This document shows, in pieces, positions 1 through 64,000 of a stretch of DNA of 64,000 nucleotides; within the stretch, counting starts at the first letter, position 1; the number at the start of each line of letters is the position of its first letter. The notes beneath the pieces are model-generated. The model saw only the letters and a list, made by a program, of their open reading frames with translations, was not told the DNA's origin and searched no databases. The stretch comes from Thalassolituus maritimus (GTDB taxonomy: Bacteria > Pseudomonadota > Gammaproteobacteria > Pseudomonadales > Oceanobacteraceae). The stretch lies in NCBI GenBank assembly GCA_913019975.1, contig CAJWBH010000017.1, forward strand, positions 1 through 64,000. The letters run 5' to 3'. The position numbers were made by a program, and so were the translations under genes.

Positions 1-107
1 GTTGTGCAATCTCATCATGGCACAAGGGGGACGGGTCCATCTCATTTCCTACAAAAAGGGGGCAGGCGTTGGGAGCACATAGCGCACGATATATCGATAG
101 AGGAGAC

Positions 108-827
108 TCAGATCTCCGCAAAACTCTTCACAGCGTTATGCTCTGCATTCGCAGGAATATCATCCTCTCTCAGCAGCCATACCGTCTGCATTCCGGCTTC
201 TCTGGCCGCATCCAGTTCTTCTTTGATGTCCGATAAAAACAGCACGTCCGCGGCATTTAAACCGGCGTGTGCTTTCTGCAGTTCGGCAAGAATATTCAGG
301 TACGACTGAGTCTCGCGTTTGCCGCCCATCAGGGTATCAAAATGGCCTTTGAATAAAGGCAGCAGGTTGCCATCCTGTGAGTAGCCGAAGAAGAGTTCCT
401 GGGCTTTTACTGAGCCTGAAGAGTACACATAGAGTGGCAGGCCGCTGTCGTGCCATTTTTTCAGGTATTCGGTGGCGTCCGGGTACATATGCGCTTGGTA
501 GTCGCCATTCTCGTAGCCGGTTTTCCAGATCAGGCCTTGTAGGGCTTTGAGCGGGGTGGCTTTGCGGTCTTCGCTGATCCATTGCAGCAGTTTGGCGATG
601 AGTGCGTCTGTATTGTCGGCGCTGATTTTGGCGCTGAGATTGTCACCGTCTTCTGCTGCGAGTTCTGCCGTTTGTTGCAGGGCGGTCTGAACTTTTTCGT
701 CGTTAATATTTTCTTTTACGAACGCGGGCAGGTGGTTTGCCGCGTACGGGAAAAGTACATCTTTAACGAAGGAAATCGAAGACGTGGTGCCTTCGATATC
801 GGTCAGGATCAGTTTGACGTTCTGCAT
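108..827 (-). CDS. mtnC: Enolase-phosphatase E1 (methionine salvage)
   Basis: This 239-residue HAD-superfamily enzyme converts 2,3-diketo-5-methylthiopentyl-1-phosphate first to the enol and then, by dephosphorylation, to acireductone in the cytosolic methionine salvage pathway. The N-terminal motif DIEGTTSS carries the predicted nucleophile Asp10 and the MtnC-type Glu12. Length matches bacterial MtnC. It is the last gene of the minus-strand run mtnA-mtnB-mtnD-mtnC and starts 7 bases after mtnD ends, so it is very likely co-transcribed. Bases 1-107, downstream of its stop, show no gene or convincing terminator. Identification rests on motif, length and context together. Confidence 0.95.
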   Translation of the reverse strand: MQNVKLILTDIEGTTSSISFVKDVLFPYAANHLPAFVKENINDEKVQTALQQTAELAAEDGDNLSAKISADNTDALIAKLLQWISEDRKATPLKALQGLIWKTGYENGDYQAHMYPDATEYLKKWHDSGLPLYVYSSGSVKAQELFFGYSQDGNLLPLFKGHFDTLMGGKRETQSYLNILAELQKAHAGLNAADVLFLSDIKEELDAAREAGMQTVWLLREDDIPANAEHNAVKSFAEI

Positions 828-834
828 AGCGGAA

Positions 835-1380
835 TCAGTTTTCTAAACGGTTAAAGCGGTTGGCGATATCGCTGCCGGTGAAGTTCGCGACCCAGCCTTC
901 TGGGTTGTTGAACAGGCGGATGGCGATAAAGTTCGGGTTCGGGCCCATGTCGAACCAATGGGTGGTGTTCGCGGGTACGCTGATAAGGTCGCCTTCGGTG
1001 CACAGCACTTCGTAGACTTTTTCGCCGATGTGCAGGGTGAACAGGCCTTCGCCGCCCACGAAGAAACGCACTTCGTCTTCGCTGTGGGTGTGTTCGCTCA
1101 GGAACTTCTGACGGAATTCGTTTTTCTGTGGGTGGTCGGCGCTGAGGCTCACCACGTCGACAGTCTGGTAGCCGTCTTCTTTCATCAGGCGGTCGATGTC
1201 TTTCTGGTAGGCCGCGATGACCTCTTCCTGTGGCGCACCCGGATCAAGTTCTGCGTCGGTTTCCCACTGTTCGTAACGCACACCAGCTTCTGCCAGTTTT
1301 GCGGCCATTTTTTCTTTGTTGTCGGTGGTGAACAACAGGTTGGTGACGTCGTGGTCTGTGTATACGCGGAGTACGCTCAT
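835..1380 (-). CDS. mtnD: Acireductone dioxygenase
   Basis: This 181-residue cupin enzyme oxidises acireductone. The Fe form gives the methionine precursor 2-keto-4-methylthiobutyrate and formate; the Ni form runs an off-pathway reaction. The metal ligands are visible in the cupin motif as His97, His99 and Glu103, with His141 further on, at almost the numbering known for the Klebsiella enzyme. A GAGG ribosome-binding site precedes the ATG. It lies between mtnB and mtnC with gaps of 7 bases on both sides, which indicates one operon. The metal actually bound cannot be read from sequence. Confidence 0.95.
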   Translation of the reverse strand: MSVLRVYTDHDVTNLLFTTDNKEKMAAKLAEAGVRYEQWETDAELDPGAPQEEVIAAYQKDIDRLMKEDGYQTVDVVSLSADHPQKNEFRQKFLSEHTHSEDEVRFFVGGEGLFTLHIGEKVYEVLCTEGDLISVPANTTHWFDMGPNPNFIAIRLFNNPEGWVANFTGSDIANRFNRLEN

Positions 1381-1387
1381 AGTGGCC

Positions 1388-2032
1388 TCACGGTTGGCGT
1401 ATTTTTAATAATTCGAGTTGGTAACCTAACAAGTGTTCGAGCGCCTCAAGGTGGCGGTAACACTCTGCCAGGTCTTTGCCCCAGGTATAAACCCCGTGGC
1501 CACGGATCAGGTAGGCATGTCCCTGACCGTGTTCCTGCATGTGCGTTTCTACCTGCGCAGACAGGCGGTCGATGTCCTGATCGTTAGGAAATATCGGGAA
1601 GGTCACTGTGCCTTCGTGGGTGGTTTCGCCAGCGAAGGCTTTCTGCAGTTCCCAGCCGGTGATGCTCAGGCTGTTTTCTTTCCAGATCTGCGACAGTAAC
1701 ACGACGGTCGGTGAGTGCGTATGCAGCACGGCGCCGATATTGCCATCGCGTCGATACAGTTGCGTGTGCAGGCCGGTTTCTGCTGATGGTTTACCTTCTG
1801 ACAGCGGTTCGCCGTTCATGTTCACGGCAAGTATATCGGCCGGTGTCAGCTCGCCTTTGTGTTTGCCGGAGCTGGTCAGGGCACAGACGTCTTCGTTTAA
1901 ACGTACGGAATAGTTTGAGCTGGTGGCGGGCGACCAGTTGTTACCGTAGAGAATGCGGCCGTATCGGCAGAGTTCTTCGGCGGCTTTCTGGAAGTCTGCC
2001 TTGTTGAATGCGGCTTTGTTGAATGCGGTCAT
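1388..2032 (-). CDS. mtnB: Methylthioribulose-1-phosphate dehydratase
   Basis: This 214-residue class II aldolase/adducin-fold protein dehydrates 5-methylthioribulose-1-phosphate to the diketo compound used by MtnC. The zinc-binding HTHSP motif (His104, His106) and a later GHG segment fit the family. The N-terminus carries a short near-repeat (FNKAAFNKADF), which may be a small duplication or mean that the true start lies a few codons later. It follows mtnA by 21 bases and precedes mtnD by 7. The neighbours make the MtnB assignment much firmer than the fold alone, since this fold also contains L-fuculose-phosphate aldolases. Confidence 0.94.
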   Translation of the reverse strand: MTAFNKAAFNKADFQKAAEELCRYGRILYGNNWSPATSSNYSVRLNEDVCALTSSGKHKGELTPADILAVNMNGEPLSEGKPSAETGLHTQLYRRDGNIGAVLHTHSPTVVLLSQIWKENSLSITGWELQKAFAGETTHEGTVTFPIFPNDQDIDRLSAQVETHMQEHGQGHAYLIRGHGVYTWGKDLAECYRHLEALEHLLGYQLELLKIRQP

Positions 2033-2053
2033 CAGTTAATACCTGCCCAGTGC

Positions 2054-3058
2054 TCAGCTGTTGACCATAACGGCGATATTATCCACCGTTGGATTTTCGA
2101 CAAAGCCTTTCTCGGTCACGATGGCGTCGATCAGTTCCGCAGGGGTGACATCGAACGATGGATTAATCGCTTCGCAGCCCTCAGGGGCGATTAGCTGGCC
2201 GTTAAGTGATGTCACTTCTGACATCGGGCGCTGTTCAATCGGGATGGCATTGCCGCTATCGAGTGTCAGGTCAAAGGTGGTGGTCGGTGCGGCAACCATG
2301 ACTTTCATGCCGTGGTGTTTGGCTAAAACAGCCAGGCTGTAAGTACCGATTTTGTTGGCAACGTCGCCGTTGGCGGTGATGCGGTCAGCACCGACAATCA
2401 CCCAGTCTGCACCGTTGGCACGGAATAGCTGTGCGGCTGCGCCGTCACACACCAATTTCACCGGAATATTATCCTGCATCAGCTCCCATGCGGTTAAGCG
2501 TGCGCCTTGCAGCCATGGGCGGGTTTCACCGGCGTATACCTGGGTGATTTTGCCATCGGCGTAGGCAGAACGGATGATGCCCAATGCGGTACCGTGGCCG
2601 CCAGTCGCCAGAGCGCCTGTGTTGCAGTGGGTATAAATGCGGCTGCCTTCTTTAATCAGCGAAGCGCCAAACTGCCCCATTGCCAGATTAGCGGCGATGT
2701 CTTCTTCGTGAATCTTTTTCGCTTCGGCGACCAGAGCGTGTGGATCTTCCGTCCCCAAGCTGGCCATGCGCTCCAGTGCCCAGAAAAGGTTAACGGCGGT
2801 TGGGCGGGATTCTGCCAATACTTTATAAGCTTCGCCAAGATCACGGCCGTTTAAAGCATCCAGTGCGTAACCGTAGGCGGCGGTGATACCGATGGCAGGC
2901 GCGCCACGCACGACCATGTCACGGATGGCATCAGCAACATCATTGGCGGTGGTGTATTCATGCACTGTGTGAGTGTGCGGCAGTACGCGCTGATCTAAAA
3001 GATGCAGCGATTGGCCGCGCCATTCGATGGCATGAAACGATGATGAATGCGCTGTCAT
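2054..3058 (-). CDS. mtnA: Methylthioribose-1-phosphate isomerase
   Basis: First enzyme of the local salvage run. It isomerises 5-methylthioribose-1-phosphate to the ribulose form and belongs to the eIF2B-alpha-like family. Visible signatures are RGAPAIGI, the catalytic-cysteine segment [14 protein letters not shown] and the catalytic-aspartate segment [11 protein letters not shown]. The ATG at 3058 was chosen; a GTG three codons upstream (3067) is in frame and cannot be excluded, as neither has a strong ribosome-binding site. No methylthioribose kinase or MTA phosphorylase gene is in the window, so how the substrate is made is not shown here. Confidence 0.93.
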
Positions 3059-3067
3059 AGGTAACAC

Positions 3068-3445
3068 CAGACTGAGGAGTTAAAGCGCCGCATTTTACAC
3101 CTCTTCACCTCGACTTGTCGTGCGTACCGGTGAGTATCACCCTGCTATACGGCACTCCACACACGCAGCAAGTACGTCCTTGTATGCTCAGCTCCCACAT
3201 CCATGTGGGAGATGGTGTGTCGCTGCCGCATACCGGGCTCAATTACTGCTGCAGAGTTAACGATGGGGTGATGGGAAGTAGTGAGCGGCCATTGCTGGCA
3301 TGGGCGCCGGCAATAAAATCATTGCGGAGGTAACAACAGCGCCAGAATGTCTGTTTGCAGCCTTTGCCAGCAGGGATGCTGGCACAGAGTTTACAGGGAT
3401 GTATTTACAACGTGCTGCACTCAGACATTCTGGGGGTGTTCCGGG
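3068..3445. other. Gene-free interval with two perfect hairpins
   Basis: This 378-base stretch between mtnA and pgi has no credible gene. It holds two perfect inverted repeats: a 9-bp stem with a 2-base loop at 3192-3211 (CTCCCACAT/ATGTGGGAG) and a 7-bp stem with a 4-base loop at 3366-3383 (GCCAGCA/TGCTGGC). Phrases around them such as TACAGGGATGTA, and the hairpin arms containing CCATGTGGGA, resemble dispersed intergenic repeats I recall from marine gammaproteobacteria. That resemblance is from memory and untested. Small plus-strand ORFs here lack homology cues and good ribosome-binding sites. Confidence 0.5.
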
Positions 3446-5104
3446 TTACAGAAGCTTCTGCATGCGATGGAAGGCGTTAATCAGGCCGTTGGTCGAGCCG
3501 TCGAAACCGTCCGGTGCGCTCTGTGATTCCAGAGCATCGAGTACTTTGTTGCCGAGCTTTTTGCCCAGCTCCACACCCCATTGGTCGAATGAGTTCACGT
3601 CCCAGAGCATGCCCTGTGCGGCAACTTTATGCTCGTAAAGCGCAATCAGTGCACCAACCACCTGAGGCGTCGATTTCGGGAAGTACAGAGTGTTAGACGG
3701 GCGGTTACCCGGAATCACTTTATGTGGCGCCAGCACCATGGCTTCGGCTTTGCTCATGCCTGAGGCAACCAACTCTTCTATGGCTTCGTCTTCTGATTTA
3801 CCCTGCAGCAGCGCCTGGCTCTGTGACAGGCAGTTAGATACCAGCATCGCATGGAAGTTATCAATCGGGTTGTGACTGTTCATCGGCATGATGAAGTCAC
3901 ACGGTGAGAAGTGCGTGCCCTGGTGCAATAGCTGGTGGAACGCGTGCTGACCATTGGTCCCTACGCCGCCCCAGATAACCGGGCCGGTGTTGTAATTCAC
4001 TTTGCTGCCATCAATGGTCACGCTTTTGCCGTTACTTTCCATATCAAGCTGCTGCAGGTGCGCAGGCAGTGAGCGCAGGTAGTGATCGTACGGCAGGATG
4101 GCGTGTGAGTTCACACCAAAGAAGTTAACGTACCAGACACCCAGCAAGGCCATGATGACGGGCATATTGTGTTCGAGTGGTGCCGTGCGGAAATGCTCAT
4201 CCATCAGGTAAGCACCGCGCAGCAGGTCGCGGAAGTTATCAATCCCGATGGCCAGCGCCAGTGGCAGGCCAATGGCCGACCAGAGCGAATAACGACCGCC
4301 TACCCAGTCCCACATCGGGAAGATGTTCTCTTCAGAAATACCAAAAGCAGTGGCTTTTTCGACGTTGGAAGACACCGCGGTGAAGTGCTTGCACAGGTCG
4401 CCTTCGGTACCACCATTATCCAGGAACCACTGACGGCAGGCATTGGCGTTCTTCAGGGTTTCCTGAGTACCAAACGATTTCGACTGGATAATAAAGAGGG
4501 TGGTCGCCGGGTCGAGTCGCTTCAGAATCTCAGTAATGTGCGAGCCGTCAATGTTGGCAAGGTAGTGAATGTTCAGGCGGCTGTCCCAGTAGGGCTTGAG
4601 AGCGCTGGAGGCCAGTTTCGGGCCGAGGAACGAACCACCGATACCGATGGATACCACGTCAGTAAAAGGCTTGTTGGTGTAGCCGCGCCATTGGTTACGA
4701 CGGATCTTCCAGCAGAACTCTTCCATGCGATGAACCGTCTCGCGGATCTCTGGCATGATGTTTTCGCCGTCGACCATGATGTCTCGGTCGCCGAAGTTAC
4801 GCAGAGCGGTGTGCAGTGCCGGACGGTTTTCGCTGCGGTTAATGGTTTCGCCATTGAACATGGCTCCGATTTTCGCTGGCAGGTCCTGCTCACGGGCAAG
4901 GCTGAGCAGCAGAGACATAGTGTCTTCGGTGATGCGGTTTTTGGAGTAGTCGAGGGTAAGGCCTGCCGCTTCAAGCTGGAAGGTGTCAAAGCGGTTGGGG
5001 TCTTCGTTAAACCAGTCACGCATGTGGTGATCACTGATGCGGCTGTAGTGTTCCTGAAGGTCTTTCCACGCTGCTGACTGCGTCAGGCTTCCTGTGTATC
5101 CCAT
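3446..5104 (-). CDS. pgi: Glucose-6-phosphate isomerase
   Basis: This 552-residue cytosolic enzyme interconverts glucose-6-phosphate and fructose-6-phosphate. Family signatures are clear: the phosphosugar-binding segment GIGGSFLGPKL, the segment DWVGGRYSLWSA, and the C-terminal KVIPGNRPSNTL block. Length is typical for proteobacterial Pgi (about 550). An AGGA motif precedes the ATG by about 8 bases. It lies downstream of panD on the same strand, but a strong intrinsic terminator at 5168-5192 separates the two, so pgi probably has its own promoter in 5105-5167. Confidence 0.97.
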   Translation of the reverse strand: MGYTGSLTQSAAWKDLQEHYSRISDHHMRDWFNEDPNRFDTFQLEAAGLTLDYSKNRITEDTMSLLLSLAREQDLPAKIGAMFNGETINRSENRPALHTALRNFGDRDIMVDGENIMPEIRETVHRMEEFCWKIRRNQWRGYTNKPFTDVVSIGIGGSFLGPKLASSALKPYWDSRLNIHYLANIDGSHITEILKRLDPATTLFIIQSKSFGTQETLKNANACRQWFLDNGGTEGDLCKHFTAVSSNVEKATAFGISEENIFPMWDWVGGRYSLWSAIGLPLALAIGIDNFRDLLRGAYLMDEHFRTAPLEHNMPVIMALLGVWYVNFFGVNSHAILPYDHYLRSLPAHLQQLDMESNGKSVTIDGSKVNYNTGPVIWGGVGTNGQHAFHQLLHQGTHFSPCDFIMPMNSHNPIDNFHAMLVSNCLSQSQALLQGKSEDEAIEELVASGMSKAEAMVLAPHKVIPGNRPSNTLYFPKSTPQVVGALIALYEHKVAAQGMLWDVNSFDQWGVELGKKLGNKVLDALESQSAPDGFDGSTNGLINAFHRMQKLL

Positions 5105-5167
5105 TGGTTTTCCTGCACTTTTTCCGTAACTAATGAATTGAGTATACGGTGTGGGTAATCAACGGGC

Positions 5168-5192
5168 AAAAAAAGACCGCCCGGAGGCGGCC
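5168..5192 (-). terminator. Intrinsic terminator after panD
   Basis: Read on the minus strand, a GC-rich 7-bp stem (GGCCGCC with GGCGGTC, one G-U pair, loop TCCG) is followed by seven T residues. It lies about 30 bases past the panD stop and would end the pcnB-folK-panBCD transcript before pgi. Confidence 0.85.
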
Positions 5193-5222
5193 TTTGTGGT
5201 CAGTTTGACAGTGATCGTGTGA

Positions 5223-5603
5223 TCAGGCCACCTGAACCGGAATGTCGAAGCTGGTGTGGCTGACAGTGTTGTCTTCGTTCATGTACACCATCTTTGGCTT
5301 AAAGGTTGCCAGTTCTTCTTCGCTGTAGTTGCCATAAGCGCAGATGATGATGCGGTCGCCAACACTGGCGTGGTGCGCAGCTGCACCGTTTACAGAGATA
5401 ATGCCTGAGTCGTCTTCGCCACGAATGATATAGGTGGTGAAGCGCTGGCCGTTATCAATGTTGTAGATCTGGATTTGTTCAAACTCACGCATGCCCGTTA
5501 GTTCGAGCAGCTTGCCGTCAATGGCACAAGAGCCTTCATAATTCAGCACAGAGTGAGTCACACGTGCCTGGTGAAGCTTGGCTTTCAGCATGATGGTTTG
5601 CAT
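5223..5603 (-). CDS. panD: Aspartate 1-decarboxylase
   Basis: PanD makes beta-alanine from aspartate for pantothenate synthesis. It is made as a proenzyme that cleaves itself to form a pyruvoyl group. With the ATG at 5603 the protein is 126 residues, the standard length, and the cleavage site Gly24-Ser25 falls in YEGSC exactly as in the E. coli enzyme. A GAAGGG ribosome-binding site sits 7 bases upstream. The in-frame TTG at 5618 lies within that ribosome-binding site and is rejected. The gene follows panC after a 107-base gap. Confidence 0.96.
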
Positions 5604-5710
5604 GGGTAAACCCTTCAAGTTCTCTGTTCGGACAATCCAAATCCGCGTTTTTGGCGGCTGTCTGAACTGTTCATTTTCTGGCCTATAGGCGTAAGGCGCG
5701 GAAGTATGCC

Positions 5711-6571
5711 CTAAACAATCCCGCGATTCAACGTTACGACCAGATTATCAATAAGGCGCGCATTGCCTAAAAATGCTGCCCCCAGAATGACCACCTCGGC
5801 AACCCCTGATGCCGCTGGGCTCAGGTCTGTGGCAGATCTTACTTCAACATAGTCTGGGCGGAATCCGCGCTCTTCAAGGCGAAGACTAGCTGCGCTCAGG
5901 CTATTTTCCAGCGACTCACCAGCGTTCAGCGCGTCGGCAATTTCGTTCAGTGTCTTGTAGAGTCCGGTGGCAAGCTGGCGCTCTTCGTCCGTCAGGTAGC
6001 CGTTGCGTGAACTCAGGGCCAGTCCGTCTTCTGCGCGGGCAGTCGGGACGGTGACTACCTCCACCGGGATACACAGGTCGTTGACCATTTTCTTGATCAC
6101 AGCGACCTGCTGGAAGTCTTTTTCACCAAAGAAGGCGGCGTCGGGCAGGACCTGATTAAACAGCTTGGTTACGACAGTAGAAACGCCGTCGAAGTGCCCT
6201 GGGCGGCTGCCACCGCACAGGCCTTCAGAGACCACTGGCACGTGGACAATGCTTTGCTCGTCCTGGCCATTCGGATACATCTCGTCGACGTCCGGTGCGA
6301 ACAGCAGGTCACAGTCGGCCGCAGCGAGCTTTTCCTGATCCTGTGGCAGGGTGCGTGGATAGCGTTGCAGGTCGGTTTTGTCGTTAAACTGGAGCGGGTT
6401 CACGAAGATGCTGCTGACGACGTAATCGGTCTCAGCGTTGGCGCGATCAACCAGGCTGATGTGGCCCGCGTGAAGGTTCCCCATCGTCGGTACGAAACCA
6501 ATACGTTTTCCACTCATGCGAGCGTTGCGGACGTGCTCCCGCAGTTCGGCAATGGTATGGACAGTGATCAT
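5711..6571 (-). CDS. panC: Pantothenate synthetase
   Basis: This ligase of 286 residues condenses pantoate and beta-alanine using ATP. The nucleotidylyl-transferase HIGH-type motif is HAGH (residues 34-37) within [10 protein letters not shown]. Downstream blocks FGEKDFQQ and LSSRNGYL are also family signatures. Its ATG overlaps the panB stop codon by 4 bases (ATGA), a sign of translational coupling, so the two enzymes that make and use pantoate are produced together. Confidence 0.97.
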
Positions 6572-7377
6572 GCATCGAATCCATGTTCTGGGGCCGGGAA
6601 GCTGCCATCGCGGACTTCGTCAGCGTATGCTTTGATTGCTTCTGGCACAGTGCGGCCACCGGTCATGTAGTTTTTCACAAACTTCGGGATGTGCTGAGTA
6701 TTGAGGCCCAGCATGTCGTAGCAGACCAGCACCTGAGCATCAGTGTCTGAACCCGCACCAATGCCGACGACAGGTACGTTAACCGCTTCTGTAATGCGCT
6801 TCGCCAGAGGGCTGGGAACACACTCAAGCAGGATAATATCGGCCCCGGCTTCGGCCAGAGCAATGGAGTGCGCGACCATGGCGTCGGCTTTCTCTTCTTC
6901 ACGACCCTGAACACGATAACCGCCCATTTTGTTAACTGCCTGCGGCGTAAGGCCGAGGTGAGCGCATACTGGCACGCCCTGACGAGCCAGGCTTTCTACA
7001 AGTGGCACCAGCCACTCATCGCCTTCGACTTTAACCATGTGAGCACCGGCCTGCATGACAGCACGAGCGCTGTCTACGCCTGTTGCGATATCACCGTAGG
7101 TCATAAATGGCAGGTCGGTCATGATAAGTGCCTGGCGTTCAGCGCGGGCGTTACCACGTGCTACAGCAGCCGTGTGATAGACCATTTCTTCCAGTGTGAC
7201 TGGAATCGTACTGGTCTGGCCCTGAATTACGTTACCGAGTGAATCACCAACCAGCAGAGCCTCAACACCTGCGTCGGCGGCCAATTGGGCGAAGGTGGCA
7301 TCGTACGCGGTCAGTACAGAAAACTTCTGACCCTTGTCTTTCATGCTTTGTAACGTGCGGATGCTGATAGCGCTCAT
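6568..7377 (-). CDS. panB: Ketopantoate hydroxymethyltransferase
   Basis: PanB, 269 residues, adds a hydroxymethyl group from methylene-tetrahydrofolate to 2-oxoisovalerate, the first committed step to pantothenate. The family blocks LTAYDATFAQLAADAGVEA, LVGDSLGNV, AHLGLTPQ and GIGAGSDTDAQVLV are present. It sits between folK (60 bases upstream) and panC (4-base overlap). Clustering with folK is common in pseudomonads and fits the need for a folate cofactor. Confidence 0.97.
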   Translation of the reverse strand: MSAISIRTLQSMKDKGQKFSVLTAYDATFAQLAADAGVEALLVGDSLGNVIQGQTSTIPVTLEEMVYHTAAVARGNARAERQALIMTDLPFMTYGDIATGVDSARAVMQAGAHMVKVEGDEWLVPLVESLARQGVPVCAHLGLTPQAVNKMGGYRVQGREEEKADAMVAHSIALAEAGADIILLECVPSPLAKRITEAVNVPVVGIGAGSDTDAQVLVCYDMLGLNTQHIPKFVKNYMTGGRTVPEAIKAYADEVRDGSFPAPEHGFDA

Positions 7378-7437
7378 GCTGTTTATTCTCCGGTAATCCC
7401 GATACGCGGGTAATGGGCGTATGGTGCGGATTGTGGG

Positions 7438-7932
7438 TTATAAGTCAATAACGGGCGATTGCAGCTTGTGCAGATCGCCGTCAAATGCGGGCTGGATCTG
7501 ACTGAGCCGTTGCCCGTCAGGTAGGGTGAGATCTGGCGCAATCTCCAGTAATGGAGTCACCACGAAAGAGCGGTTCGCCATTTCGTGGTGAGGAAGATTC
7601 AGGCGTTCTGAATTCAGTGTTTCATTGCCGTAAAGAAGGATATCGAGGTCGATGCAGCGTTCGCCCCAGTGGCGGTGTTTTATCCGGCCCTGGGTCTTTT
7701 CAATTGCCTGCAGGGCATCGAGGAGATCCAGAGGCGCCAGAATTGTCTCAAGCTCGGCGACCGCATTCACATAGTCGGGCTGATCTTCAGGGCCAAGCGG
7801 CGCGCTGCCATAAAGAGAAGAGCAGCGGATGAGCTGAGTCTCTGGCAGAGCTTTCAGTGTTCGCAGGGCGATATGAATCTGCTCGATGGGCCCGTCTATG
7901 TTGGCCCCAAGCCCGATATAAACCGTGGTCAT
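7438..7932 (-). CDS. folK: 6-hydroxymethyl-dihydropterin pyrophosphokinase
   Basis: This 164-residue enzyme transfers pyrophosphate from ATP to 6-hydroxymethyl-7,8-dihydropterin in folate synthesis. The start YIGLGANIDGP and the signature RHWGERCIDLDILLYG are diagnostic, as is the following LPHHEMANRSFVV segment. It starts 5 bases after the pcnB stop, so it is co-transcribed with pcnB. Length is normal for the family. Confidence 0.96.
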   Translation of the reverse strand: MTTVYIGLGANIDGPIEQIHIALRTLKALPETQLIRCSSLYGSAPLGPEDQPDYVNAVAELETILAPLDLLDALQAIEKTQGRIKHRHWGERCIDLDILLYGNETLNSERLNLPHHEMANRSFVVTPLLEIAPDLTLPDGQRLSQIQPAFDGDLHKLQSPVIDL

Positions 7933-7937
7933 TGGGG

Positions 7938-9305
7938 TCAGCTACGGTTGTTATTGCCGTTGCGACGACGACGCGGGCGACGGCGGCGTTGGCCATCATT
8001 GCGCTCGCCTGCGCCATCACTGCGTCTATCGTGTGAACGACTCGCCGCTGGTGGATGGTCTTTCTGGATTTCGGTCCAGAAATCACACAGCTCCTGCAGG
8101 TCTTCGCCGGACTGCTGACGTAGCAACAGGAAGTCGTAAGCGGCACGGAAGCGCGGATGCTGGGTCAGCTCGGCAGCTTTGCGGCTGCGCGTTTTCGGCA
8201 GGCGTAGCTGCATTTCCCAGATTTCACGCATCGGAATCGAGAAACGCTTCGGAATCGCGGTCGCTTTCACCTGTTCCTGAAGCACTTTGTCGGCGGCTTT
8301 CTGTAGGGCAGGGTGGGGGGCCATGCCATCGTCTTCGTACTTCTGACGCACTTTATTCAGTTGCGGCCAGAGCAGTGCAGCCAGGAAGAAATACGGTGTT
8401 ACCGACTTACCCGACTGAATACGGGCATCGGTGTTACGCATGGTGTTCTCGATCAGAGACACGGCGTAATCGTCTTCCTGCATGCGTTGTTCCGCAGACG
8501 GGAACAGAGGTTCGAACAGGTGATAGTCACGAAGCATGCGCACAGTATCCAGTGCGTTGCCTGCCAGAATAAGTTTCAGAGACTCTTCGAACAGACGAGC
8601 AGCAGGGATCTGAGTCATCAGTGGTGCCATGTCGCGAATCGGCGCGGCCGTTTTCGCTTCGATGTCGAAGCCAAGTTTTACCGCAAAGCGGATGGCACGG
8701 AGCATGCGCACCGGGTCTTCCCGATAACGTGTTGCCGGGTCACCGATGAGGCGGATCTGCTTGGCTTTGAGGTCATCCCAACCGCCAGCGTAAGAATGCA
8801 CACTGAAGTCATCGATGTTGTAGTAGAGGGCATTAATAGTGAAGTCGCGGCGCATCGCGTCTTCATCTTTGTTGCCGTAGACGTTATCGCGCAGGATCAT
8901 GCCCTGATCGCCCTGGCGGGATACTTTATCCGAATGCTCTTCAGAGGGTGGCGCGCGGAATGTCGCGACTTCAATGACCTCGCGGCCAAACACCACATGA
9001 ACCAACTTAAACCGACGACCAATCAGACGAGAGTTGCGGAACAGCGCATTAACCTGCTCTGGCGTCGCATCCGTCGACACATCGAAATCTTTAGGAGACA
9101 AACCCAGAAGGTTATCGCGGACACCTCCACCCACCAGATAGGCTCCATAGCCAGCTTTGCGCAGTCGATATAGCACCTTCAGCGCAGGCTCACTGATGTT
9201 TGTGCGGGAGATAGAATGCTCGTCGCGCGGAATCACACGTAGCTGTACATCGTCAGCATCGGCTTTCTGGCTGAACAGTTTTTTGACTCGGTTGATCAGG
9301 GTCAC
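7938..9305 (-). CDS. pcnB: Poly(A) polymerase I
   Basis: PcnB (455 residues) adds 3' poly(A) tails that promote RNA decay. The nucleotidyltransferase core is visible as LVGGGVRDNLLG followed by PKDFDVSTDATP, and the RNA/nucleotide-binding block RRDFTINALYYN comes later. The C-terminus is a low-complexity basic tail rich in Arg and Asn, as in other PcnB proteins, probably for RNA binding. The start is GTG (9305). It heads the folK-panBCD run. Gene order cbrB-crcZ-pcnB is known in Pseudomonas; here three sRNA units fill the crcZ position, and the terminator at 9413-9443 lies 108 bases upstream of the start. Confidence 0.95.
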   Translation of the reverse strand: MTLINRVKKLFSQKADADDVQLRVIPRDEHSISRTNISEPALKVLYRLRKAGYGAYLVGGGVRDNLLGLSPKDFDVSTDATPEQVNALFRNSRLIGRRFKLVHVVFGREVIEVATFRAPPSEEHSDKVSRQGDQGMILRDNVYGNKDEDAMRRDFTINALYYNIDDFSVHSYAGGWDDLKAKQIRLIGDPATRYREDPVRMLRAIRFAVKLGFDIEAKTAAPIRDMAPLMTQIPAARLFEESLKLILAGNALDTVRMLRDYHLFEPLFPSAEQRMQEDDYAVSLIENTMRNTDARIQSGKSVTPYFFLAALLWPQLNKVRQKYEDDGMAPHPALQKAADKVLQEQVKATAIPKRFSIPMREIWEMQLRLPKTRSRKAAELTQHPRFRAAYDFLLLRQQSGEDLQELCDFWTEIQKDHPPAASRSHDRRSDGAGERNDGQRRRRPRRRRNGNNNRS

Positions 9306-9409
9306 GATAGAAGTGGTTCTCTGGTTAATCTGCGAGCGAGTTTACAGCTAAGCCGGAGCGGACACAAAGTAAACAGTTGAGGCTGGCCCGGAGGGGTAGG
9401 TAACAGGCA

Positions 9410-9724
9410 AAGAAAAAGCCGCACTGCTTGGGGTCAGTGCGGCTTTCTGAGTCGGGTGGTGCCGGATGTTGTTATTGTTATGCCCAGCAACCATGTCGAC
9501 AGATGTTTTGAATGGGCATCCCCTGCCTCATTTTTTATTGTTGTTGTCGGCGCTCAATGCGCATTCAAAACATTTGTCACCGAGGCCTTTGTTATTTTTA
9601 TTGTTGGCCCTTCTTCTCTACCCGATCCCGTTGGAAGCACTTTGTTATTTTTATTGGTGCGCTTCGTTCTGAGATCTTGCTGAGGCGTCGCATTTGTTAT
9701 TTTTATAGTTTGCGTTGCTCTCTG
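9410..9724 (-). ncRNA. CrcZ-like small RNA, copy 1
   Basis: Predicted transcript of about 315 nt, running from a +1 inferred at 9724 (12 bases after the sigma-54 -12 element) to an intrinsic terminator. It holds five A-rich A-R-N repeats, given here as plus-strand positions: 9468-9480, 9531-9546, 9588-9605, 9641-9656 and 9693-9711. The clearest reads AACAAUAAAAAUAACAAA in RNA, six A-R-N triplets. Several motifs are bracketed by short complementary arms (GGCC/GGCC, GCAC/GTGC), which would show them in loops. Established for Pseudomonas: CrcZ lies between cbrB and pcnB, is CbrB/sigma-54 dependent and titrates Hfq/Crc through such motifs. Homology is inferred from position, promoter and motif, not from primary sequence identity. 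Confidence 0.85.
9413..9443 (-). terminator. Terminator of sRNA copy 1
   Basis: On the minus strand a perfect 9-bp stem (GCCGCACTG/CAGTGCGGC) with an 8-base loop is followed directly by TTTTTC. It ends sRNA copy 1 and would also insulate pcnB from its strong promoter. Confidence 0.9.
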
Positions 9725-9734
9725 ATGAATATAA

Positions 9735-9751
9735 AGCGAATGGTGTGCCAA
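9735..9751 (-). promoter_or_regulatory. Sigma-54 promoter, copy 1
   Basis: The minus strand reads TTGGCACACCATTCGCT. The invariant GG (-24) and GC (-12) are exactly 12 bases apart, and TTGGCAC is a perfect -24 block; the -12 block TCGC is slightly off TTGC. Predicted +1 is 9724. Confidence 0.88.
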
Positions 9752-9769
9752 CTTTTAAAAACCTATATA

Positions 9770-9883
9770 TATCAATAGCTTATGTTTCATTGCCCCGGTT
9801 TTTGAGTTGTGCTGTGGGCCGAAGTGTTACGAAAGATTACGTATTGTGTAACCCACAGGTAACAAACTTCAGGAAACGTAACA
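9770..9883 (-). promoter_or_regulatory. IHF-like site and CbrB-type boxes, copy 1
   Basis: A perfect match to the IHF consensus WATCAANNNNTTR lies at 9770-9782 (plus strand). Further upstream of the promoter are TGTTAC (9825-9830), GTAAC (9848-9852), GTAACA (9859-9864) and GTAACA (9878-9883). TGTTAC is 17 bases from the first GTAAC and 28 from the second, one helical turn apart. Paired TGTTAC/GTAACA half-sites are, as I recall, the CbrB recognition pattern in Pseudomonas; the assignment to CbrB is inference. Confidence 0.75.
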
Positions 9884-9981
9884 CTGAGTAAATGTTCAAT
9901 CAGCCTTACGCCGGATGCCACTGAAGAGTAAACCGTCGAGAGGTTATGAAGAGGTCGAATCGGGTAGGGCGAATTTCAGGC

Positions 9982-10214
9982 AATAAAAAAGCCGCAGGTG
10001 CGGCTTCTTGGATTCTTTCTGCAGTCTTGTTTGGACGCCTCTGTTATTTTTATTGTTAGCGGCCCAACTGTCTTATTTTTCTCTGATCTTCCGTACTTCT
10101 TATTGTTTGTGAAGGGGTCCTTCACTGGGCTTGCTGATTATTTTTATTGTTTGCGTTTCAGCGGCAAGCCCGGCAGTCCGACTTTGTTATTTTTATTTGT
10201 GTCGTCCTGCTGTA
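9982..10214 (-). ncRNA. CrcZ-like small RNA, copy 2
   Basis: Predicted transcript of about 233 nt from +1 near 10214 to a terminator. A-R-N motifs lie at plus-strand positions 10042-10058, 10070-10085 (weak), 10096-10111, 10136-10152 and 10183-10200. The fourth sits in the apical part of a strong hairpin: an 8-bp stem pairs 10127-10134 (GGGCTTGC) with 10164-10171 (GCAAGCCC). The primary sequence differs from copies 1 and 3 outside the motifs, but layout, strand, promoter type and terminator are the same, which indicates an old tandem duplication with diverging bodies. The role as an Hfq/Crc decoy is inferred from the Pseudomonas CrcZ model. Confidence 0.83.
9985..10004 (-). terminator. Terminator of sRNA copy 2
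   Basis: On the minus strand GCCGC-ACCT-GCGGC is followed by six T residues. The same caataaaaaa-gccgc phrase recurs at the end of copy 3, so the terminators of copies 2 and 3 are the most alike. Confidence 0.88.
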
Positions 10215-10224
10215 CGTAAATTAA

Positions 10225-10241
10225 TGCCAAGACCGTGCCAG
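10225..10241 (-). promoter_or_regulatory. Sigma-54 promoter, copy 2
   Basis: The minus strand reads CTGGCACGGTCTTGGCA. The -24 block CTGGCACG is a full match and the -24 GG to -12 GC spacing is exactly 12. Predicted +1 is 10214. Confidence 0.9.
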
Positions 10242-10259
10242 TTTTTAAAAGTCTTTATT

Positions 10260-10414
10260 TTTCAATGGTTTATGGTTTTTGTTGGCGGGCATTAGGCGCA
10301 TTTTTACAGAAAGTGTTACGTAACATTACGCTGACATATGTCTATTGGTAACAGTTGGGCGAGTGGGGTAACACTTTAGTCGAAGTGTTTTGCCTGGGGT
10401 AACAAAGACGTTAC
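10260..10414 (-). promoter_or_regulatory. IHF-like site and CbrB-type boxes, copy 2
   Basis: An IHF-like site with one mismatch lies at 10260-10272, at the same offset (34 bases) from the -12 element as in copy 1. Boxes follow: a perfect palindrome TGTTACGTAACA (10314-10325), then GTAACA at 10348-10353, 10368-10373 and 10399-10404, and GTTAC at 10410-10414. TGTTAC to the second GTAACA is 28 bases, as in copy 1. Confidence 0.75.
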
Positions 10415-10461
10415 CGATCGGGAATGATTGCTGAGCTAGTACTGATGCCTGACGAGCAGGC

Positions 10462-10724
10462 AATAAAAAAGCCGCTCAGGCGGCTCTTCAGGGGCGTTAT
10501 TCTTATTATTCTGTGCTGCCACAGGTGTCATCGTCGTTTTGAATAGGCAGAGCTTCTGTTTTTATTCTTATTCTGTCTCTGCTCATTCGAAACTAACAAT
10601 GGTGGCCATTGTCGTTTTTGTTATGAGGTTGGGAATTGCCGGCGCTTTATTATTTTTATTAGTGCGCCTCCCGCTTACCGGCAGTGTCTCTTTGTTATTT
10701 TTATTCATGGACACCAGCTCAGTA
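10462..10724 (-). ncRNA. CrcZ-like small RNA, copy 3
   Basis: Predicted transcript of about 263 nt from +1 near 10724 to a terminator. A-R-N motifs lie at plus-strand positions 10496-10513, 10556-10575, 10614-10624, 10646-10663 and 10691-10706. Three are framed by perfect arms: GCAGAG/CTCTGC (10547-10552 with 10577-10582), GGCGC/GCGCC (10641-10645 with 10664-10668) and GTGTC/GACAC (10684-10688 with 10710-10714). Two motifs contain AAG triplets (AAUAAGAAU), unlike copy 1. This unit is nearest to cbrB and could also receive read-through, as no separate cbrB terminator is visible before it. Confidence 0.83.
10465..10485 (-). terminator. Terminator of sRNA copy 3
   Basis: On the minus strand AGCCGC-CTGA-GCGGC is followed by six T residues. 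It would also stop transcripts that run on from cbrB. Confidence 0.88.
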
Positions 10725-10734
10725 CTGTCTATAA

Positions 10735-10751
10735 AGCCAAACCCGTGCCAA
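10735..10751 (-). promoter_or_regulatory. Sigma-54 promoter, copy 3
   Basis: The minus strand reads TTGGCACGGGTTTGGCT. Both blocks are close to consensus and the GG/GC spacing is exactly 12. Predicted +1 is 10724. Confidence 0.92.
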
Positions 10752-10769
10752 TTATTAAAAAATCAATAA

Positions 10770-10954
10770 AAACAACAACTTATGAAAATACACCTGTCTA
10801 TAATTATAGACAGTTAGACTAAAGTGTTACGAACTGTGAGCCATTAGGTAACAGTTTTGATACCTGAGTAACACTCTGTAACTGGATTCGTTACATGCGT
10901 AACAGAAAGGATGGAGGGCTGTCCTGAAAGGAATGTGTAACAGTGGGGGTAACA
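10770..10954 (-). promoter_or_regulatory. IHF-like site and CbrB-type boxes, copy 3
   Basis: An IHF-like site with one mismatch lies at 10770-10782, the same 34-base offset as in the other copies. Boxes: TGTTAC 10825-10830, GTAACA 10848-10853 (17 apart, as in copy 1), GTAACA 10868-10873, GTAAC 10878-10882, GTTAC 10890-10894, GTAACA 10899-10904, 10937-10942 and 10949-10954. This is the densest cluster and it reaches to 21 bases from the cbrB stop codon. Confidence 0.75.
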
Positions 10955-10975
10955 AAAGGAGTGGCCGAGATGGAA

Positions 10976-12379
10976 TCAGCGGCCACCTTTTTTGCGTGGA
11001 ATGCCAAGGCGCTGGCGACGTTCCCACAGCGATTTACGTGAAATTCCCAGCTTTTTAGCCAGTTCGGTCTCGGTCATGGACGCTTCGTTCTCGAGTACGA
11101 AGTGCACAAAGTAATCGTCCAATGACAGATCACCCTGCTGCTCGTCGTTCTGGTCCGTAGGCTGGTATGGGTTGTCTTCGACCAGGCTGTTACGCATGGA
11201 GTCACTGATGTAACGATCAGGGCTGACTTCGATGCCCAGCAGGTCAGGTTCAACCTCATCAGACTCAGCGAGGATGACAGAGCGCTCAACAGCGTTCTCC
11301 AGCTCGCGCACATTGCCGGGCCAGTGGTAATCACGAATCGCTTTCAACGAGGCATCGTTAAAGCACATCGGCGCCTGAGCCATTTTCTCACAGGCGCGTG
11401 CCAACATAGCGGTGGCAATTTCAATGACATCTTCACCGCGGTCACGCAGAGGCGGCAGGTGCAGTTCCATTACGTTGAGGCGGTAATACAGATCTTCCCG
11501 GAATTCGCCCTGTGAGGAGAGTTCTTTCAGGTTGCGGTGTGTCGCAGCGACGAGGCGTACATTAACCTTCTGGCTTTGCACTGAACCGACGCGGCGGATC
11601 TCACCTTCCTGCAGAACGCGCAACAGTCGCGCCTGAGCTTCAAGAGGAAGCTCACCGATCTCATCCAGAAACAGGGTGCCGCCATCAGCAGCTTCCACCA
11701 GGCCTTGGCGTTGAGCGGTCGCACCGGTAAATGCGCCTTTCTCATGGCCGAACAGTTCGGACTCAATAAGGGTTTCAGGAATCGCCGCGCAGTTTACGGA
11801 GATCAACGGCTTGTCAGCGCGTCGGCTCTGATTGTGGATCGCCTTCGCGACCAGCTCTTTACCAGTTCCTGATTCGCCCTGAATAAGCACAGTGGCATCA
11901 GTCGGAGCGACTTTCGCAATTTTTCGGAACAACAGCTGCATTGGCTCGCAGCTGCCGATAATCCCGGTCTCAGAGGAAGGCACTGGTTCTGGCAGGTCTT
12001 CGTGGGTGTCGGTAGCGGTGTCGTCGGTATCTGTGCGCATCGCCAGGATACGCTCGACCGCCTGAATCATTTCGTCGTGATCAAAGGGTTTGGCAATGTA
12101 ATCAACCGCGCCGAGCTTCATGGCATCGACGGCAGAACGCAGGCTGGCGTAGCTGGTCATGATAAGAACCGGCACTTTACCTGCGAGCTCAATAAGGTCA
12201 GTGCCATGGCCACCAGGCAGTCTCAGGTCGCTGATGATCATGTCATAGCTGGTCAGGTCGAGCGCTTTGGCGGCATCGACAGAGTCTGCTTCAGTCACTT
12301 CATGATTATGGCGAGTTAACAGGCGACGCACCGCGTTGCGGATAATAGCTTCGTCTTCTACGACCAGAATATGACTCAT
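10976..12379 (-). CDS. cbrB: Sigma-54 response regulator CbrB
   Basis: CbrB is an NtrC-family activator of 467 residues. It has a receiver domain (phospho-acceptor Asp51 in IISDLRLPG), a sigma-54 AAA+ domain with Walker A GESGTGKE (168-175) and the sigma-54 contact loop GAFTGA (215-220), and a C-terminal Fis-type helix-turn-helix (LAKKLGISRKSLWERRQRLG). In Pseudomonas it switches on crcZ and controls carbon/nitrogen balance. Its ATG overlaps the cbrA stop by 4 bases. Three sigma-54 promoters with repeated TGTTAC/GTAACA boxes lie directly downstream, the obvious local targets. Length is close to the Pseudomonas protein (about 478). Confidence 0.95.
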   Translation of the reverse strand: MSHILVVEDEAIIRNAVRRLLTRHNHEVTEADSVDAAKALDLTSYDMIISDLRLPGGHGTDLIELAGKVPVLIMTSYASLRSAVDAMKLGAVDYIAKPFDHDEMIQAVERILAMRTDTDDTATDTHEDLPEPVPSSETGIIGSCEPMQLLFRKIAKVAPTDATVLIQGESGTGKELVAKAIHNQSRRADKPLISVNCAAIPETLIESELFGHEKGAFTGATAQRQGLVEAADGGTLFLDEIGELPLEAQARLLRVLQEGEIRRVGSVQSQKVNVRLVAATHRNLKELSSQGEFREDLYYRLNVMELHLPPLRDRGEDVIEIATAMLARACEKMAQAPMCFNDASLKAIRDYHWPGNVRELENAVERSVILAESDEVEPDLLGIEVSPDRYISDSMRNSLVEDNPYQPTDQNDEQQGDLSLDDYFVHFVLENEASMTETELAKKLGISRKSLWERRQRLGIPRKKGGR

Positions 12380-15306
12380 GAATGGTGATCCGTTAACTCA
12401 GGTTGTTCACAACGTGGAAGACTGACTGTAACACAGGTTCCGCGTCCGCTGGCCAATGGGCTGTCGATTGCGATGTGACCGTAGTGCTCTTCAATGATGC
12501 TGTAGACCAGTGATAGTCCCAGTCCTGTCCCTTTACCCACGTCTTTGGTGGTAAAAAATGGCTCAAATATATGATCGAGCGTTTCCGCCGGAATGCCGTG
12601 TCCGTCATCGATCACGCGGATTCTGACCTGCTGTTCATCCATATCGCCCTGAACCCAGATGGTGCCGCCGGCTTCGGAGGCATCGCGCGCGTTACCCAGC
12701 AGGTTTACAAACACCTGCACCAGACGCTGAGCATCTCCCATAGTCATCAGTTCGGGCGGGCAGTCGTTAATAAAATTGATGTCCTGACTGCGTTTACTCA
12801 GCTTAAGAAGCTGGATGGCCTCGTTAATACAGTAGGTGGCGTCGACCGGCTCGTGTTCTGTGCTGTGATGACCGGCATGAGAGAAGTTCATCAGTGATTG
12901 CACGATTCGGGTAACACGCTTGGTCTGTTCCTGAATCTGGTCGGCCATTTCCAGTAATTCCGGGTTGTCGGTCTCGTAACGCATGCTTTGCGCCAGACAG
13001 TCGATCCCCGTGATTGGGTTGCCAATTTCGTGGGCGACGCCGGCAGCAAGACGACCGATCGACGCAAGGCGCTCACTGTGCATCAGTTCTTCTTCAAGGA
13101 GCTGAGTTTCCGTCTGGTCCTCAAGCAGAATAACGGTACCGCCGGGCTGGCTGCCGCTGGGTTGCAGTACGGCTTTGTGCATACCAAACCAGCGTGGACG
13201 ACCGGCACTGTCGACCCGGTGCTTGTGTTTGTGCATGGCGTGGCTGGTCAGGAAGTCGGTCAGCATCGGGCCCCAGGGAGAAGGCAGGCGACTGACGTGC
13301 GAGCCCGTCACTTCACGGGATTCGGTACCCGTCAGTTGCGACATGACCTGATTCCACATCAATACTTCGCCATCCGGAGCGAGTGAGCATACCCCCATAG
13401 GAAGGCGCTCAAGTGTCTGGCGGTGATAACGTCGCAGGTTATCGAGTTCGCTGGCAAGACCGCCCAGGCGGCTGTGGAAACCTTCAAGGCGCTGCTCCAG
13501 CTGGAAGATGTCTTCGGTCAGCTCAACGTCTTTCTGGAAGGGCAGGTAGCGGTTCACCAGATCGTGAGCAACCGTCGGGCCCATCAGACCTGAGAGGTTG
13601 GCCTCCAGTCGGGCGCGCAGGCGGCGCAGAGCGTAGGGTCTGTCTTCGTAGGACGGAAGCTCAAGATCATCTAACGCCTGATAGACTTCGCGTTCTGCGA
13701 CGTAGCGTCCCAATGACGGTGTTAACGCATTGATGACTTCATTGGTGTTTACCGCTTGCAGAGGCAGACGCGATGGGCGTGACACGTTATCAATCGAGCA
13801 GGCATCCGCTGCTGATTGCTCTTCGGCGCTGCGTTTGGTGCTCAGGCTGATAATGACAAACAGCAGGAAATTGATACCAATCGCAGTAATGGCCGACAAG
13901 TGCCAGTTGCCTTCATCGGTCGGCGGTAAGAAGAACGGAATTTCCCAGCCCAGTGCCAGCTCACAGAACGGAAGTAAAAGACCATAGATCCAGGTGACGG
14001 TGCCGACGACCAGACCAACGATAAAACCTTTGCGGTTGGACTGAGGCCAGTACAGTAAGCCAAGAATACCAGGCAGGAATTGCGAGCAGGCAACGAACCC
14101 GAGAATGCCCAGCTGACTGAGGTCGAGATCAGAGCCGACGATGCGGTAGAAGCCATACGCCAGTAACAGGATTACCCCAATCAGTGAGCGGCGCATCCAC
14201 AGCAACCAACGATAGAAATCGTAGCGTGGTGCAGGCTTATAAACCGGGAGCACCAGATGGTTGAGGAACATAGCCGCGGTCGACAGGGTGGTAACAATGA
14301 TGATGCCAGACGCAGCCGCCAGGCCGCCGACAAAAATCATCACAGTCAGAAATTCAGATTCCAGCGCCAGGCCAATGCCCAGTGCAAAGTAGGATGGGTC
14401 ACTGTCGACGTTCAGATAGTAGCCAGCCCACAGAATAGGTGGCACCGACAGGCTCATGATCAGCAGAAAGAGTGGAAAGCCCCAGCTCGCATGTTTCAGT
14501 GCGCTCGGGTTGGTATTCTCGGTGAAGGCCATATGGAACATGTGCGGCATCGCCACCGCAGCCGCAAAGAACATCAGCAGCAGGGTTCGCCATGGGCCAT
14601 CCTGAAGTCTTACCTGTTCGCGTGCGAGCTGGGCCTGATTGTCTGATAACCACTGTTCCAGACCGCCGACCTCAGGGAATACGCCAAACAGAACCACGCC
14701 GCCCAGGACAAGAATGGCGACCAGCTTAAGAACGGATTCAAAGGCAATGGCGAACACCAGCCCTTCGTGTTTCTCACGTGGAGACACATGGCGCGCACCA
14801 AACAGAATGGCGAACAGGATCATGATCAGACAGTAGGCCAGCGCCAGATTCTCAACCGGCCATTCGCGGTTCAGCAGGTAGAGTGTGTCGCCAATGGCGG
14901 TGATCTGCAGCGTCAGCATCGGAATCACAACCGCCAGCATGATCAGGGACACCGTGATCCCAGCCCATCGCGACCGGTAACGGAAGGCGAGTAAGTCAGC
15001 CAGAGAGCTTAGTTGATAGGTCCGGGTGATCTGTAGAATCGGTTTCAGCAGAATCGGGGACATGACAAAGGCCCCGGAAATACCCATGTAGTAGGCGAGG
15101 AAGCCATAACCGTATTGGTTAGCCAGACCGACAGAGCCGTAAAACGCCCAGGCGCTGGCGTAGACACCCAAAGACAGCACATACACCAGAGGGTGGCGTA
15201 CCCAGGCGCGGGGTAGCCAGTTGCGCTCGACGGCATAGGCCGCGAGAAAGAGAGAAAACAGATAGCCAACGCCGAGGAGCGCCAGCTGACCAAGGCTAAA
15301 CGTCAT
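12376..15306 (-). CDS. cbrA: Sensor kinase CbrA with transporter-like N-terminus
   Basis: From the ATG at 15306 the protein has 976 residues, near the 983 of Pseudomonas CbrA. The first half, roughly residues 1-500, is a sodium/solute symporter (SSS)-like multi-helix membrane region. A linker, a PAS-like segment (LPMGVCSLAPDGEVLMWN) and a histidine kinase core follow, with the H-box histidine at about residue 759 (GVAHEIGNP) and an HATPase C-terminus (GKGTGLGLSL). The start at 15306 has an AAGGA ribosome-binding site and overlaps the upstream small ORF by 11 bases; the longer ORF start at 15348 is rejected. Partner of CbrB. The signal it senses is not evident from sequence. Confidence 0.95.
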   Translation of the reverse strand: MTFSLGQLALLGVGYLFSLFLAAYAVERNWLPRAWVRHPLVYVLSLGVYASAWAFYGSVGLANQYGYGFLAYYMGISGAFVMSPILLKPILQITRTYQLSSLADLLAFRYRSRWAGITVSLIMLAVVIPMLTLQITAIGDTLYLLNREWPVENLALAYCLIMILFAILFGARHVSPREKHEGLVFAIAFESVLKLVAILVLGGVVLFGVFPEVGGLEQWLSDNQAQLAREQVRLQDGPWRTLLLMFFAAAVAMPHMFHMAFTENTNPSALKHASWGFPLFLLIMSLSVPPILWAGYYLNVDSDPSYFALGIGLALESEFLTVMIFVGGLAAASGIIIVTTLSTAAMFLNHLVLPVYKPAPRYDFYRWLLWMRRSLIGVILLLAYGFYRIVGSDLDLSQLGILGFVACSQFLPGILGLLYWPQSNRKGFIVGLVVGTVTWIYGLLLPFCELALGWEIPFFLPPTDEGNWHLSAITAIGINFLLFVIISLSTKRSAEEQSAADACSIDNVSRPSRLPLQAVNTNEVINALTPSLGRYVAEREVYQALDDLELPSYEDRPYALRRLRARLEANLSGLMGPTVAHDLVNRYLPFQKDVELTEDIFQLEQRLEGFHSRLGGLASELDNLRRYHRQTLERLPMGVCSLAPDGEVLMWNQVMSQLTGTESREVTGSHVSRLPSPWGPMLTDFLTSHAMHKHKHRVDSAGRPRWFGMHKAVLQPSGSQPGGTVILLEDQTETQLLEEELMHSERLASIGRLAAGVAHEIGNPITGIDCLAQSMRYETDNPELLEMADQIQEQTKRVTRIVQSLMNFSHAGHHSTEHEPVDATYCINEAIQLLKLSKRSQDINFINDCPPELMTMGDAQRLVQVFVNLLGNARDASEAGGTIWVQGDMDEQQVRIRVIDDGHGIPAETLDHIFEPFFTTKDVGKGTGLGLSLVYSIIEEHYGHIAIDSPLASGRGTCVTVSLPRCEQPELTDHHS

Positions 15307-15475
15307 CGTTGTCCTTCTGCTTGCTGTTAAACCAGATGTAGAGAGCAATCAGAAGCGCCCAGATACCGAATGGACGATACCAGGCGGCACGGTCGTCGAG
15401 CCACCAGTCCATCATGACTGGAGAAATAAGATAGATGCCAACCAGCATCAGCAGACTGAGGCGATAATCGTACAT
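15296..15475 (-). CDS. CbrX-like small membrane protein
   Basis: A 59-codon ORF ending 11 bases inside cbrA. It encodes a protein with two likely membrane helices (about residues 6-22 and 36-50) separated by a WWLDDRAAWYRPFG loop, and a charged C-terminus (SKQKDNDDV). The cbrA ribosome-binding site and ATG lie inside its last codons, so cbrA translation is probably coupled to it. In Pseudomonas a small ORF called cbrX occupies this position upstream of cbrA; the assignment here is by position, size and hydrophobicity only. Confidence 0.75.
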   Translation of the reverse strand: MYDYRLSLLMLVGIYLISPVMMDWWLDDRAAWYRPFGIWALLIALYIWFNSKQKDNDDV

Positions 15476-15525
15476 TTAGCGCTCTGGGTGTTTGGTTGCC
15501 CAGAGGTTATCACACCAGACGCTGA

Positions 15526-16404
15526 TTATGTGCGTTGAAATGGCCCGGGCGCAGGCATAGATTGCTCGCCTTTCAAGGGCGCGGGGTTCCAGTGACTGAC
15601 AGCCCAGTTTAAGAGCTCGTCCGCTGGCGCGCCAAGCAGGGTTTGTGGTGGTGACTGGCGCAACCAGTTCAGGGCCTGCCAGAGAGTTTCATTGATGCGT
15701 TGATCCGAGAGCGGCAGAGCCAGGTTCTGTTTACTCAACTTCTGGCCATTCTGTTCGACCGCCACTGGAATATGACTGTACTGCGGGACACTGAGAGACA
15801 ATGCCTGTTGCAGCAGATATTGACGAACGGTGGAGTCGATCAGGTCGATACCGCGAACGACATGAGTGATTTCCTGTGCGGCGTCATCGACGACGACGGC
15901 AAGCTGATAAGACCAGAAGCCGTCGCGGCGACGAATAACAAAATCACCGATTTCATCAGCGAGGTCATAGCGGTGATCAGGCTGCAGGCCATCGTGCAGA
16001 GTAGTAACTCCGCCGGGGCAGAGGAAACGCCAGGCGAAATCATGATCGGCGGGTGCTGGACAGACGCCCAGATGAAGTTCTCCACCAAGCTGCTTACGGG
16101 AACAGGCACAGGGAAAGGCATCGCCCTGATCACGTAGTTTATCCAGTGCCGCCTGATAGAGTTCACCACGCTGGCTCTGATAAACAATGTCACCATCCCA
16201 GTGAAGACCATAAGCATCAAGAATCCGTAGAATCTCAGAGGCTGCTGTCGGGTCTTCGCGGGGAGGGTCGAGATCTTCGATGCGGACCAACCACTGTCCA
16301 TGACAGTGTCGTGCATCCAGATAGCTGGCGAGTGCGGCCAGCAGAGAGCCAAAATGAAGAGGCCCGGTCGGGGAGGGAGCAAAACGCCCGATGTAATCAG
16401 TCAT
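15526..16404 (-). CDS. gluQ: Glutamyl-Q tRNA(Asp) synthetase
   Basis: A 292-residue shortened paralogue of glutamyl-tRNA synthetase that attaches glutamate to queuosine in tRNA(Asp). The HIGH-type motif appears as FAPSPTGPLHFGSL at the N-terminus and the KMSKS-type motif as KLSKQN. A CACSRKQL segment with a later Cys fits the zinc site of the family. It lacks the anticodon-binding domain of a true GltX, and the length agrees with GluQ. The dksA-gluQ pairing is common in gammaproteobacteria; here 63 bases separate dksA from gluQ on the same strand. Confidence 0.95.
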   Translation of the reverse strand: MTDYIGRFAPSPTGPLHFGSLLAALASYLDARHCHGQWLVRIEDLDPPREDPTAASEILRILDAYGLHWDGDIVYQSQRGELYQAALDKLRDQGDAFPCACSRKQLGGELHLGVCPAPADHDFAWRFLCPGGVTTLHDGLQPDHRYDLADEIGDFVIRRRDGFWSYQLAVVVDDAAQEITHVVRGIDLIDSTVRQYLLQQALSLSVPQYSHIPVAVEQNGQKLSKQNLALPLSDQRINETLWQALNWLRQSPPQTLLGAPADELLNWAVSHWNPAPLKGEQSMPAPGPFQRT

Positions 16405-16467
16405 AGATGTGTTCCGGCAGGCAGTTTATTGCGCTGCCCACCGGTCACTGAACTAAAGCGTCGGAGC

Positions 16468-16902
16468 TTATACGCCGAGTTGCTTTTCCTTGATCTCTGC
16501 AAGGGTCTTGCAGTCGATGCACAGGTCAGCAGTTGGGCGGGCTTCAAGACGACGGATACCGATCTCAACGCCACAGGCTTCGCAGTAGCCGTAGTCGTCC
16601 TTATCTATCAGATCGATGGTTTTCTCGATTTTCTTAAGTAGTTTCCGCTCGCGATCACGGGTACGCAGTTCAAGGTTGAACTCTTCTTCCTGGCTGGCAC
16701 GATCATTCGGATCAGCGTAGTTGTTGAGTTCGGTCTGCATGTGCTCTTTTGTGCGGTCAACTTCTTCCATCAGCTCCTGGCGCCAGTTGCCGAGGATTTT
16801 GCGGAAGTGATCCTGTTGCGCTTCATTCATATACTCCTCGCCTTCTTTCAGGTCGTATGGAGTAAAGTCAGACAGGGCAAATTCTTTTTTCTCTTGCGGC
16901 AT
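16468..16902 (-). CDS. dksA: RNA polymerase-binding regulator DksA
   Basis: DksA (144 residues) enters the RNA polymerase secondary channel and, with ppGpp, mediates the stringent response. The coiled-coil region contains [19 protein letters not shown], and the four-Cys zinc motif is CEACG...CIDCK near the C-terminus. Acidic residues of the coiled-coil tip are in [17 protein letters not shown]-type ribosome-binding site precedes the ATG. It lies upstream of gluQ in the same direction. Confidence 0.97.
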
Positions 16903-17112
16903 TTCTCTTGTGCCTCACCTGTTCAAATAATAGTCACGCATCAGCGCTTTTCTGAGCAATGCATCAGATGCGCAAAAAATACAAGGCCGGGAAACTATCA
17001 GATAACATCGCCAGCGCCAATACTTTTATGTGTTCATTTGTGAGTTCATATCCTGCTGTGCTAACACCTAATCTGGCACAATAGCCCATAAATCTTCAAA
17101 AATTTGAGAACT

Positions 17113-18309
17113 ATGTCATCAACTTCGAAAAGAAGTGGCGAAATTAAGCCGTTTCAGGTCATGGCTATTCTGGCAGAAGCGCAGGCTCTGCAGGCCGCAG
17201 GACATGACATTATCCACCTTGAGGTCGGTGAACCAGATTTCACGACGCCGGAGCCTGTAACCGAAGCAGGTATTGCTGCCTTAAGAGCAGGAAAAACGGG
17301 ATATACACCGGCACTTGGCCTGCCTGAGCTACGCGAAAAAATCGCGCACTATTACCAATCGCGGTTTGGCGTTACCGTGCCAGCATCCCGTGTGGTACTG
17401 ACGCCCGGTGCGTCGGGGGCGTTGCTGCTACTGACGGCTGCGCGGTTGAACCCGGGTGATCAACTGATGCTGGCTGATCCGGGATACCCGTGTAACCGAC
17501 ATTTCGCGCGCGTGTTTGAGGCCCATGGGCAACTGATTCCGGCTGGTCCCGAGCAGAAGTATCAACTGACGTCCGACGATGTTGAACGGCATTGGCAGCC
17601 ATCGACTCGCGCCGCGCTGGTGGCCAGCCCGGCAAATCCGACGGGCACCGTTCTGTCTCTGGATGAATTGTCACAGTTATCACAGGCCGTCGCTAAGCAG
17701 GGCGGTGAGCTTTGGGTTGATGAGATTTATCAGGGGCTGAATTTCGGAGCCGGTGAAGGCGGCGGAGCCGAAACCGTATTATCTGTCGCCGACGACGCTG
17801 TCGTGCTGAACAGCTTTTCCAAATTTTTCGGCATGACGGGCTGGCGCCTCGGCTGGGCTGTCGTACCTGAATCACTGGTTCCTGTGCTGGATACTCTCGC
17901 ACAGAATCTGTTTCTGGCGCCACCTACACCGGCGCAATACGCTGCGTTAGCCGCTTTTTCTCCCGAGGTCATGGCGACATTAGAAGAGCGCCGTCAGATA
18001 CTGCACGAGCGCCGCGATTATCTGCTGAGTGTATTGCCTGAGCTTGGTTTCAAGGTGCCAGTGGTCCCGGAAGGAGCATTCTACGTCTATGCGGATGCCA
18101 GTCGTTTTACCGATGACAGTCTGGCCTTCTGTGCGCGGCTTCTGCGTGAAACGGGGGTTGCCATCACGCCGGGCGTGGACTTTGGCGAGCATCGTGCTGG
18201 CGAGCATGTGCGCTTCGCTTTCACGACCCGTATTGAGCGCTTACAGGAAGCGATAGGGCGCCTTGCTGATTGGTTGCCAGAATACGTTGCTGAACAGGGT
18301 GGTCGATAA
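17113..18309 (+). CDS. PLP-dependent class I/II aminotransferase
   Basis: A 398-residue fold-type I aminotransferase. Features: EVGEPDFTTPE near the N-terminus, substrate/PLP segments ASPANPTGTVL and VDEIYQGLNF, and the Schiff-base lysine in SFSKFFGMTGWRLGW. The subfamily resembles aspartate/alanine-type enzymes but the substrate cannot be fixed from sequence. The ATG at 17113 was chosen over an in-frame TTG at 17104. The stop overlaps the sfsA start by one base, so the pair is co-transcribed. It is divergent from dksA, with about 200 bases between them holding the promoters. Confidence 0.88.
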   Translation: MSSTSKRSGEIKPFQVMAILAEAQALQAAGHDIIHLEVGEPDFTTPEPVTEAGIAALRAGKTGYTPALGLPELREKIAHYYQSRFGVTVPASRVVLTPGASGALLLLTAARLNPGDQLMLADPGYPCNRHFARVFEAHGQLIPAGPEQKYQLTSDDVERHWQPSTRAALVASPANPTGTVLSLDELSQLSQAVAKQGGELWVDEIYQGLNFGAGEGGGAETVLSVADDAVVLNSFSKFFGMTGWRLGWAVVPESLVPVLDTLAQNLFLAPPTPAQYAALAAFSPEVMATLEERRQILHERRDYLLSVLPELGFKVPVVPEGAFYVYADASRFTDDSLAFCARLLRETGVAITPGVDFGEHRAGEHVRFAFTTRIERLQEAIGRLADWLPEYVAEQGGR

Positions 18310-19019
18310 TGCAGTACGAATTACCTCTGATCGAAGGCACTCTGATTAAGCGTTATAAGCGCTTTCTTGCCGATATCCGTTTGCAGGACGGCTCCGAGAT
18401 TACAGTGCATTGCCCGAACACAGGTTCGATGAAACGCTGCGCTGAGCCGGGGAGTAAAGTCTGGATTTCGGACAGTGCGAACCCGAAGCGCAAATACCGC
18501 TATACCTGGGAATGGGTCGAAGTGGATGGAAAGTACCGTGTTTGCGTGAACACCTCCCGTCCTAATCAGATCATTGGTGAGGCACTCGAGGCCAGAGCGA
18601 TAGAAAGCCTTACTGATTATGAATCACTGCAGCGGGAGCCCAAAGTCGAGGATGGCCGCCTCGACTTCTGCCAGGTGTTTGAAGACGGTCGCCGGTGCTG
18701 GATTGAAGTAAAAAGTGTCACTCTGCTCGAAGAAGACAATGGCCTTGGTTGCTTTCCGGACGCAGTAACCGACCGCGGACGTAAGCACTTGCTTCGTCTA
18801 CAGGCCCTGAAAGAAGAGGGGGACCGGGCGGTACTTCTGTTTTGTGTGCCTCACGAAGGTATTCATGAAGTGACCGTGGCAGAGCATATCGACCCCAGGT
18901 ACGCTGAGGCGTTACGTGCGGTGGTGGCTTCGGGGGTTGAAGTGATGGCGGCGAAGGTCAGCTTCGCCGACGATGATTCAGGACTTGAGGTCAGTGGCGT
19001 ATTGCCGGTAGTGCTCTGA
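18309..19019 (+). CDS. sfsA: SfsA family protein
   Basis: This 236-residue protein belongs to the SfsA (sugar fermentation stimulation) family, seen from HCPNTGSMKRC, WEWVEVDGKYRVCVNTSRPN and the acidic nuclease-like segment RCWIEVKSVTLLEE. Family members have a DNA-binding OB-like part and a nuclease-like fold; the physiological role is unclear. It starts within the stop codon of the aminotransferase gene (TAATG). The name reflects family membership only. Confidence 0.92.
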   Translation: MQYELPLIEGTLIKRYKRFLADIRLQDGSEITVHCPNTGSMKRCAEPGSKVWISDSANPKRKYRYTWEWVEVDGKYRVCVNTSRPNQIIGEALEARAIESLTDYESLQREPKVEDGRLDFCQVFEDGRRCWIEVKSVTLLEEDNGLGCFPDAVTDRGRKHLLRLQALKEEGDRAVLLFCVPHEGIHEVTVAEHIDPRYAEALRAVVASGVEVMAAKVSFADDDSGLEVSGVLPVVL

Positions 19020-19070
19020 CAGTACTTTGAGAGCAATTTGAGAGCACTCTGATGTATTTCAGGTTACTGG

Positions 19071-19388
19071 TCAGAGTTCTACCCAGATATCGTCATCGCG
19101 TACTTCGCAAGGGAGTGGCGTGAGCGACTGGCCGGTGCAGGGGCCGGATACACAGTAACCGCTTTCGATCAGAAACAGTGCGCCGTGCATGGCGCACTGA
19201 ATCAGCCTGCCATCCGAATCCAGAAACTGATCTGGCATCCATTCAAGGTTTACGCCCAGATGCGGGCAATGATTACGGTAGGCGTAAAGAGTGCCTTGTT
19301 GGCGGACAATAAAAAAGGAATGTTCGTCGAGTTCGAATCCACGGGACTGACCTTCTTGCAGGTCGGAATCTTTGCAGATGGCTGGCAC
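19071..19388 (-). CDS. Rieske [2Fe-2S] domain protein
   Basis: A small soluble Rieske protein. With the GTG start at 19388 (AGGA 7 bases upstream) it has 105 residues. The cluster ligands are Cys41 and His43 in CPHLG and Cys65 and His68 in CAMHG, the usual CxH...CxxH pattern. The longer ORF up to 19511 would read through a strong intrinsic terminator (19464-19504), so the shorter start is preferred. It could be a stand-alone ferredoxin-like electron carrier; no oxygenase partner lies nearby. It is convergent with sfsA. Confidence 0.85.
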   Translation of the reverse strand: MPAICKDSDLQEGQSRGFELDEHSFFIVRQQGTLYAYRNHCPHLGVNLEWMPDQFLDSDGRLIQCAMHGALFLIESGYCVSGPCTGQSLTPLPCEVRDDDIWVEL

Positions 19389-19463
19389 AGTGCGTCCTGT
19401 TACTTCGTTTGATCGTAAGAAAAGCCGGAGGGCTATTCTAGCAAGGCGATCTGACAAGCGGGC

Positions 19464-19504
19464 AAAAAAACGCCCCTCGACTCTTCGTGAAAAGATAGAG
19501 GGGC
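19464..19504 (-). terminator. Terminator of the candidate Fur sRNA
   Basis: On the minus strand a perfect 7-bp stem (GCCCCTC 19498-19504 with GAGGGGC 19472-19478) carries a 19-base loop and is followed by G and a run of seven T residues. Confidence 0.85.
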
Positions 19505-19605
19505 AAAGCAACCGTGATTAGCCTGGCCTCTCGGCCAGTGATGAGAGAGATCATCATTCAGACCATGTCAGAATGCTGAACATCGCTGGTGATGAGCCAG
19601 CGACA
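19464..19605 (-). ncRNA. Candidate Fur-controlled small RNA
   Basis: Predicted transcript of about 142 nt with no ORF of note. It starts about 7 bases after a sigma-70 -10 element and ends at a strong terminator. Three hairpins are visible: CGCTGG/CCAGCG at the 5' end (19584-19589 with 19597-19602), CTGGCC/GGCCAG (19523-19528 with 19533-19538) and the terminator stem. The part between 19540 and 19580 is largely unpaired and could be a target-pairing region. A near-consensus Fur box overlaps the -35. By analogy with RyhB and PrrF it may spare iron under starvation; sequence similarity to those RNAs was not recognised. Confidence 0.7.
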
Positions 19606-19611
19606 GGATTC

Positions 19612-19652
19612 ATACTAGGGCAGGCTCTAAATGCAGTCAATAATAATTATCA
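19612..19652 (-). promoter_or_regulatory. Sigma-70 promoter with Fur box
   Basis: Minus strand: -35 TTGACT (19635-19640), a 17-base spacer, -10 TAGTAT (19612-19617). The 15-mer TGATAATTATTATTG at 19638-19652 matches 12 of 14 defined positions of the Fur 7-1-7 consensus TGATAATNATTATCA and overlaps the -35, the classic position for Fur repression. Confidence 0.8.
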
Positions 19653-19706
19653 TTTAGTTTTGTAAAGAGTGTGTCAAAGGCGTTCTCTCTGACCAGAGAG
19701 CGCATT

Positions 19707-20492
19707 TCAGTGCTGCTCAAGTACCTGCTGGTTCATCATATTGATGCGTCGTGCCAGGTTTTCAATCAGGTTAACCGCAGCCTGAGGTTGTGCTTCGATC
19801 AATACGGTAAAGTCCTGCTGCGGCACTGCCATCACAGTACATGCCGTTGAGGCGATGATGGACGCCGAACGCTTTTCGCCAGTAAACACTGCCATTGCAC
19901 CAAAGACTTCATCTTCACCCAGTTCGCCGACAGAGACTCCGTCCACGATCACATCAGCATTGCCACTGATGATGGTATACACCATGTCGGCGTCGTCGCC
20001 TTGTTGAATAATGATGTCGCCCGCTGAAAAATTCAGGAATCCGGCCGCAGGTTTGAGCTGCTCTTTCGACAGAGCGCCGAGGCGTTCTGTCAGTAGCGAA
20101 TTGAGGGTGACCAGGTAATGGCTCCAGCAGTGCTGGCGGCGCTTATCGTTGTAGATATGAAGCAGAAAATCATCGCGATTGACGGGTTGTAGTTCGACAT
20201 AGCCATCGGTCATGAGTGTTGGTGATGGCAGGTGGAACGACTGACTGATTCCGATCAGGTCGCCTTCTTCACAGGAGAACAGGGTATTTTCGTTGCTGCA
20301 GATATTGATGATGCCATCTTTGACAAGGAACAGGGTGTCTTCGTCAAAGTGCTCGTAGAGGTCATCCACTGATTCAAAAGTGACAGTATTCTGAGTGTGA
20401 GCGAAACCTTGTAGCATCTCTCTTGCGAGTTGCTGCAGCCGGGGGGAGTTCGCTTCAAATCCTGTCGCGGGTTCAGTTCCATTCTGATACAT
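19707..20492 (-). CDS. Cyclic-nucleotide-binding domain protein without HTH
   Basis: A 261-residue protein whose second half (about 150-245) is a Crp-like cNMP-binding beta-roll (FSAGDIIIQQGDDADMVYTIISG, then GELGEDEVFGAMAVFTGEKRSASIIA). The first half has a more degenerate beta-roll (LFLVKDGIINICSNENTLFSCEEGDLIG). No C-terminal helix-turn-helix follows: the chain ends about 20 residues after the domain. So it is not a standard Crp/Fnr activator and may sense a nucleotide for a partner. The ligand is unknown. A hairpin just after its stop (CTCTCT-GACC-AGAGAG) lacks a T-tract. Confidence 0.8.
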   Translation of the reverse strand: MYQNGTEPATGFEANSPRLQQLAREMLQGFAHTQNTVTFESVDDLYEHFDEDTLFLVKDGIINICSNENTLFSCEEGDLIGISQSFHLPSPTLMTDGYVELQPVNRDDFLLHIYNDKRRQHCWSHYLVTLNSLLTERLGALSKEQLKPAAGFLNFSAGDIIIQQGDDADMVYTIISGNADVIVDGVSVGELGEDEVFGAMAVFTGEKRSASIIASTACTVMAVPQQDFTVLIEAQPQAAVNLIENLARRINMMNQQVLEQH

Positions 20493-20589
20493 GGTGCCTC
20501 TCTTGCTTCTGTGAGCAATTCGTTGATGACACTACTTTACCCGATTCGGCTGAGATGTAAGCAGCCTCAGTCGCTCAGTGATAACTGAG

Positions 20590-20937
20590 TCACATATTGC
20601 TCGTGTGGCGCAAACGTGTCCCCATTGTCACTGATAAGCGGATCTCTTCGGCGCTCAGTTCGGGCGGGAAATAGCAACCGCTGATTTTTGCATCCGCCAG
20701 ACTCGCGCCTCCGAGTTGGCAGCCCCGGAAGTCTATACCACGCAGATCCGAACCGCGGAAATACGTATCTGTGAGGTCCATACCGGATACGTTGAGCTTA
20801 CGAAGATCCAGACCTCGAAGATCACACCCGGTAAGATCACAGGACTGCCCGGACTCGCGCGCCTGATTAAAGCCCTCGACGTTATCGTCGCGCAGCATCA
20901 AATACATCGGGTCCTGACTGATTTGAGGTGTGGTCAT
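20590..20937 (-). CDS. Pentapeptide-repeat protein
   Basis: A 115-residue protein with about eight A(D/N)LxX-type pentapeptide repeats between residues 33 and 83 (CDLTGCDLRGLDLRKLNVSG and on), predicted to fold as a short right-handed beta-helix. The ATG at 20937 has an AGGAG ribosome-binding site; the longer ORF upstream runs into the divergent polB region and is rejected. The N-terminal part is helical and acidic, and the C-terminal tail is PPELSAEEIRLSVTMGTRLRH. Function unknown; it is too short to be a Qnr-like DNA mimic with confidence. Confidence 0.85.
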   Translation of the reverse strand: MTTPQISQDPMYLMLRDDNVEGFNQARESGQSCDLTGCDLRGLDLRKLNVSGMDLTDTYFRGSDLRGIDFRGCQLGGASLADAKISGCYFPPELSAEEIRLSVTMGTRLRHTSNM

Positions 20938-20992
20938 GCAGTGACTCCTGAAATACACTTTGATGCTCTCAGTATAGGCACTGGTTCTGACA

Positions 20993-23365
20993 TTGCTCTC
21001 CACACCGCTTCCCGCATTTCTTCTCAGCAGTCGCTGGCAGGATGAGGGCGATACAACACAACTGATTTTCTGGTGGGCGACTCCCCAAGGTGCCGTCCGT
21101 ACCTGTATCGAACAGCCCTGCGTTTGCTTTATTCCGGCGAAACACAAGGGGCGTGCTCAAGAGGTCATATCGGCCCTTGGCTGGCCCATTACCTTGCGGG
21201 AAGTTAGCTTAAAGCTGTTCAGTCAGGAACCGGCCGTCGCCTGTTATCTTCCTTCTGCTTTCCTTTACCGCTGGCGCGATGTCCTGAGCGACCAGAAAAT
21301 TCAGGTTTATGAGTTGGATATCCGCCCCACCGATCGGTATTTGATGGAGCGTTTTATTGCCGGGTCGGCTCAGATACATGGTGGGGAGTGGACGTCTTTC
21401 TCGCAATCTGCCACCTGGCACTCTGCGACCGGTGTGCAGCTTACTCCTGGTGATTATCGTCCGGAACTGCGTTACCTGTCGGTGGATATCGAAACTTCGT
21501 TCCCGCGCACGGATGAGCCTGACCGGCTGTTTTCTATTGCTTTTTATGCACCCGATTTCTCTCACGTTCTGATGATCAGTGACCAGAAAGGCGATAATTA
21601 TGAAGCGGTTGCCGATGAGCCTGCTTTACTGACACGTTTTCTGGATGTCATCGCAGAGTATGATCCAGATGTACTGATCGGCTGGAATTTTATTCAGTTT
21701 GATATGGCGTTTCTTAAGCGTAAGTATGCCGAGCACGATATCCCGTTCGCCCTTGGTCGCGACGGCAGTCTGCTGGACTGGCGCCAGTCTGCACAGAACC
21801 CGGATCGTACTTTCCTGCATACGCCAGGGCGGGTGATCCTCGATGGAATAGAATGTCTGCGTACGGCAACCTGGCAGTTTGATAGCTTCGCGCTTGATGA
21901 CGTTGCTGATCAGCTTCTGGGCGAAGGTAAGTTACTTCATGGCGAAGAGCGCGGTGGTGATATTGAGCGGCTGTTTGTTGAAAATAAGCAGGCGCTTGCG
22001 GCTTATAACCTGAAAGACTGTGAACTTGTCTGGCGTATTTTTGAGCACACGGATCTGTTCAGTTTTCTGGTTGAGCGCTCGCGTATGACGGGTCTGCTGA
22101 TGGATCGCATGGGCGGCTCTGTTGCCGCTTTTGAATACATGTATCTGCCTCGCATGCACCGGGCTGGCTGGGTTGCGCCGAATATGGGGGACGGTTACAG
22201 CGCAGAAAAAAGCCCAGGCGGCTATGTTATGGACTCACAGCCGGGCTTGTTCAGGCATGTACTTGTGCTGGATTTTAAAAGTCTCTACCCCTCTATTATC
22301 CGGACATTCTGCATAGATCCGGTTGGTTTGATTACAGGGGAACATGCGCCGGCTGAAGAGGTTATTCCCGGATACTTTGGTGGCGTATTTCATCGGGATC
22401 AGCACATTCTTCCTGATTTAATCCGACATCTTGGTGAGCTCAGGGAGGAGGCAAAAAAGCACAATAACCAGCCGCTTTCTCAGGCGATCAAAATCATCAT
22501 GGCTTCGTGTTATGGCGTGCTGGGGTCTGACGGATGCCGCTTTTACGACACGAGATTAGCGGCCTCAATCACCAAACGTGGTCATGACATTATTCAGCGA
22601 ACAACGGCTTATATTGCTGAGAAAGGCTATCAGGTTATTTACGGCGATACTGACTCGGTTTTCGTTTGGCTGCGTCAGGACCTCGATGATCACGAGGCCG
22701 ATAAGCTAGGGCATCAACTGGCTGAAGATATTAACCAGTGGCTTTCCATTGAACTGAAAAACGAATTCAGGCTCCAAAGCTATCTGGAACTCGAATACGA
22801 AACGCATTACCGACAGTTCTTTATGCCGTCCATCCGCGGTGCCGAAACTGGAAGTAAGAAGCGCTATGCTGGCATCAATGCGAGTGATGAACGATTAGTA
22901 TTTAAAGGCTTAGAAGCGGTGCGGAGCGACTGGACACCGTTGGCTCGTGAGTTCCAGAAAGAGTTATACCGTCGGGTGTTCTGTGGCGAGCCATGGGGGC
23001 AGTGGCTAAAAGATCAGGTCGGTGAACTTTTTGATGGCAACGCAGATGACATGCTGATATATCGTAAGCGCTTGCGACGACCATTACCTCACTACCAGAA
23101 AAGCAGGCCGCCCCATGCGAAAGCCGCGGCGGTGATGGATCGTTGGCTGGAGACCCAGAAACGTCCCCCCAGATATCAGGACAGGGGAGGGTGGATCAGT
23201 TACGTCATGACAGTGAACGGGCCAGAGCCAGTAGAGGTGCAACAGTCGGCCATCGACTATGACCACTATCTGGAAAAACAACTTAAACCAGTAGCTGACT
23301 CTATCTTTCAGTTTACTGGCCATAATTTTGATCAGGAAGCCGGCCAGCAACACCGACTGTTCTGA
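20993..23365 (+). CDS. polB: DNA polymerase II (family B)
   Basis: A 790-residue family B DNA polymerase, SOS-linked in E. coli. The 3'-5' exonuclease motifs are LSVDIETS (Exo I), IGWNFIQFDMAFL (Exo II) and YNLKDCELV (Exo III). Polymerase motifs are DFKSLYPSII (A), a KIIMASCYGVLGS block (B) and YGDTDSVFV (C). Length is close to E. coli PolB (783). The start is a TTG at 20993; an in-frame upstream ATG is followed by a stop, so any other start must lie downstream. No clear LexA box was found in the divergent gap with the pentapeptide gene. Confidence 0.95.
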   Translation: MLSTPLPAFLLSSRWQDEGDTTQLIFWWATPQGAVRTCIEQPCVCFIPAKHKGRAQEVISALGWPITLREVSLKLFSQEPAVACYLPSAFLYRWRDVLSDQKIQVYELDIRPTDRYLMERFIAGSAQIHGGEWTSFSQSATWHSATGVQLTPGDYRPELRYLSVDIETSFPRTDEPDRLFSIAFYAPDFSHVLMISDQKGDNYEAVADEPALLTRFLDVIAEYDPDVLIGWNFIQFDMAFLKRKYAEHDIPFALGRDGSLLDWRQSAQNPDRTFLHTPGRVILDGIECLRTATWQFDSFALDDVADQLLGEGKLLHGEERGGDIERLFVENKQALAAYNLKDCELVWRIFEHTDLFSFLVERSRMTGLLMDRMGGSVAAFEYMYLPRMHRAGWVAPNMGDGYSAEKSPGGYVMDSQPGLFRHVLVLDFKSLYPSIIRTFCIDPVGLITGEHAPAEEVIPGYFGGVFHRDQHILPDLIRHLGELREEAKKHNNQPLSQAIKIIMASCYGVLGSDGCRFYDTRLAASITKRGHDIIQRTTAYIAEKGYQVIYGDTDSVFVWLRQDLDDHEADKLGHQLAEDINQWLSIELKNEFRLQSYLELEYETHYRQFFMPSIRGAETGSKKRYAGINASDERLVFKGLEAVRSDWTPLAREFQKELYRRVFCGEPWGQWLKDQVGELFDGNADDMLIYRKRLRRPLPHYQKSRPPHAKAAAVMDRWLETQKRPPRYQDRGGWISYVMTVNGPEPVEVQQSAIDYDHYLEKQLKPVADSIFQFTGHNFDQEAGQQHRLF

Positions 23366-23391
23366 CCGGCAGAATAACGACAGGAAATACT

Positions 23392-24360
23392 ATGATCAGA
23401 TGTATGCTCGAAAGTAGCGACGGTTCTATCCGTACTGGTGGTTCTGAATTGCTGATTGAGTGGCAGCGTAACCGTGAGGGTAAGTTCTGGCTTGATATCC
23501 AGGAAGAAGATACGTCCGGTGAGCGCAAATTACTAGAGAACCTGGGTCTGCATACTCTGGCAGTACAGGATGCTCAGCGTGATCGTCACCCGCCTAAACT
23601 CGAAGAGTTCGATGATTTCACTTTTGTACTGTATCGGGGCATTGCCAGCTTTAACTCGGAGTTGGTGCATGACTCGCAGAACATCGCATTTTTTGTCGGT
23701 GAGAATTTCCTTGTTACCCGTCACCCAAAACCTGCGGTCAGTATTGAAAAATTGTTTTCTGAACAGGGCTCAAAGTTACTTAAGCAAGGCCCGGGGTTTC
23801 TTGCTCTGCGAATTATGCATACGTCGGCGGGGCTGTATCTTGATGCGTTGCTTGAGTTCGAAGAGCGCCTGAGCGATATCGAAGATGCTCTGCTAGACGA
23901 CGGTAATGACGACCTGATGCGTGAGCTGGTGACCTACCGTACTCGCCTGGTAAAACTGCGGCGCTTGTTTAATTATCACCGCAATATTACCGATGAATTG
24001 CGCAGTGATGAGTATCTGGCCCTGAATTATAAAGACGACCCGATGGGGCACGCGATCACAGACCTTCACGATCGTTTTGACCGTCTCTATACGCTTGCGG
24101 AAATTTTCTACAGCATCAGCGGTGATTTAATTGATGGTTATATTTCTATTGCTTCACATCAGCTGAACCGTACGATGCAGGTGCTCACAGTCATTACTGC
24201 GATATTTGTGCCTCTCGGCTTTCTGGCGGGCCTCTACGGGATGAACTTTGAATACATTCCCGAGCTTAAAATAGAAAATGGCTACTTTATTTTATTAGCG
24301 GCCATGGGCTCAATTGCTGTGGGGCTGCTGGCGCTGTTCCGTAAAATACGCTGGCTATAA
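23392..24360 (+). CDS. CorA-family divalent cation transporter
   Basis: A 322-residue CorA/MIT-superfamily channel with a long cytosolic N-terminal domain and two C-terminal membrane helices. The pore signature is YGMNF (in LYGMNFEYIPEL) at the end of the first helix. The C-terminus RKIRWL is short and basic, as in CorA. YGMNF with EYIPEL fits CorA rather than ZntB, so Mg2+ or Co2+ transport is likely; the exact ion is not provable here. It starts 26 bases after polB and may be co-transcribed. Confidence 0.88.
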   Translation: MIRCMLESSDGSIRTGGSELLIEWQRNREGKFWLDIQEEDTSGERKLLENLGLHTLAVQDAQRDRHPPKLEEFDDFTFVLYRGIASFNSELVHDSQNIAFFVGENFLVTRHPKPAVSIEKLFSEQGSKLLKQGPGFLALRIMHTSAGLYLDALLEFEERLSDIEDALLDDGNDDLMRELVTYRTRLVKLRRLFNYHRNITDELRSDEYLALNYKDDPMGHAITDLHDRFDRLYTLAEIFYSISGDLIDGYISIASHQLNRTMQVLTVITAIFVPLGFLAGLYGMNFEYIPELKIENGYFILLAAMGSIAVGLLALFRKIRWL

Positions 24361-24365
24361 TAGTT

Positions 24366-24404
24366 GCTGAATGTGGGCTCTGGTAATCAGAGTCCACATT
24401 CAGC
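24366..24404. terminator. Long hairpin between convergent genes
   Basis: A 17-bp stem (24366-24382 with 24388-24404, one G-U pair) with a 5-base loop lies between the convergent corA-like and di-haem genes and includes the stop codon of the latter. There is no T-tract on either side. It may act as a bidirectional 3'-end barrier. Confidence 0.6.
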
Positions 24405-25631
24405 GGCATCTTCGGGAAGCAGGTGTTCGTACTGCTCATCGGTCAGGCTATAAAGGAAGCAGACCAGTCCTTCGATATCGTTTTCACTCAGTGCCGTACC
24501 CTGACGCAGTTCTGTAAAACTGATGTTCTCGCCGACTTCTGGTGCCGCCCAGGCAATCCCGGTTTCCGGGTTTATGCCGTTAGTTGAGTTTGTCAGGTGG
24601 CGGTCGTAAAAGCGGATGACGGTATCCAGCGACTGAAACACCCCATTGTGCATGTAGGGCGCCGTGACGCCGACGTTGCGTAACGTTGGTACCCGGAACT
24701 TCCCTTCAAGCCCACTTGTATCAGTCTCGTCTGAAACAGCGTCAATGGCAGCGAGGCCTGTATCGGTAAAGCCATCTTCGCTGCCGTTCGCTGTGCGGAG
24801 TTCGGTATTCACCGGGACGCCAATATTGTGAAATTCGTAATTGCTGAATGTCTCGCCACTATTGCCATTGGGGCGAAGCTGATGGCAGGTTGCGCAGTTG
24901 GTAAATTGCTGCGAGAAAAAGCGAGCTTTGCCCAGCGCTGCTTTGGACACTGGGCTGTATTGGTATTCGCCGCGGATGAATTTGTCGTATTTTGAATTGA
25001 AGGGCGACATCACGGGGCTGCGCTCAAAGGCAGCAATCGCCTGCGTCATCGCGCTGTAGGCTGCGTCCACATCATCAAAAATATTGGTGCCGTACAGTTC
25101 GGTAAAGGCTTCTTCGTAGCCGGTGTTTTCACGCAGACGCGCGACGACGGTCGCCTTGTCTGGCATGTTCATCTCGACAGGATTCAGAGGCGGGCCGCCG
25201 GCCTGATCTTCCAGTGTCGTTGCACGACCATCCCAGAACTGGCCACCTATGTAGCCCACATAGTCTGCCTGCGGGCTGTTAAAACGACGGTGCGTGCCGA
25301 AGCTGAACTCAGGGATACTGGCAGAGTAAAGTGCCGTTGGGGTATTTCTGTCACCGAGAGAAACGCCATCATCACCTAATGAGGCAGCGCGAACGTTGCC
25401 GCCGTCGTTGGTCGAAGGTTCTGTAAACGCATGGTCAGGATCATGGCAGGTCGCGCAGGACTGTGTGCGGTCCAGAGATAGGTTGGTATCGTGAAACAGG
25501 GATTCACCCAGGTCTATCGTCTTGCTCTCAAGGTCACTGGCTGAAGCGGAGTCTGAACCACCACTGCCGCCGCCACAGGCCGTCAGGCCTGCCGATAAGA
25601 AAACCGTCACAGCGAGCAGGCTGAGCTTCAT
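24387..25631 (-). CDS. Di-haem cytochrome c peroxidase-like lipoprotein
   Basis: A 414-residue (from ATG 25631) CCP/MauG-family protein with two c-type haem sites, CATCHDPDH and CATCHQLRP. The N-terminus is a lipoprotein signal with lipobox LTAC followed by a Gly/Ser linker (CGGGSGGSDS). The later RVPTLRNVGVTAPYMHNG block is typical of the family. It would be periplasmic and membrane-anchored. Starts six and three codons upstream are possible, but 25631 gives a compact signal peptide. It diverges from the imelysin operon; the shared 190-base gap holds an FNR-like palindrome and a Fur-like box. It is either a peroxidase or a redox partner of that cluster. Confidence 0.9.
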   Translation of the reverse strand: MKLSLLAVTVFLSAGLTACGGGSGGSDSASASDLESKTIDLGESLFHDTNLSLDRTQSCATCHDPDHAFTEPSTNDGGNVRAASLGDDGVSLGDRNTPTALYSASIPEFSFGTHRRFNSPQADYVGYIGGQFWDGRATTLEDQAGGPPLNPVEMNMPDKATVVARLRENTGYEEAFTELYGTNIFDDVDAAYSAMTQAIAAFERSPVMSPFNSKYDKFIRGEYQYSPVSKAALGKARFFSQQFTNCATCHQLRPNGNSGETFSNYEFHNIGVPVNTELRTANGSEDGFTDTGLAAIDAVSDETDTSGLEGKFRVPTLRNVGVTAPYMHNGVFQSLDTVIRFYDRHLTNSTNGINPETGIAWAAPEVGENISFTELRQGTALSENDIEGLVCFLYSLTDEQYEHLLPEDAAECGL

Positions 25632-25712
25632 ATTCCACACCATGTACACACCATAAAAAAATACGACTATTCGGGTCAGTTGTTGAGCATAACGCGATAG
25701 TAGCAGATGATC

Positions 25713-25726
25713 GTGATTTAAATCAT
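25713..25726. promoter_or_regulatory. FNR/ANR-like palindrome
   Basis: GTGATTTAAATCAT contains the perfect 12-base palindrome TGATTTAAATCA and differs by one base per half from the FNR consensus TTGAT-N4-ATCAA. It lies in the gap between the divergent peroxidase-like gene and the imelysin gene. The factor is inferred only. Confidence 0.45.
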
Positions 25727-25747
25727 GACATTAGCTTACATTTGGTA

Positions 25748-25776
25748 TTGAAAGTAATTCGCATTGAGTTTAATGT
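25748..25776 (+). promoter_or_regulatory. Probable imelysin promoter with Fur-like box
   Basis: A -35 TTGAAA (25748-25753), a 17-base spacer and a weaker -10 TAATGT (25771-25776). TGAAAGTAATTCGCA at 25749-25763 matches 10 of 14 defined Fur-box positions and lies over the -35/spacer. Iron control would fit the imelysin genes downstream. Confidence 0.5.
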
Positions 25777-25824
25777 GACCTCACTTTTTAAGCCCTCAGT
25801 GGCTCTCTGATGATGGAGTAATAT

Positions 25825-27414
25825 ATGAAGCTTTCTCGACTGGCGATCGTTGTCGCAGCCGGATTCACACTGGCCGCCTGCGGTGGCAGTAATAGCAGCA
25901 GCACGGAAGATATCCTGAACCTCGAGAACGTAGGTAAGGTGCTTGAGACCAATGCCGATATCGCATACGCCGCGTATTCTGACTCTGTCACGACTGCTCA
26001 GGCGCTGAAAGCTGCGTTGGCTGATTTCCGTGCTAATCCAAGCGAAGCGAACCTGCAGGCAGCGAAGCGCGCCTGGCTGGTGGCGCGTGAGCCATATGGT
26101 CAGACTGAGGTTTACCGTTTCCGTAACAGCCCGATTGATTCTACCGATTACAGCAGTGAAGATGGCCCAGAAGGAGCGATTAATGCCTGGCCTCTGGGTG
26201 AAGCGCTGATTGATGATGTAATAGTTCTTGATTCAGAAATGAACATCAGCGCGGATTTTGGCACAAGCGAGATTGGCGTAACCGATAACGAAGTGTCAGG
26301 CACCAATGGCCGCGTTGGTGACGAAAACGTTACTGACGATGGAACACTCTACGAGATCACGGCCGAAGATTATGATGATTCTGACAATATTATTTCGCGC
26401 ACGGATATTGAGATTAACACAGCACTTCTTGAGTTAAGCGCGACGGCTGAAGATGAGCATGATGTGATTTCCGGCTACCATGCGATTGAGTTCCTGCTCT
26501 GGGGCCAGGATCTCAACGATAACGGAGAGACTACTGACGGTACTGATCGTGGTGATGCAGTGAAAGTACTCGATGAGGAAGATGCCGATGAAGATAACTC
26601 TTTCTACGCGGCCGGCGGTGATCGCCCGATTGAAGAATTCCAGCCGAGCTACGATGCAGAAGCAGCATCTGGGAACGAAAATGTCGATGCAGCTTACGAC
26701 TTTACTGTCGAATCTCACCGTCGCCACAAATTCCTCGAGGTTGCTGTTGATAAGCTGATCGCGGATCTCGAATCTGTACGTGATGGTTGGGCACCGGGTG
26801 CCACTTATCGTACTGCATTTACCACAGTCACTAACGAAGCTCAGGCGAAGCAGAAGCTGACTGAAATTCTGACGGGTATGGGTACCCTGTCTGAAGGTGA
26901 ACTGGCGGGTGAGCGTATGCAGATCGCTTTCTCTGCGAACTCTCAGGAAGACGAACACTCGTGCTTTTCTGACAACACGCACCGTGATATCTGGCTGAAC
27001 GCTGAAGGCGTTTCAAACAGCTACTACGGGAAATACGCCGGTTATGACAGCACACTGAACGGCGTTGATGACGTGACCACTAACGCAGTGAATGGTTATG
27101 GCATTGATGACTGGCTGAAAGATTCTGGCGAAGCTGAACTGGCGGCGGACATTGCCGTTGCTCTGTCGGCGACTGAAACTCAATACGTTGCCATTGATAC
27201 CCAGGCACGTGCGGGCTCTCCATTCGATGTTCAGATCATGGAAGAGAATGCTGAAGTCAGTAGCGCTGTGGCTCAGGCCATTATCGCCCTGAACGCTCAG
27301 TCTGCACTGATCGCAGACATTGCTGAAAAAGCTGGCATCGACGGAGCTGTTATTGTCGACCCTGAAGCGTCGGCCTGTGATACCGAAGACCCAACTGCGA
27401 GCTGTGACGAGTAA
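25825..27414 (+). CDS. Imelysin-family lipoprotein
   Basis: A 529-residue lipoprotein (lipobox LAAC, then GGSNSSS) of the imelysin/IrpA family (Peptidase_M75 in domain databases). The family motif GxHxxE is intact as GYHAIEF with His219. The body is helical and acid-rich with a C-terminal extension (ASACDTEDPTASCDE). Family members bind iron or act in iron uptake at the outer membrane or periplasm; true peptidase activity is debated. First gene of a plus-strand run with a di-haem oxidoreductase, a DUF1513 protein, a second imelysin and a porin. A perfect 12-bp terminator hairpin starts 16 bases after its stop. Confidence 0.9.
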   Translation: MKLSRLAIVVAAGFTLAACGGSNSSSTEDILNLENVGKVLETNADIAYAAYSDSVTTAQALKAALADFRANPSEANLQAAKRAWLVAREPYGQTEVYRFRNSPIDSTDYSSEDGPEGAINAWPLGEALIDDVIVLDSEMNISADFGTSEIGVTDNEVSGTNGRVGDENVTDDGTLYEITAEDYDDSDNIISRTDIEINTALLELSATAEDEHDVISGYHAIEFLLWGQDLNDNGETTDGTDRGDAVKVLDEEDADEDNSFYAAGGDRPIEEFQPSYDAEAASGNENVDAAYDFTVESHRRHKFLEVAVDKLIADLESVRDGWAPGATYRTAFTTVTNEAQAKQKLTEILTGMGTLSEGELAGERMQIAFSANSQEDEHSCFSDNTHRDIWLNAEGVSNSYYGKYAGYDSTLNGVDDVTTNAVNGYGIDDWLKDSGEAELAADIAVALSATETQYVAIDTQARAGSPFDVQIMEENAEVSSAVAQAIIALNAQSALIADIAEKAGIDGAVIVDPEASACDTEDPTASCDE

Positions 27415-28876
27415 GTCTGCCGTGGTTGATAAAAAGCCGGCGTTTCGCCGGCTTTTTGCGTTAGCAGCCGGTGTCTCAGGGCTCGTTTCTTTGGGCCTCT
27501 GCGGTGGTTGTGACAACAGCAAAACATTGCATCAACAGATTGCAACGGGTGGCGAATCAACTTATGTGACGAGTCACCTGACACGTTTTGACTTACCTGC
27601 ACCGGCCCTCAATGACGCGCAGAAAGCGGACTTTTATGCGGGGCGTGCATTAGCGCACCAGCCATGGGTAAAAGCACCGACGAGTACGACGGCCCGTGAT
27701 GGCCTTGGGCCATTGTTTAATGCCCGCAGTTGTCTGGGTTGCCATATTGAGGGTGGTCGGGGGACATTACCTGACGACAATAGCGAAGCTGTTTTTACCG
27801 CCTTTGTTCGTTTGAGTATTCCCGGTGAGGAACAGAAACTCGGTTCTGTGCCCGAGCCTGGTTATGGTCAGCAGATTCAGACACAGGCGACGGGATTGAT
27901 GTCGCAGCTGGGCTTGCCCCCCGGTCCGGACGATCTTAAGCCTGAAGCTGATCTGAGAATTAACTGGCAGTACCACTCGCATACGTATCCAGATGGTCGT
28001 GTCGTAGAATTACGTGAACCCGAACTGGATTTACGCCAGCTGAGCTATGGGGAACTGCATCCTGATACTCTGTTCAGCCTGCGCCAGGCACCAGGGATGT
28101 TTGGTACCGGACTGATCGCGGCTATTAAGCAAGCCGATATTGATGCTCTTGCAGACCCCGCTGATGAGAATCGAGACGGTATTTCCGGCCGGGTGAATCA
28201 GGTCTGGAGTGTTTCTGAGCAGGCGACGGTTCCTGGTCGTTTCGGCTGGAAAGCGAACCGCCCGGACCTGGAAGTGACGGTTGCGGCAGCATTCGCTGAT
28301 GATATCGGTATTTCGAATCCTTTATTTCCTGTGCAACCTTGCACATCTGTTCAGTCGTTATGCCAACAGCAGCCCAATGGAAATAACGCTGATGGCTTTG
28401 AAATTCCTGAAGACCTGTTACATCTGGTTGTCGAATTTCTCCGCCATACGGGGACACCGGCGGCTCGGCTGACAGAAGACCTTAATGCAGGTCAGGAAGC
28501 TTTTAATATCGCTGGCTGTCAGCAATGTCATCAACCCTCTTTTATTACTGCAGAGAACGCACCGGCCGCGCATCTGGCAAATCAACGCATCTGGCCATAC
28601 AGCGATTTTCTTTTGCACGATATGGGGCCTTTGCTCGCTGATGAGCGACCAGACTTCCAGGCGACGGGCTCTGAGTGGCGAACGGCGCCTTTGTGGGGGA
28701 TTGGGCTTCAGAAAACCGTGGGGGCAGACCTTTCACTACTGCACGACGGGCGAGCCCGTAGCGTTGAAGAAGCGATTCTTTGGCACGGTGGAGAAGCAGC
28801 TAAAGCGCGGGCTCTTTTTGAGGCTATGTCTGCAGATACCCGGCGACAACTGATCGCCTTTGTGGAGGCGCTCTGA
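27404..28876 (+). CDS. Di-haem oxidoreductase lipoprotein (DUF1111 type)
   Basis: A c-type di-haem protein of the 'thiol oxidoreductase' family (DUF1111) with CLGCHIEGGRG and CQQCHQPSF haem sites and the block DENRDGISGRVNQVW. It has a lipoprotein-type N-terminus: basic KKPAFRR, a hydrophobic stretch, then the lipobox-like LCGGC. GTG starts at 27404 (overlapping the imelysin stop by 11 bases) and 27422 are both possible. Its first codons contain a perfect terminator hairpin (27431-27457). In Pseudomonas similar proteins are encoded next to imelysins, which suggests shared periplasmic iron or redox work. Confidence 0.88.
   Translation: MTSKSAVVDKKPAFRRLFALAAGVSGLVSLGLCGGCDNSKTLHQQIATGGESTYVTSHLTRFDLPAPALNDAQKADFYAGRALAHQPWVKAPTSTTARDGLGPLFNARSCLGCHIEGGRGTLPDDNSEAVFTAFVRLSIPGEEQKLGSVPEPGYGQQIQTQATGLMSQLGLPPGPDDLKPEADLRINWQYHSHTYPDGRVVELREPELDLRQLSYGELHPDTLFSLRQAPGMFGTGLIAAIKQADIDALADPADENRDGISGRVNQVWSVSEQATVPGRFGWKANRPDLEVTVAAAFADDIGISNPLFPVQPCTSVQSLCQQQPNGNNADGFEIPEDLLHLVVEFLRHTGTPAARLTEDLNAGQEAFNIAGCQQCHQPSFITAENAPAAHLANQRIWPYSDFLLHDMGPLLADERPDFQATGSEWRTAPLWGIGLQKTVGADLSLLHDGRARSVEEAILWHGGEAAKARALFEAMSADTRRQLIAFVEAL
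27431..27457. terminator. Intrinsic terminator inside a reading frame
   Basis: A perfect 12-bp stem (AAAAAGCCGGCG 27431-27442 with CGCCGGCTTTTT 27446-27457, loop TTT) ending in five T on the plus strand. It follows the imelysin stop but lies within the signal-peptide codons of the next gene. It may act as a partial terminator that lowers downstream expression. Confidence 0.8.
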
Positions 28877-30046
28877 ATGGCGACGTCTGACATGATGACG
28901 AGAAGGCAGATCCTGAAATCAGGCGTGTTCGGCAGTACGGTTCTTTTACCTTTGCATGGCCTTGCTTTGGGTTATTCCTCTTCGGTGATGGAGAGTGAAT
29001 ATTGGGGCTCAGCAGTTCTATCTGAGGATCAGACCGGATTTGCTTCTGTATCCCGCAATCAAACGTCCGCCCTTGAGCAAACGGCATTTCGCGGTCACGG
29101 GGTGTGCCTGAATCCTACAGATAAAAATAGCCATTCGATACTGATGATGGCTCGCCGCCCGGGCAGTGAGGGAATTATTTTTGACCTAGCGACTGGCGAA
29201 GAATTATCGCGCTTTTACGCGCTCCCTGAACGTCAGTTTCAGGGCCACGCCTGTTACAGTGAAGATGGCTCAGAAATATACGTGACACAAACGATATTTT
29301 CTCCCGGCCACCCTGATCACGGCAAAGGCATGATCAGTGTTCGTGATGCCAGAAGCTTCGTTCAATTACGTGAGTTTGAAACGGGCGACCCCGAGCCCCA
29401 TGAAGTGCTGCTGATGCCTGACGGAATACACCTTGTCGTTGCTAACGGTGGTCGTTTTCCGGGACAGGATGGGCGAAGTAACGACGCCACAGAGATGAGT
29501 TCGTCACTGGTGATCATCGACAGAACTACTGGAGAAATCAGTCAGCGCCACACCCTGACGGAGCTGAAAGCAAGCATCCGTCATCTTGCCATCAACAAGG
29601 AGGGCAGTGTGGTTGCCGCTTTGCAGGTGCAGCGTCAGGCGTTGACCGATAGCGATCCGCGGCCATTAGCCGCGGTGCTGACTCCCGAGGGAGATTTCAG
29701 TTACTTACCTGCCCCGGACAATCTGTGGTTGGGAGCCCATGACTATATGGGCAGCGTTGCGGTACATGCTTCGACGGATGTTGCCTGTATGACGACTCCG
29801 AAAGGGAATTTCGCTGTTTTCTGGCATGTGAGTTCGCAGACTTTACTGGGGTACTTTCAGATGCACGATGTGTGCGGTGTGTCCGTCAGCGAATTAAATG
29901 ATTGTTTTGTGCTGAGTAATTCAGCGGGCGAATTGCGATTTATTGATCCCGTATCCCAACAAGAAAATACATCGTTGCGTCAGAGTTATTCAGATCTGCG
30001 TTTCGATAACCATTTATCTCAACCTGTGATAATCCGAAAAGGCTGA
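28877..30046 (+). CDS. DUF1513 family protein
   Basis: A 389-residue protein of the DUF1513 family, probably a periplasmic beta-propeller. The N-terminus MTRRQILKSGVFGS with a following hydrophobic stretch looks like a twin-arginine (Tat) signal. Family-type blocks are FRGHGVCLNP, MARRPGSEG, QGHACYSEDGSEIYVTQ and EPHEVLLMPDG, and WD/YVTN-like repeats are suggested by DG..LVVANGG segments. It starts directly after the di-haem gene stop. Genes of this family travel with imelysins in pseudomonads; biochemical function is unknown. Confidence 0.85.
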   Translation: MATSDMMTRRQILKSGVFGSTVLLPLHGLALGYSSSVMESEYWGSAVLSEDQTGFASVSRNQTSALEQTAFRGHGVCLNPTDKNSHSILMMARRPGSEGIIFDLATGEELSRFYALPERQFQGHACYSEDGSEIYVTQTIFSPGHPDHGKGMISVRDARSFVQLREFETGDPEPHEVLLMPDGIHLVVANGGRFPGQDGRSNDATEMSSSLVIIDRTTGEISQRHTLTELKASIRHLAINKEGSVVAALQVQRQALTDSDPRPLAAVLTPEGDFSYLPAPDNLWLGAHDYMGSVAVHASTDVACMTTPKGNFAVFWHVSSQTLLGYFQMHDVCGVSVSELNDCFVLSNSAGELRFIDPVSQQENTSLRQSYSDLRFDNHLSQPVIIRKG

Positions 30047-30052
30047 CCAACT

Positions 30053-31180
30053 TTGAATAAGCCAGAAGCATTACCCAGCTGCGTCCCTAATGATGACGGA
30101 TACCGTAAAAATAATGTCAGAATTGCAGTCGCGATATTACTGGCTGGAGCGCTCACAGCCTGTGGTGGTGAGCGTAAAAATGATCCGCTCATTCTGACTG
30201 ATGACACGCTAAATACCGCACTGACACGCATTGTCGATGAGACAGTGATTCCTAATACAGAAGCTTTCGCTGTTGACGCTGATGCGCTGGTGTCTGCCAC
30301 CGTTAGTTTTTGCGAAGACCCCGATATAGAAAGGCTCGAACAGGCTCAGACGGCCTGGCAACAAAGCAGTGTCAGCTGGTATCGCGTACTCCCGTTTCTG
30401 TTTGGACCGCCGGACGATAACCTGCTGACGCCAGGGTATCTGTATATTGATTCGTTGCGTCAGCGCGGTAATGACTACATCTCAACCGTGCGTACAGAAA
30501 TCAATGAGTCAGCCTCTGGCAGTGAAACATTAAACGACGCGTACTTTGAGGGGCTGAGTTTTACTAAAGTAGGCCTGCTGGCCTTAGAAGTCGCTCTGTT
30601 TGAAGACGCCTCTGAAAGCACAACTGATTCAGACATCGTTGCCGGTTTTATTACAGAGCCCCGACGTTGTGACGTTCTGGAGGGGCTGGCCCGTTTGCAG
30701 GCGAACTATGCCAATGACTTTTTCCAAGGCTGGATCAGTGACTATCAGAGCTCGGGTGAAGCTTACCGCGAGCGCTTTCTTCGTGGCGCGACGGATGATG
30801 GCTCGGCGCCACTGACTCTGCTTCTGACCAGTGCACAAGAACATCTCAACTATCTGAAGCAGAGAACAGTGGCTGATCAGGCTGGCCAGATATCCGGCAC
30901 CAGTTGGGCACTGATGCAGGCAACAATGGAAGCGACTGAGGTCATTATTGAAGGTGGTGGTGATTCAGTTGTCACGCTTGCCTCTCTTATGCTGGCGGCC
31001 CAGGAAGAGTCCGCGTTACTGAGCGTGCGGGATAATTTTGAACGAGTCTACGAAGCGGTTATTGATCAGAGCAATCTCGATTTTTATACCGCAGCCGGAC
31101 TATTGGATGGCAACTTTAAACGAGAAATTCCCGATGCCCTGGCCGTAGAACTGGGTATTAATTTCAGTGATGGCGATTAA
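30053..31180 (+). CDS. Second imelysin-family lipoprotein, motif degenerate
   Basis: A 375-residue imelysin-like lipoprotein (lipobox LTAC, Cys37 if the TTG at 30053 is the start). No better in-frame start was found, which leaves an unusually long n-region of about 22 residues. The spot that carries GxHxxE in the first imelysin reads GLLALEVALFED here, so the His is replaced by Leu while the Glu stays. The WYRVLPFLFGPPDDNLL block supports the family. It follows the DUF1513 gene by 6 bases and precedes a porin gene. It may have lost a metal ligand and play a structural or regulatory role. Confidence 0.8.
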   Translation: MNKPEALPSCVPNDDGYRKNNVRIAVAILLAGALTACGGERKNDPLILTDDTLNTALTRIVDETVIPNTEAFAVDADALVSATVSFCEDPDIERLEQAQTAWQQSSVSWYRVLPFLFGPPDDNLLTPGYLYIDSLRQRGNDYISTVRTEINESASGSETLNDAYFEGLSFTKVGLLALEVALFEDASESTTDSDIVAGFITEPRRCDVLEGLARLQANYANDFFQGWISDYQSSGEAYRERFLRGATDDGSAPLTLLLTSAQEHLNYLKQRTVADQAGQISGTSWALMQATMEATEVIIEGGGDSVVTLASLMLAAQEESALLSVRDNFERVYEAVIDQSNLDFYTAAGLLDGNFKREIPDALAVELGINFSDGD

Positions 31181-31221
31181 TAAATAGTGCCCTCAACAGG
31201 ATCAGATACAGGACATACACA

Positions 31222-32451
31222 ATGAAAACGAACACGAAAAAACACGGGCATTTTTGTAATCCGATGCTGGCAACGCTGTCGCTCGCTATTTGTTCACTCG
31301 CGGTTGGGAACGTATCGGCGCAGGAAGCAGCAGATGAGCCGGTCTCGCGCGCAGAGCTTGAACAGCGTATCTCTGAGCTTGAGTCTATGTTAAATGAGAG
31401 GCTGGGTGCGCTCGCGGATACTATGGATGAAAGCCTGGCTCAGGAGTCGACGAAGCAGGTTCACCTTGGCGGTTATGGCGAGCTGCACTACAACAATCTG
31501 AGTACCGACGACGAAGATAAGCGTCAGATTGATCTGCATCGACTGGTGCTGTTCGTAGGTTACGATTATTCAGACTCGATCCGCTTTGTTTCTGAGTTTG
31601 AAGTTGAGCACACTCTGGTCAGTGGTGGCAGTCAGTATGGTGCGGTAGAAATTGAGCAGGCCTATATCGAAATGGATGTTCTCAATGGCGCCCAGTTCCG
31701 TACCGGTGTTATGTTGATGCCGCTCGGTATTGTCAATGAAACACATGAGCCACCGACGTTTTACGGAACAGAGCGTCCGATTATCGAGACCACGGTTATT
31801 CCATCCACCTGGTACAGTGCGGGTATCTCACTGTCAGATACGCTCGATAACGGCCTGAGCTACGATGTCCTGATTACTGAAGGATTTAAAACCGAAGATC
31901 CGACCACCAACGACGCCGCAGATCCCTTTGATCTGAAAGCGGGCAAACAGAAGTCGTCGTATGCGTCGGTATTTGATCCTGCTATCACGGCTCGCTTACG
32001 TTACCGTGGTATTACGGGCCTCGAAGTTGCGGGTTATACCCAGTACCAGCCAGACCTTGATCAGAGTGCCGAGGAGTCCTATGCCGATTCTGCATTACTG
32101 TTGGGCGGTCACGTGATTTACACCCTTAAAGACACAACCTTTACGGCGCTGTATGCCCGTTGGGACCTTGCAGGCGATGCCGCCGAAGCAGCAGGCAAGT
32201 CCGAACAGTATGGCGGCTATGTTGAGGTCTCGCAGCGCTTAGGCGAAAAGTGGGGCGTTTTTGCTCGTCAGAGTAACTGGTCTCAGGAAGAAGACGATAA
32301 CGCCGCTCAGACTGATTTTGGGGTGAATTATTATCCGCATCCTGACGTTGTATTTAAGGCGGATGTTCAGATGCAGAATGACGACGCTGAAAGCCGTGGT
32401 GATATTAATTCAGGCAGCGGTTTCAACCTTGGGATGGGTTATCAGTTCTGA
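31222..32451 (+). CDS. Outer-membrane porin
   Basis: A 409-residue outer-membrane protein. A signal peptide ending near VGNVSAQ is followed by a short coiled-coil (RAELEQRISELESMLNERL) and then amphipathic beta-strands starting at VHLGGYGELHYNN, and the chain ends with the aromatic MGYQF typical of beta-barrels. The N-terminal coiled coil is like those of phosphate-selective (OprO/OprP) or related trimeric porins. Last gene of the imelysin run, 41 bases after the second imelysin, so it may import the iron form handled by the cluster. It overlaps the end of the convergent deacetylase gene by 10 bases. Confidence 0.85.
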   Translation: MKTNTKKHGHFCNPMLATLSLAICSLAVGNVSAQEAADEPVSRAELEQRISELESMLNERLGALADTMDESLAQESTKQVHLGGYGELHYNNLSTDDEDKRQIDLHRLVLFVGYDYSDSIRFVSEFEVEHTLVSGGSQYGAVEIEQAYIEMDVLNGAQFRTGVMLMPLGIVNETHEPPTFYGTERPIIETTVIPSTWYSAGISLSDTLDNGLSYDVLITEGFKTEDPTTNDAADPFDLKAGKQKSSYASVFDPAITARLRYRGITGLEVAGYTQYQPDLDQSAEESYADSALLLGGHVIYTLKDTTFTALYARWDLAGDAAEAAGKSEQYGGYVEVSQRLGEKWGVFARQSNWSQEEDDNAAQTDFGVNYYPHPDVVFKADVQMQNDDAESRGDINSGSGFNLGMGYQF

Positions 32452-33320
32452 TAACTAAGGTTGCTAAGTTGAGCCTCTGCCTTGTTCTTTACTGGCAGAG
32501 GCAACCGCAGCTCGAGTCTGGATTTCAGCTCAGCTTTATCGGCTGTGTGAACAGAGTTCAACCACGCTTCTTCCTGAAGATGTTGATCTGCGCGGGTAAT
32601 AATGACTTCGTCGGAGGCGATCAGTTCGGGCAGGACAACTTCGAGAAAATCGAGCGTTTCCGGGTAGGGGTGGCCAATTAAAATAGCGCTGCCTTTGCGT
32701 TCAGCGACTTTCATAGCGCGCTGAAACTGAGCAAAAAGGCCGTCAAGACTGCGGTCATTATCGAGAAAAACATCGCGTCGGTCTGTTGGTATTCCCGCTT
32801 GCAGAGCTTCACTCTCAGCCACGCTCAAGGGATTAGTGAGGCTGTCGATAAAATAGAGTCCACGCTGCCGTACCACCTTCATAATACTGTTCATAGCAGT
32901 CTGGTCGGCGGTAAGAACACTGCCCATGTGGTTATTCACGCCTTGCACATGGGGAATTGAGTCCAGACTTTCCGCCAGTGTTTGCTGCAGTTCTTCAGGT
33001 GTCATCTCTTGTGTCAGGGCGCCCGGCCCTAAAGCTGCTCCTGTGGCGTTAGCCATAGGGGCATGAAGCATGATCCCTTTATTATTTTCTGCGGCTATGC
33101 GAGCAAGACGCGCTGCATGTGGCGTGTGAGGGAGAAACGCCAGTGTCACCGGGCCAGGAAGTGCGACGGCACGGTCGCCTAACGGACCGTTATTACCAAC
33201 GTCATCAATGATAATAATCAGTGTAGGAGTGGCGAGTGCCGGTGAGGCAATAAACGCGGTGAGAGTCAGTAAAAGCGCAGCTAGTGGCTTTTTAATGATG
33301 TTTCTCACCGCGCGGACCAT
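32442..33320 (-). CDS. Divergent polysaccharide deacetylase family protein
   Basis: A 292-residue periplasmic protein with a signal peptide (cleavage near SPALA) and a divergent NodB-like fold: IIIDDVGNNGPLGDRA, LHAPMAN and GVNNHMGS carry the Asp and His residues expected at the metal site. It belongs to the YibQ-type family found after envC/ctpA in gammaproteobacteria. It starts 2 bases after the ctpA stop, so it is the last gene of gpmI-envC-ctpA-yibQ. The function is likely cell-wall related, but the substrate is unknown. Confidence 0.88.
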   Translation of the reverse strand: MVRAVRNIIKKPLAALLLTLTAFIASPALATPTLIIIIDDVGNNGPLGDRAVALPGPVTLAFLPHTPHAARLARIAAENNKGIMLHAPMANATGAALGPGALTQEMTPEELQQTLAESLDSIPHVQGVNNHMGSVLTADQTAMNSIMKVVRQRGLYFIDSLTNPLSVAESEALQAGIPTDRRDVFLDNDRSLDGLFAQFQRAMKVAERKGSAILIGHPYPETLDFLEVVLPELIASDEVIITRADQHLQEEAWLNSVHTADKAELKSRLELRLPLPVKNKAEAQLSNLSYQN

Positions 33321-33322
33321 CC

Positions 33323-34681
33323 TTATTCAGCAGTCGTACTGCTTTTGGTTTTTTTTGGGCTAAGGATGGTGACACCACGGAGCAATGTGTGTGCTTCATA
33401 GAGCTGAAAATCACGACGAATCAGGTCATCGCTTTTATTTTCTTTCTGGCTCTCTTTGCTGTTCTTTGAAGTGACTTCGCCGTCAGGGTTTTCAAGGTGC
33501 CCGGGTAAATCAGACTCTTTGTAGTACTGTTGTTCACTTGGCGTCACTTCGCTTTGTTCGACGACGATATCCGGCACGATACCCTGCGCCTGAATAGAGC
33601 GGCCGTCCGGTGTAAAGTAGCGGGCTGTGGTCAGTTTGACCGCAGCGGTCTCTGAGACTGGCAGAACCGTCTGAACGGAGCCTTTGCCGAACGATTGAGT
33701 TCCCACGATGACGGCACGGCTGTGATCCTGTAAAGCACCAGCGACAATTTCTGACGCTGAGGCAGAACCACCGTTAATTAGCACAACAATAGGGATGTCT
33801 GGCACTAGAGTGTCTTTGCGCGCTTCGTAGCGGACATCTGACATAGGCGAGCGCCCTTCGGTGTAGACGATCAGGCCTTCTGAAATAAAGGTATCGACGA
33901 CAACAACTGCGGCCTGGAGTACTCCGCCCGGATTGTTACGCATATCCAGAATCAGGCCATTGAGGTCAGAATCGTTTTGCCAGGCGCGCAGCGCTTCCTG
34001 AAGTTCAATGCCGGTGTTTTCCTGAAATTGCGTCAGGCGGACATAGCCTATTTCGCCGTCGAGCATTTCGGTACGGACGCTGGCCACTTTGATTTCTGCG
34101 CGTTCAATCGTGAAACTGAGAAGTTCGGCTTCACCTTTGCGGCGTACTTCTAACGTAATCGGCGTACCGGGTTCGCCGCGCATGAGTTCAACGGCATCGC
34201 TCAGTGATAAGCCCATCACGGGCTCGCCATCGAGGCTGACGATCAGGTCGCCAGCGCGTATGCCTGCACGTTGTGCCGGGGTATCGTCGATCGGTGTAAT
34301 GACACGAACCAGGCCGTTCTCCATGCCGACTTCAATACCAAGGCCGCCGAACTTGCCTGAGGTATTTTCCTGGAGGTCGGAGAAGTCTTCCTCCTGAAGG
34401 TAGGCGGAGTGCGGATCGAGAGAATTGAGCATGCCTTTAATGGCATTGTTGAAAAGCGTCTTGTCATCGATCTCTTCAACGTACGAGCTGCGGATGCGTT
34501 CGAATATTTCGGTGAACGTGCGAAGATCCTGAAGGGGCAGTTCCTGCTGGATTTGCGGGCTGCTTTCAATCGCCGACTGATCCTCTGTGATATCTACTGC
34601 GGTCTCTTCAGCGATACCTGATAACGGCATAACGATGACTGCACTGGCAATCAAGGGGCGGAGCAGATGTTTCCTTAGCAT
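33323..34681 (-). CDS. ctpA: Carboxyl-terminal processing protease
   Basis: A 452-residue (from ATG 34681) S41-family periplasmic protease with a signal peptide, a PDZ domain (GGLGIEVGMENG to SLDGEPVMGLS) and the Ser/Lys catalytic pair in GGSASASEI and SFGKGSVQT. The C-terminal region is charged and rich in Glu/Lys (NSKESQKENKSDD). In other bacteria CtpA degrades murein hydrolases. It is in one run with envC, an activator of such hydrolases, which fits control of septal cell-wall cutting. The upstream in-frame start at 34714 has no better signal peptide. Confidence 0.93.
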   Translation of the reverse strand: MLRKHLLRPLIASAVIVMPLSGIAEETAVDITEDQSAIESSPQIQQELPLQDLRTFTEIFERIRSSYVEEIDDKTLFNNAIKGMLNSLDPHSAYLQEEDFSDLQENTSGKFGGLGIEVGMENGLVRVITPIDDTPAQRAGIRAGDLIVSLDGEPVMGLSLSDAVELMRGEPGTPITLEVRRKGEAELLSFTIERAEIKVASVRTEMLDGEIGYVRLTQFQENTGIELQEALRAWQNDSDLNGLILDMRNNPGGVLQAAVVVVDTFISEGLIVYTEGRSPMSDVRYEARKDTLVPDIPIVVLINGGSASASEIVAGALQDHSRAVIVGTQSFGKGSVQTVLPVSETAAVKLTTARYFTPDGRSIQAQGIVPDIVVEQSEVTPSEQQYYKESDLPGHLENPDGEVTSKNSKESQKENKSDDLIRRDFQLYEAHTLLRGVTILSPKKTKSSTTAE

Positions 34682-34781
34682 GTTCACTCGCTCTGTATAA
34701 CGTGCCGCAAGCATGGCACAAAACTGTCTGGCTGTTAAGAATGGCCTGTTCAGAGGCGTTTTTCTTCTTAATCTGGTCGTT

Positions 34782-35903
34782 TTATCCGCGCTTCAGCCAG
34801 GCCGCCGGGTCTTGCGGTTGACCTTTATGACGAATCTCAAAGTAGAGGGCGGCGCTCTGTTGTCCGCCGCTTTTCCCGGCGGTCGCAATAATTTCACCAC
34901 CATTTACCCAGCTGCCAACGTCCCTGAGCAGAGTCTGATTGTGAGCATAAAGGCTGAGGTAGCCATCGCCGTGGTCAAGAATTAACAGCAGACCAAAGCC
35001 CCGGAGCCATTCAGAAAATACAACCCGGCCATGATGTATCGCGCGGATGTCTGCGCCTTCCCGTGTGCCTATCTTCCAGCCTTCCCAACGTGCATTGGGG
35101 CCATTGCGGTTGCCAAATGCAGCGAGCACAGGGCCGGCAAGTGGTCGGGGGAGCTTGCCGCGCATCTTACGGAACGGCACTTCATCGTTATGTCGCGGGC
35201 TGTTACTGACCAGTGTTTCAACTTCGGCCAGCAGGGATTCGAGGCGTTTTCGGTCAGCTTCTCGCTGTTTCAGACGTTCACTTTCGCTGCTCATCTGGCG
35301 ATCAAGCTTAGCGAGCAGAGTCTGTTGCTCTGCGCGGCGCGTCTCGAGTTGTTTGTTTTCCCGCGTCAGGCGCGCATCACTCTCGCGTAACTGAGCTTCC
35401 TGCTCTGCGATCAGGACTTCGAGGTTATCCAACCGGTTCAGTTCGGCGATGGTGTTACTGAGGTTTTCAAGGCGGGCACGGTTGAAATAACCGAAATAGC
35501 GGGTCATTCGTTGGTTCTGGGCTGGATCGTCCTGAGCGAGCCAGAAGCGTATGGCTGCCTCATCACCCATCTGTCGGGCAAGGCGTATCTGTTCACTTAA
35601 TAGTTTCTGATGGCGGTTACGGAGCTGACGAACCTGGGCCTGCTCCGCCTGAAGCTTTTTTAGGCGAATCTGCTCCTCACGCAAACGAGCGCGGGTAGCT
35701 TCTATCTCTTTGATCTGCGCGGCAATTTCCTGATCGGATTTGCGCAGGCGTTGTTGCAGCTCATCATGCTCTTCACGGGCTTCAGTGAGCCAACTTTGCA
35801 GCTTTTTGATTTCGGCTTTGATCTGATCCAGACGCGCCTGGTCATCAGCCTGAACGGTCAGGCTGATGATCATAGTCAGGATGACAACAACAGAACGTAG
35901 CAT
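34782..35903 (-). CDS. envC: Murein hydrolase activator EnvC
   Basis: A 373-residue periplasmic protein: a short signal peptide (LTVQADD), a long coiled coil (about residues 23-235, rich in EIKKLQ, EEQIRLKKLQAEQ) and a C-terminal LytM/M23 domain (GREGADIRAIHHGRVVFSEWLRGFGLLLILDHGDGYLSLYAH is its span, about residues 285-330). In the span the usual metal His pair is incomplete, as in EnvC, which activates amidases and is not itself a peptidase. It starts 17 bases after gpmI, an arrangement common in gammaproteobacteria. Confidence 0.93.
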   Translation of the reverse strand: MLRSVVVILTMIISLTVQADDQARLDQIKAEIKKLQSWLTEAREEHDELQQRLRKSDQEIAAQIKEIEATRARLREEQIRLKKLQAEQAQVRQLRNRHQKLLSEQIRLARQMGDEAAIRFWLAQDDPAQNQRMTRYFGYFNRARLENLSNTIAELNRLDNLEVLIAEQEAQLRESDARLTRENKQLETRRAEQQTLLAKLDRQMSSESERLKQREADRKRLESLLAEVETLVSNSPRHNDEVPFRKMRGKLPRPLAGPVLAAFGNRNGPNARWEGWKIGTREGADIRAIHHGRVVFSEWLRGFGLLLILDHGDGYLSLYAHNQTLLRDVGSWVNGGEIIATAGKSGGQQSAALYFEIRHKGQPQDPAAWLKRG

Positions 35904-35920
35904 GAGGTCGTAAGTCTGGA

Positions 35921-37456
35921 TTACCTGGTCAGTAGCGAAACACCGGTCATTTCAGCCGGTTGTTCGACGCCCATAATATCAAGAAGGGTAGGTGATACGT
36001 CACACAGGCGTCCGGTGTTCAGGCCACCTTCGGCACGGTTGTGGACGTGAATCAGATTCACTGGGCCGGTGGTGTGCTGAGTCATCGCCTGGCCATTTTC
36101 ATCCAACATCTGCTCGGCATTGCCGTGGTCGGCAGTAATCAGGCACTCGCCACCCACTTCCAGAATCGCGTCAGTTACTTTCTGCAGGCAGTCATCAATG
36201 CATTCCGCGGCTTTAACAGCAGCGTCGTAGACACCGGTGTGACCGACCATGTCGCCGTTTGCATAGTTACAGACGATCAGGTCGTAACCCCCATTTTTAA
36301 TGGCGTCTACCAGTTTTTCGGTGACTTCCGGTGCGCTCATTTCAGGTTGCAGGTCGTAAGTGGCAACATCTGGTGACTTCACCAGAATGCGGGTTTCGCC
36401 GTCGTACTCCTGCTCGCGACCGCCTGAGAAGAAGAAGGTCACGTGGGCGTATTTTTCTGTTTCAGCAATACGCAGTTGCTTCATGCCTTTGTCAGAAATG
36501 TATTCGCCAATGCCATTGACCAGCTTTTCCGGCGGAAAAGCACAGCTGGCTGGAATGTCAGCGGCGTACTCCGTCATCATGACGTAGTCGCACAGGGCCG
36601 GGTGAGCCTGGCGCTCAAAGCCTTTGAATTCATCACCTTCGACAAACGCGCGGGTGATTTCACGGGCGCGGTCTGGGCGGAAGTTAAAGCAGATGATGGC
36701 ATCGCCGTCTTCCACTTTGCCCGGCTGGTCGCCAATCACAGTGGCTTTAACAAACTCGTCGTTTTCGTCACGCTCGTAAGCGGCTTTCAACGCATCAACA
36801 CCTGTTGGTGCTGAGAATTCGGCCTGACCTAGTGTCATGGCGTTATAGCCTTGCTCGACACGGTCCCAGCGGTTATCACGGTCCATCGAGTAGAAGCGAC
36901 CAATCACAGTCGCAATGGCGGCGTTACCGAGTGTCGCGCAATGCGCTTCAATTTTGCTGAGCGACGGTTCGGCTGAGCGTGGTGGCATATCGCGGCCGTC
37001 GAGAATCGCGTGGATGCAGACCTTGCTGACACCTTTCTCTTTGGCCATATCAAGCAGGGCAATCAGGTGATCTTCGTGACTGTGAACACCGCCCGGCGAT
37101 AGCAGACCAAGCAGATGCACGGCCTTGCCTGTCTCTGCCGCTTTGTCCATCGCCGCTGCGAGAGCTGCGTTACTGGTCAGCTCGCCATCGCGGATAGTTT
37201 TGTTGATGCGAGTGTAGTTCTGATACACGATGCGACCAGCACCGAGGTTCATGTGGCCAACCTCAGAGTTACCCATCTGGCCATCCGGCAGGCCAACGGC
37301 CTCGCCTGAGGTCTGAATCAGAGCATTCGGGTATTCATTCAGAAGGCGATCCCAGGTTGGGGTATTCGCATTGGCAATGGCGTTGTTCGCGGTTTCTTCG
37401 CGGTAGCCCCAGCCATCAAGAATAATCAGGGCGGTCGGTTTTGGTCGCGTGGTCAT
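35921..37456 (-). CDS. gpmI: Cofactor-independent phosphoglycerate mutase
   Basis: A 511-residue glycolytic enzyme that interconverts 3- and 2-phosphoglycerate with two Mn ions. The phosphorylated serine is Ser64 in [16 protein letters not shown], and metal-binding blocks LIILDGWG and [12 protein letters not shown] are clear. Length is standard. It heads the gpmI-envC-ctpA-deacetylase run. The divergent 174-base gap with the rhodanese gene holds its promoter and a perfect inverted repeat. Confidence 0.97.
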
Positions 37457-37533
37457 GTCCGTACACTCAGAATTACAGCAAAACGGCAGTATACCTTACC
37501 CCCGTGCGACACTGAACAAAGCGCCCGCGAATA

Positions 37534-37557
37534 ATTGTCATATACAGGAATGACAAT
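37534..37557. repeat. Perfect inverted repeat in divergent promoter gap
   Basis: ATTGTCAT (37534-37541) and ATGACAAT (37550-37557) form a perfect 8-bp inverted repeat with an 8-base spacer between gpmI and the rhodanese gene. The AT-rich arms and central spacer look like an operator for a dimeric regulator rather than a terminator. The factor is unknown. Confidence 0.5.
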
Positions 37558-37630
37558 GCGTCGGCGGTGGAGGCACAGCGCCAGTGACGGTATACTCCGG
37601 CCTCCATATTGAAAGACAGTAGACAGGCTA

Positions 37631-38044
37631 ATGGATCAGTACATTGAATTTGTCGTAAATCACTGGTGGCTGGTAGGTATCTGGGCAGCGTTTCTGATCG
37701 CTTTGCTCTGGGATAACAACCGCCGCAACGGGCAGACTGTGTCCACCGCTGAAGCGACGACTATGATCAACCGCCAGAACGCATTGGTTCTGGACATCCG
37801 CGACAAGGCTGACTTCAAAGCAGGTCACCTTGTGAACGCGGTCAACATTCCGTATGCAAGCCTTGCTCAGCGCATGAATGAGTTGGATAAAGAACGCGAG
37901 CGTCCGATTGTACTGGTGTGCAAAACAGGCCAGACCGTCAGCATGGCGGGTAAAATGCTGCGTGAAAAAGGCTTCAACGCTGTACGTATGAAAGGCGGCA
38001 TGATGGAATGGAACAGCCAGAATCTGCCAGTCGTTAAGAATTAA
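37631..38044 (+). CDS. yibN: Membrane-anchored rhodanese-like protein
   Basis: A 137-residue protein with one N-terminal membrane helix (about residues 11-28) and a rhodanese domain. The active-site loop is LVCKTGQTVSMAG with catalytic Cys97, and the domain ends in the usual MKGGMMEWNSQNLPV. The gene pair with secB 20 bases downstream is conserved in gammaproteobacteria (yibN-secB), where YibN has been linked to the inner membrane and protein export. Sulfur-transfer activity is inferred. Confidence 0.9.
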   Translation: MDQYIEFVVNHWWLVGIWAAFLIALLWDNNRRNGQTVSTAEATTMINRQNALVLDIRDKADFKAGHLVNAVNIPYASLAQRMNELDKERERPIVLVCKTGQTVSMAGKMLREKGFNAVRMKGGMMEWNSQNLPVVKN

Positions 38045-38064
38045 ATCTGATAAGGAACCAACCA

Positions 38065-38529
38065 ATGGCCGAAAATAAAGAACAGGCGCAGTTCGCTCTT
38101 CAGCGTATCTACACCAAAGACGTGTCATTCGAAGCACCTAACTCTCCAGTGGCATTTACCAAGCCGTGGAAGCCTGAAGTAAAGCTCGACCTGAATACCA
38201 ATGGTCGCAAAGTCGATGAACAGCACTACGAAGTTACTGTAAAAGTGACTGTGACTGCAAAGAACGACGGCGACACCGCGTTTCTGGTTGAACTGGTACA
38301 GTGTGGCCTCTTCGTTGTGGCGAATATTCCAGAACAGCAGATGGGCCCGATGCTGGGTGCTATGTGCCCTAATATTCTGTTCCCGTATCTGCGCGAAAAC
38401 GTCGATAACCTGGTTGTCAAAGGCGGTTTCCCTGCGCTGATGCTGGCGCCGATCAACTTTGACGCCCTGTATCAGCAGCGTGTTAAAGAAGCACAGGCCC
38501 AGCAGGCTGGCGAACAGCCAACGCATTAA
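38065..38529 (+). CDS. secB: Protein-export chaperone SecB
   Basis: A 154-residue cytosolic tetrameric chaperone that keeps preproteins unfolded and hands them to SecA. The FALQRIYTKDVSFEAPNSP start, CGLFVVANIP segment and LMLAPINFDALY C-terminal block are diagnostic. A strong bidirectional terminator follows 15 bases after the stop. Confidence 0.97.
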   Translation: MAENKEQAQFALQRIYTKDVSFEAPNSPVAFTKPWKPEVKLDLNTNGRKVDEQHYEVTVKVTVTAKNDGDTAFLVELVQCGLFVVANIPEQQMGPMLGAMCPNILFPYLRENVDNLVVKGGFPALMLAPINFDALYQQRVKEAQAQQAGEQPTH

Positions 38530-38544
38530 TAATGCTGCTTCAAC

Positions 38545-38573
38545 AAAAACGCCCCGAAGATCGGGGCGTTTTT
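38545..38573. terminator. Bidirectional terminator after secB
   Basis: A perfect 13-bp stem (AAAAACGCCCCGA/TCGGGGCGTTTTT) with a 3-base loop lies between the convergent secB and trmL genes, with T-runs on both strands. Confidence 0.93.
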
Positions 38574-38599
38574 GTATCTGTAAGACTCTCACTTCTGGC

Positions 38600-39064
38600 T
38601 TATTGTCCACCCTCATAGCCAAGCTGGCGCCAGGCCTCATAGACCATGACTGCAACGGCATTCGACAGGTTCATACTGCGGCTGTGTGACAGCATGGGCA
38701 GACGCAGCCAGTCTTTTTCTGGAATCGTCAGCCTTACATCCTCGGGCAGGCCTCGGGTTTCTGGCCCGAACATCAGATAATCCCCCTTGGTGAAAGCAAC
38801 ATCAGAATGACGGGTCTTACCTTTTGTAGTCAGAGCGAAGAGGCGTTGTGGATGTTCGCAATCAACAAACGCTTCGTAGTCTTTGTGTATCTCCACGCTC
38901 GCCCACTCGCTGTAATCCAGACCCGCCCGGCGCAATGCTTTCTCTTCCATGTCAAAGCCCAGGGGCTCAATAAGGTGCAGATGACAGCCTGTGTTAGCGC
39001 ACAGACGAATGATATTGCCCGTGTTGGGTGGAATCTCTGGCTCGAAAAGAACGATATGAAACAC
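38600..39064 (-). CDS. trmL: tRNA (cytidine/uridine-34 2'-O)-methyltransferase
   Basis: A SPOUT-family methyltransferase that modifies the wobble ribose of tRNA(Leu). With a GTG start at 39064 it has 154 residues and begins [20 protein letters not shown], the standard TrmL opening. The knot region holds [11 protein letters not shown] and [18 protein letters not shown]. The longer ORF up to 39133 adds residues without family character. It is divergent from the MSHA pilus operon. Confidence 0.92.
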
Positions 39065-39244
39065 GCTGGATATCCGGAAGTAGGGGTGGTGCACTCGACG
39101 CACTAAAATAGAAATCTTATTGCTTTGGGCCACTTTCTGGGTCGGCTCGGGGTCATTATAGTCAGGCGTGTCGTCTCAGACCATCGCTTTTCCCACCATG
39201 GTCTACACTCAGATTCAGTAAGTTGAATTTGTGTGAGGGTTGCC

Positions 39245-40189
39245 ATGCAGCTGCCGTGGCTGAAACAACGTCGAACCGCGCAGGGATGTCTGGGAATAGA
39301 GATCAATCATGGTCGTGCCTGGGCAGTACACCGCACTCAGCGTGGGGTCGTCTCCAGCTATATCGCAGAGGCTGATGAGTCAGGCTTTGCTGAATTGTCC
39401 GAATGGATCGAAGCTCAGGGGTTAGCAGGTTCGCCGACCGTGGTCTGCATGGATAGCGAACGCTATGACTTGCAGCTAGTGGATGCACCCCCAGTTGCAC
39501 CGGAAGAGCTGACAGATGCGCTGAGCTTTCGTATCGACGAGCTGGTCGGAGCGCCTGCCGCCGATAAGGTGTTGCAGGCATTTCCTCTTCCCGGCGATGC
39601 GTATCGTGGGCGAATGAGCATGGCGTTTGCCGCGATTACCGACAGGGCATATCTGCAGGAGATCGTTGAATTCTGCCGTGACAGCAATCTGCAGTTAGAG
39701 CAGATCATTATCAACGAGTTGGCGGTTCTGAATCTTCTGGCAAGTATTGAGCCCGAGGACAGCGTCGCTGTCGTGCGCCTCGAAGGTAATAGCGGTGTCA
39801 TTTATCTCTACCGTGACGGAGCACTCTACTTCACTCGTCAGATTTCTCTGGGAACCGACGATCTGGGCCTCAGTTCGCTTAATGTCGAAGAGGGTGGGTT
39901 GAGTATGCAGCCAAACAGCCGCATTGATGTGCTTGCCCTTGAGCTGCAACGCTCGATGGACTATTTCGAAAGTCAGCTGGGGCTGGGTGCAGTTTCTCAG
40001 TTGTGGATGCTGAAGTCTGATCTTGTCGATGTGACCGATGCCTTGGGTGAACTTGAGGAGCGTGTGAATACGCCCGTCCGCCTGATGTCGCTGGAAAGCT
40101 CCTTTAACCGTCAGGAAGATGACCGCCCACTCACGGCGTCTCTGGCCGTTGCACTCGGAGGGGCGCTTAGCTATGAGCTGGGAAATTAA
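39245..40189 (+). CDS. mshI: MSHA biogenesis protein MshI (PilM-like)
   Basis: First gene of the pilus operon. A 314-residue cytosolic protein with a PilM/actin-like fold (CLGIEINHGRAWAV, then CMDSERYDLQLVDAPPV and EGNSGVIYLYRDGALYFTRQI). It should form the inner-membrane assembly platform with the PilN- and PilO-like proteins encoded next. The ATG at 39245 has a GAGGG ribosome-binding site; the GTG at 39233 is rejected. Its end overlaps the next gene by 17 bases. No mshH/csrD-like gene lies upstream; the neighbour is trmL. Confidence 0.9.
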   Translation: MQLPWLKQRRTAQGCLGIEINHGRAWAVHRTQRGVVSSYIAEADESGFAELSEWIEAQGLAGSPTVVCMDSERYDLQLVDAPPVAPEELTDALSFRIDELVGAPAADKVLQAFPLPGDAYRGRMSMAFAAITDRAYLQEIVEFCRDSNLQLEQIIINELAVLNLLASIEPEDSVAVVRLEGNSGVIYLYRDGALYFTRQISLGTDDLGLSSLNVEEGGLSMQPNSRIDVLALELQRSMDYFESQLGLGAVSQLWMLKSDLVDVTDALGELEERVNTPVRLMSLESSFNRQEDDRPLTASLAVALGGALSYELGN

Positions 40190-40859
40190 ACAACGGGTCA
40201 ATTTCTATCTGGACGAGTTCCAGCCTCCTAAGATCCCTGGTGATCTGAAGATGATTCTGATTGGTGCTGGCTTGCATGTTGGCATTGCGGTCGTTGTTCT
40301 TCTCGGTCTGGTGATCAACTGGTACTGGCAGGGGCACCGTCTGGAAGGCATGCAGGAGCGTCAGGCCATTGTTGAGCAGCAGGTTGCCAATATTGAAAGT
40401 GAGCGTCCGCCGCTCAAATTGGATGATGCTCTCGTCGCCCAGCGTGCCAAACTCCGCGAAGATCTTGAAAGCAGTCAGCGAATTCTGCGCTATCTGACTC
40501 AACAGGAACTCGACAGCAGCACGTCATTCACCACCATGGTGAAAGAGTTAGGGGATCAGGATGTCCGAGGAGTCTGGCTCAAGAGTTTCGCCTTCTACGA
40601 CGAGGGGCGTCACATCAATATCTCAGGCTTTACCGATGATCCGGCGAAAATCTCTCGTTACGTTTCTGACCTTCTCAAACGCAGCGGTTTTTCTGAGCAG
40701 GCATTCCGTTTCGTTGACGTCCGTAAACAGGAAGATAGCCGTTGGTTGACGTTCAAGCTGGATACCCGTCCACGTGAAAAAGAAAAGCCGGCGGAGCCTC
40801 GTAATGCGGCGCTGACGTCTGCCGAGTTGATGCGTCGTGCACGGGAGGATGTCCTGTGA
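40173..40859 (+). CDS. PilN-like MSHA assembly protein (MshI2 type)
   Basis: A 228-residue bitopic protein starting MSWEIKQRVNFYLDEFQPP, with one membrane helix (about residues 32-52) and a periplasmic coiled coil (MQERQAIVEQQVANIESE) before a small globular domain. This is the PilN layout. It lies between the PilM- and PilO-like genes and overlaps both (17 and 4 bases), which indicates tight translational coupling. It probably corresponds to the protein called MshI2 in some genomes. The start at 40173 has GGAGGGGCG upstream. Confidence 0.85.
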   Translation: MSWEIKQRVNFYLDEFQPPKIPGDLKMILIGAGLHVGIAVVVLLGLVINWYWQGHRLEGMQERQAIVEQQVANIESERPPLKLDDALVAQRAKLREDLESSQRILRYLTQQELDSSTSFTTMVKELGDQDVRGVWLKSFAFYDEGRHINISGFTDDPAKISRYVSDLLKRSGFSEQAFRFVDVRKQEDSRWLTFKLDTRPREKEKPAEPRNAALTSAELMRRAREDVL

Positions 40860-41521
40860 AGATAATCTGGTGGAAAGACCCTCGTATTGTCTCAGGGCTG
40901 GAAAAGTATCGTGACTTGAGTGCCCGAGAGAGAAAGCTCGTACTGATCACAGCGCATGTCGTCATTGCGGCTGTCGTTCTGTTTTTTATCGCAGCTCCCA
41001 TCTGGACGACGGCGCTGAATGAGCGCCAGCAAGCGAACGAACTTGAGTCTAACGCTTTGCGCCTGGAGGCTCATTTGCAGCGTTTACGCAGTACCCCTGT
41101 GCTTGACCCGAATGACGCCGTGCGCGATGACATAGAAAAAGTTCTGGGTCAGAAAGACGTCGTAGATGAGCGGATTCAGAGTCTTACCGATACCCTGGTC
41201 GCCCCTGAAAATATGCCATCGGTACTGGAATCGATGATGACTCAGGACACCCGACTCAAGCTGATCAGTCTCGAGAATAGTGAGGGCGAGAGCATCGCGC
41301 TCGGCTCTGAATACAGTGACGTCGACCTTTACCGCCATGGCATGAAAATTCGCATGTCCGCTGACTACCCGTCGCTGATGAGTTATCTGCAACGTCTGGA
41401 TTCGATGCCATGGAAACTCTACTGGCAGTCGCTTGACTACACGGTTGAAAACTACCCCAGCGGTGAGCTTTATCTTGAAGTCTTTACCCTCAGTACCCGT
41501 GAGGAGATTCTCAGTGATTAG
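40856..41521 (+). CDS. mshJ: MSHA biogenesis protein MshJ (PilO-like)
   Basis: A 221-residue inner-membrane protein with one helix (LVLITAHVVIAAVVLFFIAA, about residues 27-48), a coiled coil and a periplasmic ferredoxin-like domain (RHGMKIRMSADYPSLMSYLQRLDSMPWKLYW spans its core). It pairs with the PilN-like protein in the assembly platform. Overlaps of 4 and 8 bases with its neighbours support co-translation. Confidence 0.88.
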   Translation: MKIIWWKDPRIVSGLEKYRDLSARERKLVLITAHVVIAAVVLFFIAAPIWTTALNERQQANELESNALRLEAHLQRLRSTPVLDPNDAVRDDIEKVLGQKDVVDERIQSLTDTLVAPENMPSVLESMMTQDTRLKLISLENSEGESIALGSEYSDVDLYRHGMKIRMSADYPSLMSYLQRLDSMPWKLYWQSLDYTVENYPSGELYLEVFTLSTREEILSD

Positions 41522-41837
41522 ATCAGTCGTTATGGCGCTTTGCCTGAGCGGACTTTTCCTGAATGCGATGGCGGCCAGTGATCCGATGAAGCCGCCACAG
41601 TTCGCTCCTGCAGCGGTTGAGCAATCAGCAGTAAAGAGAACAAGCTTTACGCTACAACAGATAAAAATGAGTCAGAACGGAGCGTCTGCGGTAATTAACG
41701 GCAACTTAGTGAAAGAGGGCGATATCGTTTCCGGTGCCCGGGTTGTGAAAATTACATCAGGCAAAGTTGTTCTGAAATACAGGCAGAAACTTAAAACACT
41801 GTCTTTACTTAGTAATACGAAACATTCTGGTAAGTAG
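41514..41837 (+). CDS. mshK: MSHA biogenesis protein MshK (PilP-like)
   Basis: A 107-residue exported protein. The GTG start at 41514 lies within the end of mshJ with GAGGAG upstream, and gives a clean signal peptide (VVMALCLSGLFLNAMAA). The mature part DPMKPP...FTLQQIKMSQNGASAVINGNLVKEGD has the short HR-domain-like beta-fold of PilP/GspC proteins that link the inner platform to the secretin. The longer frame up to 41433 is rejected because its added N-terminus is not a signal peptide. Confidence 0.85.
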   Translation: MIRSVVMALCLSGLFLNAMAASDPMKPPQFAPAAVEQSAVKRTSFTLQQIKMSQNGASAVINGNLVKEGDIVSGARVVKITSGKVVLKYRQKLKTLSLLSNTKHSGK

Positions 41838-41838
41838 G

Positions 41839-43452
41839 ATGCAGACTGTGAAAATATTTAGAAATACAAGGTTCGACCGAGCTGCTGTGATTGTTGCCAG
41901 CCTGCTTATGGCGTCATGCGCGACGACCTATACGCAGAAGCAGACAGATCAGAAAGCAGAGCGACCAGCTGCACCAAAGAAATTGCTCGAAGCAGATGCT
42001 CCTATGCTGGCTGGCCTGGACCCGAAAAGCCTGATGCCAGAAATCGCCTTGCCAGAAAAAGCTGAAGAGCGTTTTGATGTCACTGCCAATCAGGTGCCTG
42101 CGCCGGCATTCTTCAACAGCCTGGTCGAAGGTACTGGGATGAATATGATTGTTCATCCGGATGTCAGCGGCAAAATCTCTTTAAACCTTAAAGACGTAAC
42201 TGTCCGTGAAGCCCTGATGGCTGTTCGTGATATTTACGGGTACGACTTTAATGAATCTGGATATGGCGTGCAGATTCTTCCTAAGGCTGCGCAAACCCGC
42301 ATATTTCCGATTAACTACCTAAATGTCATGCGTTCAGGCCGTTCAGGTATGAAGGTCAGTAGTGGTATGACCAGTTCTGACGCAGAGAACAGCGGAGCAG
42401 CGACCTCTGTGTTCGGCGAGTACGACGGTAATCAGACTAATTCCTCAGAAGTAGAGACACTGACCGGCTCTGAATTCTGGAAAGACCTGCGTTCGACACT
42501 GTCTCTTATGATGGCTTCAGAGGAAGGTGCCTCCGTCGTCGTTGATGCGCATGCTGGCCTTGTCATTGCTCGTGCAATGCCTGGAACACTGACTCAGGTT
42601 CAGAAATACCTGGAGCAGGCTGAGCTGACTGTACAGAAGCAAGTTCTGATCGAAGCAAAAATAGTAGAAGTCACACTCAGTGACGGTTACCAGAGTGGTA
42701 TTAACTGGAATACGATTGCGGCACAGACGGGAAAGAATGACGTCTGGGCAACACAAACCTCAACTGCTTTAAATGACCCGAATGAATTGGCTGGTATTTT
42801 CAGTCTCAATATCGATGCAGGTAACTTTGCCGGTGCCCTGAGCCTTCTGGAAACACAAGGTGATGTCGAGGTACTTTCTAGTCCACGTATCGCCACCGTC
42901 AATAATCAGAAAGCAGTGATCAAAGTCGGTAACGACGAATATTTTGTTACCGACGTGACCCGCACAACGACGGCAACGGTAACAGGCACCTCGGATACTC
43001 CTGAAATTGAGCTGACGCCATTTTTCTCGGGTATTGCTCTCGATGTGACCCCACAGATTGGTGATGACGAAGACATTACCCTGCACGTTCATCCGAGCGT
43101 GACAGAAGTCGAGGAAAAACAGAAACGTATCCAGCTGAACGATGATGAATATTCGTTGCCGGTCGCAGCCAGTACCGTTCGCGAGACAGATTCTATTGTT
43201 CGTGCCCGCTCAGGCCAGATCGTTGTTATTGGCGGACTGATGCAGAACAAGTCAAACGATGTTGTGCACAAGGTACCGGTACTGGGAGATATTCCTGTGC
43301 TGGGTGCATTGTTCCGTCAGACGCGCCGCGAGACAGTCCAGAGTGAACTGGTCATTCTTATTCAGCCCCGAATTATCGGTACACAGTTACCTGCGGAGCG
43401 TATAGAGCAGCTCAACAGCCGTTACTCTCGCGTGTTATTGCCGGAGTGGTGA
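41839..43452 (+). CDS. mshL: MSHA secretin MshL
   Basis: A 537-residue outer-membrane secretin that forms the exit pore of the pilus. It is a lipoprotein (lipobox MASC, Cys27) with an N-terminal secretin/TonB short domain (PAPAFFNSLVEGTGMNMIVHPDVSG), an N1-type domain and the C-terminal secretin core (VEVLSSPRIATVNNQKAVIKVG; RSGQIVVIGGLMQ; VPVLGDIPVLGALFRQ). A TSSDAENSGAATS linker is low complexity. It follows mshK directly. Confidence 0.95.
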   Translation: MQTVKIFRNTRFDRAAVIVASLLMASCATTYTQKQTDQKAERPAAPKKLLEADAPMLAGLDPKSLMPEIALPEKAEERFDVTANQVPAPAFFNSLVEGTGMNMIVHPDVSGKISLNLKDVTVREALMAVRDIYGYDFNESGYGVQILPKAAQTRIFPINYLNVMRSGRSGMKVSSGMTSSDAENSGAATSVFGEYDGNQTNSSEVETLTGSEFWKDLRSTLSLMMASEEGASVVVDAHAGLVIARAMPGTLTQVQKYLEQAELTVQKQVLIEAKIVEVTLSDGYQSGINWNTIAAQTGKNDVWATQTSTALNDPNELAGIFSLNIDAGNFAGALSLLETQGDVEVLSSPRIATVNNQKAVIKVGNDEYFVTDVTRTTTATVTGTSDTPEIELTPFFSGIALDVTPQIGDDEDITLHVHPSVTEVEEKQKRIQLNDDEYSLPVAASTVRETDSIVRARSGQIVVIGGLMQNKSNDVVHKVPVLGDIPVLGALFRQTRRETVQSELVILIQPRIIGTQLPAERIEQLNSRYSRVLLPEW

Positions 43453-43453
43453 G

Positions 43454-44335
43454 ATGGATGTTACTGAGATCAAGCAAGCTTGCGAGTCACATTATGGACT
43501 GAGTGACACCCCTTTCTCTTTGACGCCGGATACCGGATTTTACGTCGGCCTTGAGTCTCATGACGAAGCATTTGAAGCCGTTCAGTATGCACTGGCTGGC
43601 GGTGAAGGTTTTATCAAAGTCACTGGAGAAGTCGGCACTGGAAAAACATTGTTGTGTCGACGTCTTCTGAATCACCTTGAATCAGTTAACAGTGATACTG
43701 CTTATATTCCTAATCCGACGCTATCTCCCACAGCACTTTGGCTGGCAATCGGAGATGAACTCGGATTATCTGGCCACTCTAGACTGAGCCAGCTGAGGGC
43801 GGATATTCAGCGTTATCTTCTTAATATCGCTCAGGAAGGACGGCGCCTGGTCCTGGTCATTGACGAAGCCCAGTGTTTGCCAGCAGAAACGCTGGAGGCA
43901 TTAAGACTCATTTCCAACCTCGAAACAGAACGTCAGAAACTGGTCCAGATCGTTCTCTTCGGTCAGCCTGAATTAGACGACATCCTGAGTGAACAACGCT
44001 TCCGGCAACTGCGCCAGCGCATCACCACGTCCGCTCATATTGAAGCGTTACGTACGCCTGAGAGTGTCAGTCATTACCTGAATCACCGACTGGTCTGCGC
44101 AGGCTACCGTGGTGAGCCGCTGTTTACACGGGGGGCCGTTCGATTTTTATGGATCAGCAGCGGTGGTACACCGAGGCTGGTCAATGTTCTGGCCGCCAAA
44201 TGCTTGCTGGTGGCCTTCGGTCAGGGCAGTAAGGCCATCCATGCTCAGCATGTAGAAAAGGCGGCAGCAGACACTGAAAGTATTCAACAACCGATCGCAT
44301 GGCATGAACGTCTGAAACTCGTTATCGGGCTATAA
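43454..44335 (+). CDS. mshM: MSHA biogenesis ATPase MshM (ExeA-like)
   Basis: A 293-residue AAA+ ATPase of the ExeA/GspA type. Walker A is GEVGTGKT, Walker B LVLVIDEAQCLP, and a sensor-like segment RFRQLRQRITTSAHIEAL follows. ExeA proteins help the secretin insert through the cell wall; MshM lacks an obvious C-terminal peptidoglycan-binding domain. It starts 1 base after the mshL stop. Confidence 0.92.
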   Translation: MDVTEIKQACESHYGLSDTPFSLTPDTGFYVGLESHDEAFEAVQYALAGGEGFIKVTGEVGTGKTLLCRRLLNHLESVNSDTAYIPNPTLSPTALWLAIGDELGLSGHSRLSQLRADIQRYLLNIAQEGRRLVLVIDEAQCLPAETLEALRLISNLETERQKLVQIVLFGQPELDDILSEQRFRQLRQRITTSAHIEALRTPESVSHYLNHRLVCAGYRGEPLFTRGAVRFLWISSGGTPRLVNVLAAKCLLVAFGQGSKAIHAQHVEKAAADTESIQQPIAWHERLKLVIGL

Positions 44336-44345
44336 GGAGCGAACT

Positions 44346-45395
44346 ATGAGTCTTATACATCAGGTTCTGAAAGATCTCGATGGTCAGCGAGAAGTCACAC
44401 CCGGAGAAATTATTGGCTATGCCGATCACGAGAACAACCATCGTGTGATGATATGGCCTGCACTTGTGATCTCTATTCTTGCTGCTGTGTTTGTATTGTA
44501 TTTCAGTCAGTATTTTGAGTCTGATCCGTCTGTAATTAATCGCAGTTCTATACCTGTTATTCCTGTAACGGGAACGAATCCAGCCGTTGTTCCCGTCATT
44601 GCTGAAGTGTCTGGCCCAGCAGAGATGCCTTTAAGCGACACAGGCAGAGAGACGCAGCAAATGCAGCAACCCGAAACAATTACGTTGGCCATTGCACCAG
44701 AACCTGAAGTGGCAGGTAATTCAGTATTTCTTGAAGAGGTAGCCGCTCAGGAACAGTCGCCACCTGCCGCGGTCGTCCAACCTGCTGAAGCCAGATCAGA
44801 GGCTCCAGCTTCAATTCCCGAAGCCCTGGTGGTCGACGAGCCTGAAGCAGCATCCGTGCAAGTCTCCGTCATAGAAGCCCACTCCACAGAAGCCTCCATT
44901 GCAAAAGACGCTAACGCAGCAAGTGCGAGTGTGACACGACGTCTGGACCCTGAGAATTTCTATATCCGTGCGGTAACTTACTATCGCAATGGCGACTGGC
45001 AACGCGCGTTGTCTCAGTTAGAAGAGGCGATCAAGCTGGGAACCGCGATTGAGTATCCCGCACTGCAGGCCCGTATTTATCTGGAGCAGGGGATGCGTGA
45101 TGAGTTTATTGCTGCGTCCGAAAAATACGCCACGAATCAGAGTCGCACCTGGCTCAGTACGATTGCACCGGGCCTGCATATGTTTGGGCAGTATCAGGCG
45201 GCCGCAGAATACTACTCGCGCCTGATACAACAGGAGCCGCGTAATACACAGTGGGCTATTGCCCGCACTCAGGCACAAATAGACGCTGGCGCAACCGCCG
45301 CAGCACAACAAAGCCTTGAGTTCCTCACCGAAAATTACCCTCTGAGTAAACCACAGCAAGACTGGGTGAAATATCAGCAAGGGCTGCTGGAGTAA
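44346..45395 (+). CDS. mshN: MSHA biogenesis protein MshN (TPR protein)
   Basis: A 349-residue bitopic protein: a short cytosolic N-terminus (SLIHQVLKDLDGQRE, typical of MshN), a membrane helix (about residues 36-55), a long Pro/Glu/Ala-rich periplasmic linker (to about residue 195) and C-terminal TPR repeats (YRNGDWQRALSQLEEAIKLG and on). An AAGGAG ribosome-binding site precedes the ATG. It may connect platform and cell wall. Confidence 0.9.
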   Translation: MSLIHQVLKDLDGQREVTPGEIIGYADHENNHRVMIWPALVISILAAVFVLYFSQYFESDPSVINRSSIPVIPVTGTNPAVVPVIAEVSGPAEMPLSDTGRETQQMQQPETITLAIAPEPEVAGNSVFLEEVAAQEQSPPAAVVQPAEARSEAPASIPEALVVDEPEAASVQVSVIEAHSTEASIAKDANAASASVTRRLDPENFYIRAVTYYRNGDWQRALSQLEEAIKLGTAIEYPALQARIYLEQGMRDEFIAASEKYATNQSRTWLSTIAPGLHMFGQYQAAAEYYSRLIQQEPRNTQWAIARTQAQIDAGATAAAQQSLEFLTENYPLSKPQQDWVKYQQGLLE

Positions 45396-45398
45396 AAC

Positions 45399-47114
45399 AT
45401 GGAAGCAAGATTACGTCGTAAAGTTCGTGTCGGCGATCTGCTACTTGAGAAGCAGTTAATCGATCAGAAACAGTTGCAGATGGCGCTGGTAGAGCAGAAG
45501 CGCACCGGAAAAAAATTGGGTAAAGCGATTACGGATCTCGGTTTTGTCTCAGAGGTTAAATTGCTTTCTATTCTTTCTGATTACTTTGGTTATCCATTTA
45601 TCGATCTGTCGCGTTTTCGTCTCGATAATGCGCTGATACAGCAGTTGCCTGAAACTCAGGCCCGTCGATATCGCTGCCTGCTATTGTCAGAAGAGCCGGG
45701 CGGAATGATGGTCGGTATGGCCGATCCGACTGATCTGATGGTTATTGATGATCTCCAGAAAATTCTTAAAAAGCCCGTTCTGCCAGCGTTTGTTCAGGAA
45801 GATGAGCTGCTCTCTATTCTCGATAATGTCTATCGTCGTCAGGAGCAGATGGCTTCCATTGCGGGTGAACTGGCGGGTGAATTACAGAGCAGCGACTTCG
45901 ATATCAATGCCATTGTTTCAAGCTCTGATACGTCAGAGGCTCCGGTTGTTCGCTTGTTGCAGAGCCTGTTTGAAGATGCCGTTCAGGTAAAGGCGTCGGA
46001 CGTTCATATCGAGCCCGAAGAGAGCCAGTTGCGTATTCGCTTGCGTGTTGATGGCGAATTACAAGAACAGATTATGAAAGAGAAACGCGTTGCCTCGGCA
46101 TTGGTATCGCGTTTAAAAATCATGTCGGGTCTGGATATTTCGGAGAAGCGTCTACCACAGGATGGCCGCTTCAATATCCGTGTCCGTAATAAGAATATCG
46201 ATGTGCGTCTGTCGACTATGCCGGTGCAGTTTGGTGAGTCGGTGGTTATGCGTCTGCTGGATCAGAGTGGCGGCATTCTGAGCATGGCATCCCTCGGTAT
46301 GAGAGATCAGATCAGGAATCGTTTTGAGTATCTGATCACACGTCCTCATGGATTGATCCTTGTCACCGGCCCGACGGGTTCAGGTAAAACAACAACGCTG
46401 TACGCGGCACTGACTCAGCTGAATCAGGCCGAAAAGAAAATTATCACCGCCGAAGATCCTATCGAGTACAGGCTTCCGCGAATTAACCAGGTCCAGGTAA
46501 ATACCAAAGTGGGTCTCGAATTTTCGACTGTTCTTCGTGCGGCTCTGCGTCAGGACCCGGATATCGTTCTGATTGGTGAGATGCGTGACCACGAGACGGC
46601 AGAGATCGGCTTACGAGCTGCAATGACAGGTCACATGGTGCTGTCGACGTTGCACACCAACGATGCCCAGTCAGCAGCGGCACGCCTGATGGATATGGGC
46701 GTTGATAGCTATCTGGTTGCTTCGTCACTGAGAGCTGTTCTGGCACAGCGTCTTATTAAAAAGCTGTGCCCTCATTGCACTCAGAATTACGAGCCCGATG
46801 ATCAGGAAAAAGCCTGGTTAGAAACTATGGAACCTGGCAGCTCAACACGTCAGTTCCTGAACGGAAGAGGTTGCCATCACTGCAACAATACCGGCTATCA
46901 GGGGCGTGTCGGTATTTACGAGTTACTGGAACTCGATGCCAACATGATAGGTGCATTGCGTAAGGGGGATTCTCAAGGGTTCTCTGAGGCAGCGTTGAAA
47001 TCTCCGTATTTCCGCCCGTTAGCAATGTCTGCACTGGACTTTGCGACAGAGGGTGTGACCTCCCTTGATGAAGTCTTCCGTGTATCAGCAACCCTGGATG
47101 GCGAGGAGATCTGA
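45399..47114 (+). CDS. mshE: MSHA extension ATPase MshE
   Basis: A 571-residue PilB/GspE-family ATPase that powers pilus extension. The N-terminal MshEN domain (RKVRVGDLLLEKQLID to about residue 150) binds c-di-GMP in the well-studied Vibrio protein. The core has Walker A GPTGSGKTTT, the Asp box AEDPIEY, Walker B LRQDPDIVLIGEMRD and His box TGHMVLSTLHTNDA. A tetracysteine zinc motif CPHC...CHHC follows. Its stop overlaps the mshG start. Confidence 0.96.
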   Translation: MEARLRRKVRVGDLLLEKQLIDQKQLQMALVEQKRTGKKLGKAITDLGFVSEVKLLSILSDYFGYPFIDLSRFRLDNALIQQLPETQARRYRCLLLSEEPGGMMVGMADPTDLMVIDDLQKILKKPVLPAFVQEDELLSILDNVYRRQEQMASIAGELAGELQSSDFDINAIVSSSDTSEAPVVRLLQSLFEDAVQVKASDVHIEPEESQLRIRLRVDGELQEQIMKEKRVASALVSRLKIMSGLDISEKRLPQDGRFNIRVRNKNIDVRLSTMPVQFGESVVMRLLDQSGGILSMASLGMRDQIRNRFEYLITRPHGLILVTGPTGSGKTTTLYAALTQLNQAEKKIITAEDPIEYRLPRINQVQVNTKVGLEFSTVLRAALRQDPDIVLIGEMRDHETAEIGLRAAMTGHMVLSTLHTNDAQSAAARLMDMGVDSYLVASSLRAVLAQRLIKKLCPHCTQNYEPDDQEKAWLETMEPGSSTRQFLNGRGCHHCNNTGYQGRVGIYELLELDANMIGALRKGDSQGFSEAALKSPYFRPLAMSALDFATEGVTSLDEVFRVSATLDGEEI

Positions 47115-48331
47115 TGGCCATTTATCTCTATCGCGGTCGCGATAATTCGGGGGCGGCGGTAGAGGGCTCCCTACAGGCGGGTAGCCGGGAAGTCGCAGTA
47201 TCGCAGCTGATGCAACGCGGCATTACCCCGCTTAAAATTCAGCAACAGAAAGTATTACCCTCGAAGGACGGTAAAACGGTCCAGCGTTCTCAAAAAATTA
47301 AATCTGAAGAGCTCGTCCTGTTTACTCGTCAGTTGTATGCACTGACTAAGGCGGGTGTTCCTATCATCCGGGCGCTGACCGGGCTGGCCGAAAGTGCGAA
47401 CAACGATCAGTTACGCACGGTTCTTCAGGATATCAGCGACCAGCTGGTCGGTGGTTCTGATCTGGCTTCGGCATTTAGAAGGCACCCTAAACTCTTTTCT
47501 CCTATTTACGTCAGCATGATCCATATAGGTGAGAGCACAGGGAATCTTGATGATGCACTGATCCGCCTGGTGGGCCACCTGGAAATGGAACGGGAAACCA
47601 GAAAGCGTATCAAGTCCGCGTTGCGCTATCCCATTATGGTTATCGGTGCCATTGCAATCGCGATGGTGGTTGTCACTATGTTTGTGATTCCAAGCTTCTC
47701 GTCGGTATTTAATAAGCTAGGCGCTGACCTGCCATTTGCCACGTTAATCCTGATTGCTGTTTCCGATTTCATGCAGAACTGGTGGCATGCCTTGTTGGCC
47801 GGTCTGATTGTTGGCGGTCTTGCTTTTAGACAGTTTATCGCCACCGATGAAGGGGCTGTCTGGTGGGACAGAACCAAACTGAATATTCCTCTTATCGGTA
47901 CTATTTTCGAGCGCATCGCACTGGCGCGTTTTTCCCGTTCTTTTTCCATGATGCTGACTGCTGGTGTGCCAATCCTGAATAGCCTGTCTATTGTGGCGGC
48001 GAGTGTTGGTAATAAATATATCGGTAATGCCGTCAGCGATATGGGCGATGGGGTCCAGCGTGGCGAAGGGCTGACCAATACGGCGCAGAGAACTGGCCTG
48101 TTCACACCACTAGTACTTCAAATGATGTCGGTTGGTGAAGAAACAGGGGCTGTTGATCGGCTACTTGATGAGGTCGCTGACTTTTATGAAGAAGAGGTCG
48201 ACTACGAGCTCAACCAACTGTCAGACGCGATAGAACCCATCCTGCTCGTGTTTCTGGGGGCGCTGGTACTTCTGCTCGCTCTGGGTGTTTTCTTACCCGT
48301 GTGGGAGCTCAGTGGTGCAGTGTCAGGTTAG
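47114..48331 (+). CDS. mshG: MSHA platform protein MshG
   Basis: A 405-residue PilC/GspF-family inner-membrane protein with two GspF repeats (FTRQLYALTKAGVPIIRALTG and FSRSFSMMLTAGVPILNSL) and three membrane helices, the last near the C-terminus (ILLVFLGALVLLLALGVFL). It couples the MshE motor to the pilin assembly site. The next gene starts 101 bases later, and that gap may hold a separate pilin promoter. Confidence 0.95.
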   Translation: MAIYLYRGRDNSGAAVEGSLQAGSREVAVSQLMQRGITPLKIQQQKVLPSKDGKTVQRSQKIKSEELVLFTRQLYALTKAGVPIIRALTGLAESANNDQLRTVLQDISDQLVGGSDLASAFRRHPKLFSPIYVSMIHIGESTGNLDDALIRLVGHLEMERETRKRIKSALRYPIMVIGAIAIAMVVVTMFVIPSFSSVFNKLGADLPFATLILIAVSDFMQNWWHALLAGLIVGGLAFRQFIATDEGAVWWDRTKLNIPLIGTIFERIALARFSRSFSMMLTAGVPILNSLSIVAASVGNKYIGNAVSDMGDGVQRGEGLTNTAQRTGLFTPLVLQMMSVGEETGAVDRLLDEVADFYEEEVDYELNQLSDAIEPILLVFLGALVLLLALGVFLPVWELSGAVSG

Positions 48332-48432
48332 ACACTGACGCCACATATGTAACAGAAGTTTTTGTAATTCAATATTTGTTTATTTTCGTTAATACCAGCT
48401 TCAAAAATTCAATTGTTGACTAAGGTTTAAGT

Positions 48433-48936
48433 ATGCCAACGACGTTACTGAACGTCGGCCGGAAACGAGGCTTCTCTCTACTCCAGTCGGCGATCGCATT
48501 GGCGGTAATGATGGTCGGGATACTGATTCTGGTGCCCCGGATGGACAACATTATCGAGGATGCCTGGCGTGCACATGTTAAGTCGGTGGGTAGCTCCCTG
48601 CAGACCGGAGTGATGATTTTCCGGAAAGCCTGGATGACCGATAAAAACAGCACCCTGCTTGAAGGCTTTGCTATGAATCAATATGGCTGGCCGGTACCGC
48701 AGGAACCGGACGGGATGTCCGGATCAGGAGTAACAACGACACTGAGTTGTGAAGCGCTGTGGAATAGTCTTCTGGATATAGAAGTTCCGACACTGACCGC
48801 TGGTGATAATGCCAGCGCCGATTTCCGGGTCGAAGTCGTAGAGGGACATTGTCGGTACTACCACAGAGCAAGTGGCGACAGATTTTACATTGACTATAGC
48901 TCGGCCGATGGCCGCGTAAGCTGGAATATCCGATAA
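48433..48936 (+). CDS. mshF: MshF-like minor pilin with Gln at position 5
   Basis: A 167-residue prepilin-like protein in the mshF position. The leader MPTTLLNVGRKRG would be cut before FSLLQSAIALAVMMVGILI. The residue at mature position 5, Glu in nearly all type IV pilins, is Gln here. The body has two Cys that may form a disulfide. In Vibrio mshF lies between mshG and mshB; the assignment is by position. It may serve as an initiating or tip subunit, or need no N-terminal Glu. Confidence 0.7.
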   Translation: MPTTLLNVGRKRGFSLLQSAIALAVMMVGILILVPRMDNIIEDAWRAHVKSVGSSLQTGVMIFRKAWMTDKNSTLLEGFAMNQYGWPVPQEPDGMSGSGVTTTLSCEALWNSLLDIEVPTLTAGDNASADFRVEVVEGHCRYYHRASGDRFYIDYSSADGRVSWNIR

Positions 48937-48953
48937 CACACAGGAGTCGGGAC

Positions 48954-49421
48954 ATGAAAAAACAAAGAGGTTTTACACTGATCGAACTGGTCATGGTAAT
49001 TGTTATTCTCGGTGTGCTCTCTGCCTTTGCGCTGCCGCGTTTCGCAGATTTTGGTCAGGACGCGCGGGTTGCCAGTCTGAATGCGCTGGCCGGTGCACTC
49101 CGTGCAGCCGCCAATATTGCTCACGCGCAGCAGCTGGCAGATGGCTCGACACCCGGTCAGGCAGTGGTTCTTGAAGGTGCCTCTATCGCTATGGTGAATG
49201 GTTACCCTCAGGCCGTACAGGCTGGTATCACTGACGCTGCTCAGGTGGCGGGTGACTACCAGATTACTCATGGAACCGCCGCAGGTGGTGAAGAGGCAGT
49301 TTACACCCTGACAACTGGCGCTGGCTGTACTGTGACTTACACCGCTGCAACCGCCGCAGTGGAAAACGTGAATCCAATCACCGCCGCGCCAAAGGTTGTT
49401 GTTGATCCAAACGGTTGCTGA
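48954..49421 (+). CDS. mshA: MSHA-type major pilin
   Basis: A 155-residue prepilin with a short leader MKKQRG followed by FTLIELVMVIVILGVLSAFALP, the classic type IVa N-terminus with Glu5. The body is Ala-rich, and a C-terminal pair of Cys (in GAGCTVTY and the last residue) would close a disulfide D-region. Only one GFTLIEL pilin lies here, so a separate mshB seems absent. It is the most likely main fibre subunit. Confidence 0.85.
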   Translation: MKKQRGFTLIELVMVIVILGVLSAFALPRFADFGQDARVASLNALAGALRAAANIAHAQQLADGSTPGQAVVLEGASIAMVNGYPQAVQAGITDAAQVAGDYQITHGTAAGGEEAVYTLTTGAGCTVTYTAATAAVENVNPITAAPKVVVDPNGC

Positions 49422-49428
49422 GGCTGAT

Positions 49429-49893
49429 TTGATCCGCCAACGAGGCTTTACTCTGGTTGAGATGATAATGGTGATCACATTGATCGCCATTATCTCAATC
49501 GGCGCAAGCAGCCTTTTCCTGAATACCGATCGCTACACTACGCTTGCTGCTCGTGAGCAACTGGTGTCGGTAGCAATCCTTGCTCAGAGAAGAGCACTGG
49601 CAAATGCAGTGGCGGCAACTCCGGTCAATCTCACGGTTTCTCAGACCAGCTCTGATTGGCTTTTCACTGTTTCGCAGGGGACAACCACCTTTGGCACGCG
49701 GGAAGCTCCGCGCGCAGGGGCAGCGCTGGCCATTAACGGTGCTACTCTGGCTAACGGTGGCAGCACAACGATTAATTTTGATATCAATGCAGAAACCGGC
49801 GCTGCGAATCAGTTTGTTTTTTCCGCTGGTAATTCTCACTCACTCTGTATTTCTGCCAGTGGTTTCGCCTATATCGGCAACTGCCAGCCCTGA
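49429..49893 (+). CDS. mshC: Minor pilin MshC
   Basis: A prepilin with the start MIRQRG|FTLVEMIMVITLIAIISIG. The best start is a TTG at 49429 with GAGG 5 bases upstream, giving 154 residues; the frame is open further up, but into mshA. C-terminal Cys pair: SLCISASGFAYIGNC. Its place between mshA and mshD matches mshC in Vibrio. Confidence 0.82.
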   Translation: MIRQRGFTLVEMIMVITLIAIISIGASSLFLNTDRYTTLAAREQLVSVAILAQRRALANAVAATPVNLTVSQTSSDWLFTVSQGTTTFGTREAPRAGAALAINGATLANGGSTTINFDINAETGAANQFVFSAGNSHSLCISASGFAYIGNCQP

Positions 49894-49908
49894 AGGAGGC
49901 ACGCACTT

Positions 49909-50394
49909 ATGCTAAGAATGCGCGGCATGTCTCTGGTCGAAATGGTCATTACTATCGTCATTATTTCTGTCGCCTTAGTTGGTTCTCTGCGGGCGTTCAG
50001 TGTTCTTACCGGGCGATCTGCTGACGTTCTTATTCAGACCCGCTCCGTCGATCTGGCTCAGCTTTATTTTGATGAAATACTGTCGCGTCGCTATGACGAG
50101 GCCACGGGGACGAATGGTGTTCCTGCCTACACTGGGGCGTGTCGGATTACTAATGACGGCGAAAGCCGTGACAATTACGATGACGTCGATGATTACGATG
50201 CCGTCACCAACGAATCCCCGGATACGATGGACGCCTCTCTTGCAACGGATTACAGCGGCTACACGGTGTCTATCAACGTAGTCTGTGATGACTCTATTGG
50301 TGTGAACACCGGTGGCGCTAAGCGTATAGAAATCACGATTGACGACCCGATCGGCGATACCTCGGTATTCTCTATGTATAAGGGGAATTACTGA
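49909..50394 (+). CDS. mshD: Minor pilin MshD
   Basis: A 161-residue prepilin with leader MLRMRG followed by MSLVEMVITIVIISVALVG. Position 1 is Met rather than Phe; Glu5 is present. The body is Asp-rich (DDVDDYDAVTNESPD), which could bind calcium. It overlaps mshO by one base. Confidence 0.85.
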   Translation: MLRMRGMSLVEMVITIVIISVALVGSLRAFSVLTGRSADVLIQTRSVDLAQLYFDEILSRRYDEATGTNGVPAYTGACRITNDGESRDNYDDVDDYDAVTNESPDTMDASLATDYSGYTVSINVVCDDSIGVNTGGAKRIEITIDDPIGDTSVFSMYKGNY

Positions 50395-51221
50395 TGGTAA
50401 CAAAAGTGATGACGTTAACTTATCTGCGGCGTCAGTCTGGATTTACCCTGGTTGAGCTGGTGATGACATTGGTGGTGGCTGCGGTGTTGGGCATCATGTC
50501 GGTTCAGTTTATCCGCTCTACCAGTGAAGGTTTTATCTCAAGCAACGGTCGTGAACAATTAGCGGCGGCTGGCTATGTCGTTAACGAACAGATCAGCCGC
50601 GGATTGCGCGACGCTCTACCGGGCAGTATCCGTACCACCGCTGACGGACTGTGCGTTGAATATATGCCTGTAGTCGCCGCTTCGATGTACACCGATTTAT
50701 CGGTTAATTCGGCAGTTACCTCATTCCGTGCCGCACCATATTCTGTATCCGACGGTGCGAGTGGTTACGTATCTGTTTATCCTATCGGGTCGGCTAACCT
50801 GTACGCCCAGAATGATCCGGGACCTCTGACGCCGGATATCGGCTCAGTGCCCGCGGGGACAACCGAGGTTGATGTCACGCTTGCGAGCTCTCATACCTTC
50901 CCATCAGATTCGCCGGAGCGTCGCTACTATTTATCGTCTGCGCCTGAAGCCGTCTGTCAGGATGGAGCCTATCTCTATCGTTACCGCAACTACGGCTTTA
51001 TCAGTGACGTCGCTAACCTAAAGGCAGCCTTACCTACCAATCGGGCTGGCGGTCGCACCGTTCTGGCATTTCCACTTCAGGCAGGATCCATGACATTTCG
51101 CTTTCAGAATCCAACGCTGGCGCGAAGTGGCCTGGTGGCATTTGAGTACGTGCTGCAACACCCGACAACAGGCGAGACGCTTTCCATGGGGCAGCAGGTG
51201 AGGGTTGTTAATGTTCCCTGA
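50394..51221 (+). CDS. mshO: Minor pilin MshO
   Basis: A 275-residue large prepilin. The leader (16 residues to QSG) precedes FTLVELVMTLVVAAVLGIMS, with Glu5. AAGGGG precedes the ATG at 50394. The size fits a PilW/GspJ-like minor pilin of the tip complex. The end overlaps mshP by 11 bases. Confidence 0.85.
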   Translation: MVTKVMTLTYLRRQSGFTLVELVMTLVVAAVLGIMSVQFIRSTSEGFISSNGREQLAAAGYVVNEQISRGLRDALPGSIRTTADGLCVEYMPVVAASMYTDLSVNSAVTSFRAAPYSVSDGASGYVSVYPIGSANLYAQNDPGPLTPDIGSVPAGTTEVDVTLASSHTFPSDSPERRYYLSSAPEAVCQDGAYLYRYRNYGFISDVANLKAALPTNRAGGRTVLAFPLQAGSMTFRFQNPTLARSGLVAFEYVLQHPTTGETLSMGQQVRVVNVP

Positions 51222-51636
51222 TGATGTGAAACGGATAGCTCTATCCCCGCAGCGCGGCTTTGGTCTGCCAATGGCGCTGTTTGTTATTACTGTGCTTGCT
51301 GTGATCGTCACGGTAATGGGGTCTATGCAGACGACCAGTGGTCAGTCGAGTGTGCTTCATATTCAGGGGGAGCGCGCTTTTTACGCTGCTGAATCAGGTA
51401 CCGAAGCGGCTCTTAATGTACTGCTGCCTCCGGATGGTTCTCCCGGGCGAGCCTGTGCAACTTCCCCATTTTTTACTGCGACTTTTACTGCTCCTGGTCT
51501 GCGCGGATGCAGTGTTTCCGTCAGTTGTGTTCAGATGACCATCGGTAGCGAAAACCTTTTTACACTGACATCGCAGGGTTCTTGTGGCACCGGACTTGAT
51601 CAGGCGTCACGAACGCTAGAAGTTCGGGCTCGGTAG
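51211..51636 (+). CDS. mshP: Minor pilin MshP (PilX/GspK-like)
   Basis: A 141-residue protein with an N-terminus like PilX proteins (RGFGLPMALFVITVLAVIVTVMG), lacking Glu5. Two Cys pairs in the body. The ATG at 51211 is preferred over a TTG two codons upstream. It follows mshO and precedes the mshQ genes after a 185-base gap with no clear gene; a promoter there is possible but none is strong. Confidence 0.82.
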   Translation: MFPDDVKRIALSPQRGFGLPMALFVITVLAVIVTVMGSMQTTSGQSSVLHIQGERAFYAAESGTEAALNVLLPPDGSPGRACATSPFFTATFTAPGLRGCSVSVSCVQMTIGSENLFTLTSQGSCGTGLDQASRTLEVRAR

Positions 51637-51821
51637 TGTTTCCCGCCTATAGCTAGATTGCCGTTACATAGCGCTGTGATTACGAGGTTAATACAGTCCA
51701 TCGTGACGTTTTGTGAAAGAATAGAAAAAGCCAAACTGAAGAATATCATTTAGTTATATCGGGAAGGTTTAGCAAGGTGCTGCAGGTTTTGCCGTAACCA
51801 AAGGTTAGCTGGAAGAATATT

Positions 51822-54800
51822 ATGCTGAAATATGCGCTGCTGTCTTTATTGTTTACCTCCATGAGTGCCATGGCTCGCATCGATTTATGGTCGGACGACT
51901 TCGAGCGGAGCAATCTGAACGGCGGTCCTCAGAAGTACACAGTAACGCCTATTGGTTCTCGTGGTGAGGCGGGCATTGGAACTTACATCGCAAACTCCGG
52001 TTCCCGCAGCATGTTTATTTGTTGCGATGAGGTTTACGTTACTTCAGATCCAATGGACCTGAGTGCTTCGAATTACGCAGAAGTTAATTTCTGGTTAAGA
52101 AGCGGTTCTGATAACTACAGTGAATGGCCTTCAAGCAGTGATGATCTCCGCCTGGATGTTTTGCTGGATAATGGCAGCTGGCAGGCTTTGCAGTTATGGG
52201 AAGGTGGCGGCTCGTCAGGAGGGGATACCTACAACGTTTATGCCAGAATTCCTGTTGCAGGCTTACACAGTAATTTCCGTTTTCGTTTTTACCAGGCTGA
52301 CGGCTCAGGAAGCTCTTTTACCCGTCGGGACTTCTGGCATATTGATGATCTGAAAGTAACCGACTTTGAAGTCGGTACGACTCGTTACCCTCTTTTCTCC
52401 GATGATTTTGAGCGTAATCTCTTAATGACACCACCTCCGGGGGAGACTCTGCCCGATTGGTACGTCACTATTTTCGATGGAAATTTCACATCTCAAATCA
52501 GTAATCACACGGCAGAAACGGGCACTCGTAGTATGTACACCTGTTGCGGTGAGCGGACAACGACGACCCGAAGTATCGACCTGTCGGGCGAAACCTTTGT
52601 CGAAATGGAGTATTGGATTCGCTACGGCGATGATAACTTCAGTGGTACGGATGCAATCACGCCAGGGAATTACGACAGTGAAGACCCGTCAGCGGCTGAA
52701 TTGTATGTGCAGATTTATTTACCTGATGGCACGTGGCGTACGATCGATTTCCATGATCCGTCGGCATCCAATTCTGGGGAAATTTATCGGTATGAGGCGC
52801 GGGTTCCTGATGATGCTTTACACAGTAATTTCAGGCTCAGATTTTATCAGGCAGACGGCACGACCTCTTTGTTTCGACGCTATGATTTTTATCATATTGA
52901 TAATGTCTACGTAGGTACACGCGACGATACCTCATCGGCGGTTCATCACTTCCGCTTATCTTACAATTCGGCCGCCCTGACCTGTAATCCGCAGGACGTA
53001 ACAATTCAGGTATGTGAGGACGCCTCCTGTTCGGGTCTTTATACAGACCCCGTCGATATCGTCTTATCCCCGACAGGGTGGGTTGGTGGAAATGCCGTCA
53101 CGATAACGGGGGGGAGTGGCGTTGCTTCACTGGCCCGTACCACAGCTGGAACCGTTGATCTGGATGTCGTTTCTTCAATCCCGTTGATGACAGGCTCCAA
53201 TAATCGTTGCTCTATTGATGGCGGCCCCTATACGCCGTCTTGTTCTCTGACCTTTGCTGACTCGGGTTTTCTGGTCGACGTACCGGATATTATTGCGGGT
53301 AAGGGCACGGCTGCAGCGACGATACAGGCAGTACGTAAAAGTGATAACGCACCACAATGCGTACCTGCCTTTGCCAACGTCACTAAAAATGTGGACTTCT
53401 GGACCAGCTACGATATTCCGGCCTCGGGCTCGATGGTGACAAGTATGGGCGGCGTAGCGATATCAGGAAATAATCTATTGCCGACAACGCTGTCGCTGAA
53501 TTTCGATAGTAATGGTGAGGCGGTATTGCCTTCATTGAATTATTACGATGCCGGCCAGAAGTCACTCTACGCCCGCTACGTAGGCACGGGTGCTGATCTC
53601 GGTCTGATTATGGAAGGAAGCGACCCTTATATTGCACGCCCAGCCGGGTTGTGCGTGGATACGGGCAGTAGTTGCACATCAGGGGCAGCAACGTGTGGAG
53701 TCTTTGGCACCGCGGGAGCTCCTTTCCCCGTTAGTATCACTGCGGTTGCATGGGAGTCAGATTCAGATAGTGATTTCTGTAGCGACAACAGCGGGACGCC
53801 AAATTACAACTCCGGTGGCAATATTACGCTGAGTTCCAACCTCTTGGCGCCTATTCCAGGTAACCCCGGTGTTACAGAACCGACGGAGTATAATCATTTA
53901 TCGTCTAATGGAACTGGCGGCGAGAATGTCGTTTCGATGACGCAAAGTGAGGTGGGCGTTTTCACCTTCAGTGCGACTCCACCTCTTTACCTGGGCGCGG
54001 CCTTAGGGTCGACATCAAGCACAACACCAGTGACTTATACCAGTCAGCCAACCGGCCGCTTCATACCCGATCACTTCGAAGTCTCGGCCAGTGATGTCGG
54101 TGAGTTTTCTCCTGCCTGTCCGACGGGAAATACCTATACCGGTCAGTTATTCGACTGGTTAATTGCTCCTACAATCGCTATTACTGCGTTTAATGGGGCG
54201 AGCCCTAAGGCAGTGACTGAGAATTATACTCACGACGATTTCCGTCGCCTGGCAGCGGCAAACGTCGCAGATAATATTACCTATCCCACAGAGGACAACG
54301 CGACGGATGGTAACGATGGCAGCCGGATGCAGCTCTCTGGAGTGCCTGACACACAGTTTAATGACGGATCAATAAGTGTCTCGGGAGCAGGGCAAATGGA
54401 ATATGTATTCTCGGCAGCGGATAGCCTCGCCTATTTGCGCAACAGCGCTGCTGAAATAAATACATTCAGTCCTGACCTGGTCTTTGAAATTGGCTCGGCT
54501 ATCTCTGATGGTGAGGCGAATGTAAACAACACGGTCAACTTCACACCCGATGGAAGCTCTGTTGATGTCCGCTTCGGCAGGATGATAGTTGAAGACAGTT
54601 ACGGCCCTGAAAACAGTAATCTGACGTTGCCCATGTCTATGGAATATTTCGCTGATGGTGAATACGTCCTTAATACCTTTGATTCATGTTCGACCTGGAA
54701 CAGCGCTAACGCCAGTGTGGATAGCTTAAGCTCGATCCTGCCGGGGTCAGGGGCAGTGTCTTCGGGCACGACGGGTAGCAATGGTCTGGAATTAGCAGCG

Positions 54801-54980
54801 CCCACCACGGTAGCAGGGACTCCTGACACAGGTGATGCCACCGTGACCTACGATGCACCCTTCTGGCTGGAGGGTGATTTTAATGGTGATGGCAACTTCA
54901 ACAACGATCCATCCGCAACGTCGACTTTCAGCGTTTATCGTGGTCACGAGCGGGTTATCTACAAAAAAGAGTTGAGATAA
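51822..54980 (+). CDS. mshQ: MshQ-like giant exported protein, copy 1
   Basis: A 1052-residue exported protein with signal peptide LSLLFTSMSAMA. It holds two tandem repeats of about 160-180 residues (about 22-185 and 190-365), each with FSDDFER or WSDDFER at the start, SRSMFICC/TRSMYTCC in the middle and HSNFR.RFYQADG followed by HIDD/HIDN at the end. This looks like a jelly-roll lectin-type fold. From about 373 a long DUF6701 region follows (HHFRLSYNSAALTC to RGHERVIYKKELR). MshQ is thought to be a pilus-associated adhesin or tip protein; function is inferred. Confidence 0.82.
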   Translation: MLKYALLSLLFTSMSAMARIDLWSDDFERSNLNGGPQKYTVTPIGSRGEAGIGTYIANSGSRSMFICCDEVYVTSDPMDLSASNYAEVNFWLRSGSDNYSEWPSSSDDLRLDVLLDNGSWQALQLWEGGGSSGGDTYNVYARIPVAGLHSNFRFRFYQADGSGSSFTRRDFWHIDDLKVTDFEVGTTRYPLFSDDFERNLLMTPPPGETLPDWYVTIFDGNFTSQISNHTAETGTRSMYTCCGERTTTTRSIDLSGETFVEMEYWIRYGDDNFSGTDAITPGNYDSEDPSAAELYVQIYLPDGTWRTIDFHDPSASNSGEIYRYEARVPDDALHSNFRLRFYQADGTTSLFRRYDFYHIDNVYVGTRDDTSSAVHHFRLSYNSAALTCNPQDVTIQVCEDASCSGLYTDPVDIVLSPTGWVGGNAVTITGGSGVASLARTTAGTVDLDVVSSIPLMTGSNNRCSIDGGPYTPSCSLTFADSGFLVDVPDIIAGKGTAAATIQAVRKSDNAPQCVPAFANVTKNVDFWTSYDIPASGSMVTSMGGVAISGNNLLPTTLSLNFDSNGEAVLPSLNYYDAGQKSLYARYVGTGADLGLIMEGSDPYIARPAGLCVDTGSSCTSGAATCGVFGTAGAPFPVSITAVAWESDSDSDFCSDNSGTPNYNSGGNITLSSNLLAPIPGNPGVTEPTEYNHLSSNGTGGENVVSMTQSEVGVFTFSATPPLYLGAALGSTSSTTPVTYTSQPTGRFIPDHFEVSASDVGEFSPACPTGNTYTGQLFDWLIAPTIAITAFNGASPKAVTENYTHDDFRRLAAANVADNITYPTEDNATDGNDGSRMQLSGVPDTQFNDGSISVSGAGQMEYVFSAADSLAYLRNSAAEINTFSPDLVFEIGSAISDGEANVNNTVNFTPDGSSVDVRFGRMIVEDSYGPENSNLTLPMSMEYFADGEYVLNTFDSCSTWNSANASVDSLSSILPGSGAVSSGTTGSNGLELAAPTTVAGTPDTGDATVTYDAPFWLEGDFNGDGNFNNDPSATSTFSVYRGHERVIYKKELR

Positions 54981-57599
54981 ATGCGCCTACGTAAAAAACA
55001 GGTTCGCGTGCGGCCCAGAGTCTGGGCCATTTCAGCACTGTTTTATCTGTGCGCTTCAACTGTGGCTGCCCTTCCGGTGCTGTTTAATTTGCTCAACAGT
55101 GCCGTTGTCGGTGTAGACTGGATTGCCAGTAATACTTCCCGGGTGGTGATTAATTCACTGGGCGAACTCAATCTTCGTAACGGTTATGTCGAAGTCGAGT
55201 CACGGGCATTTGATTTCTCTGAAGCAGACTCTGTTGATATAAGTTTCGATGTCTACGTGCCATTCAGCCTCGGATTTGGACTTATCGGTAGGGCACCTAA
55301 CCCGGGAGAAGACTTAGTTGTTCAGTACCGGCGCAGTAACGGCGGCTGGCAGACTCTGACGACCTTTGTTGCAGACTATGGCTTTCTTGGGTTGCTCTCG
55401 ATAGGAGATAGCTATTCCTATTCCGCCTCGTTGCCTGCAGATGCTTACCACGATAATTTTCAGTTACGTTATGTCATGACCGGCGGAGGGATCAGTTTCT
55501 TCGATCTTCTCGGTGATAACTGGTATGTCAGTGATATTGAGATCACTGCGGATCTGCCACCGGCTGGCCCGGATCATTTCCGGTTATCCTATGAGTCTGA
55601 CGCTTTAACCTGCAAGCCCCAGACGGTTGATATTCTGGCATGCGCAGACAGCACTTGCTCCAGTCTGTACACCGACGATGTGAATATAACCTTGTTGCCA
55701 GCGGGGTGGGTCGGCGGCAATACGCGAACTCTGTCGGGCGGTAGCGGTAGCTTTGAGCTTAGCCAGACTGTCCCTGGTACAGCGATTGTTGGAGTGTCAT
55801 CATCTTCGCCCGCAAAAGTCGGGGGCAGTAATCTCTGCTCGGTGGACGGCGGCAGCGTATCTGTGACGTGTAACCTGGCGTTTGCCGATGCGGGTTTTGT
55901 AGTCAGTGTTCCTGATTTTATATCCGCGAAAGGACCCGCTTCGGCGACTATACAGGCAGTCAGAAAGAGTGATAACTCACCTGAGTGTGTGCCGGCTTTC
56001 GCAAACGTATCGAAGGATGTGGATTTATATTCCCGTTACGACGCGCCTGCTTCTGGCAGTAAAGCTGTGCAAGTCGCAGGCGTTGATGTGTCCACTTCAC
56101 CTGTAAGCCCAACAAGCCTCTCTCTTGCCTTTGATGCTTCCGGCACCGCCTCGCTGACGTCCTTTAACTACGACGACGCCGGGCAGAAAACACTGTTTGC
56201 CAGTTATACCGGAAGTGGTGCTGATGCTGGACTGATCCTGAATGGACAAACCAGCTTTGTAGCGCGCCCAGCGGGGCTGTGTATTGATCCAGCTAATGTC
56301 TGTAACGAGCCTTATGAAGACTGCCCAGTGTTTGCGCTCGCAGGTGCGGCATTCCCGGTTAATATTCGTGCGGTCGCCTGGGAAGCAGATAGCGACAGTG
56401 ATTTCTGTTTGGATAACATCACGACACCAAATTACAGCTCAGGATCGCCGATTACTTTGTCTTCAACCGTTGTCGCACCAGCCGCCGGACAAAATGGCAC
56501 ACTGGAACCCGCTGAATATATTCACCCAGCGAGCGTCAGCGGCGTTTCTAGTATTAATCTTACGCAAGGAGAAAGCGGTGTATTTACTCTAAATGCAACG
56601 CCGCCTTTGTATTTTGGCGCAGCGCTCGGCACCTTGTCTGATACCAATTTAGCCACCTTCTCAAGTGCGCCGCTGGGGCGGTTTGTTCCCGCGTATTTTG
56701 AGGTGAGTGTGGCAGACTCTGGCGTATTTTCTGGCGCTTGTAGTACTGGAAATAGCTACACCGGGCAATCTTTCTCATGGCTGGTGGCACCGGCAATCAT
56801 TGTTTCTGCCTACAACGCATCAGCCGATGCTGAGATTACTCAGAATTATACTGACACTGCTTTTATGCGTTTATCGGCCGGTGACGTATTTAACGGAGTT
56901 TCATTCCCGTTAGTCGACCAGAGTGTTGTGGGCAACGATGGCCTGGCGCTCTCTTTGGCTGGTTCTCCTACTACTGATTATCAGGCTGGCTCATTAACGG
57001 TAAGTAGCCCTGGGGTGATGGAGTATGTCTTTTCACCACTAGATAACATCGCCTATGTGCGTGATTTAAATGCTGAAATAAATCCTTTTTCTCCGGAGCT
57101 GCAATTTACGCTTACCGGTGTTACCGACGGCGAGGTAACCCAGTCTGCCAGTGTCGACTTTACACCTGATGGTAGTGGGGTGAGTGTGCGCTTTGGCCGT
57201 ATGCGTTTACAGGATACCTTTGGTGCCGAAACCCACGATCTGACCGCAAGGCTGATCACAGAATATTTCCAGGGCGGCAGGTATGTACAGAATACTGACG
57301 ATGACTGTACCGTCTGGGACAGTGCCAATGCTTCTGTCGATGGTATCAGTCAGATTACGGCCACCTCAGGTCAGTTAACCGGGGGGAGCAGTGGTAATGC
57401 GGGAATTACCTTGCTCGCCCCAACACTGGTACCCGGCACACCGGATACAGGTGATGCGTCTCTGAGCTACACTGCCCCGCAGTGGTTACGAGGCGATTAC
57501 GATGGAGATGGTAGTTTTGAATCGCCCTCATCAACCGTCAGCTTCGGTGTCTTCCGTGGGCATGAACGCATTTTATATCGCAGGGAAGTCCGGGAGTAA
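54981..57599 (+). CDS. MshQ-like giant exported protein, copy 2
   Basis: An 872-residue paralogue of the preceding gene, starting right after its stop. It has a basic N-terminus, a signal segment (VWAISALFYLCASTVAA), one lectin-like domain rather than two (about 25-190, without SDDFER but with the DNWYVSDIEI end) and a DUF6701 region (about 198-872) that parallels copy 1 throughout: FRLSYESDALTC, DAGQKTLFASYTGSGADAGL, RGHERILYRREVRE. Probably a tandem duplication with the N-terminus exchanged or diverged. A terminator overlaps its stop. Confidence 0.82.
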   Translation: MRLRKKQVRVRPRVWAISALFYLCASTVAALPVLFNLLNSAVVGVDWIASNTSRVVINSLGELNLRNGYVEVESRAFDFSEADSVDISFDVYVPFSLGFGLIGRAPNPGEDLVVQYRRSNGGWQTLTTFVADYGFLGLLSIGDSYSYSASLPADAYHDNFQLRYVMTGGGISFFDLLGDNWYVSDIEITADLPPAGPDHFRLSYESDALTCKPQTVDILACADSTCSSLYTDDVNITLLPAGWVGGNTRTLSGGSGSFELSQTVPGTAIVGVSSSSPAKVGGSNLCSVDGGSVSVTCNLAFADAGFVVSVPDFISAKGPASATIQAVRKSDNSPECVPAFANVSKDVDLYSRYDAPASGSKAVQVAGVDVSTSPVSPTSLSLAFDASGTASLTSFNYDDAGQKTLFASYTGSGADAGLILNGQTSFVARPAGLCIDPANVCNEPYEDCPVFALAGAAFPVNIRAVAWEADSDSDFCLDNITTPNYSSGSPITLSSTVVAPAAGQNGTLEPAEYIHPASVSGVSSINLTQGESGVFTLNATPPLYFGAALGTLSDTNLATFSSAPLGRFVPAYFEVSVADSGVFSGACSTGNSYTGQSFSWLVAPAIIVSAYNASADAEITQNYTDTAFMRLSAGDVFNGVSFPLVDQSVVGNDGLALSLAGSPTTDYQAGSLTVSSPGVMEYVFSPLDNIAYVRDLNAEINPFSPELQFTLTGVTDGEVTQSASVDFTPDGSGVSVRFGRMRLQDTFGAETHDLTARLITEYFQGGRYVQNTDDDCTVWDSANASVDGISQITATSGQLTGGSSGNAGITLLAPTLVPGTPDTGDASLSYTAPQWLRGDYDGDGSFESPSSTVSFGVFRGHERILYRREVRE

Positions 57600-57617
57600 T
57601 AGGCTCCCGGTTGTTTT
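57590..57617 (+). terminator. Terminator of the MSHA operon
   Basis: CCGGGAG (57590-57596), a 7-base loop and CTCCCGG (57604-57610) followed by TTGTTTT. The stem includes the last codons and the loop the stop codon of the second mshQ-like gene. Confidence 0.75.
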
Positions 57618-57637
57618 GTCGCGGTCAGCTGAAATAG

Positions 57638-59068
57638 TCAGTCATCGCCATGATCATCGTCATGATGATCTTCGGTGTCCATCTGCAGCTCTTTGATCTT
57701 TCTTGTCAGGGTGTTCCGGCCCCATCCCAGCAGGTTTGCGGCATCGCGACGACGACCCGCGGTATGCTTAAGTGCGGTCTCAATCATAATACGTTCAAAG
57801 ATAGGAACTGCGGTATCAAGCAGATCCGTCATGCCCGAGGCCAGCTGTTGATCAGCCCAGAAACGCAGATTCTGTTCCCAGTTACCTGAGGTCTGAATAT
57901 CACTTTTCTGTTCCAGAAGCTCAGGTGGCAGATCTTTTACCAGCACTTCGCGACCAGATGCCATCACAGTGATCCAGCGACAGGTATTCTCGAGTTGGCG
58001 GACGTTACCCGGCCAGTCCAGGGTAGACAAAAACTCTTCGGTTTCTGGTCGCAGCGACTTAGTCTCTACTTCAAGCTCTTCGGCTGCGCGTTGCAGGAAG
58101 TGCGTCAGAAGTTTCGGAATATCTTCACGACGATCGGCGAGACGAGGCAGGTGGATACGGATAACGTTAAGACGATGGAATAAATCTTCGCGGAATTTCC
58201 CGTCTTTTACCAAACCTTCAAGGTCCTGGTGCGTTGCAGCAATAATGCGCACATTCACCTTGACCGGTGTCGTACCACCTACGCGGTAAAACTCACCATC
58301 AGCCAGTACACGAAGCAGTCGTGTCTGGGTGTCAGCCGGCATATCACCGATTTCGTCGAGGAATAAGGTGCCACCGTTAGCTTGTTCAAAACGTCCACGA
58401 CGTTGGCCGCCAGCGCCGGTGAAAGAGCCTTTTTCATGGCCAAAAAGCTCTGATTCAATCAGATCTTTGGGAATTGCAGCCATGTTCAGAGCAATGAAAG
58501 GCTCAGGAGCACGAGGGCTATGCTTATGAAGTGCATGAGCGACGAGTTCTTTACCCGTGCCTGATTCACCGTTAATTAAAACAGTAATATTCGATTGCGA
58601 GAGACGACCAATGGCGCGGAAAACTTCCTGCATTGCGGGCGCTTCACCGATGATCTCCTGCGTTGGCATCTCAGGTTCAACCGATGGTGCCTGTGCTGAA
58701 ATTTCAGAGAAGTGATCTATGGCACGTTGAATCAGGCTGACCGCTTCGTCGACATCGAAAGGCTTTGGCAGATATTCGAAGGCACCACTCTGGTACGAGC
58801 TGACCGCGCTCTCAAGGTCAGAGTGCGCTGTCATAATGATGACTGGTAAATCAGGATGTGCCTCGTTTGCGTGCTTCAACAGCGTGAGACCATCCATACC
58901 CGGCATGCGGATATCCGTAATAATGGCGCTGGGATGCTCTTTTTTCAGTTGATTGAGTGCAGGTTCAGCCTGCTCAAATACTTTGGTATCAATCCCCGCC
59001 TGTTGCAGTGCTTTTTCTAAAACCCAGCGGATGGATTTATCGTCATCAATGATCCAGACAGTGCTCAT
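57638..59068 (-). CDS. ntrC: Nitrogen regulator NtrC
   Basis: A 476-residue sigma-54 activator with a receiver domain (Asp52 in IITDIRMPGMDGL), an AAA+ domain (Walker A GESGTGKE, sigma-54 loop GSFTGA in GHEKGSFTGAGG) and a Fis-type HTH (RRDAANLLGWGRNTLTRKIKEL). The C-terminal tail is rich in Asp and His (DTEDHHDDDHGDD), possibly metal-binding. The ATG overlaps the ntrB stop by 4 bases. Controls nitrogen assimilation genes when phosphorylated by NtrB. Confidence 0.96.
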   Translation of the reverse strand: MSTVWIIDDDKSIRWVLEKALQQAGIDTKVFEQAEPALNQLKKEHPSAIITDIRMPGMDGLTLLKHANEAHPDLPVIIMTAHSDLESAVSSYQSGAFEYLPKPFDVDEAVSLIQRAIDHFSEISAQAPSVEPEMPTQEIIGEAPAMQEVFRAIGRLSQSNITVLINGESGTGKELVAHALHKHSPRAPEPFIALNMAAIPKDLIESELFGHEKGSFTGAGGQRRGRFEQANGGTLFLDEIGDMPADTQTRLLRVLADGEFYRVGGTTPVKVNVRIIAATHQDLEGLVKDGKFREDLFHRLNVIRIHLPRLADRREDIPKLLTHFLQRAAEELEVETKSLRPETEEFLSTLDWPGNVRQLENTCRWITVMASGREVLVKDLPPELLEQKSDIQTSGNWEQNLRFWADQQLASGMTDLLDTAVPIFERIMIETALKHTAGRRRDAANLLGWGRNTLTRKIKELQMDTEDHHDDDHGDD

Positions 59069-60147
59069 AGTGGTTCCAAAGGCAGATAAATTGAGAATGT
59101 GGTGCGTCCGGGCTCGGATTCAAATTCAATGATGCCGTCGCACTGATTAATAATTGATTGTGAGATTGAAAGGCCAAGACCTGTTCCTTCCGGGCGACCC
59201 GTGACCATAGGGTAGAAGAGGCTTTCCTGAATCTCTTCGGGGATGCCCGGGCCGTTATCGGTTATATCGACACGTACAACCAGTCGGTGACGATGATGGC
59301 CAATCGTAAACTGGCGCATCGATCGGGTTTTCATTGTTAGTGATGGTGGTCGCTCCGGGTTTGGATTTTCCATCATCGCCTGCATCGCGTTGCGGCAGAT
59401 ATTCAGCAGGGCCTGAACCATCTGACCGCGATCCGCTTCCATTTCAGGAATAGACGGGTCGTAATCACGGACGACTTCAATCTGATGTTCAGATTCAACG
59501 TCGACGAGCTGGCATACCCTCTCAAGAACTTCGTGAATATTAATTTGTTCGGTCTGAGGCAGAGTACGGGGGCCGAGCATCCGGTCCACGAGGTCACGAA
59601 GACGGTCTGCCTCTTCGATAATAATATTGGTGTACTCGGCCAGATCGGCCGTTGGTAATTCACGCTCAAGTAGCTGGGCTGCGCCGCGAATCCCACCGAG
59701 TGGGTTCTTAATCTCGTGGGCCAGGCCGCGCACCAGGTTACGTGTTGTTTCCTGCTTGGCGATCAGTTGCTCTTCGCGGCTGATGCGCATCAGGCGGTCA
59801 CGCCCTTGCAGTTCAACCAGCAGGCAGGGCAGTCGCGTTTCAGGGTGTGATAACGGACTTACGCTATAGTCCAGAGTCGCCTGCTGTTGGTTATGAAGCT
59901 CAATCGTCGCTTCACGTTTGGTGTAAGAGTGCCCATTGATCAGAGCATCACGAAAGGCCTGTGTCGCTTCATCAGACTCTCTGGCGAGCATGGTGAATTC
60001 AACGCCTCTTCCACGCTGGCCACTGACTTCAAGCAGGGCTTCGGCAGCGGGGTTCATGAAAATAATACTCAGATCAGCGTCCAGCAGAACAACCCCGGTA
60101 TTCAGGTGTTCCATCAGGCGTTGATTGAGGTGTGGGCTGGCGAGCAT
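59065..60147 (-). CDS. ntrB: Nitrogen sensor kinase NtrB
   Basis: A 360-residue (from ATG 60147, GGAG upstream) soluble kinase with an N-terminal PAS domain (TGVVLLDADLSIIFMNPAAE), H-box histidine at about residue 144 (LAHEIKNPLGGIRGAAQLL) and an HATPase domain (DNGPGIPEEI, GRPEGTGLGLSISQ). It receives nitrogen status through PII in other bacteria. The GTG at 60165 is upstream in frame, but the predicted promoter start at 60162 excludes it. Confidence 0.95.
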   Translation of the reverse strand: MLASPHLNQRLMEHLNTGVVLLDADLSIIFMNPAAEALLEVSGQRGRGVEFTMLARESDEATQAFRDALINGHSYTKREATIELHNQQQATLDYSVSPLSHPETRLPCLLVELQGRDRLMRISREEQLIAKQETTRNLVRGLAHEIKNPLGGIRGAAQLLERELPTADLAEYTNIIIEEADRLRDLVDRMLGPRTLPQTEQINIHEVLERVCQLVDVESEHQIEVVRDYDPSIPEMEADRGQMVQALLNICRNAMQAMMENPNPERPPSLTMKTRSMRQFTIGHHRHRLVVRVDITDNGPGIPEEIQESLFYPMVTGRPEGTGLGLSISQSIINQCDGIIEFESEPGRTTFSIYLPLEPL

Positions 60148-60172
60148 AGCTATCTCCGTTTGCACTCAGTTC

Positions 60173-60189
60173 AGCAATAATTGAGCCAG
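60173..60189 (-). promoter_or_regulatory. Sigma-54 promoter of ntrBC
   Basis: The minus strand reads CTGGCTCAATTATTGCT. The GG/GC spacing is exactly 12 and the -12 TTGC is perfect; the -24 block has one change (GGCTC for GGCAC). Predicted +1 is 60162, which leaves a leader of about 15 bases that still contains the ribosome-binding site. Confidence 0.7.
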
Positions 60190-60272
60190 AAGTGAGTTTT
60201 GCACATAAATGGCGCGGAGTCGCTTCTGATGTGCTGCGTGAGTGTTCAAATGAAGAAAAACAGCCCCTTGAT

Positions 60273-60319
60273 TGCACCAAATGTGGGCGCGCAATGGTTT
60301 GTGTGAGTTGTTTTGGTGC
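60273..60319 (-). promoter_or_regulatory. Possible NtrC half-sites
   Basis: TGCACCA at 60273-60279 and TTGGTGC at 60313-60319 are perfect halves of the NtrC site TGCACCA-N3-TGGTGCA, but 33 bases apart rather than 3. They lie about 110-155 bases upstream of the predicted start, a usual enhancer distance. Confidence 0.45.
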
Positions 60320-60409
60320 CCTGTTTCAGTGCTCTGGACCGTATAGAAGGCTTTTTAGCCTTCATCTGATTTTGGCCTGGCTCTGAAAGTAGCCCTTGAT
60401 GGGTGAGGT

Positions 60410-60961
60410 TTAACGAGCCAGGGAAGACGCCCGTTTCACATGAAGAGTAATCGACTGGCTGCTGATGCGCACGTCGCCGTCAGGACCTCTGACTTCCATA
60501 TGCAGTCGATGTTCGCCGCGGTCCAGATTATCGAGCTGGAAGCTTGTCTGGCTACCGCGGGCAATCTCAATGCCGCCGTCCATCAGTACGATCGTATCTT
60601 TCTTTTGCAGCGCTGGTGTCAGAACGCCCGAAATGCGGACATCGCCATTCACTCCAATGGGCAGGGTAGTGCCGTCAGCCGGAGAGATAATACTCAGGCT
60701 GGTGTACACCGGCGTGACGGGCTCATCGCTTGATTCTTCAGAAGGGCGCTCGGGCTTAGGAACATTAAACGCCGGCATGGATGGAAGTTCCTGAACCACA
60801 TGGGTCTCTGAACCTGCACTCTTGCGATCGCTGAATACCGGGTTGCCGTCAGCATCCCTTGTGATGTACACCTTTGTCTGAGCAACTGCGGGCAGCGCAC
60901 AGGTGACCGTAACAGCCGCAGTAGCCAGAAGCGTGATGAAGGTGGTCATTGAGTGTCGCAT
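60410..60961 (-). CDS. DUF4124 domain protein
   Basis: A 183-residue exported protein with signal peptide [18 protein letters not shown] followed at once by the DUF4124 pattern [18 protein letters not shown] Ser/Glu/Pro linker and a C-terminal beta-sandwich-like segment ([23 protein letters not shown] to SITLHVKRA) come next. The ATG at 60961 has GGAG 8 bases upstream. In pseudomonads DUF4124 genes often lie between glnA and ntrB; here glnA is not in the window. Function unknown. Confidence 0.85.
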
Positions 60962-61061
60962 ATCCATATCTCCGGAGTGCTTTGGGCACGTATTTGAACT
61001 GAGTATAGAACGCGCTATCCTGCGCCGGCAAACTGCAGCGGTATTTCAGTGGGAGTTTTCA

Positions 61062-61496
61062 ATGATTGGCTTGATACAAAGGGTGTCTGAGGCGAGTGTT
61101 CGTGTCGACGGCGAGGTGATTGGCAGTGCCGGGCGCGGTTTACTGGTATTGCTTGGGGTTCAGAAGGAAGACGACAAAGAGAAGGCTGACCGCCTGTTAG
61201 ATAAAATCCTGCGCTACCGGGTCTTCCCGGATGATGAGGGGCGCATGAACCGTAGCATCAGCGATATTGATGGTGATCTTCTGGTTGTTTCTCAGTTTAC
61301 TCTGGCGGCAGATACCCGAAAGGGCACACGCCCCGGATTTTCGGGGGCGGCGGCACCGGACGACGCCAGCGCCTTGTATGAGTACTTCTGCAGCCGTGCC
61401 AGTGAGAAGGTAACTACGGGGACCGGACGGTTTGGCGCCGATATGAAGGTCTCTCTGGTAAATGATGGCCCTGTCACCTTCTGGTTGGAAGTCTGA
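61062..61496 (+). CDS. dtd: D-aminoacyl-tRNA deacylase
   Basis: A 144-residue enzyme that removes D-amino acids from tRNA. The start [13 protein letters not shown], the catalytic SQFTLAADT block and the GPVTFWLE C-terminus are diagnostic. The longer open frame upstream lies over the DUF4124 promoter region and is rejected. Confidence 0.95.
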
Positions 61497-61629
61497 GGTC
61501 CGGCCTCACGCTTATTGATATTGATCAAGTATCATTACACCGGTCATCTGCTATGCTTCGCGGCTATTCTGCCGCCACGTATGCAGACTGGCCCCATTTA
61601 AAATAACCAAATACTGAAGGAAATCCGTC

Positions 61630-62007
61630 ATGTACATGGCTCTGAAGCACTCTCATATTGGATTTGTCTACTTATCATTTATTCTCTTCGTCGTCCGCTT
61701 TGTGCTGGCTAATTACAAGCCACTGCTGAACAGCAATAAAGCCTTGAACATTGCTACGCATGGCATCAATGCTCTGCTCCTGATTACCGCCGGTGCGCTT
61801 TGCGTAACCCTCAGCCAATATCCGTTCGAAGCAGCATGGGTAACCGCCAAATTACTTGGTCTGATCGCTTACGTTGTGCTGGGTGTGATCGCAATTAAGA
61901 AAGTAAATGTGAAAGCGTTTGTTCTGGCGCTGGTGGTATTTGTTTATATTTTTGGCGTGGCAAAAGCACACAGTGCGCTTTCGTGGGTGGGTATTCTTAT
62001 CGCCTGA
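61630..62007 (+). CDS. SirB2-like four-helix membrane protein
   Basis: A 125-residue integral membrane protein with four predicted helices (about 10-28, 45-65, 75-92, 98-118). The pattern LKHSHIGFVYLSFILFVVRF, ALLLITAGALC and WVTAKLLGLIAYVVLGVIAI matches SirB2/YccA-type 'invasion gene expression up-regulator' proteins. Function is unclear. A bidirectional terminator follows. Confidence 0.8.
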   Translation: MYMALKHSHIGFVYLSFILFVVRFVLANYKPLLNSNKALNIATHGINALLLITAGALCVTLSQYPFEAAWVTAKLLGLIAYVVLGVIAIKKVNVKAFVLALVVFVYIFGVAKAHSALSWVGILIA

Positions 62008-62027
62008 TCTGCGATTATCCTCGCAAT

Positions 62028-62055
62028 AAAAAAGGCAGCCGTGGCTGCCTTTTTT
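62028..62055. terminator. Bidirectional terminator
   Basis: AAAAAAGGCAGCC and GGCTGCCTTTTTT form a perfect stem with a 2-base centre between the convergent SirB-like and chemotaxis genes, with T-runs on both strands. Confidence 0.9.
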
Positions 62056-62071
62056 GTCACTGTTCCAGATA

Positions 62072-63700
62072 TCAGACAGTGAAGTTCGATACGCTCTTAC
62101 GCATATCCGATGTGTTCTGTTCCAGCGTATTCACCGAGTCGACCAGCTGGCGCGTGCTTGCCTGGTTTTCCTGGCTCATGTGTCTGGCTTCAGTCAGGTT
62201 CTGGTTGATGTTATTGATCACAGACGTCTGCTCCTCAATGGCCGAGGCTACCTGCAGTACCTGATCTTTAATACGCACCAGTGCGCCCGATACTTCACCA
62301 ATGTTCGATTCTGAAGCTCTCGCAGTTTCAACAGAGCGCTCAGCGGTCTCTTCGCCGCCCTGCATACTGTTGACTGCGCGGTTCACACCGCTCTGAAGTT
62401 TATCGATCATGCTGTTGATGTCTTCAGTCGCCTGCTGGGTCTTGCTGGCCAGACTCCGGACTTCATCAGCAACCACCGCAAAACCACGACCTTGCTCACC
62501 CGCGCGGGCTGCCTCAATAGCAGCGTTGAGAGCCAGCAAGTTCGTTTGTTCAGCAATGCCTTTAATGACATCAAGCAGTGAGGCGATCCCTGTGGTTTCC
62601 TGTTCCAGTTCGCGGATAACGCCGGCGGATTCACTGACGCTGCTGGCGAGGGCGGCAATATCAGTAACCGCACTGCGGAATTGTTCGGCGATTTCACGGA
62701 CGTGTTTCTCAGCGTTGGTCGCTTCTTCGGCGACACGGGTCGATGACTGGCTGACCTCGCCAATGGCTTGTTCCATTTCACGGTTAGCGTGAGTCACATG
62801 TTCAAGCTCAGCAACAAACTGAGCCGTGGTTTCCTGACTTTTCTGAGCACCTTGTTCGAGCTGCTCTGTGGTTCCGCGTACCTGGGTCGATACTGTCTGC
62901 ACGTTGGTGACCAGGCTTTGCATTCCCTCAAGGAATTTATTGAAGGTCTTCGCCATTTCACCAATTTCGTCGTTACTTTCAACCGTGAGCCGACGGGTCA
63001 GATCGCCTTCGCCTCGGGCAAGCTTATCCAGCGCTGAGGTGGTTCGTTTTATTGGACGAGTGAGTAGTGGCGGCAGGAATACGATAACAGCAACGATAAT
63101 CGCGACCGAGAGAAGCGTGAGAATCAGTAGGTTCCGGCGAGCGGCCTCATTCAAGGATACGCCTTCAGCATGCAGTGACGCCGCAGATTCAGCCAGGTTT
63201 TCACCAACGGTATCCAGAATATCACGGGTGGCCTCAAATTCTTTTTCCAGCGCGCCTGTACTGAGTGCCTCTGCCTGTTCATACGAAATTCGCCCCGAGG
63301 TAACGTCCTCTACCATTTTTTCTGATTTAGGACGCCACTTCGCGAAGGCGGCAAGAAACGCTTCGGCCTGAACCCGCGTTTTGTCATTCACTTGCATGTC
63401 GATGACAGCATTGAGGCGATCATAGACCTGGTCCAGGTTCTCTTTATGAGACGCCTTGAGGCCTTCGTAGTTTCCGCCTAATGCCAGAGTGCGCTCGGCG
63501 ATCTGAGCCTGATACAGGTCGCGGTCAGCGTTAAGTACCTTATCCAGAGCTGGGGTATAGGTACCGTTAATCAGCTCAGATGTGGTGGTTACTCCGCTCA
63601 GAGTATTTAGTTGCAGCACACTGAGGATGACCAGAAGAACCCCAATGACGGCCAGAGGTATACGTAACTTCAGTGTGAGGCTCAGATCGCGCCAATTCAT
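62072..63700 (-). CDS. Methyl-accepting chemotaxis protein
   Basis: A 542-residue receptor (from ATG 63700, GGAG upstream). Membrane helix 1 (about residues 11-32), a helical periplasmic four-helix-bundle sensor, helix 2 (about 190-212), HAMP domain ([22 protein letters not shown]) and the cytosolic signalling domain with the hairpin tip [23 protein letters not shown] (23-residue span; about 375-397). There is no C-terminal CheR-binding pentapeptide (ends SVSNFTV). The ligand is unknown. No che genes lie nearby, so it is an orphan receptor. Confidence 0.94.
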
Positions 63701-63798
63701 ACGTTTCTCCACGAAACAGGGACTATCCATTGAGGATAGTTCAAGTCGGGCCAGCCGCCAGAGAATTATGTAACCGGCTTACCCGCTGAGTGCCGTGT

Positions 63799-64000
63799 TC
63801 ATGCGGGTAGGCTGAGAATGTCCCGGCTATTATTGACGCGGAACCAACCGGCAATGCTGTAACGATGATTCTTTGCGGGCAGCACTTCATGTGGAAATTC
63901 TTCAGACAGAAAAATCACCAGACGATTTAACACGGGCTGAACCCTGGTTATTAGCTGATCCTCAGCATCATAAATAGCGAGTTCACCGCCGTCCCCGGGT
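63799..64000 (-). CDS. 2OG-Fe(II) oxygenase, C-terminal part (cut by window edge)
   Basis: Only the last 67 codons are in the window; the gene continues past base 64000. The translation contains GGELAIYD, a hydrophobic strand, FLSEEFPHEVLPA and YSIAGWFRVNN. This is the C-terminal half of the 2-oxoglutarate/iron oxygenase fold of the SM-20/PKHD type, with the distal metal His in FPHEV and the 2OG-binding Arg in the last strand region. Substrate unknown. It was found by reading the minus strand at the edge. Confidence 0.75.
   Translation of the reverse strand, partial: PGDGGELAIYDAEDQLITRVQPVLNRLVIFLSEEFPHEVLPAKNHRYSIAGWFRVNNSRDILSLPA

Follow-up and report, generated by a model that had tools for sequence, protein, structure and literature searches.

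The interval between the minus-strand genes cbrB (ending at 10976) and pcnB (starting at 9305) carries an array of three tandem units on that same strand (9,408-10,954), and we consider it highly probable that these constitute a CbrB/sigma-54-driven multi-gene decoy of Hfq/Crc, enlarged by tandem duplication. Read from the DNA, this is argued for by the elements of the units, their conservation, the evidence of duplication, an apparently covarying RNA structure, and the presence of the partner genes. The array occupies the place and strand of a CbrAB-CrcZ type RNA, and is the positional counterpart of CrcZ, although it is not a member of that family by the Rfam model. Positions refer to the window, which is the whole 64,000-nucleotide stretch analysed.

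Three complete units between cbrB and pcnB

Each unit contains CbrB half-sites, an IHF-like site, a GG-N10-GC promoter, a body of 235 to 317 nt with four or five A-R-N runs, and a terminator (Table 1). The initial annotation had described three complete tandem units on one strand with a period of about 490 to 510 bases, and the follow-up agrees: the gene ends and promoters place all three between cbrB and pcnB, promoter spacings are 510 and 490 bp, every element was located in each unit, and the same RNA starts (10724, 10214, and 9724) were estimated. Its description of diverged bodies in a fixed layout also holds, with pairwise body identities of 52 to 62% and the order of elements kept in all three units. 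Several lines of evidence support the CrcZ-like identity that it proposed: the synteny, the make-up of the promoters, the A-R-N content, the retention of the units in relatives, the covarying structure, and the partner proteins encoded in the genome.

Genes for CbrA, CbrB, RpoN, Hfq, and Crc are all present in the genome. The Crc gene lies between those for RNase PH and PyrE, and the best PDB match of its product is Crc 4jg3 (4.1e-70). Among the 25 NCBIfam families listed for each of the cbrA and cbrB products, no equivalog naming CbrA or CbrB scores above its cut-off, and their identity is based on synteny, orthology, and PDB 10ED, which is CbrXA SLC5-STAC (PMC13022988). Hfq residue 25 is F in 28 of the 30 Hfq proteins examined and Y in Pseudomonas aeruginosa, which may count against the decoy reading.

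Table 1. Predicted features of the array and its flanking genes
Feature	Position	Strand	Product or role	Evidence or detail
cbrA	12376..15303	-	SLC5-type sensor kinase, start codon not fixed	best PDB chain 10ed, E 7.2e-209
cbrB	10976..12379	-	NtrC-type sigma-54 response regulator (activator)	Response_reg and Sigma54_activat domains, relatives
Unit 1 CbrB half-sites	10825..10954	-		TGTTAC from 10954, 10942, 10904, 10873, 10853; GTAACA 10830
Unit 1 IHF-like AT-rich region	10753..10825	-		best consensus match, 1 mismatch
Unit 1 sigma-54 promoter TGGCACGGGTTTGGCT	10735..10750	-		GG-N10-GC pattern
Unit 1 RNA (estimated)	10461..10724	-		A-R-N runs 10705-10691, 10660-10646, 10572-10552, 10510-10496
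Unit 1 intrinsic terminator (predicted)	10465..10485	-		own hairpin scan and fold
Unit 2 CbrB half-sites	10314..10404	-		TGTTAC from 10404, 10373, 10353, 10325; GTAACA 10319
Unit 2 IHF-like region	10243..10315	-		best consensus match, 1 mismatch
Unit 2 sigma-54 promoter TGGCACGGTCTTGGCA	10225..10240	-		GG-N10-GC pattern
Unit 2 RNA (estimated)	9980..10214	-		A-R-N runs 10197-10183, 10151-10137, 10107-10096, 10057-10040
Unit 2 intrinsic terminator (predicted)	9985..10005	-		own hairpin scan and fold
Unit 3 CbrB half-sites	9825..9883	-		TGTTAC from 9883, 9864; GTAACA 9830
Unit 3 IHF region	9753..9825	-		perfect consensus match
Unit 3 sigma-54 promoter TGGCACACCATTCGCT	9735..9750	-		GG-N10-GC pattern
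Unit 3 RNA (estimated)	9408..9724	-		A-R-N runs 9704-9693, 9655-9641, 9605-9588, 9545-9531, 9479-9468
Unit 3 long conserved stem, TTTTGAAT/ATTCAAAA type	9498..9578	-		encloses fourth A-R-N site
Unit 3 intrinsic terminator (predicted)	9412..9446	-		own scan, fold, last-unit alignment
pcnB	7938..9305	-	poly(A) polymerase, flank downstream of array	TIGR01942, 521.7 bits

Promoters and activator sites

By itself, the sigma-54 pattern does not exceed chance in the window (6 matches versus 3.46 expected; at least 6 in 13 of 100 shuffles). A unit was counted where a sigma-54 promoter is accompanied by two or more AANAANAA clusters, and three such units are found in the interval, with none on its opposite strand and none on either strand of the remaining window; among 2000 Markov-1 resamples of the interval, six contain one unit and none contains two. 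Nine words within one mismatch of AATAAAAATAAYAA are present in the window, where 0.01 are expected; every one lies in the interval, eight on the array strand and one on the opposite strand, and all four occurrences of AATAAAAATAACAA in the 3.49-Mb genome are in the array interval.

The CbrB half-sites, TGTTAC and GTAACA, were taken as in PMC6296734 and are present in all three units. Among 99 units of the host family, both exact half-sites lie within 200 nt upstream in 84, compared with 0.2 expected from composition-preserving shuffles; the exact pair is absent from the other 15, which counts against the decoy reading. The GTAACA half-sites cluster at -78 to -81, and TGTTAC at about -102/-103, -113/-114, -121 to -124, and -132/-133. 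The IHF site is positioned between half-sites and promoter across the host family, and a perfect match to the IHF consensus, which we take to be WATCAANNNNTTR, occurs in the 75 nt preceding the promoter in 52 of the 99 units (0.6 expected).

A-R-N runs, RNA folding, and terminators

Runs of at least four A-R-N triplets number four, four, and five in units 1 to 3, giving 13 candidate Hfq-binding sites, and all five in unit 3 are unpaired in hairpin loops of the predicted fold. With one genome taken per genus, 57 of 81 runs fall in predicted hairpin loops, compared with 21% in flank-shuffled controls, although the 24 runs outside loops count against the pattern. The loop is 17 to 19 nt long in 36 of the 57 (18% in controls), and a loop of this size would match the six triplets that fill one Hfq hexamer; an RNA of 18 nt with six triplets has been found to occupy the whole distal face of Hfq and to touch Crc (PMC6422490).

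Stems of at least 5 bp flank 25 of 77 runs with one genome per genus, compared with 8.1 by permutation, a value reached in none of 1000 permutations. Because related sequences are overcounted when all host-family genomes are included (133 of 402 runs versus 40.2), we rely on the one-per-genus version. Taken by genus, the signal is weak in G011, where 65 of 500 permutations reach the observed value, and at chance in G019 (5-bp stems at none of eight runs), and both count against the decoy reading, as do two site-poor units in the host family (G008 unit 2 and G055 unit 1), which have two clusters each.

Covariation was assessed in an alignment of 19 of the 40 last units, from genera g1, g4, g5, g7, and g8 (G008 and genera g2, g3, and g6 being left out). 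It contains 44 double-change cells, compared with 11.8 in shuffles, of which none of 500 reached 44, and with no more than 11 when the structure is slid; these counts are to be read with the structure having been predicted from that very alignment, which favours it, and with the aligned genomes being related. From this alignment RNAalifold recovers hairpin 1, the terminator, and the long stem; it does not recover hairpins 2 and 3, which vary between genera in both the sequence and the register of their stems, and these were assessed by the alignment-free stem and folding tests.

Our own terminator scan finds the three GC hairpins plus one extra hairpin upstream of promoter 1, and the three are also visible in the predicted folds; the last-unit terminator is kept in the 19 aligned units, with 98% of cells paired. 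None of the three is in the list of a standard terminator scanner, which counts against them, and in our view the cause is pairing of upstream A's with the T tract.

Could the units be CbrB/sigma-54-driven RNAs that have diverged into trans-acting base-pairing small RNAs with separate targets, which contact Hfq only as a chaperone? The divergence of the bodies would fit, as would the retention of the long stem in the 19 aligned last units and the appearance of first and last units as separate lineages across genera: the best between-genus match is first unit to first unit in 25 of 40 cases, and last to last in 30 of 40. However, among the aligned last units conservation is highest at the A-R-N loops, their enclosing stems, and the terminator while the linkers diverge, and four or five A-R-N runs per unit exceed the need of one chaperone contact. 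We therefore regard this as possible but unlikely.

Array size in relatives and origin of the copies

Multiple units are characteristic of the host family, in which the 40 loci with an intact interval have two (23 loci), three (15 loci), or four (2 loci), whereas 70 genomes from 34 other families have one unit in 53, two in 8, and none in 9; given the fixed unit definition, all these counts are lower bounds. Of the 34 other families with a readable interval, 29 have one or more A-rich sigma-54 units after cbrB. Among 165 genomes sampled across the order, 131 have a cbrB match, and intervals were taken from 6 of these in the host family and from 18 plus 60 hand-chosen others (one to several per family); adding G035 and G044 brings the other-family set to 80 genomes. 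The tallies leave out G005, G015, G057, G058, and ten other-family genomes, in which the search did not locate pcnB or the contig stopped short.

A model named R1, whose training included the three array units, gives 14 matches in the genome: the three full-length ones are the array units, and the 11 partial ones comprise five in the array and six elsewhere. No full-length copy outside the array was found among the 150 of 661 first-look candidates that were scored. In G003, a unit is duplicated at 99.4% identity.

This duplicate, together with the few sites in G008 unit 2 and G055 unit 1, would also suit a single working unit, probably the last, accompanied by decaying duplicates. Yet all three units of the array keep promoter, half-sites, four or five A-R-N runs, and terminator despite their diverged bodies, at least two units are kept in all 40 intact host-family loci, and first units mostly match other genera's first units best, so we consider decay very unlikely.

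To a reading of the units as pcnB leaders or short-peptide genes we give almost no credence: pcnB follows the interval immediately and with the same orientation, the units have open frames of 43, 49, and 33 codons, the unit 2 and 3 frames start alike in the closest relatives (G001 and G004), and a ATGACACCTGTGGCAG stretch of unit 1 is common to G000, G004, G006, G002, and G003, but every unit ends in a terminator, the longest frames of G002, G003, and G006 are unlike those of G000, frames shift within about 11 codons of the shared ATG and several cross the terminator, and covariation is seen in base pairs instead. The small-peptide reading was rejected on these grounds.

Relation to CrcZ and other decoy RNAs

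The array has no match to any Rfam family at the gathering threshold, nor does the rest of the window; its best score with the Rfam CrcZ covariance model (RF01675), a check named in the initial annotation, is 15.1 bits, with the cut-off at 95, and the RNAs are thus CrcZ-like but not CrcZ by that model. At a relaxed threshold the window gives 11 weak matches, which include CrcZ at 15.1 and 10.8 bits along with evident chance matches to plant and human families. As controls, Pseudomonas fildesensis and Serpens score 349.6 and 272.1 bits, and all four loci of one other family (f21) score 307 to 334 bits; none of 16 other loci (seven host-family, nine other-family) reaches the cut-off. Across its own genome the CrcZ model gives weak matches only, and because 9 of 14 control genomes likewise match, this search is uninformative.

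The array shares with Pseudomonas CrcZ its place between cbrB and pcnB, the CbrB half-sites, IHF site, sigma-54 promoter, A-R-N runs, and terminator, and the partners Hfq, Crc, CbrAB, and RpoN. It differs in that CrcZ is single copy, compared with two to four tandem copies in the host family, and in that the A-R-N runs of the array are mostly in predicted hairpin loops. P. aeruginosa CrcZ is 407 nt long, compared with about 235 to 317 nt for each array RNA; it contains six A-rich stretches and titrates Hfq (PMC4063720).

Genomes with several such RNAs are already known: CrcY and CrcX of Pseudomonas and Azotobacter are, like the array RNAs as we read them, CbrB-dependent paralogous decoys. CrcX is placed at a dispersed locus. 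CrcY likewise has a separate locus in Pseudomonas putida and Azotobacter vinelandii (PMC6292655). Those copies are dispersed whereas the array copies are tandem within the crcZ locus, and no full-length paralogue at a dispersed locus was found among the candidates scored in this genome. Tandem paralogous small RNAs under one regulator include PrrF1/PrrF2, OmrA/OmrB, and LhrC1-5, which act mainly by base pairing; their tandem arrangement resembles that of the array, whose RNAs look like protein decoys. RsmY and RsmZ are decoys of RsmA/CsrA with binding motifs repeated in hairpin loops, and similarly sequester a global translational regulator through looped motifs, but the protein, motif, and regulator differ (Hfq/Crc, A-R-N, and CbrAB in the array).

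A 2022 review (PMC8871633) gives CbrAB as unique to Pseudomonadaceae and describes the gene order only in Pseudomonas and Azotobacter, and in the open-licence literature we found no such system outside those two genera. We give even odds to a broader proposal, that the host family, one of marine bacteria, replaced a single CrcZ by two to four separately promoted RNAs with hairpin loops sized to one Hfq hexamer (six A-R-N triplets), that one activator thereby releases 7 to 17 A-R-N sites as a pool that grows in steps, and that carbon control of the CbrAB-CrcZ type is order-wide and extends beyond Pseudomonadaceae.

A model for the array

We propose that the interval gives rise to three separate small RNAs of about 235 to 317 nt, each transcribed by sigma-54 RNA polymerase with CbrB on the upstream half-sites and IHF bending the intervening DNA. 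Each RNA would be a chain of short hairpins with A-R-N runs in loops that often measure about 18 nt, the distal-face footprint of one Hfq hexamer. On poor carbon sources CbrB would activate all three units, and the 13 sites of the array would titrate Hfq (with Crc) away from catabolic mRNA leaders; the array may thus supply a larger or graded decoy pool, with a corresponding physiological effect. The array probably grew by tandem duplication from an ancestral pair of units, such that decoy capacity would evolve through copy number. With three neighbouring decoy-like genes compared with one in Pseudomonas, this carbon-preference switch seems to have evolved by gene copying.

If so, the arrays offer a natural dosage series (one to four units) for the decoy need of an Hfq/Crc switch, and structural studies of Hfq-Crc would gain a compact, defined RNA in the hairpin loops of about 18 nt. 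We note that Thalassolituus, the probable genus of the host, includes hydrocarbon degraders, in which the way catabolic genes are controlled matters in practice.

Three complete units between cbrB and pcnB

The window is part of contig C17 in a genome of 3.49 Mb, and in it a 1.67-kb gap with no evident gene separates cbrB from pcnB. The protein encoded by cbrB combines a receiver domain with sigma-54 AAA+ and lid domains, and residues 1 to 590 encoded by cbrA match PDB 10ED (E = 7.2e-209), the Pseudomonas CbrXA SLC5-STAC structure (PMC13022988, excerpt). The initial annotation had described three complete same-strand CrcZ-like units (u1 to u3) in this gap, with diverged bodies in a fixed layout, and both descriptions hold. 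Each unit has TGTTAC and GTAACA half-sites upstream of its promoter (the subsites of CbrB examined in P. putida; PMC6296734, excerpt), an IHF-like site within 75 nt ahead of the promoter (1, 1, and 0 mismatches in u1, u2, and u3), a promoter that keeps GG-N10-GC, a body of 264, 235, or 317 nt with 4, 4, or 5 A-R-N runs (at least four triplets), and a GC hairpin plus T tract at its 3' end. Pairwise identities are 56% (u1-u2), 62% (u1-u3), and 52% (u2-u3), and GTAACA starts 80, 79, and 80 nt ahead of the respective promoters.

Promoter-like words alone are not enriched in the window (6 seen versus 3.46 expected). Using a fixed unit definition (a sigma-54 promoter plus at least two A-rich clusters), we found three units in the interval, whereas the rest of the window and the interval's opposite strand had none; resampling the interval gave at most one unit, in 6 of 2,000 resamples. 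All nine near matches in the window to the array's A-rich word fall in the interval, as do five of the six exact AAYAAAAAYAACAA matches in the genome, one of these five on the opposite strand.

Features of the array and related loci
Feature	Location	Strand	Sequence
gluQ, cbrA, cbrB, gap with no evident gene, pcnB, folK, panB, panC		minus	
u1 sigma-54 promoter	start 10750	minus	TGGCACGGGTTTGGCT
u2 sigma-54 promoter	start 10240	minus	TGGCACGGTCTTGGCA
u3 sigma-54 promoter	start 9750	minus	TGGCACACCATTCGCT
Candidate Hfq/Crc target, A-R-N run over ribosome-binding region of phenol hydroxylase gene	L230 (G000:C21) 1034-1070	minus	
P36 (RF01679) match	L010 6477-6537		
P36 (RF01679) match	L177 3886-3948		
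P36 (RF01679) match	L189 327-387		
P36 (RF01679) match	L200 328-388		
Crc match in two pieces	G031:C17:48343-49115		
G015 locus	G015:C1:386411 and 398090		
Genus g3 distant match	G010:C1:2155541		
Genus g3 distant match	G021:C114:5599		
Genus g3 distant match	G025:C30:1284		
Genus g3 distant match	G029:C16:39429		
Genus g3 distant match	G033:C2:770654		

Relation to CrcZ and proposed decoy capacity

The covariance-model check proposed with the initial annotation went against a match: with the Rfam CrcZ model the best score in the interval is 15.1 bits against a cut-off of 95. The model also fell short in 7 further family loci, 9 other-family loci, and Gilvimarinus (36.3 bits), and it scored 349.6 bits in Pseudomonas and 272.1 bits in Serpens. 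In the accessible parts of the open-licence PMC literature searched, we found no account of tandem CrcZ genes, nor of CrcZ beyond Pseudomonas and Azotobacter. Whereas CrcY is a second copy at a separate locus in Azotobacter and P. putida (PMC6292655, excerpt), the copies here stand in tandem in one locus. In four Pseudomonadaceae loci, the Rfam sRNA P36 lies directly after cbrB and ahead of CrcZ, where CbrB half-sites would be.

In the Pseudomonas model, Hfq together with Crc occupies the A-rich leaders of mRNAs for catabolic functions, from which CrcZ displaces it when CbrAB is active (PMC4063720, PMC6422490, PMC9890229, excerpts). The array contains the parts of this model, with the RNA in triplicate, and it has 13 A-R-N runs versus 4 to 6 in six single-unit Pseudomonadaceae loci; for these reasons we read it as a putative decoy with enlarged capacity. 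Across 40 family loci, the median is 9 runs (range, 7 to 17).

Predicted RNA structure

A-R-N runs lie mostly in hairpin loops in the predicted folds of the u1 to u3 RNAs. In a sample with a single genome per genus (eight genera), this placement holds for 57 of 81 runs, versus 21% in flank-shuffled controls, and 36 of the 57 loops are 17 to 19 nt long (18% in controls), with a mode of 18; 18 nt corresponds to six A-R-N triplets, which occupy all six pockets on the distal side of an Hfq hexamer and provide a platform for Crc (PMC6422490, excerpt). Sequences flanking the runs pair in 25 of 77 cases in a similar one-per-genus sample, versus 8.1 by permutation (0 of 1,000 reach it). This pairing varies by genus: it is 4/13 versus 1.1 in this genome (45 of 3,000 permutations reach it), weak in G011, and not in excess over permutation in G019.

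In an alignment of 19 of the 40 last (pcnB-proximal) units, drawn from five genera, three elements (the first hairpin, a long stem enclosing the fourth site, and the terminator) are paired in 95.1% of cells, a figure flattered because this alignment also served to predict the structure. Compensatory cells number 44, whereas shuffles give 11.8 and slid structures no more than 11; the terminator helix has no double change. Loop placement is weaker outside the family, both in other families (92/276; control, 15%) and in Pseudomonadaceae (10/31; control, 17%), represented by L010, L013, and family f21, in which 4/4 loci carry Rfam CrcZ. Flank stems exceed permutation in the other families (43/233 versus 18.2) and not in Pseudomonadaceae (1/26 versus 0.6).

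Partner proteins and a candidate target

Genes for Hfq, Crc, and RpoN are present, with crc flanked by RNase PH and PyrE genes. Among 55 relatives, 54 have Hfq and 51 have Crc-like proteins (E = 1e-45 or better); the match in G031 is in two pieces, reflecting either a sequencing error or a broken gene. Hfq residue 25 is a tyrosine on the distal face in P. aeruginosa; here it is phenylalanine in 28 of 30 proteins read (L222 and L236 to L264), 26 of them from the family plus G047 and G054, and tyrosine in G037 and G050, and F25 is therefore not tied to arrays.

In L230 of this genome, AATAACAACAAAAAA stands immediately ahead of the ribosome site of a gene for phenol hydroxylase (PF02332, 210.8 bits), closely resembling the amiE leader quoted in an excerpt of PMC6422490. 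The gene lies 3' of a sigma-54-like promoter, and this promoter is divergent from a gene that, judged by eye, resembles an NtrC-type regulator. Its mRNA is a candidate Hfq/Crc target, a single case and a chance product of a search for A-rich promoters, which proves nothing alone.

Unit number and history in relatives

CbrB is present in 54 of 55 relatives and in all 44 family members, and relatives of it at E = 1e-130 or better occur in 131 of 165 genomes sampled from the order (this genome counted each time), whereas a 2022 review describes the CbrAB system as limited to Pseudomonadaceae (PMC8871633, excerpt). The stretch after cbrB was read in 43 further family members and 80 genomes of other families, and units were tallied only where both cbrB and pcnB could be seen. 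Counting this one, the 40 family loci have two (23), three (15), or four (2) units; the 70 loci from 34 other families have one (53), two (8), or none (9), with at least one unit in 29 of the 34. Misassembly is an unlikely source of the arrays, since the single-contig genomes G007 (same genus as this genome), G017, G018, G023, and G024 carry two or three units. Two-unit loci occur in five other families (f6, f12, f29, f37, and f45), so duplication probably happened more than once. No unit was found by our definition in 4/4 genomes read from family f42 (G084, G139, G162, and G184; cbrB-pcnB gap, 556 to 707 bp), reflecting either RNA loss or a form missed by the definition.

Units 3 and 4 of G003 are 99.4% identical over 322 nt, and units 2 and 3 share 79% identity in G055 and 75% in G056. 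The best between-genus match of a last unit is another last unit in 30 of 40 cases, that of a first unit is a first unit in 25 of 40, and that of a middle unit is a last unit in 13 of 19. The simplest history suggested by these matches is an ancestral unit pair followed by extra tandem duplications in several genera.

G015 has one unit beside cbrB, no pcnB found within 5 kb of cbrB, and another strong match (E = 2.1e-11) about 12 kb off on the opposite strand, perhaps the last unit relocated together with pcnB. In five of eight genus g3 genomes searched, a promoter-plus-A-rich match lies far from cbrB or on another contig (E = 3e-6 to 1.2e-4), possibly a dispersed CrcY-like copy.
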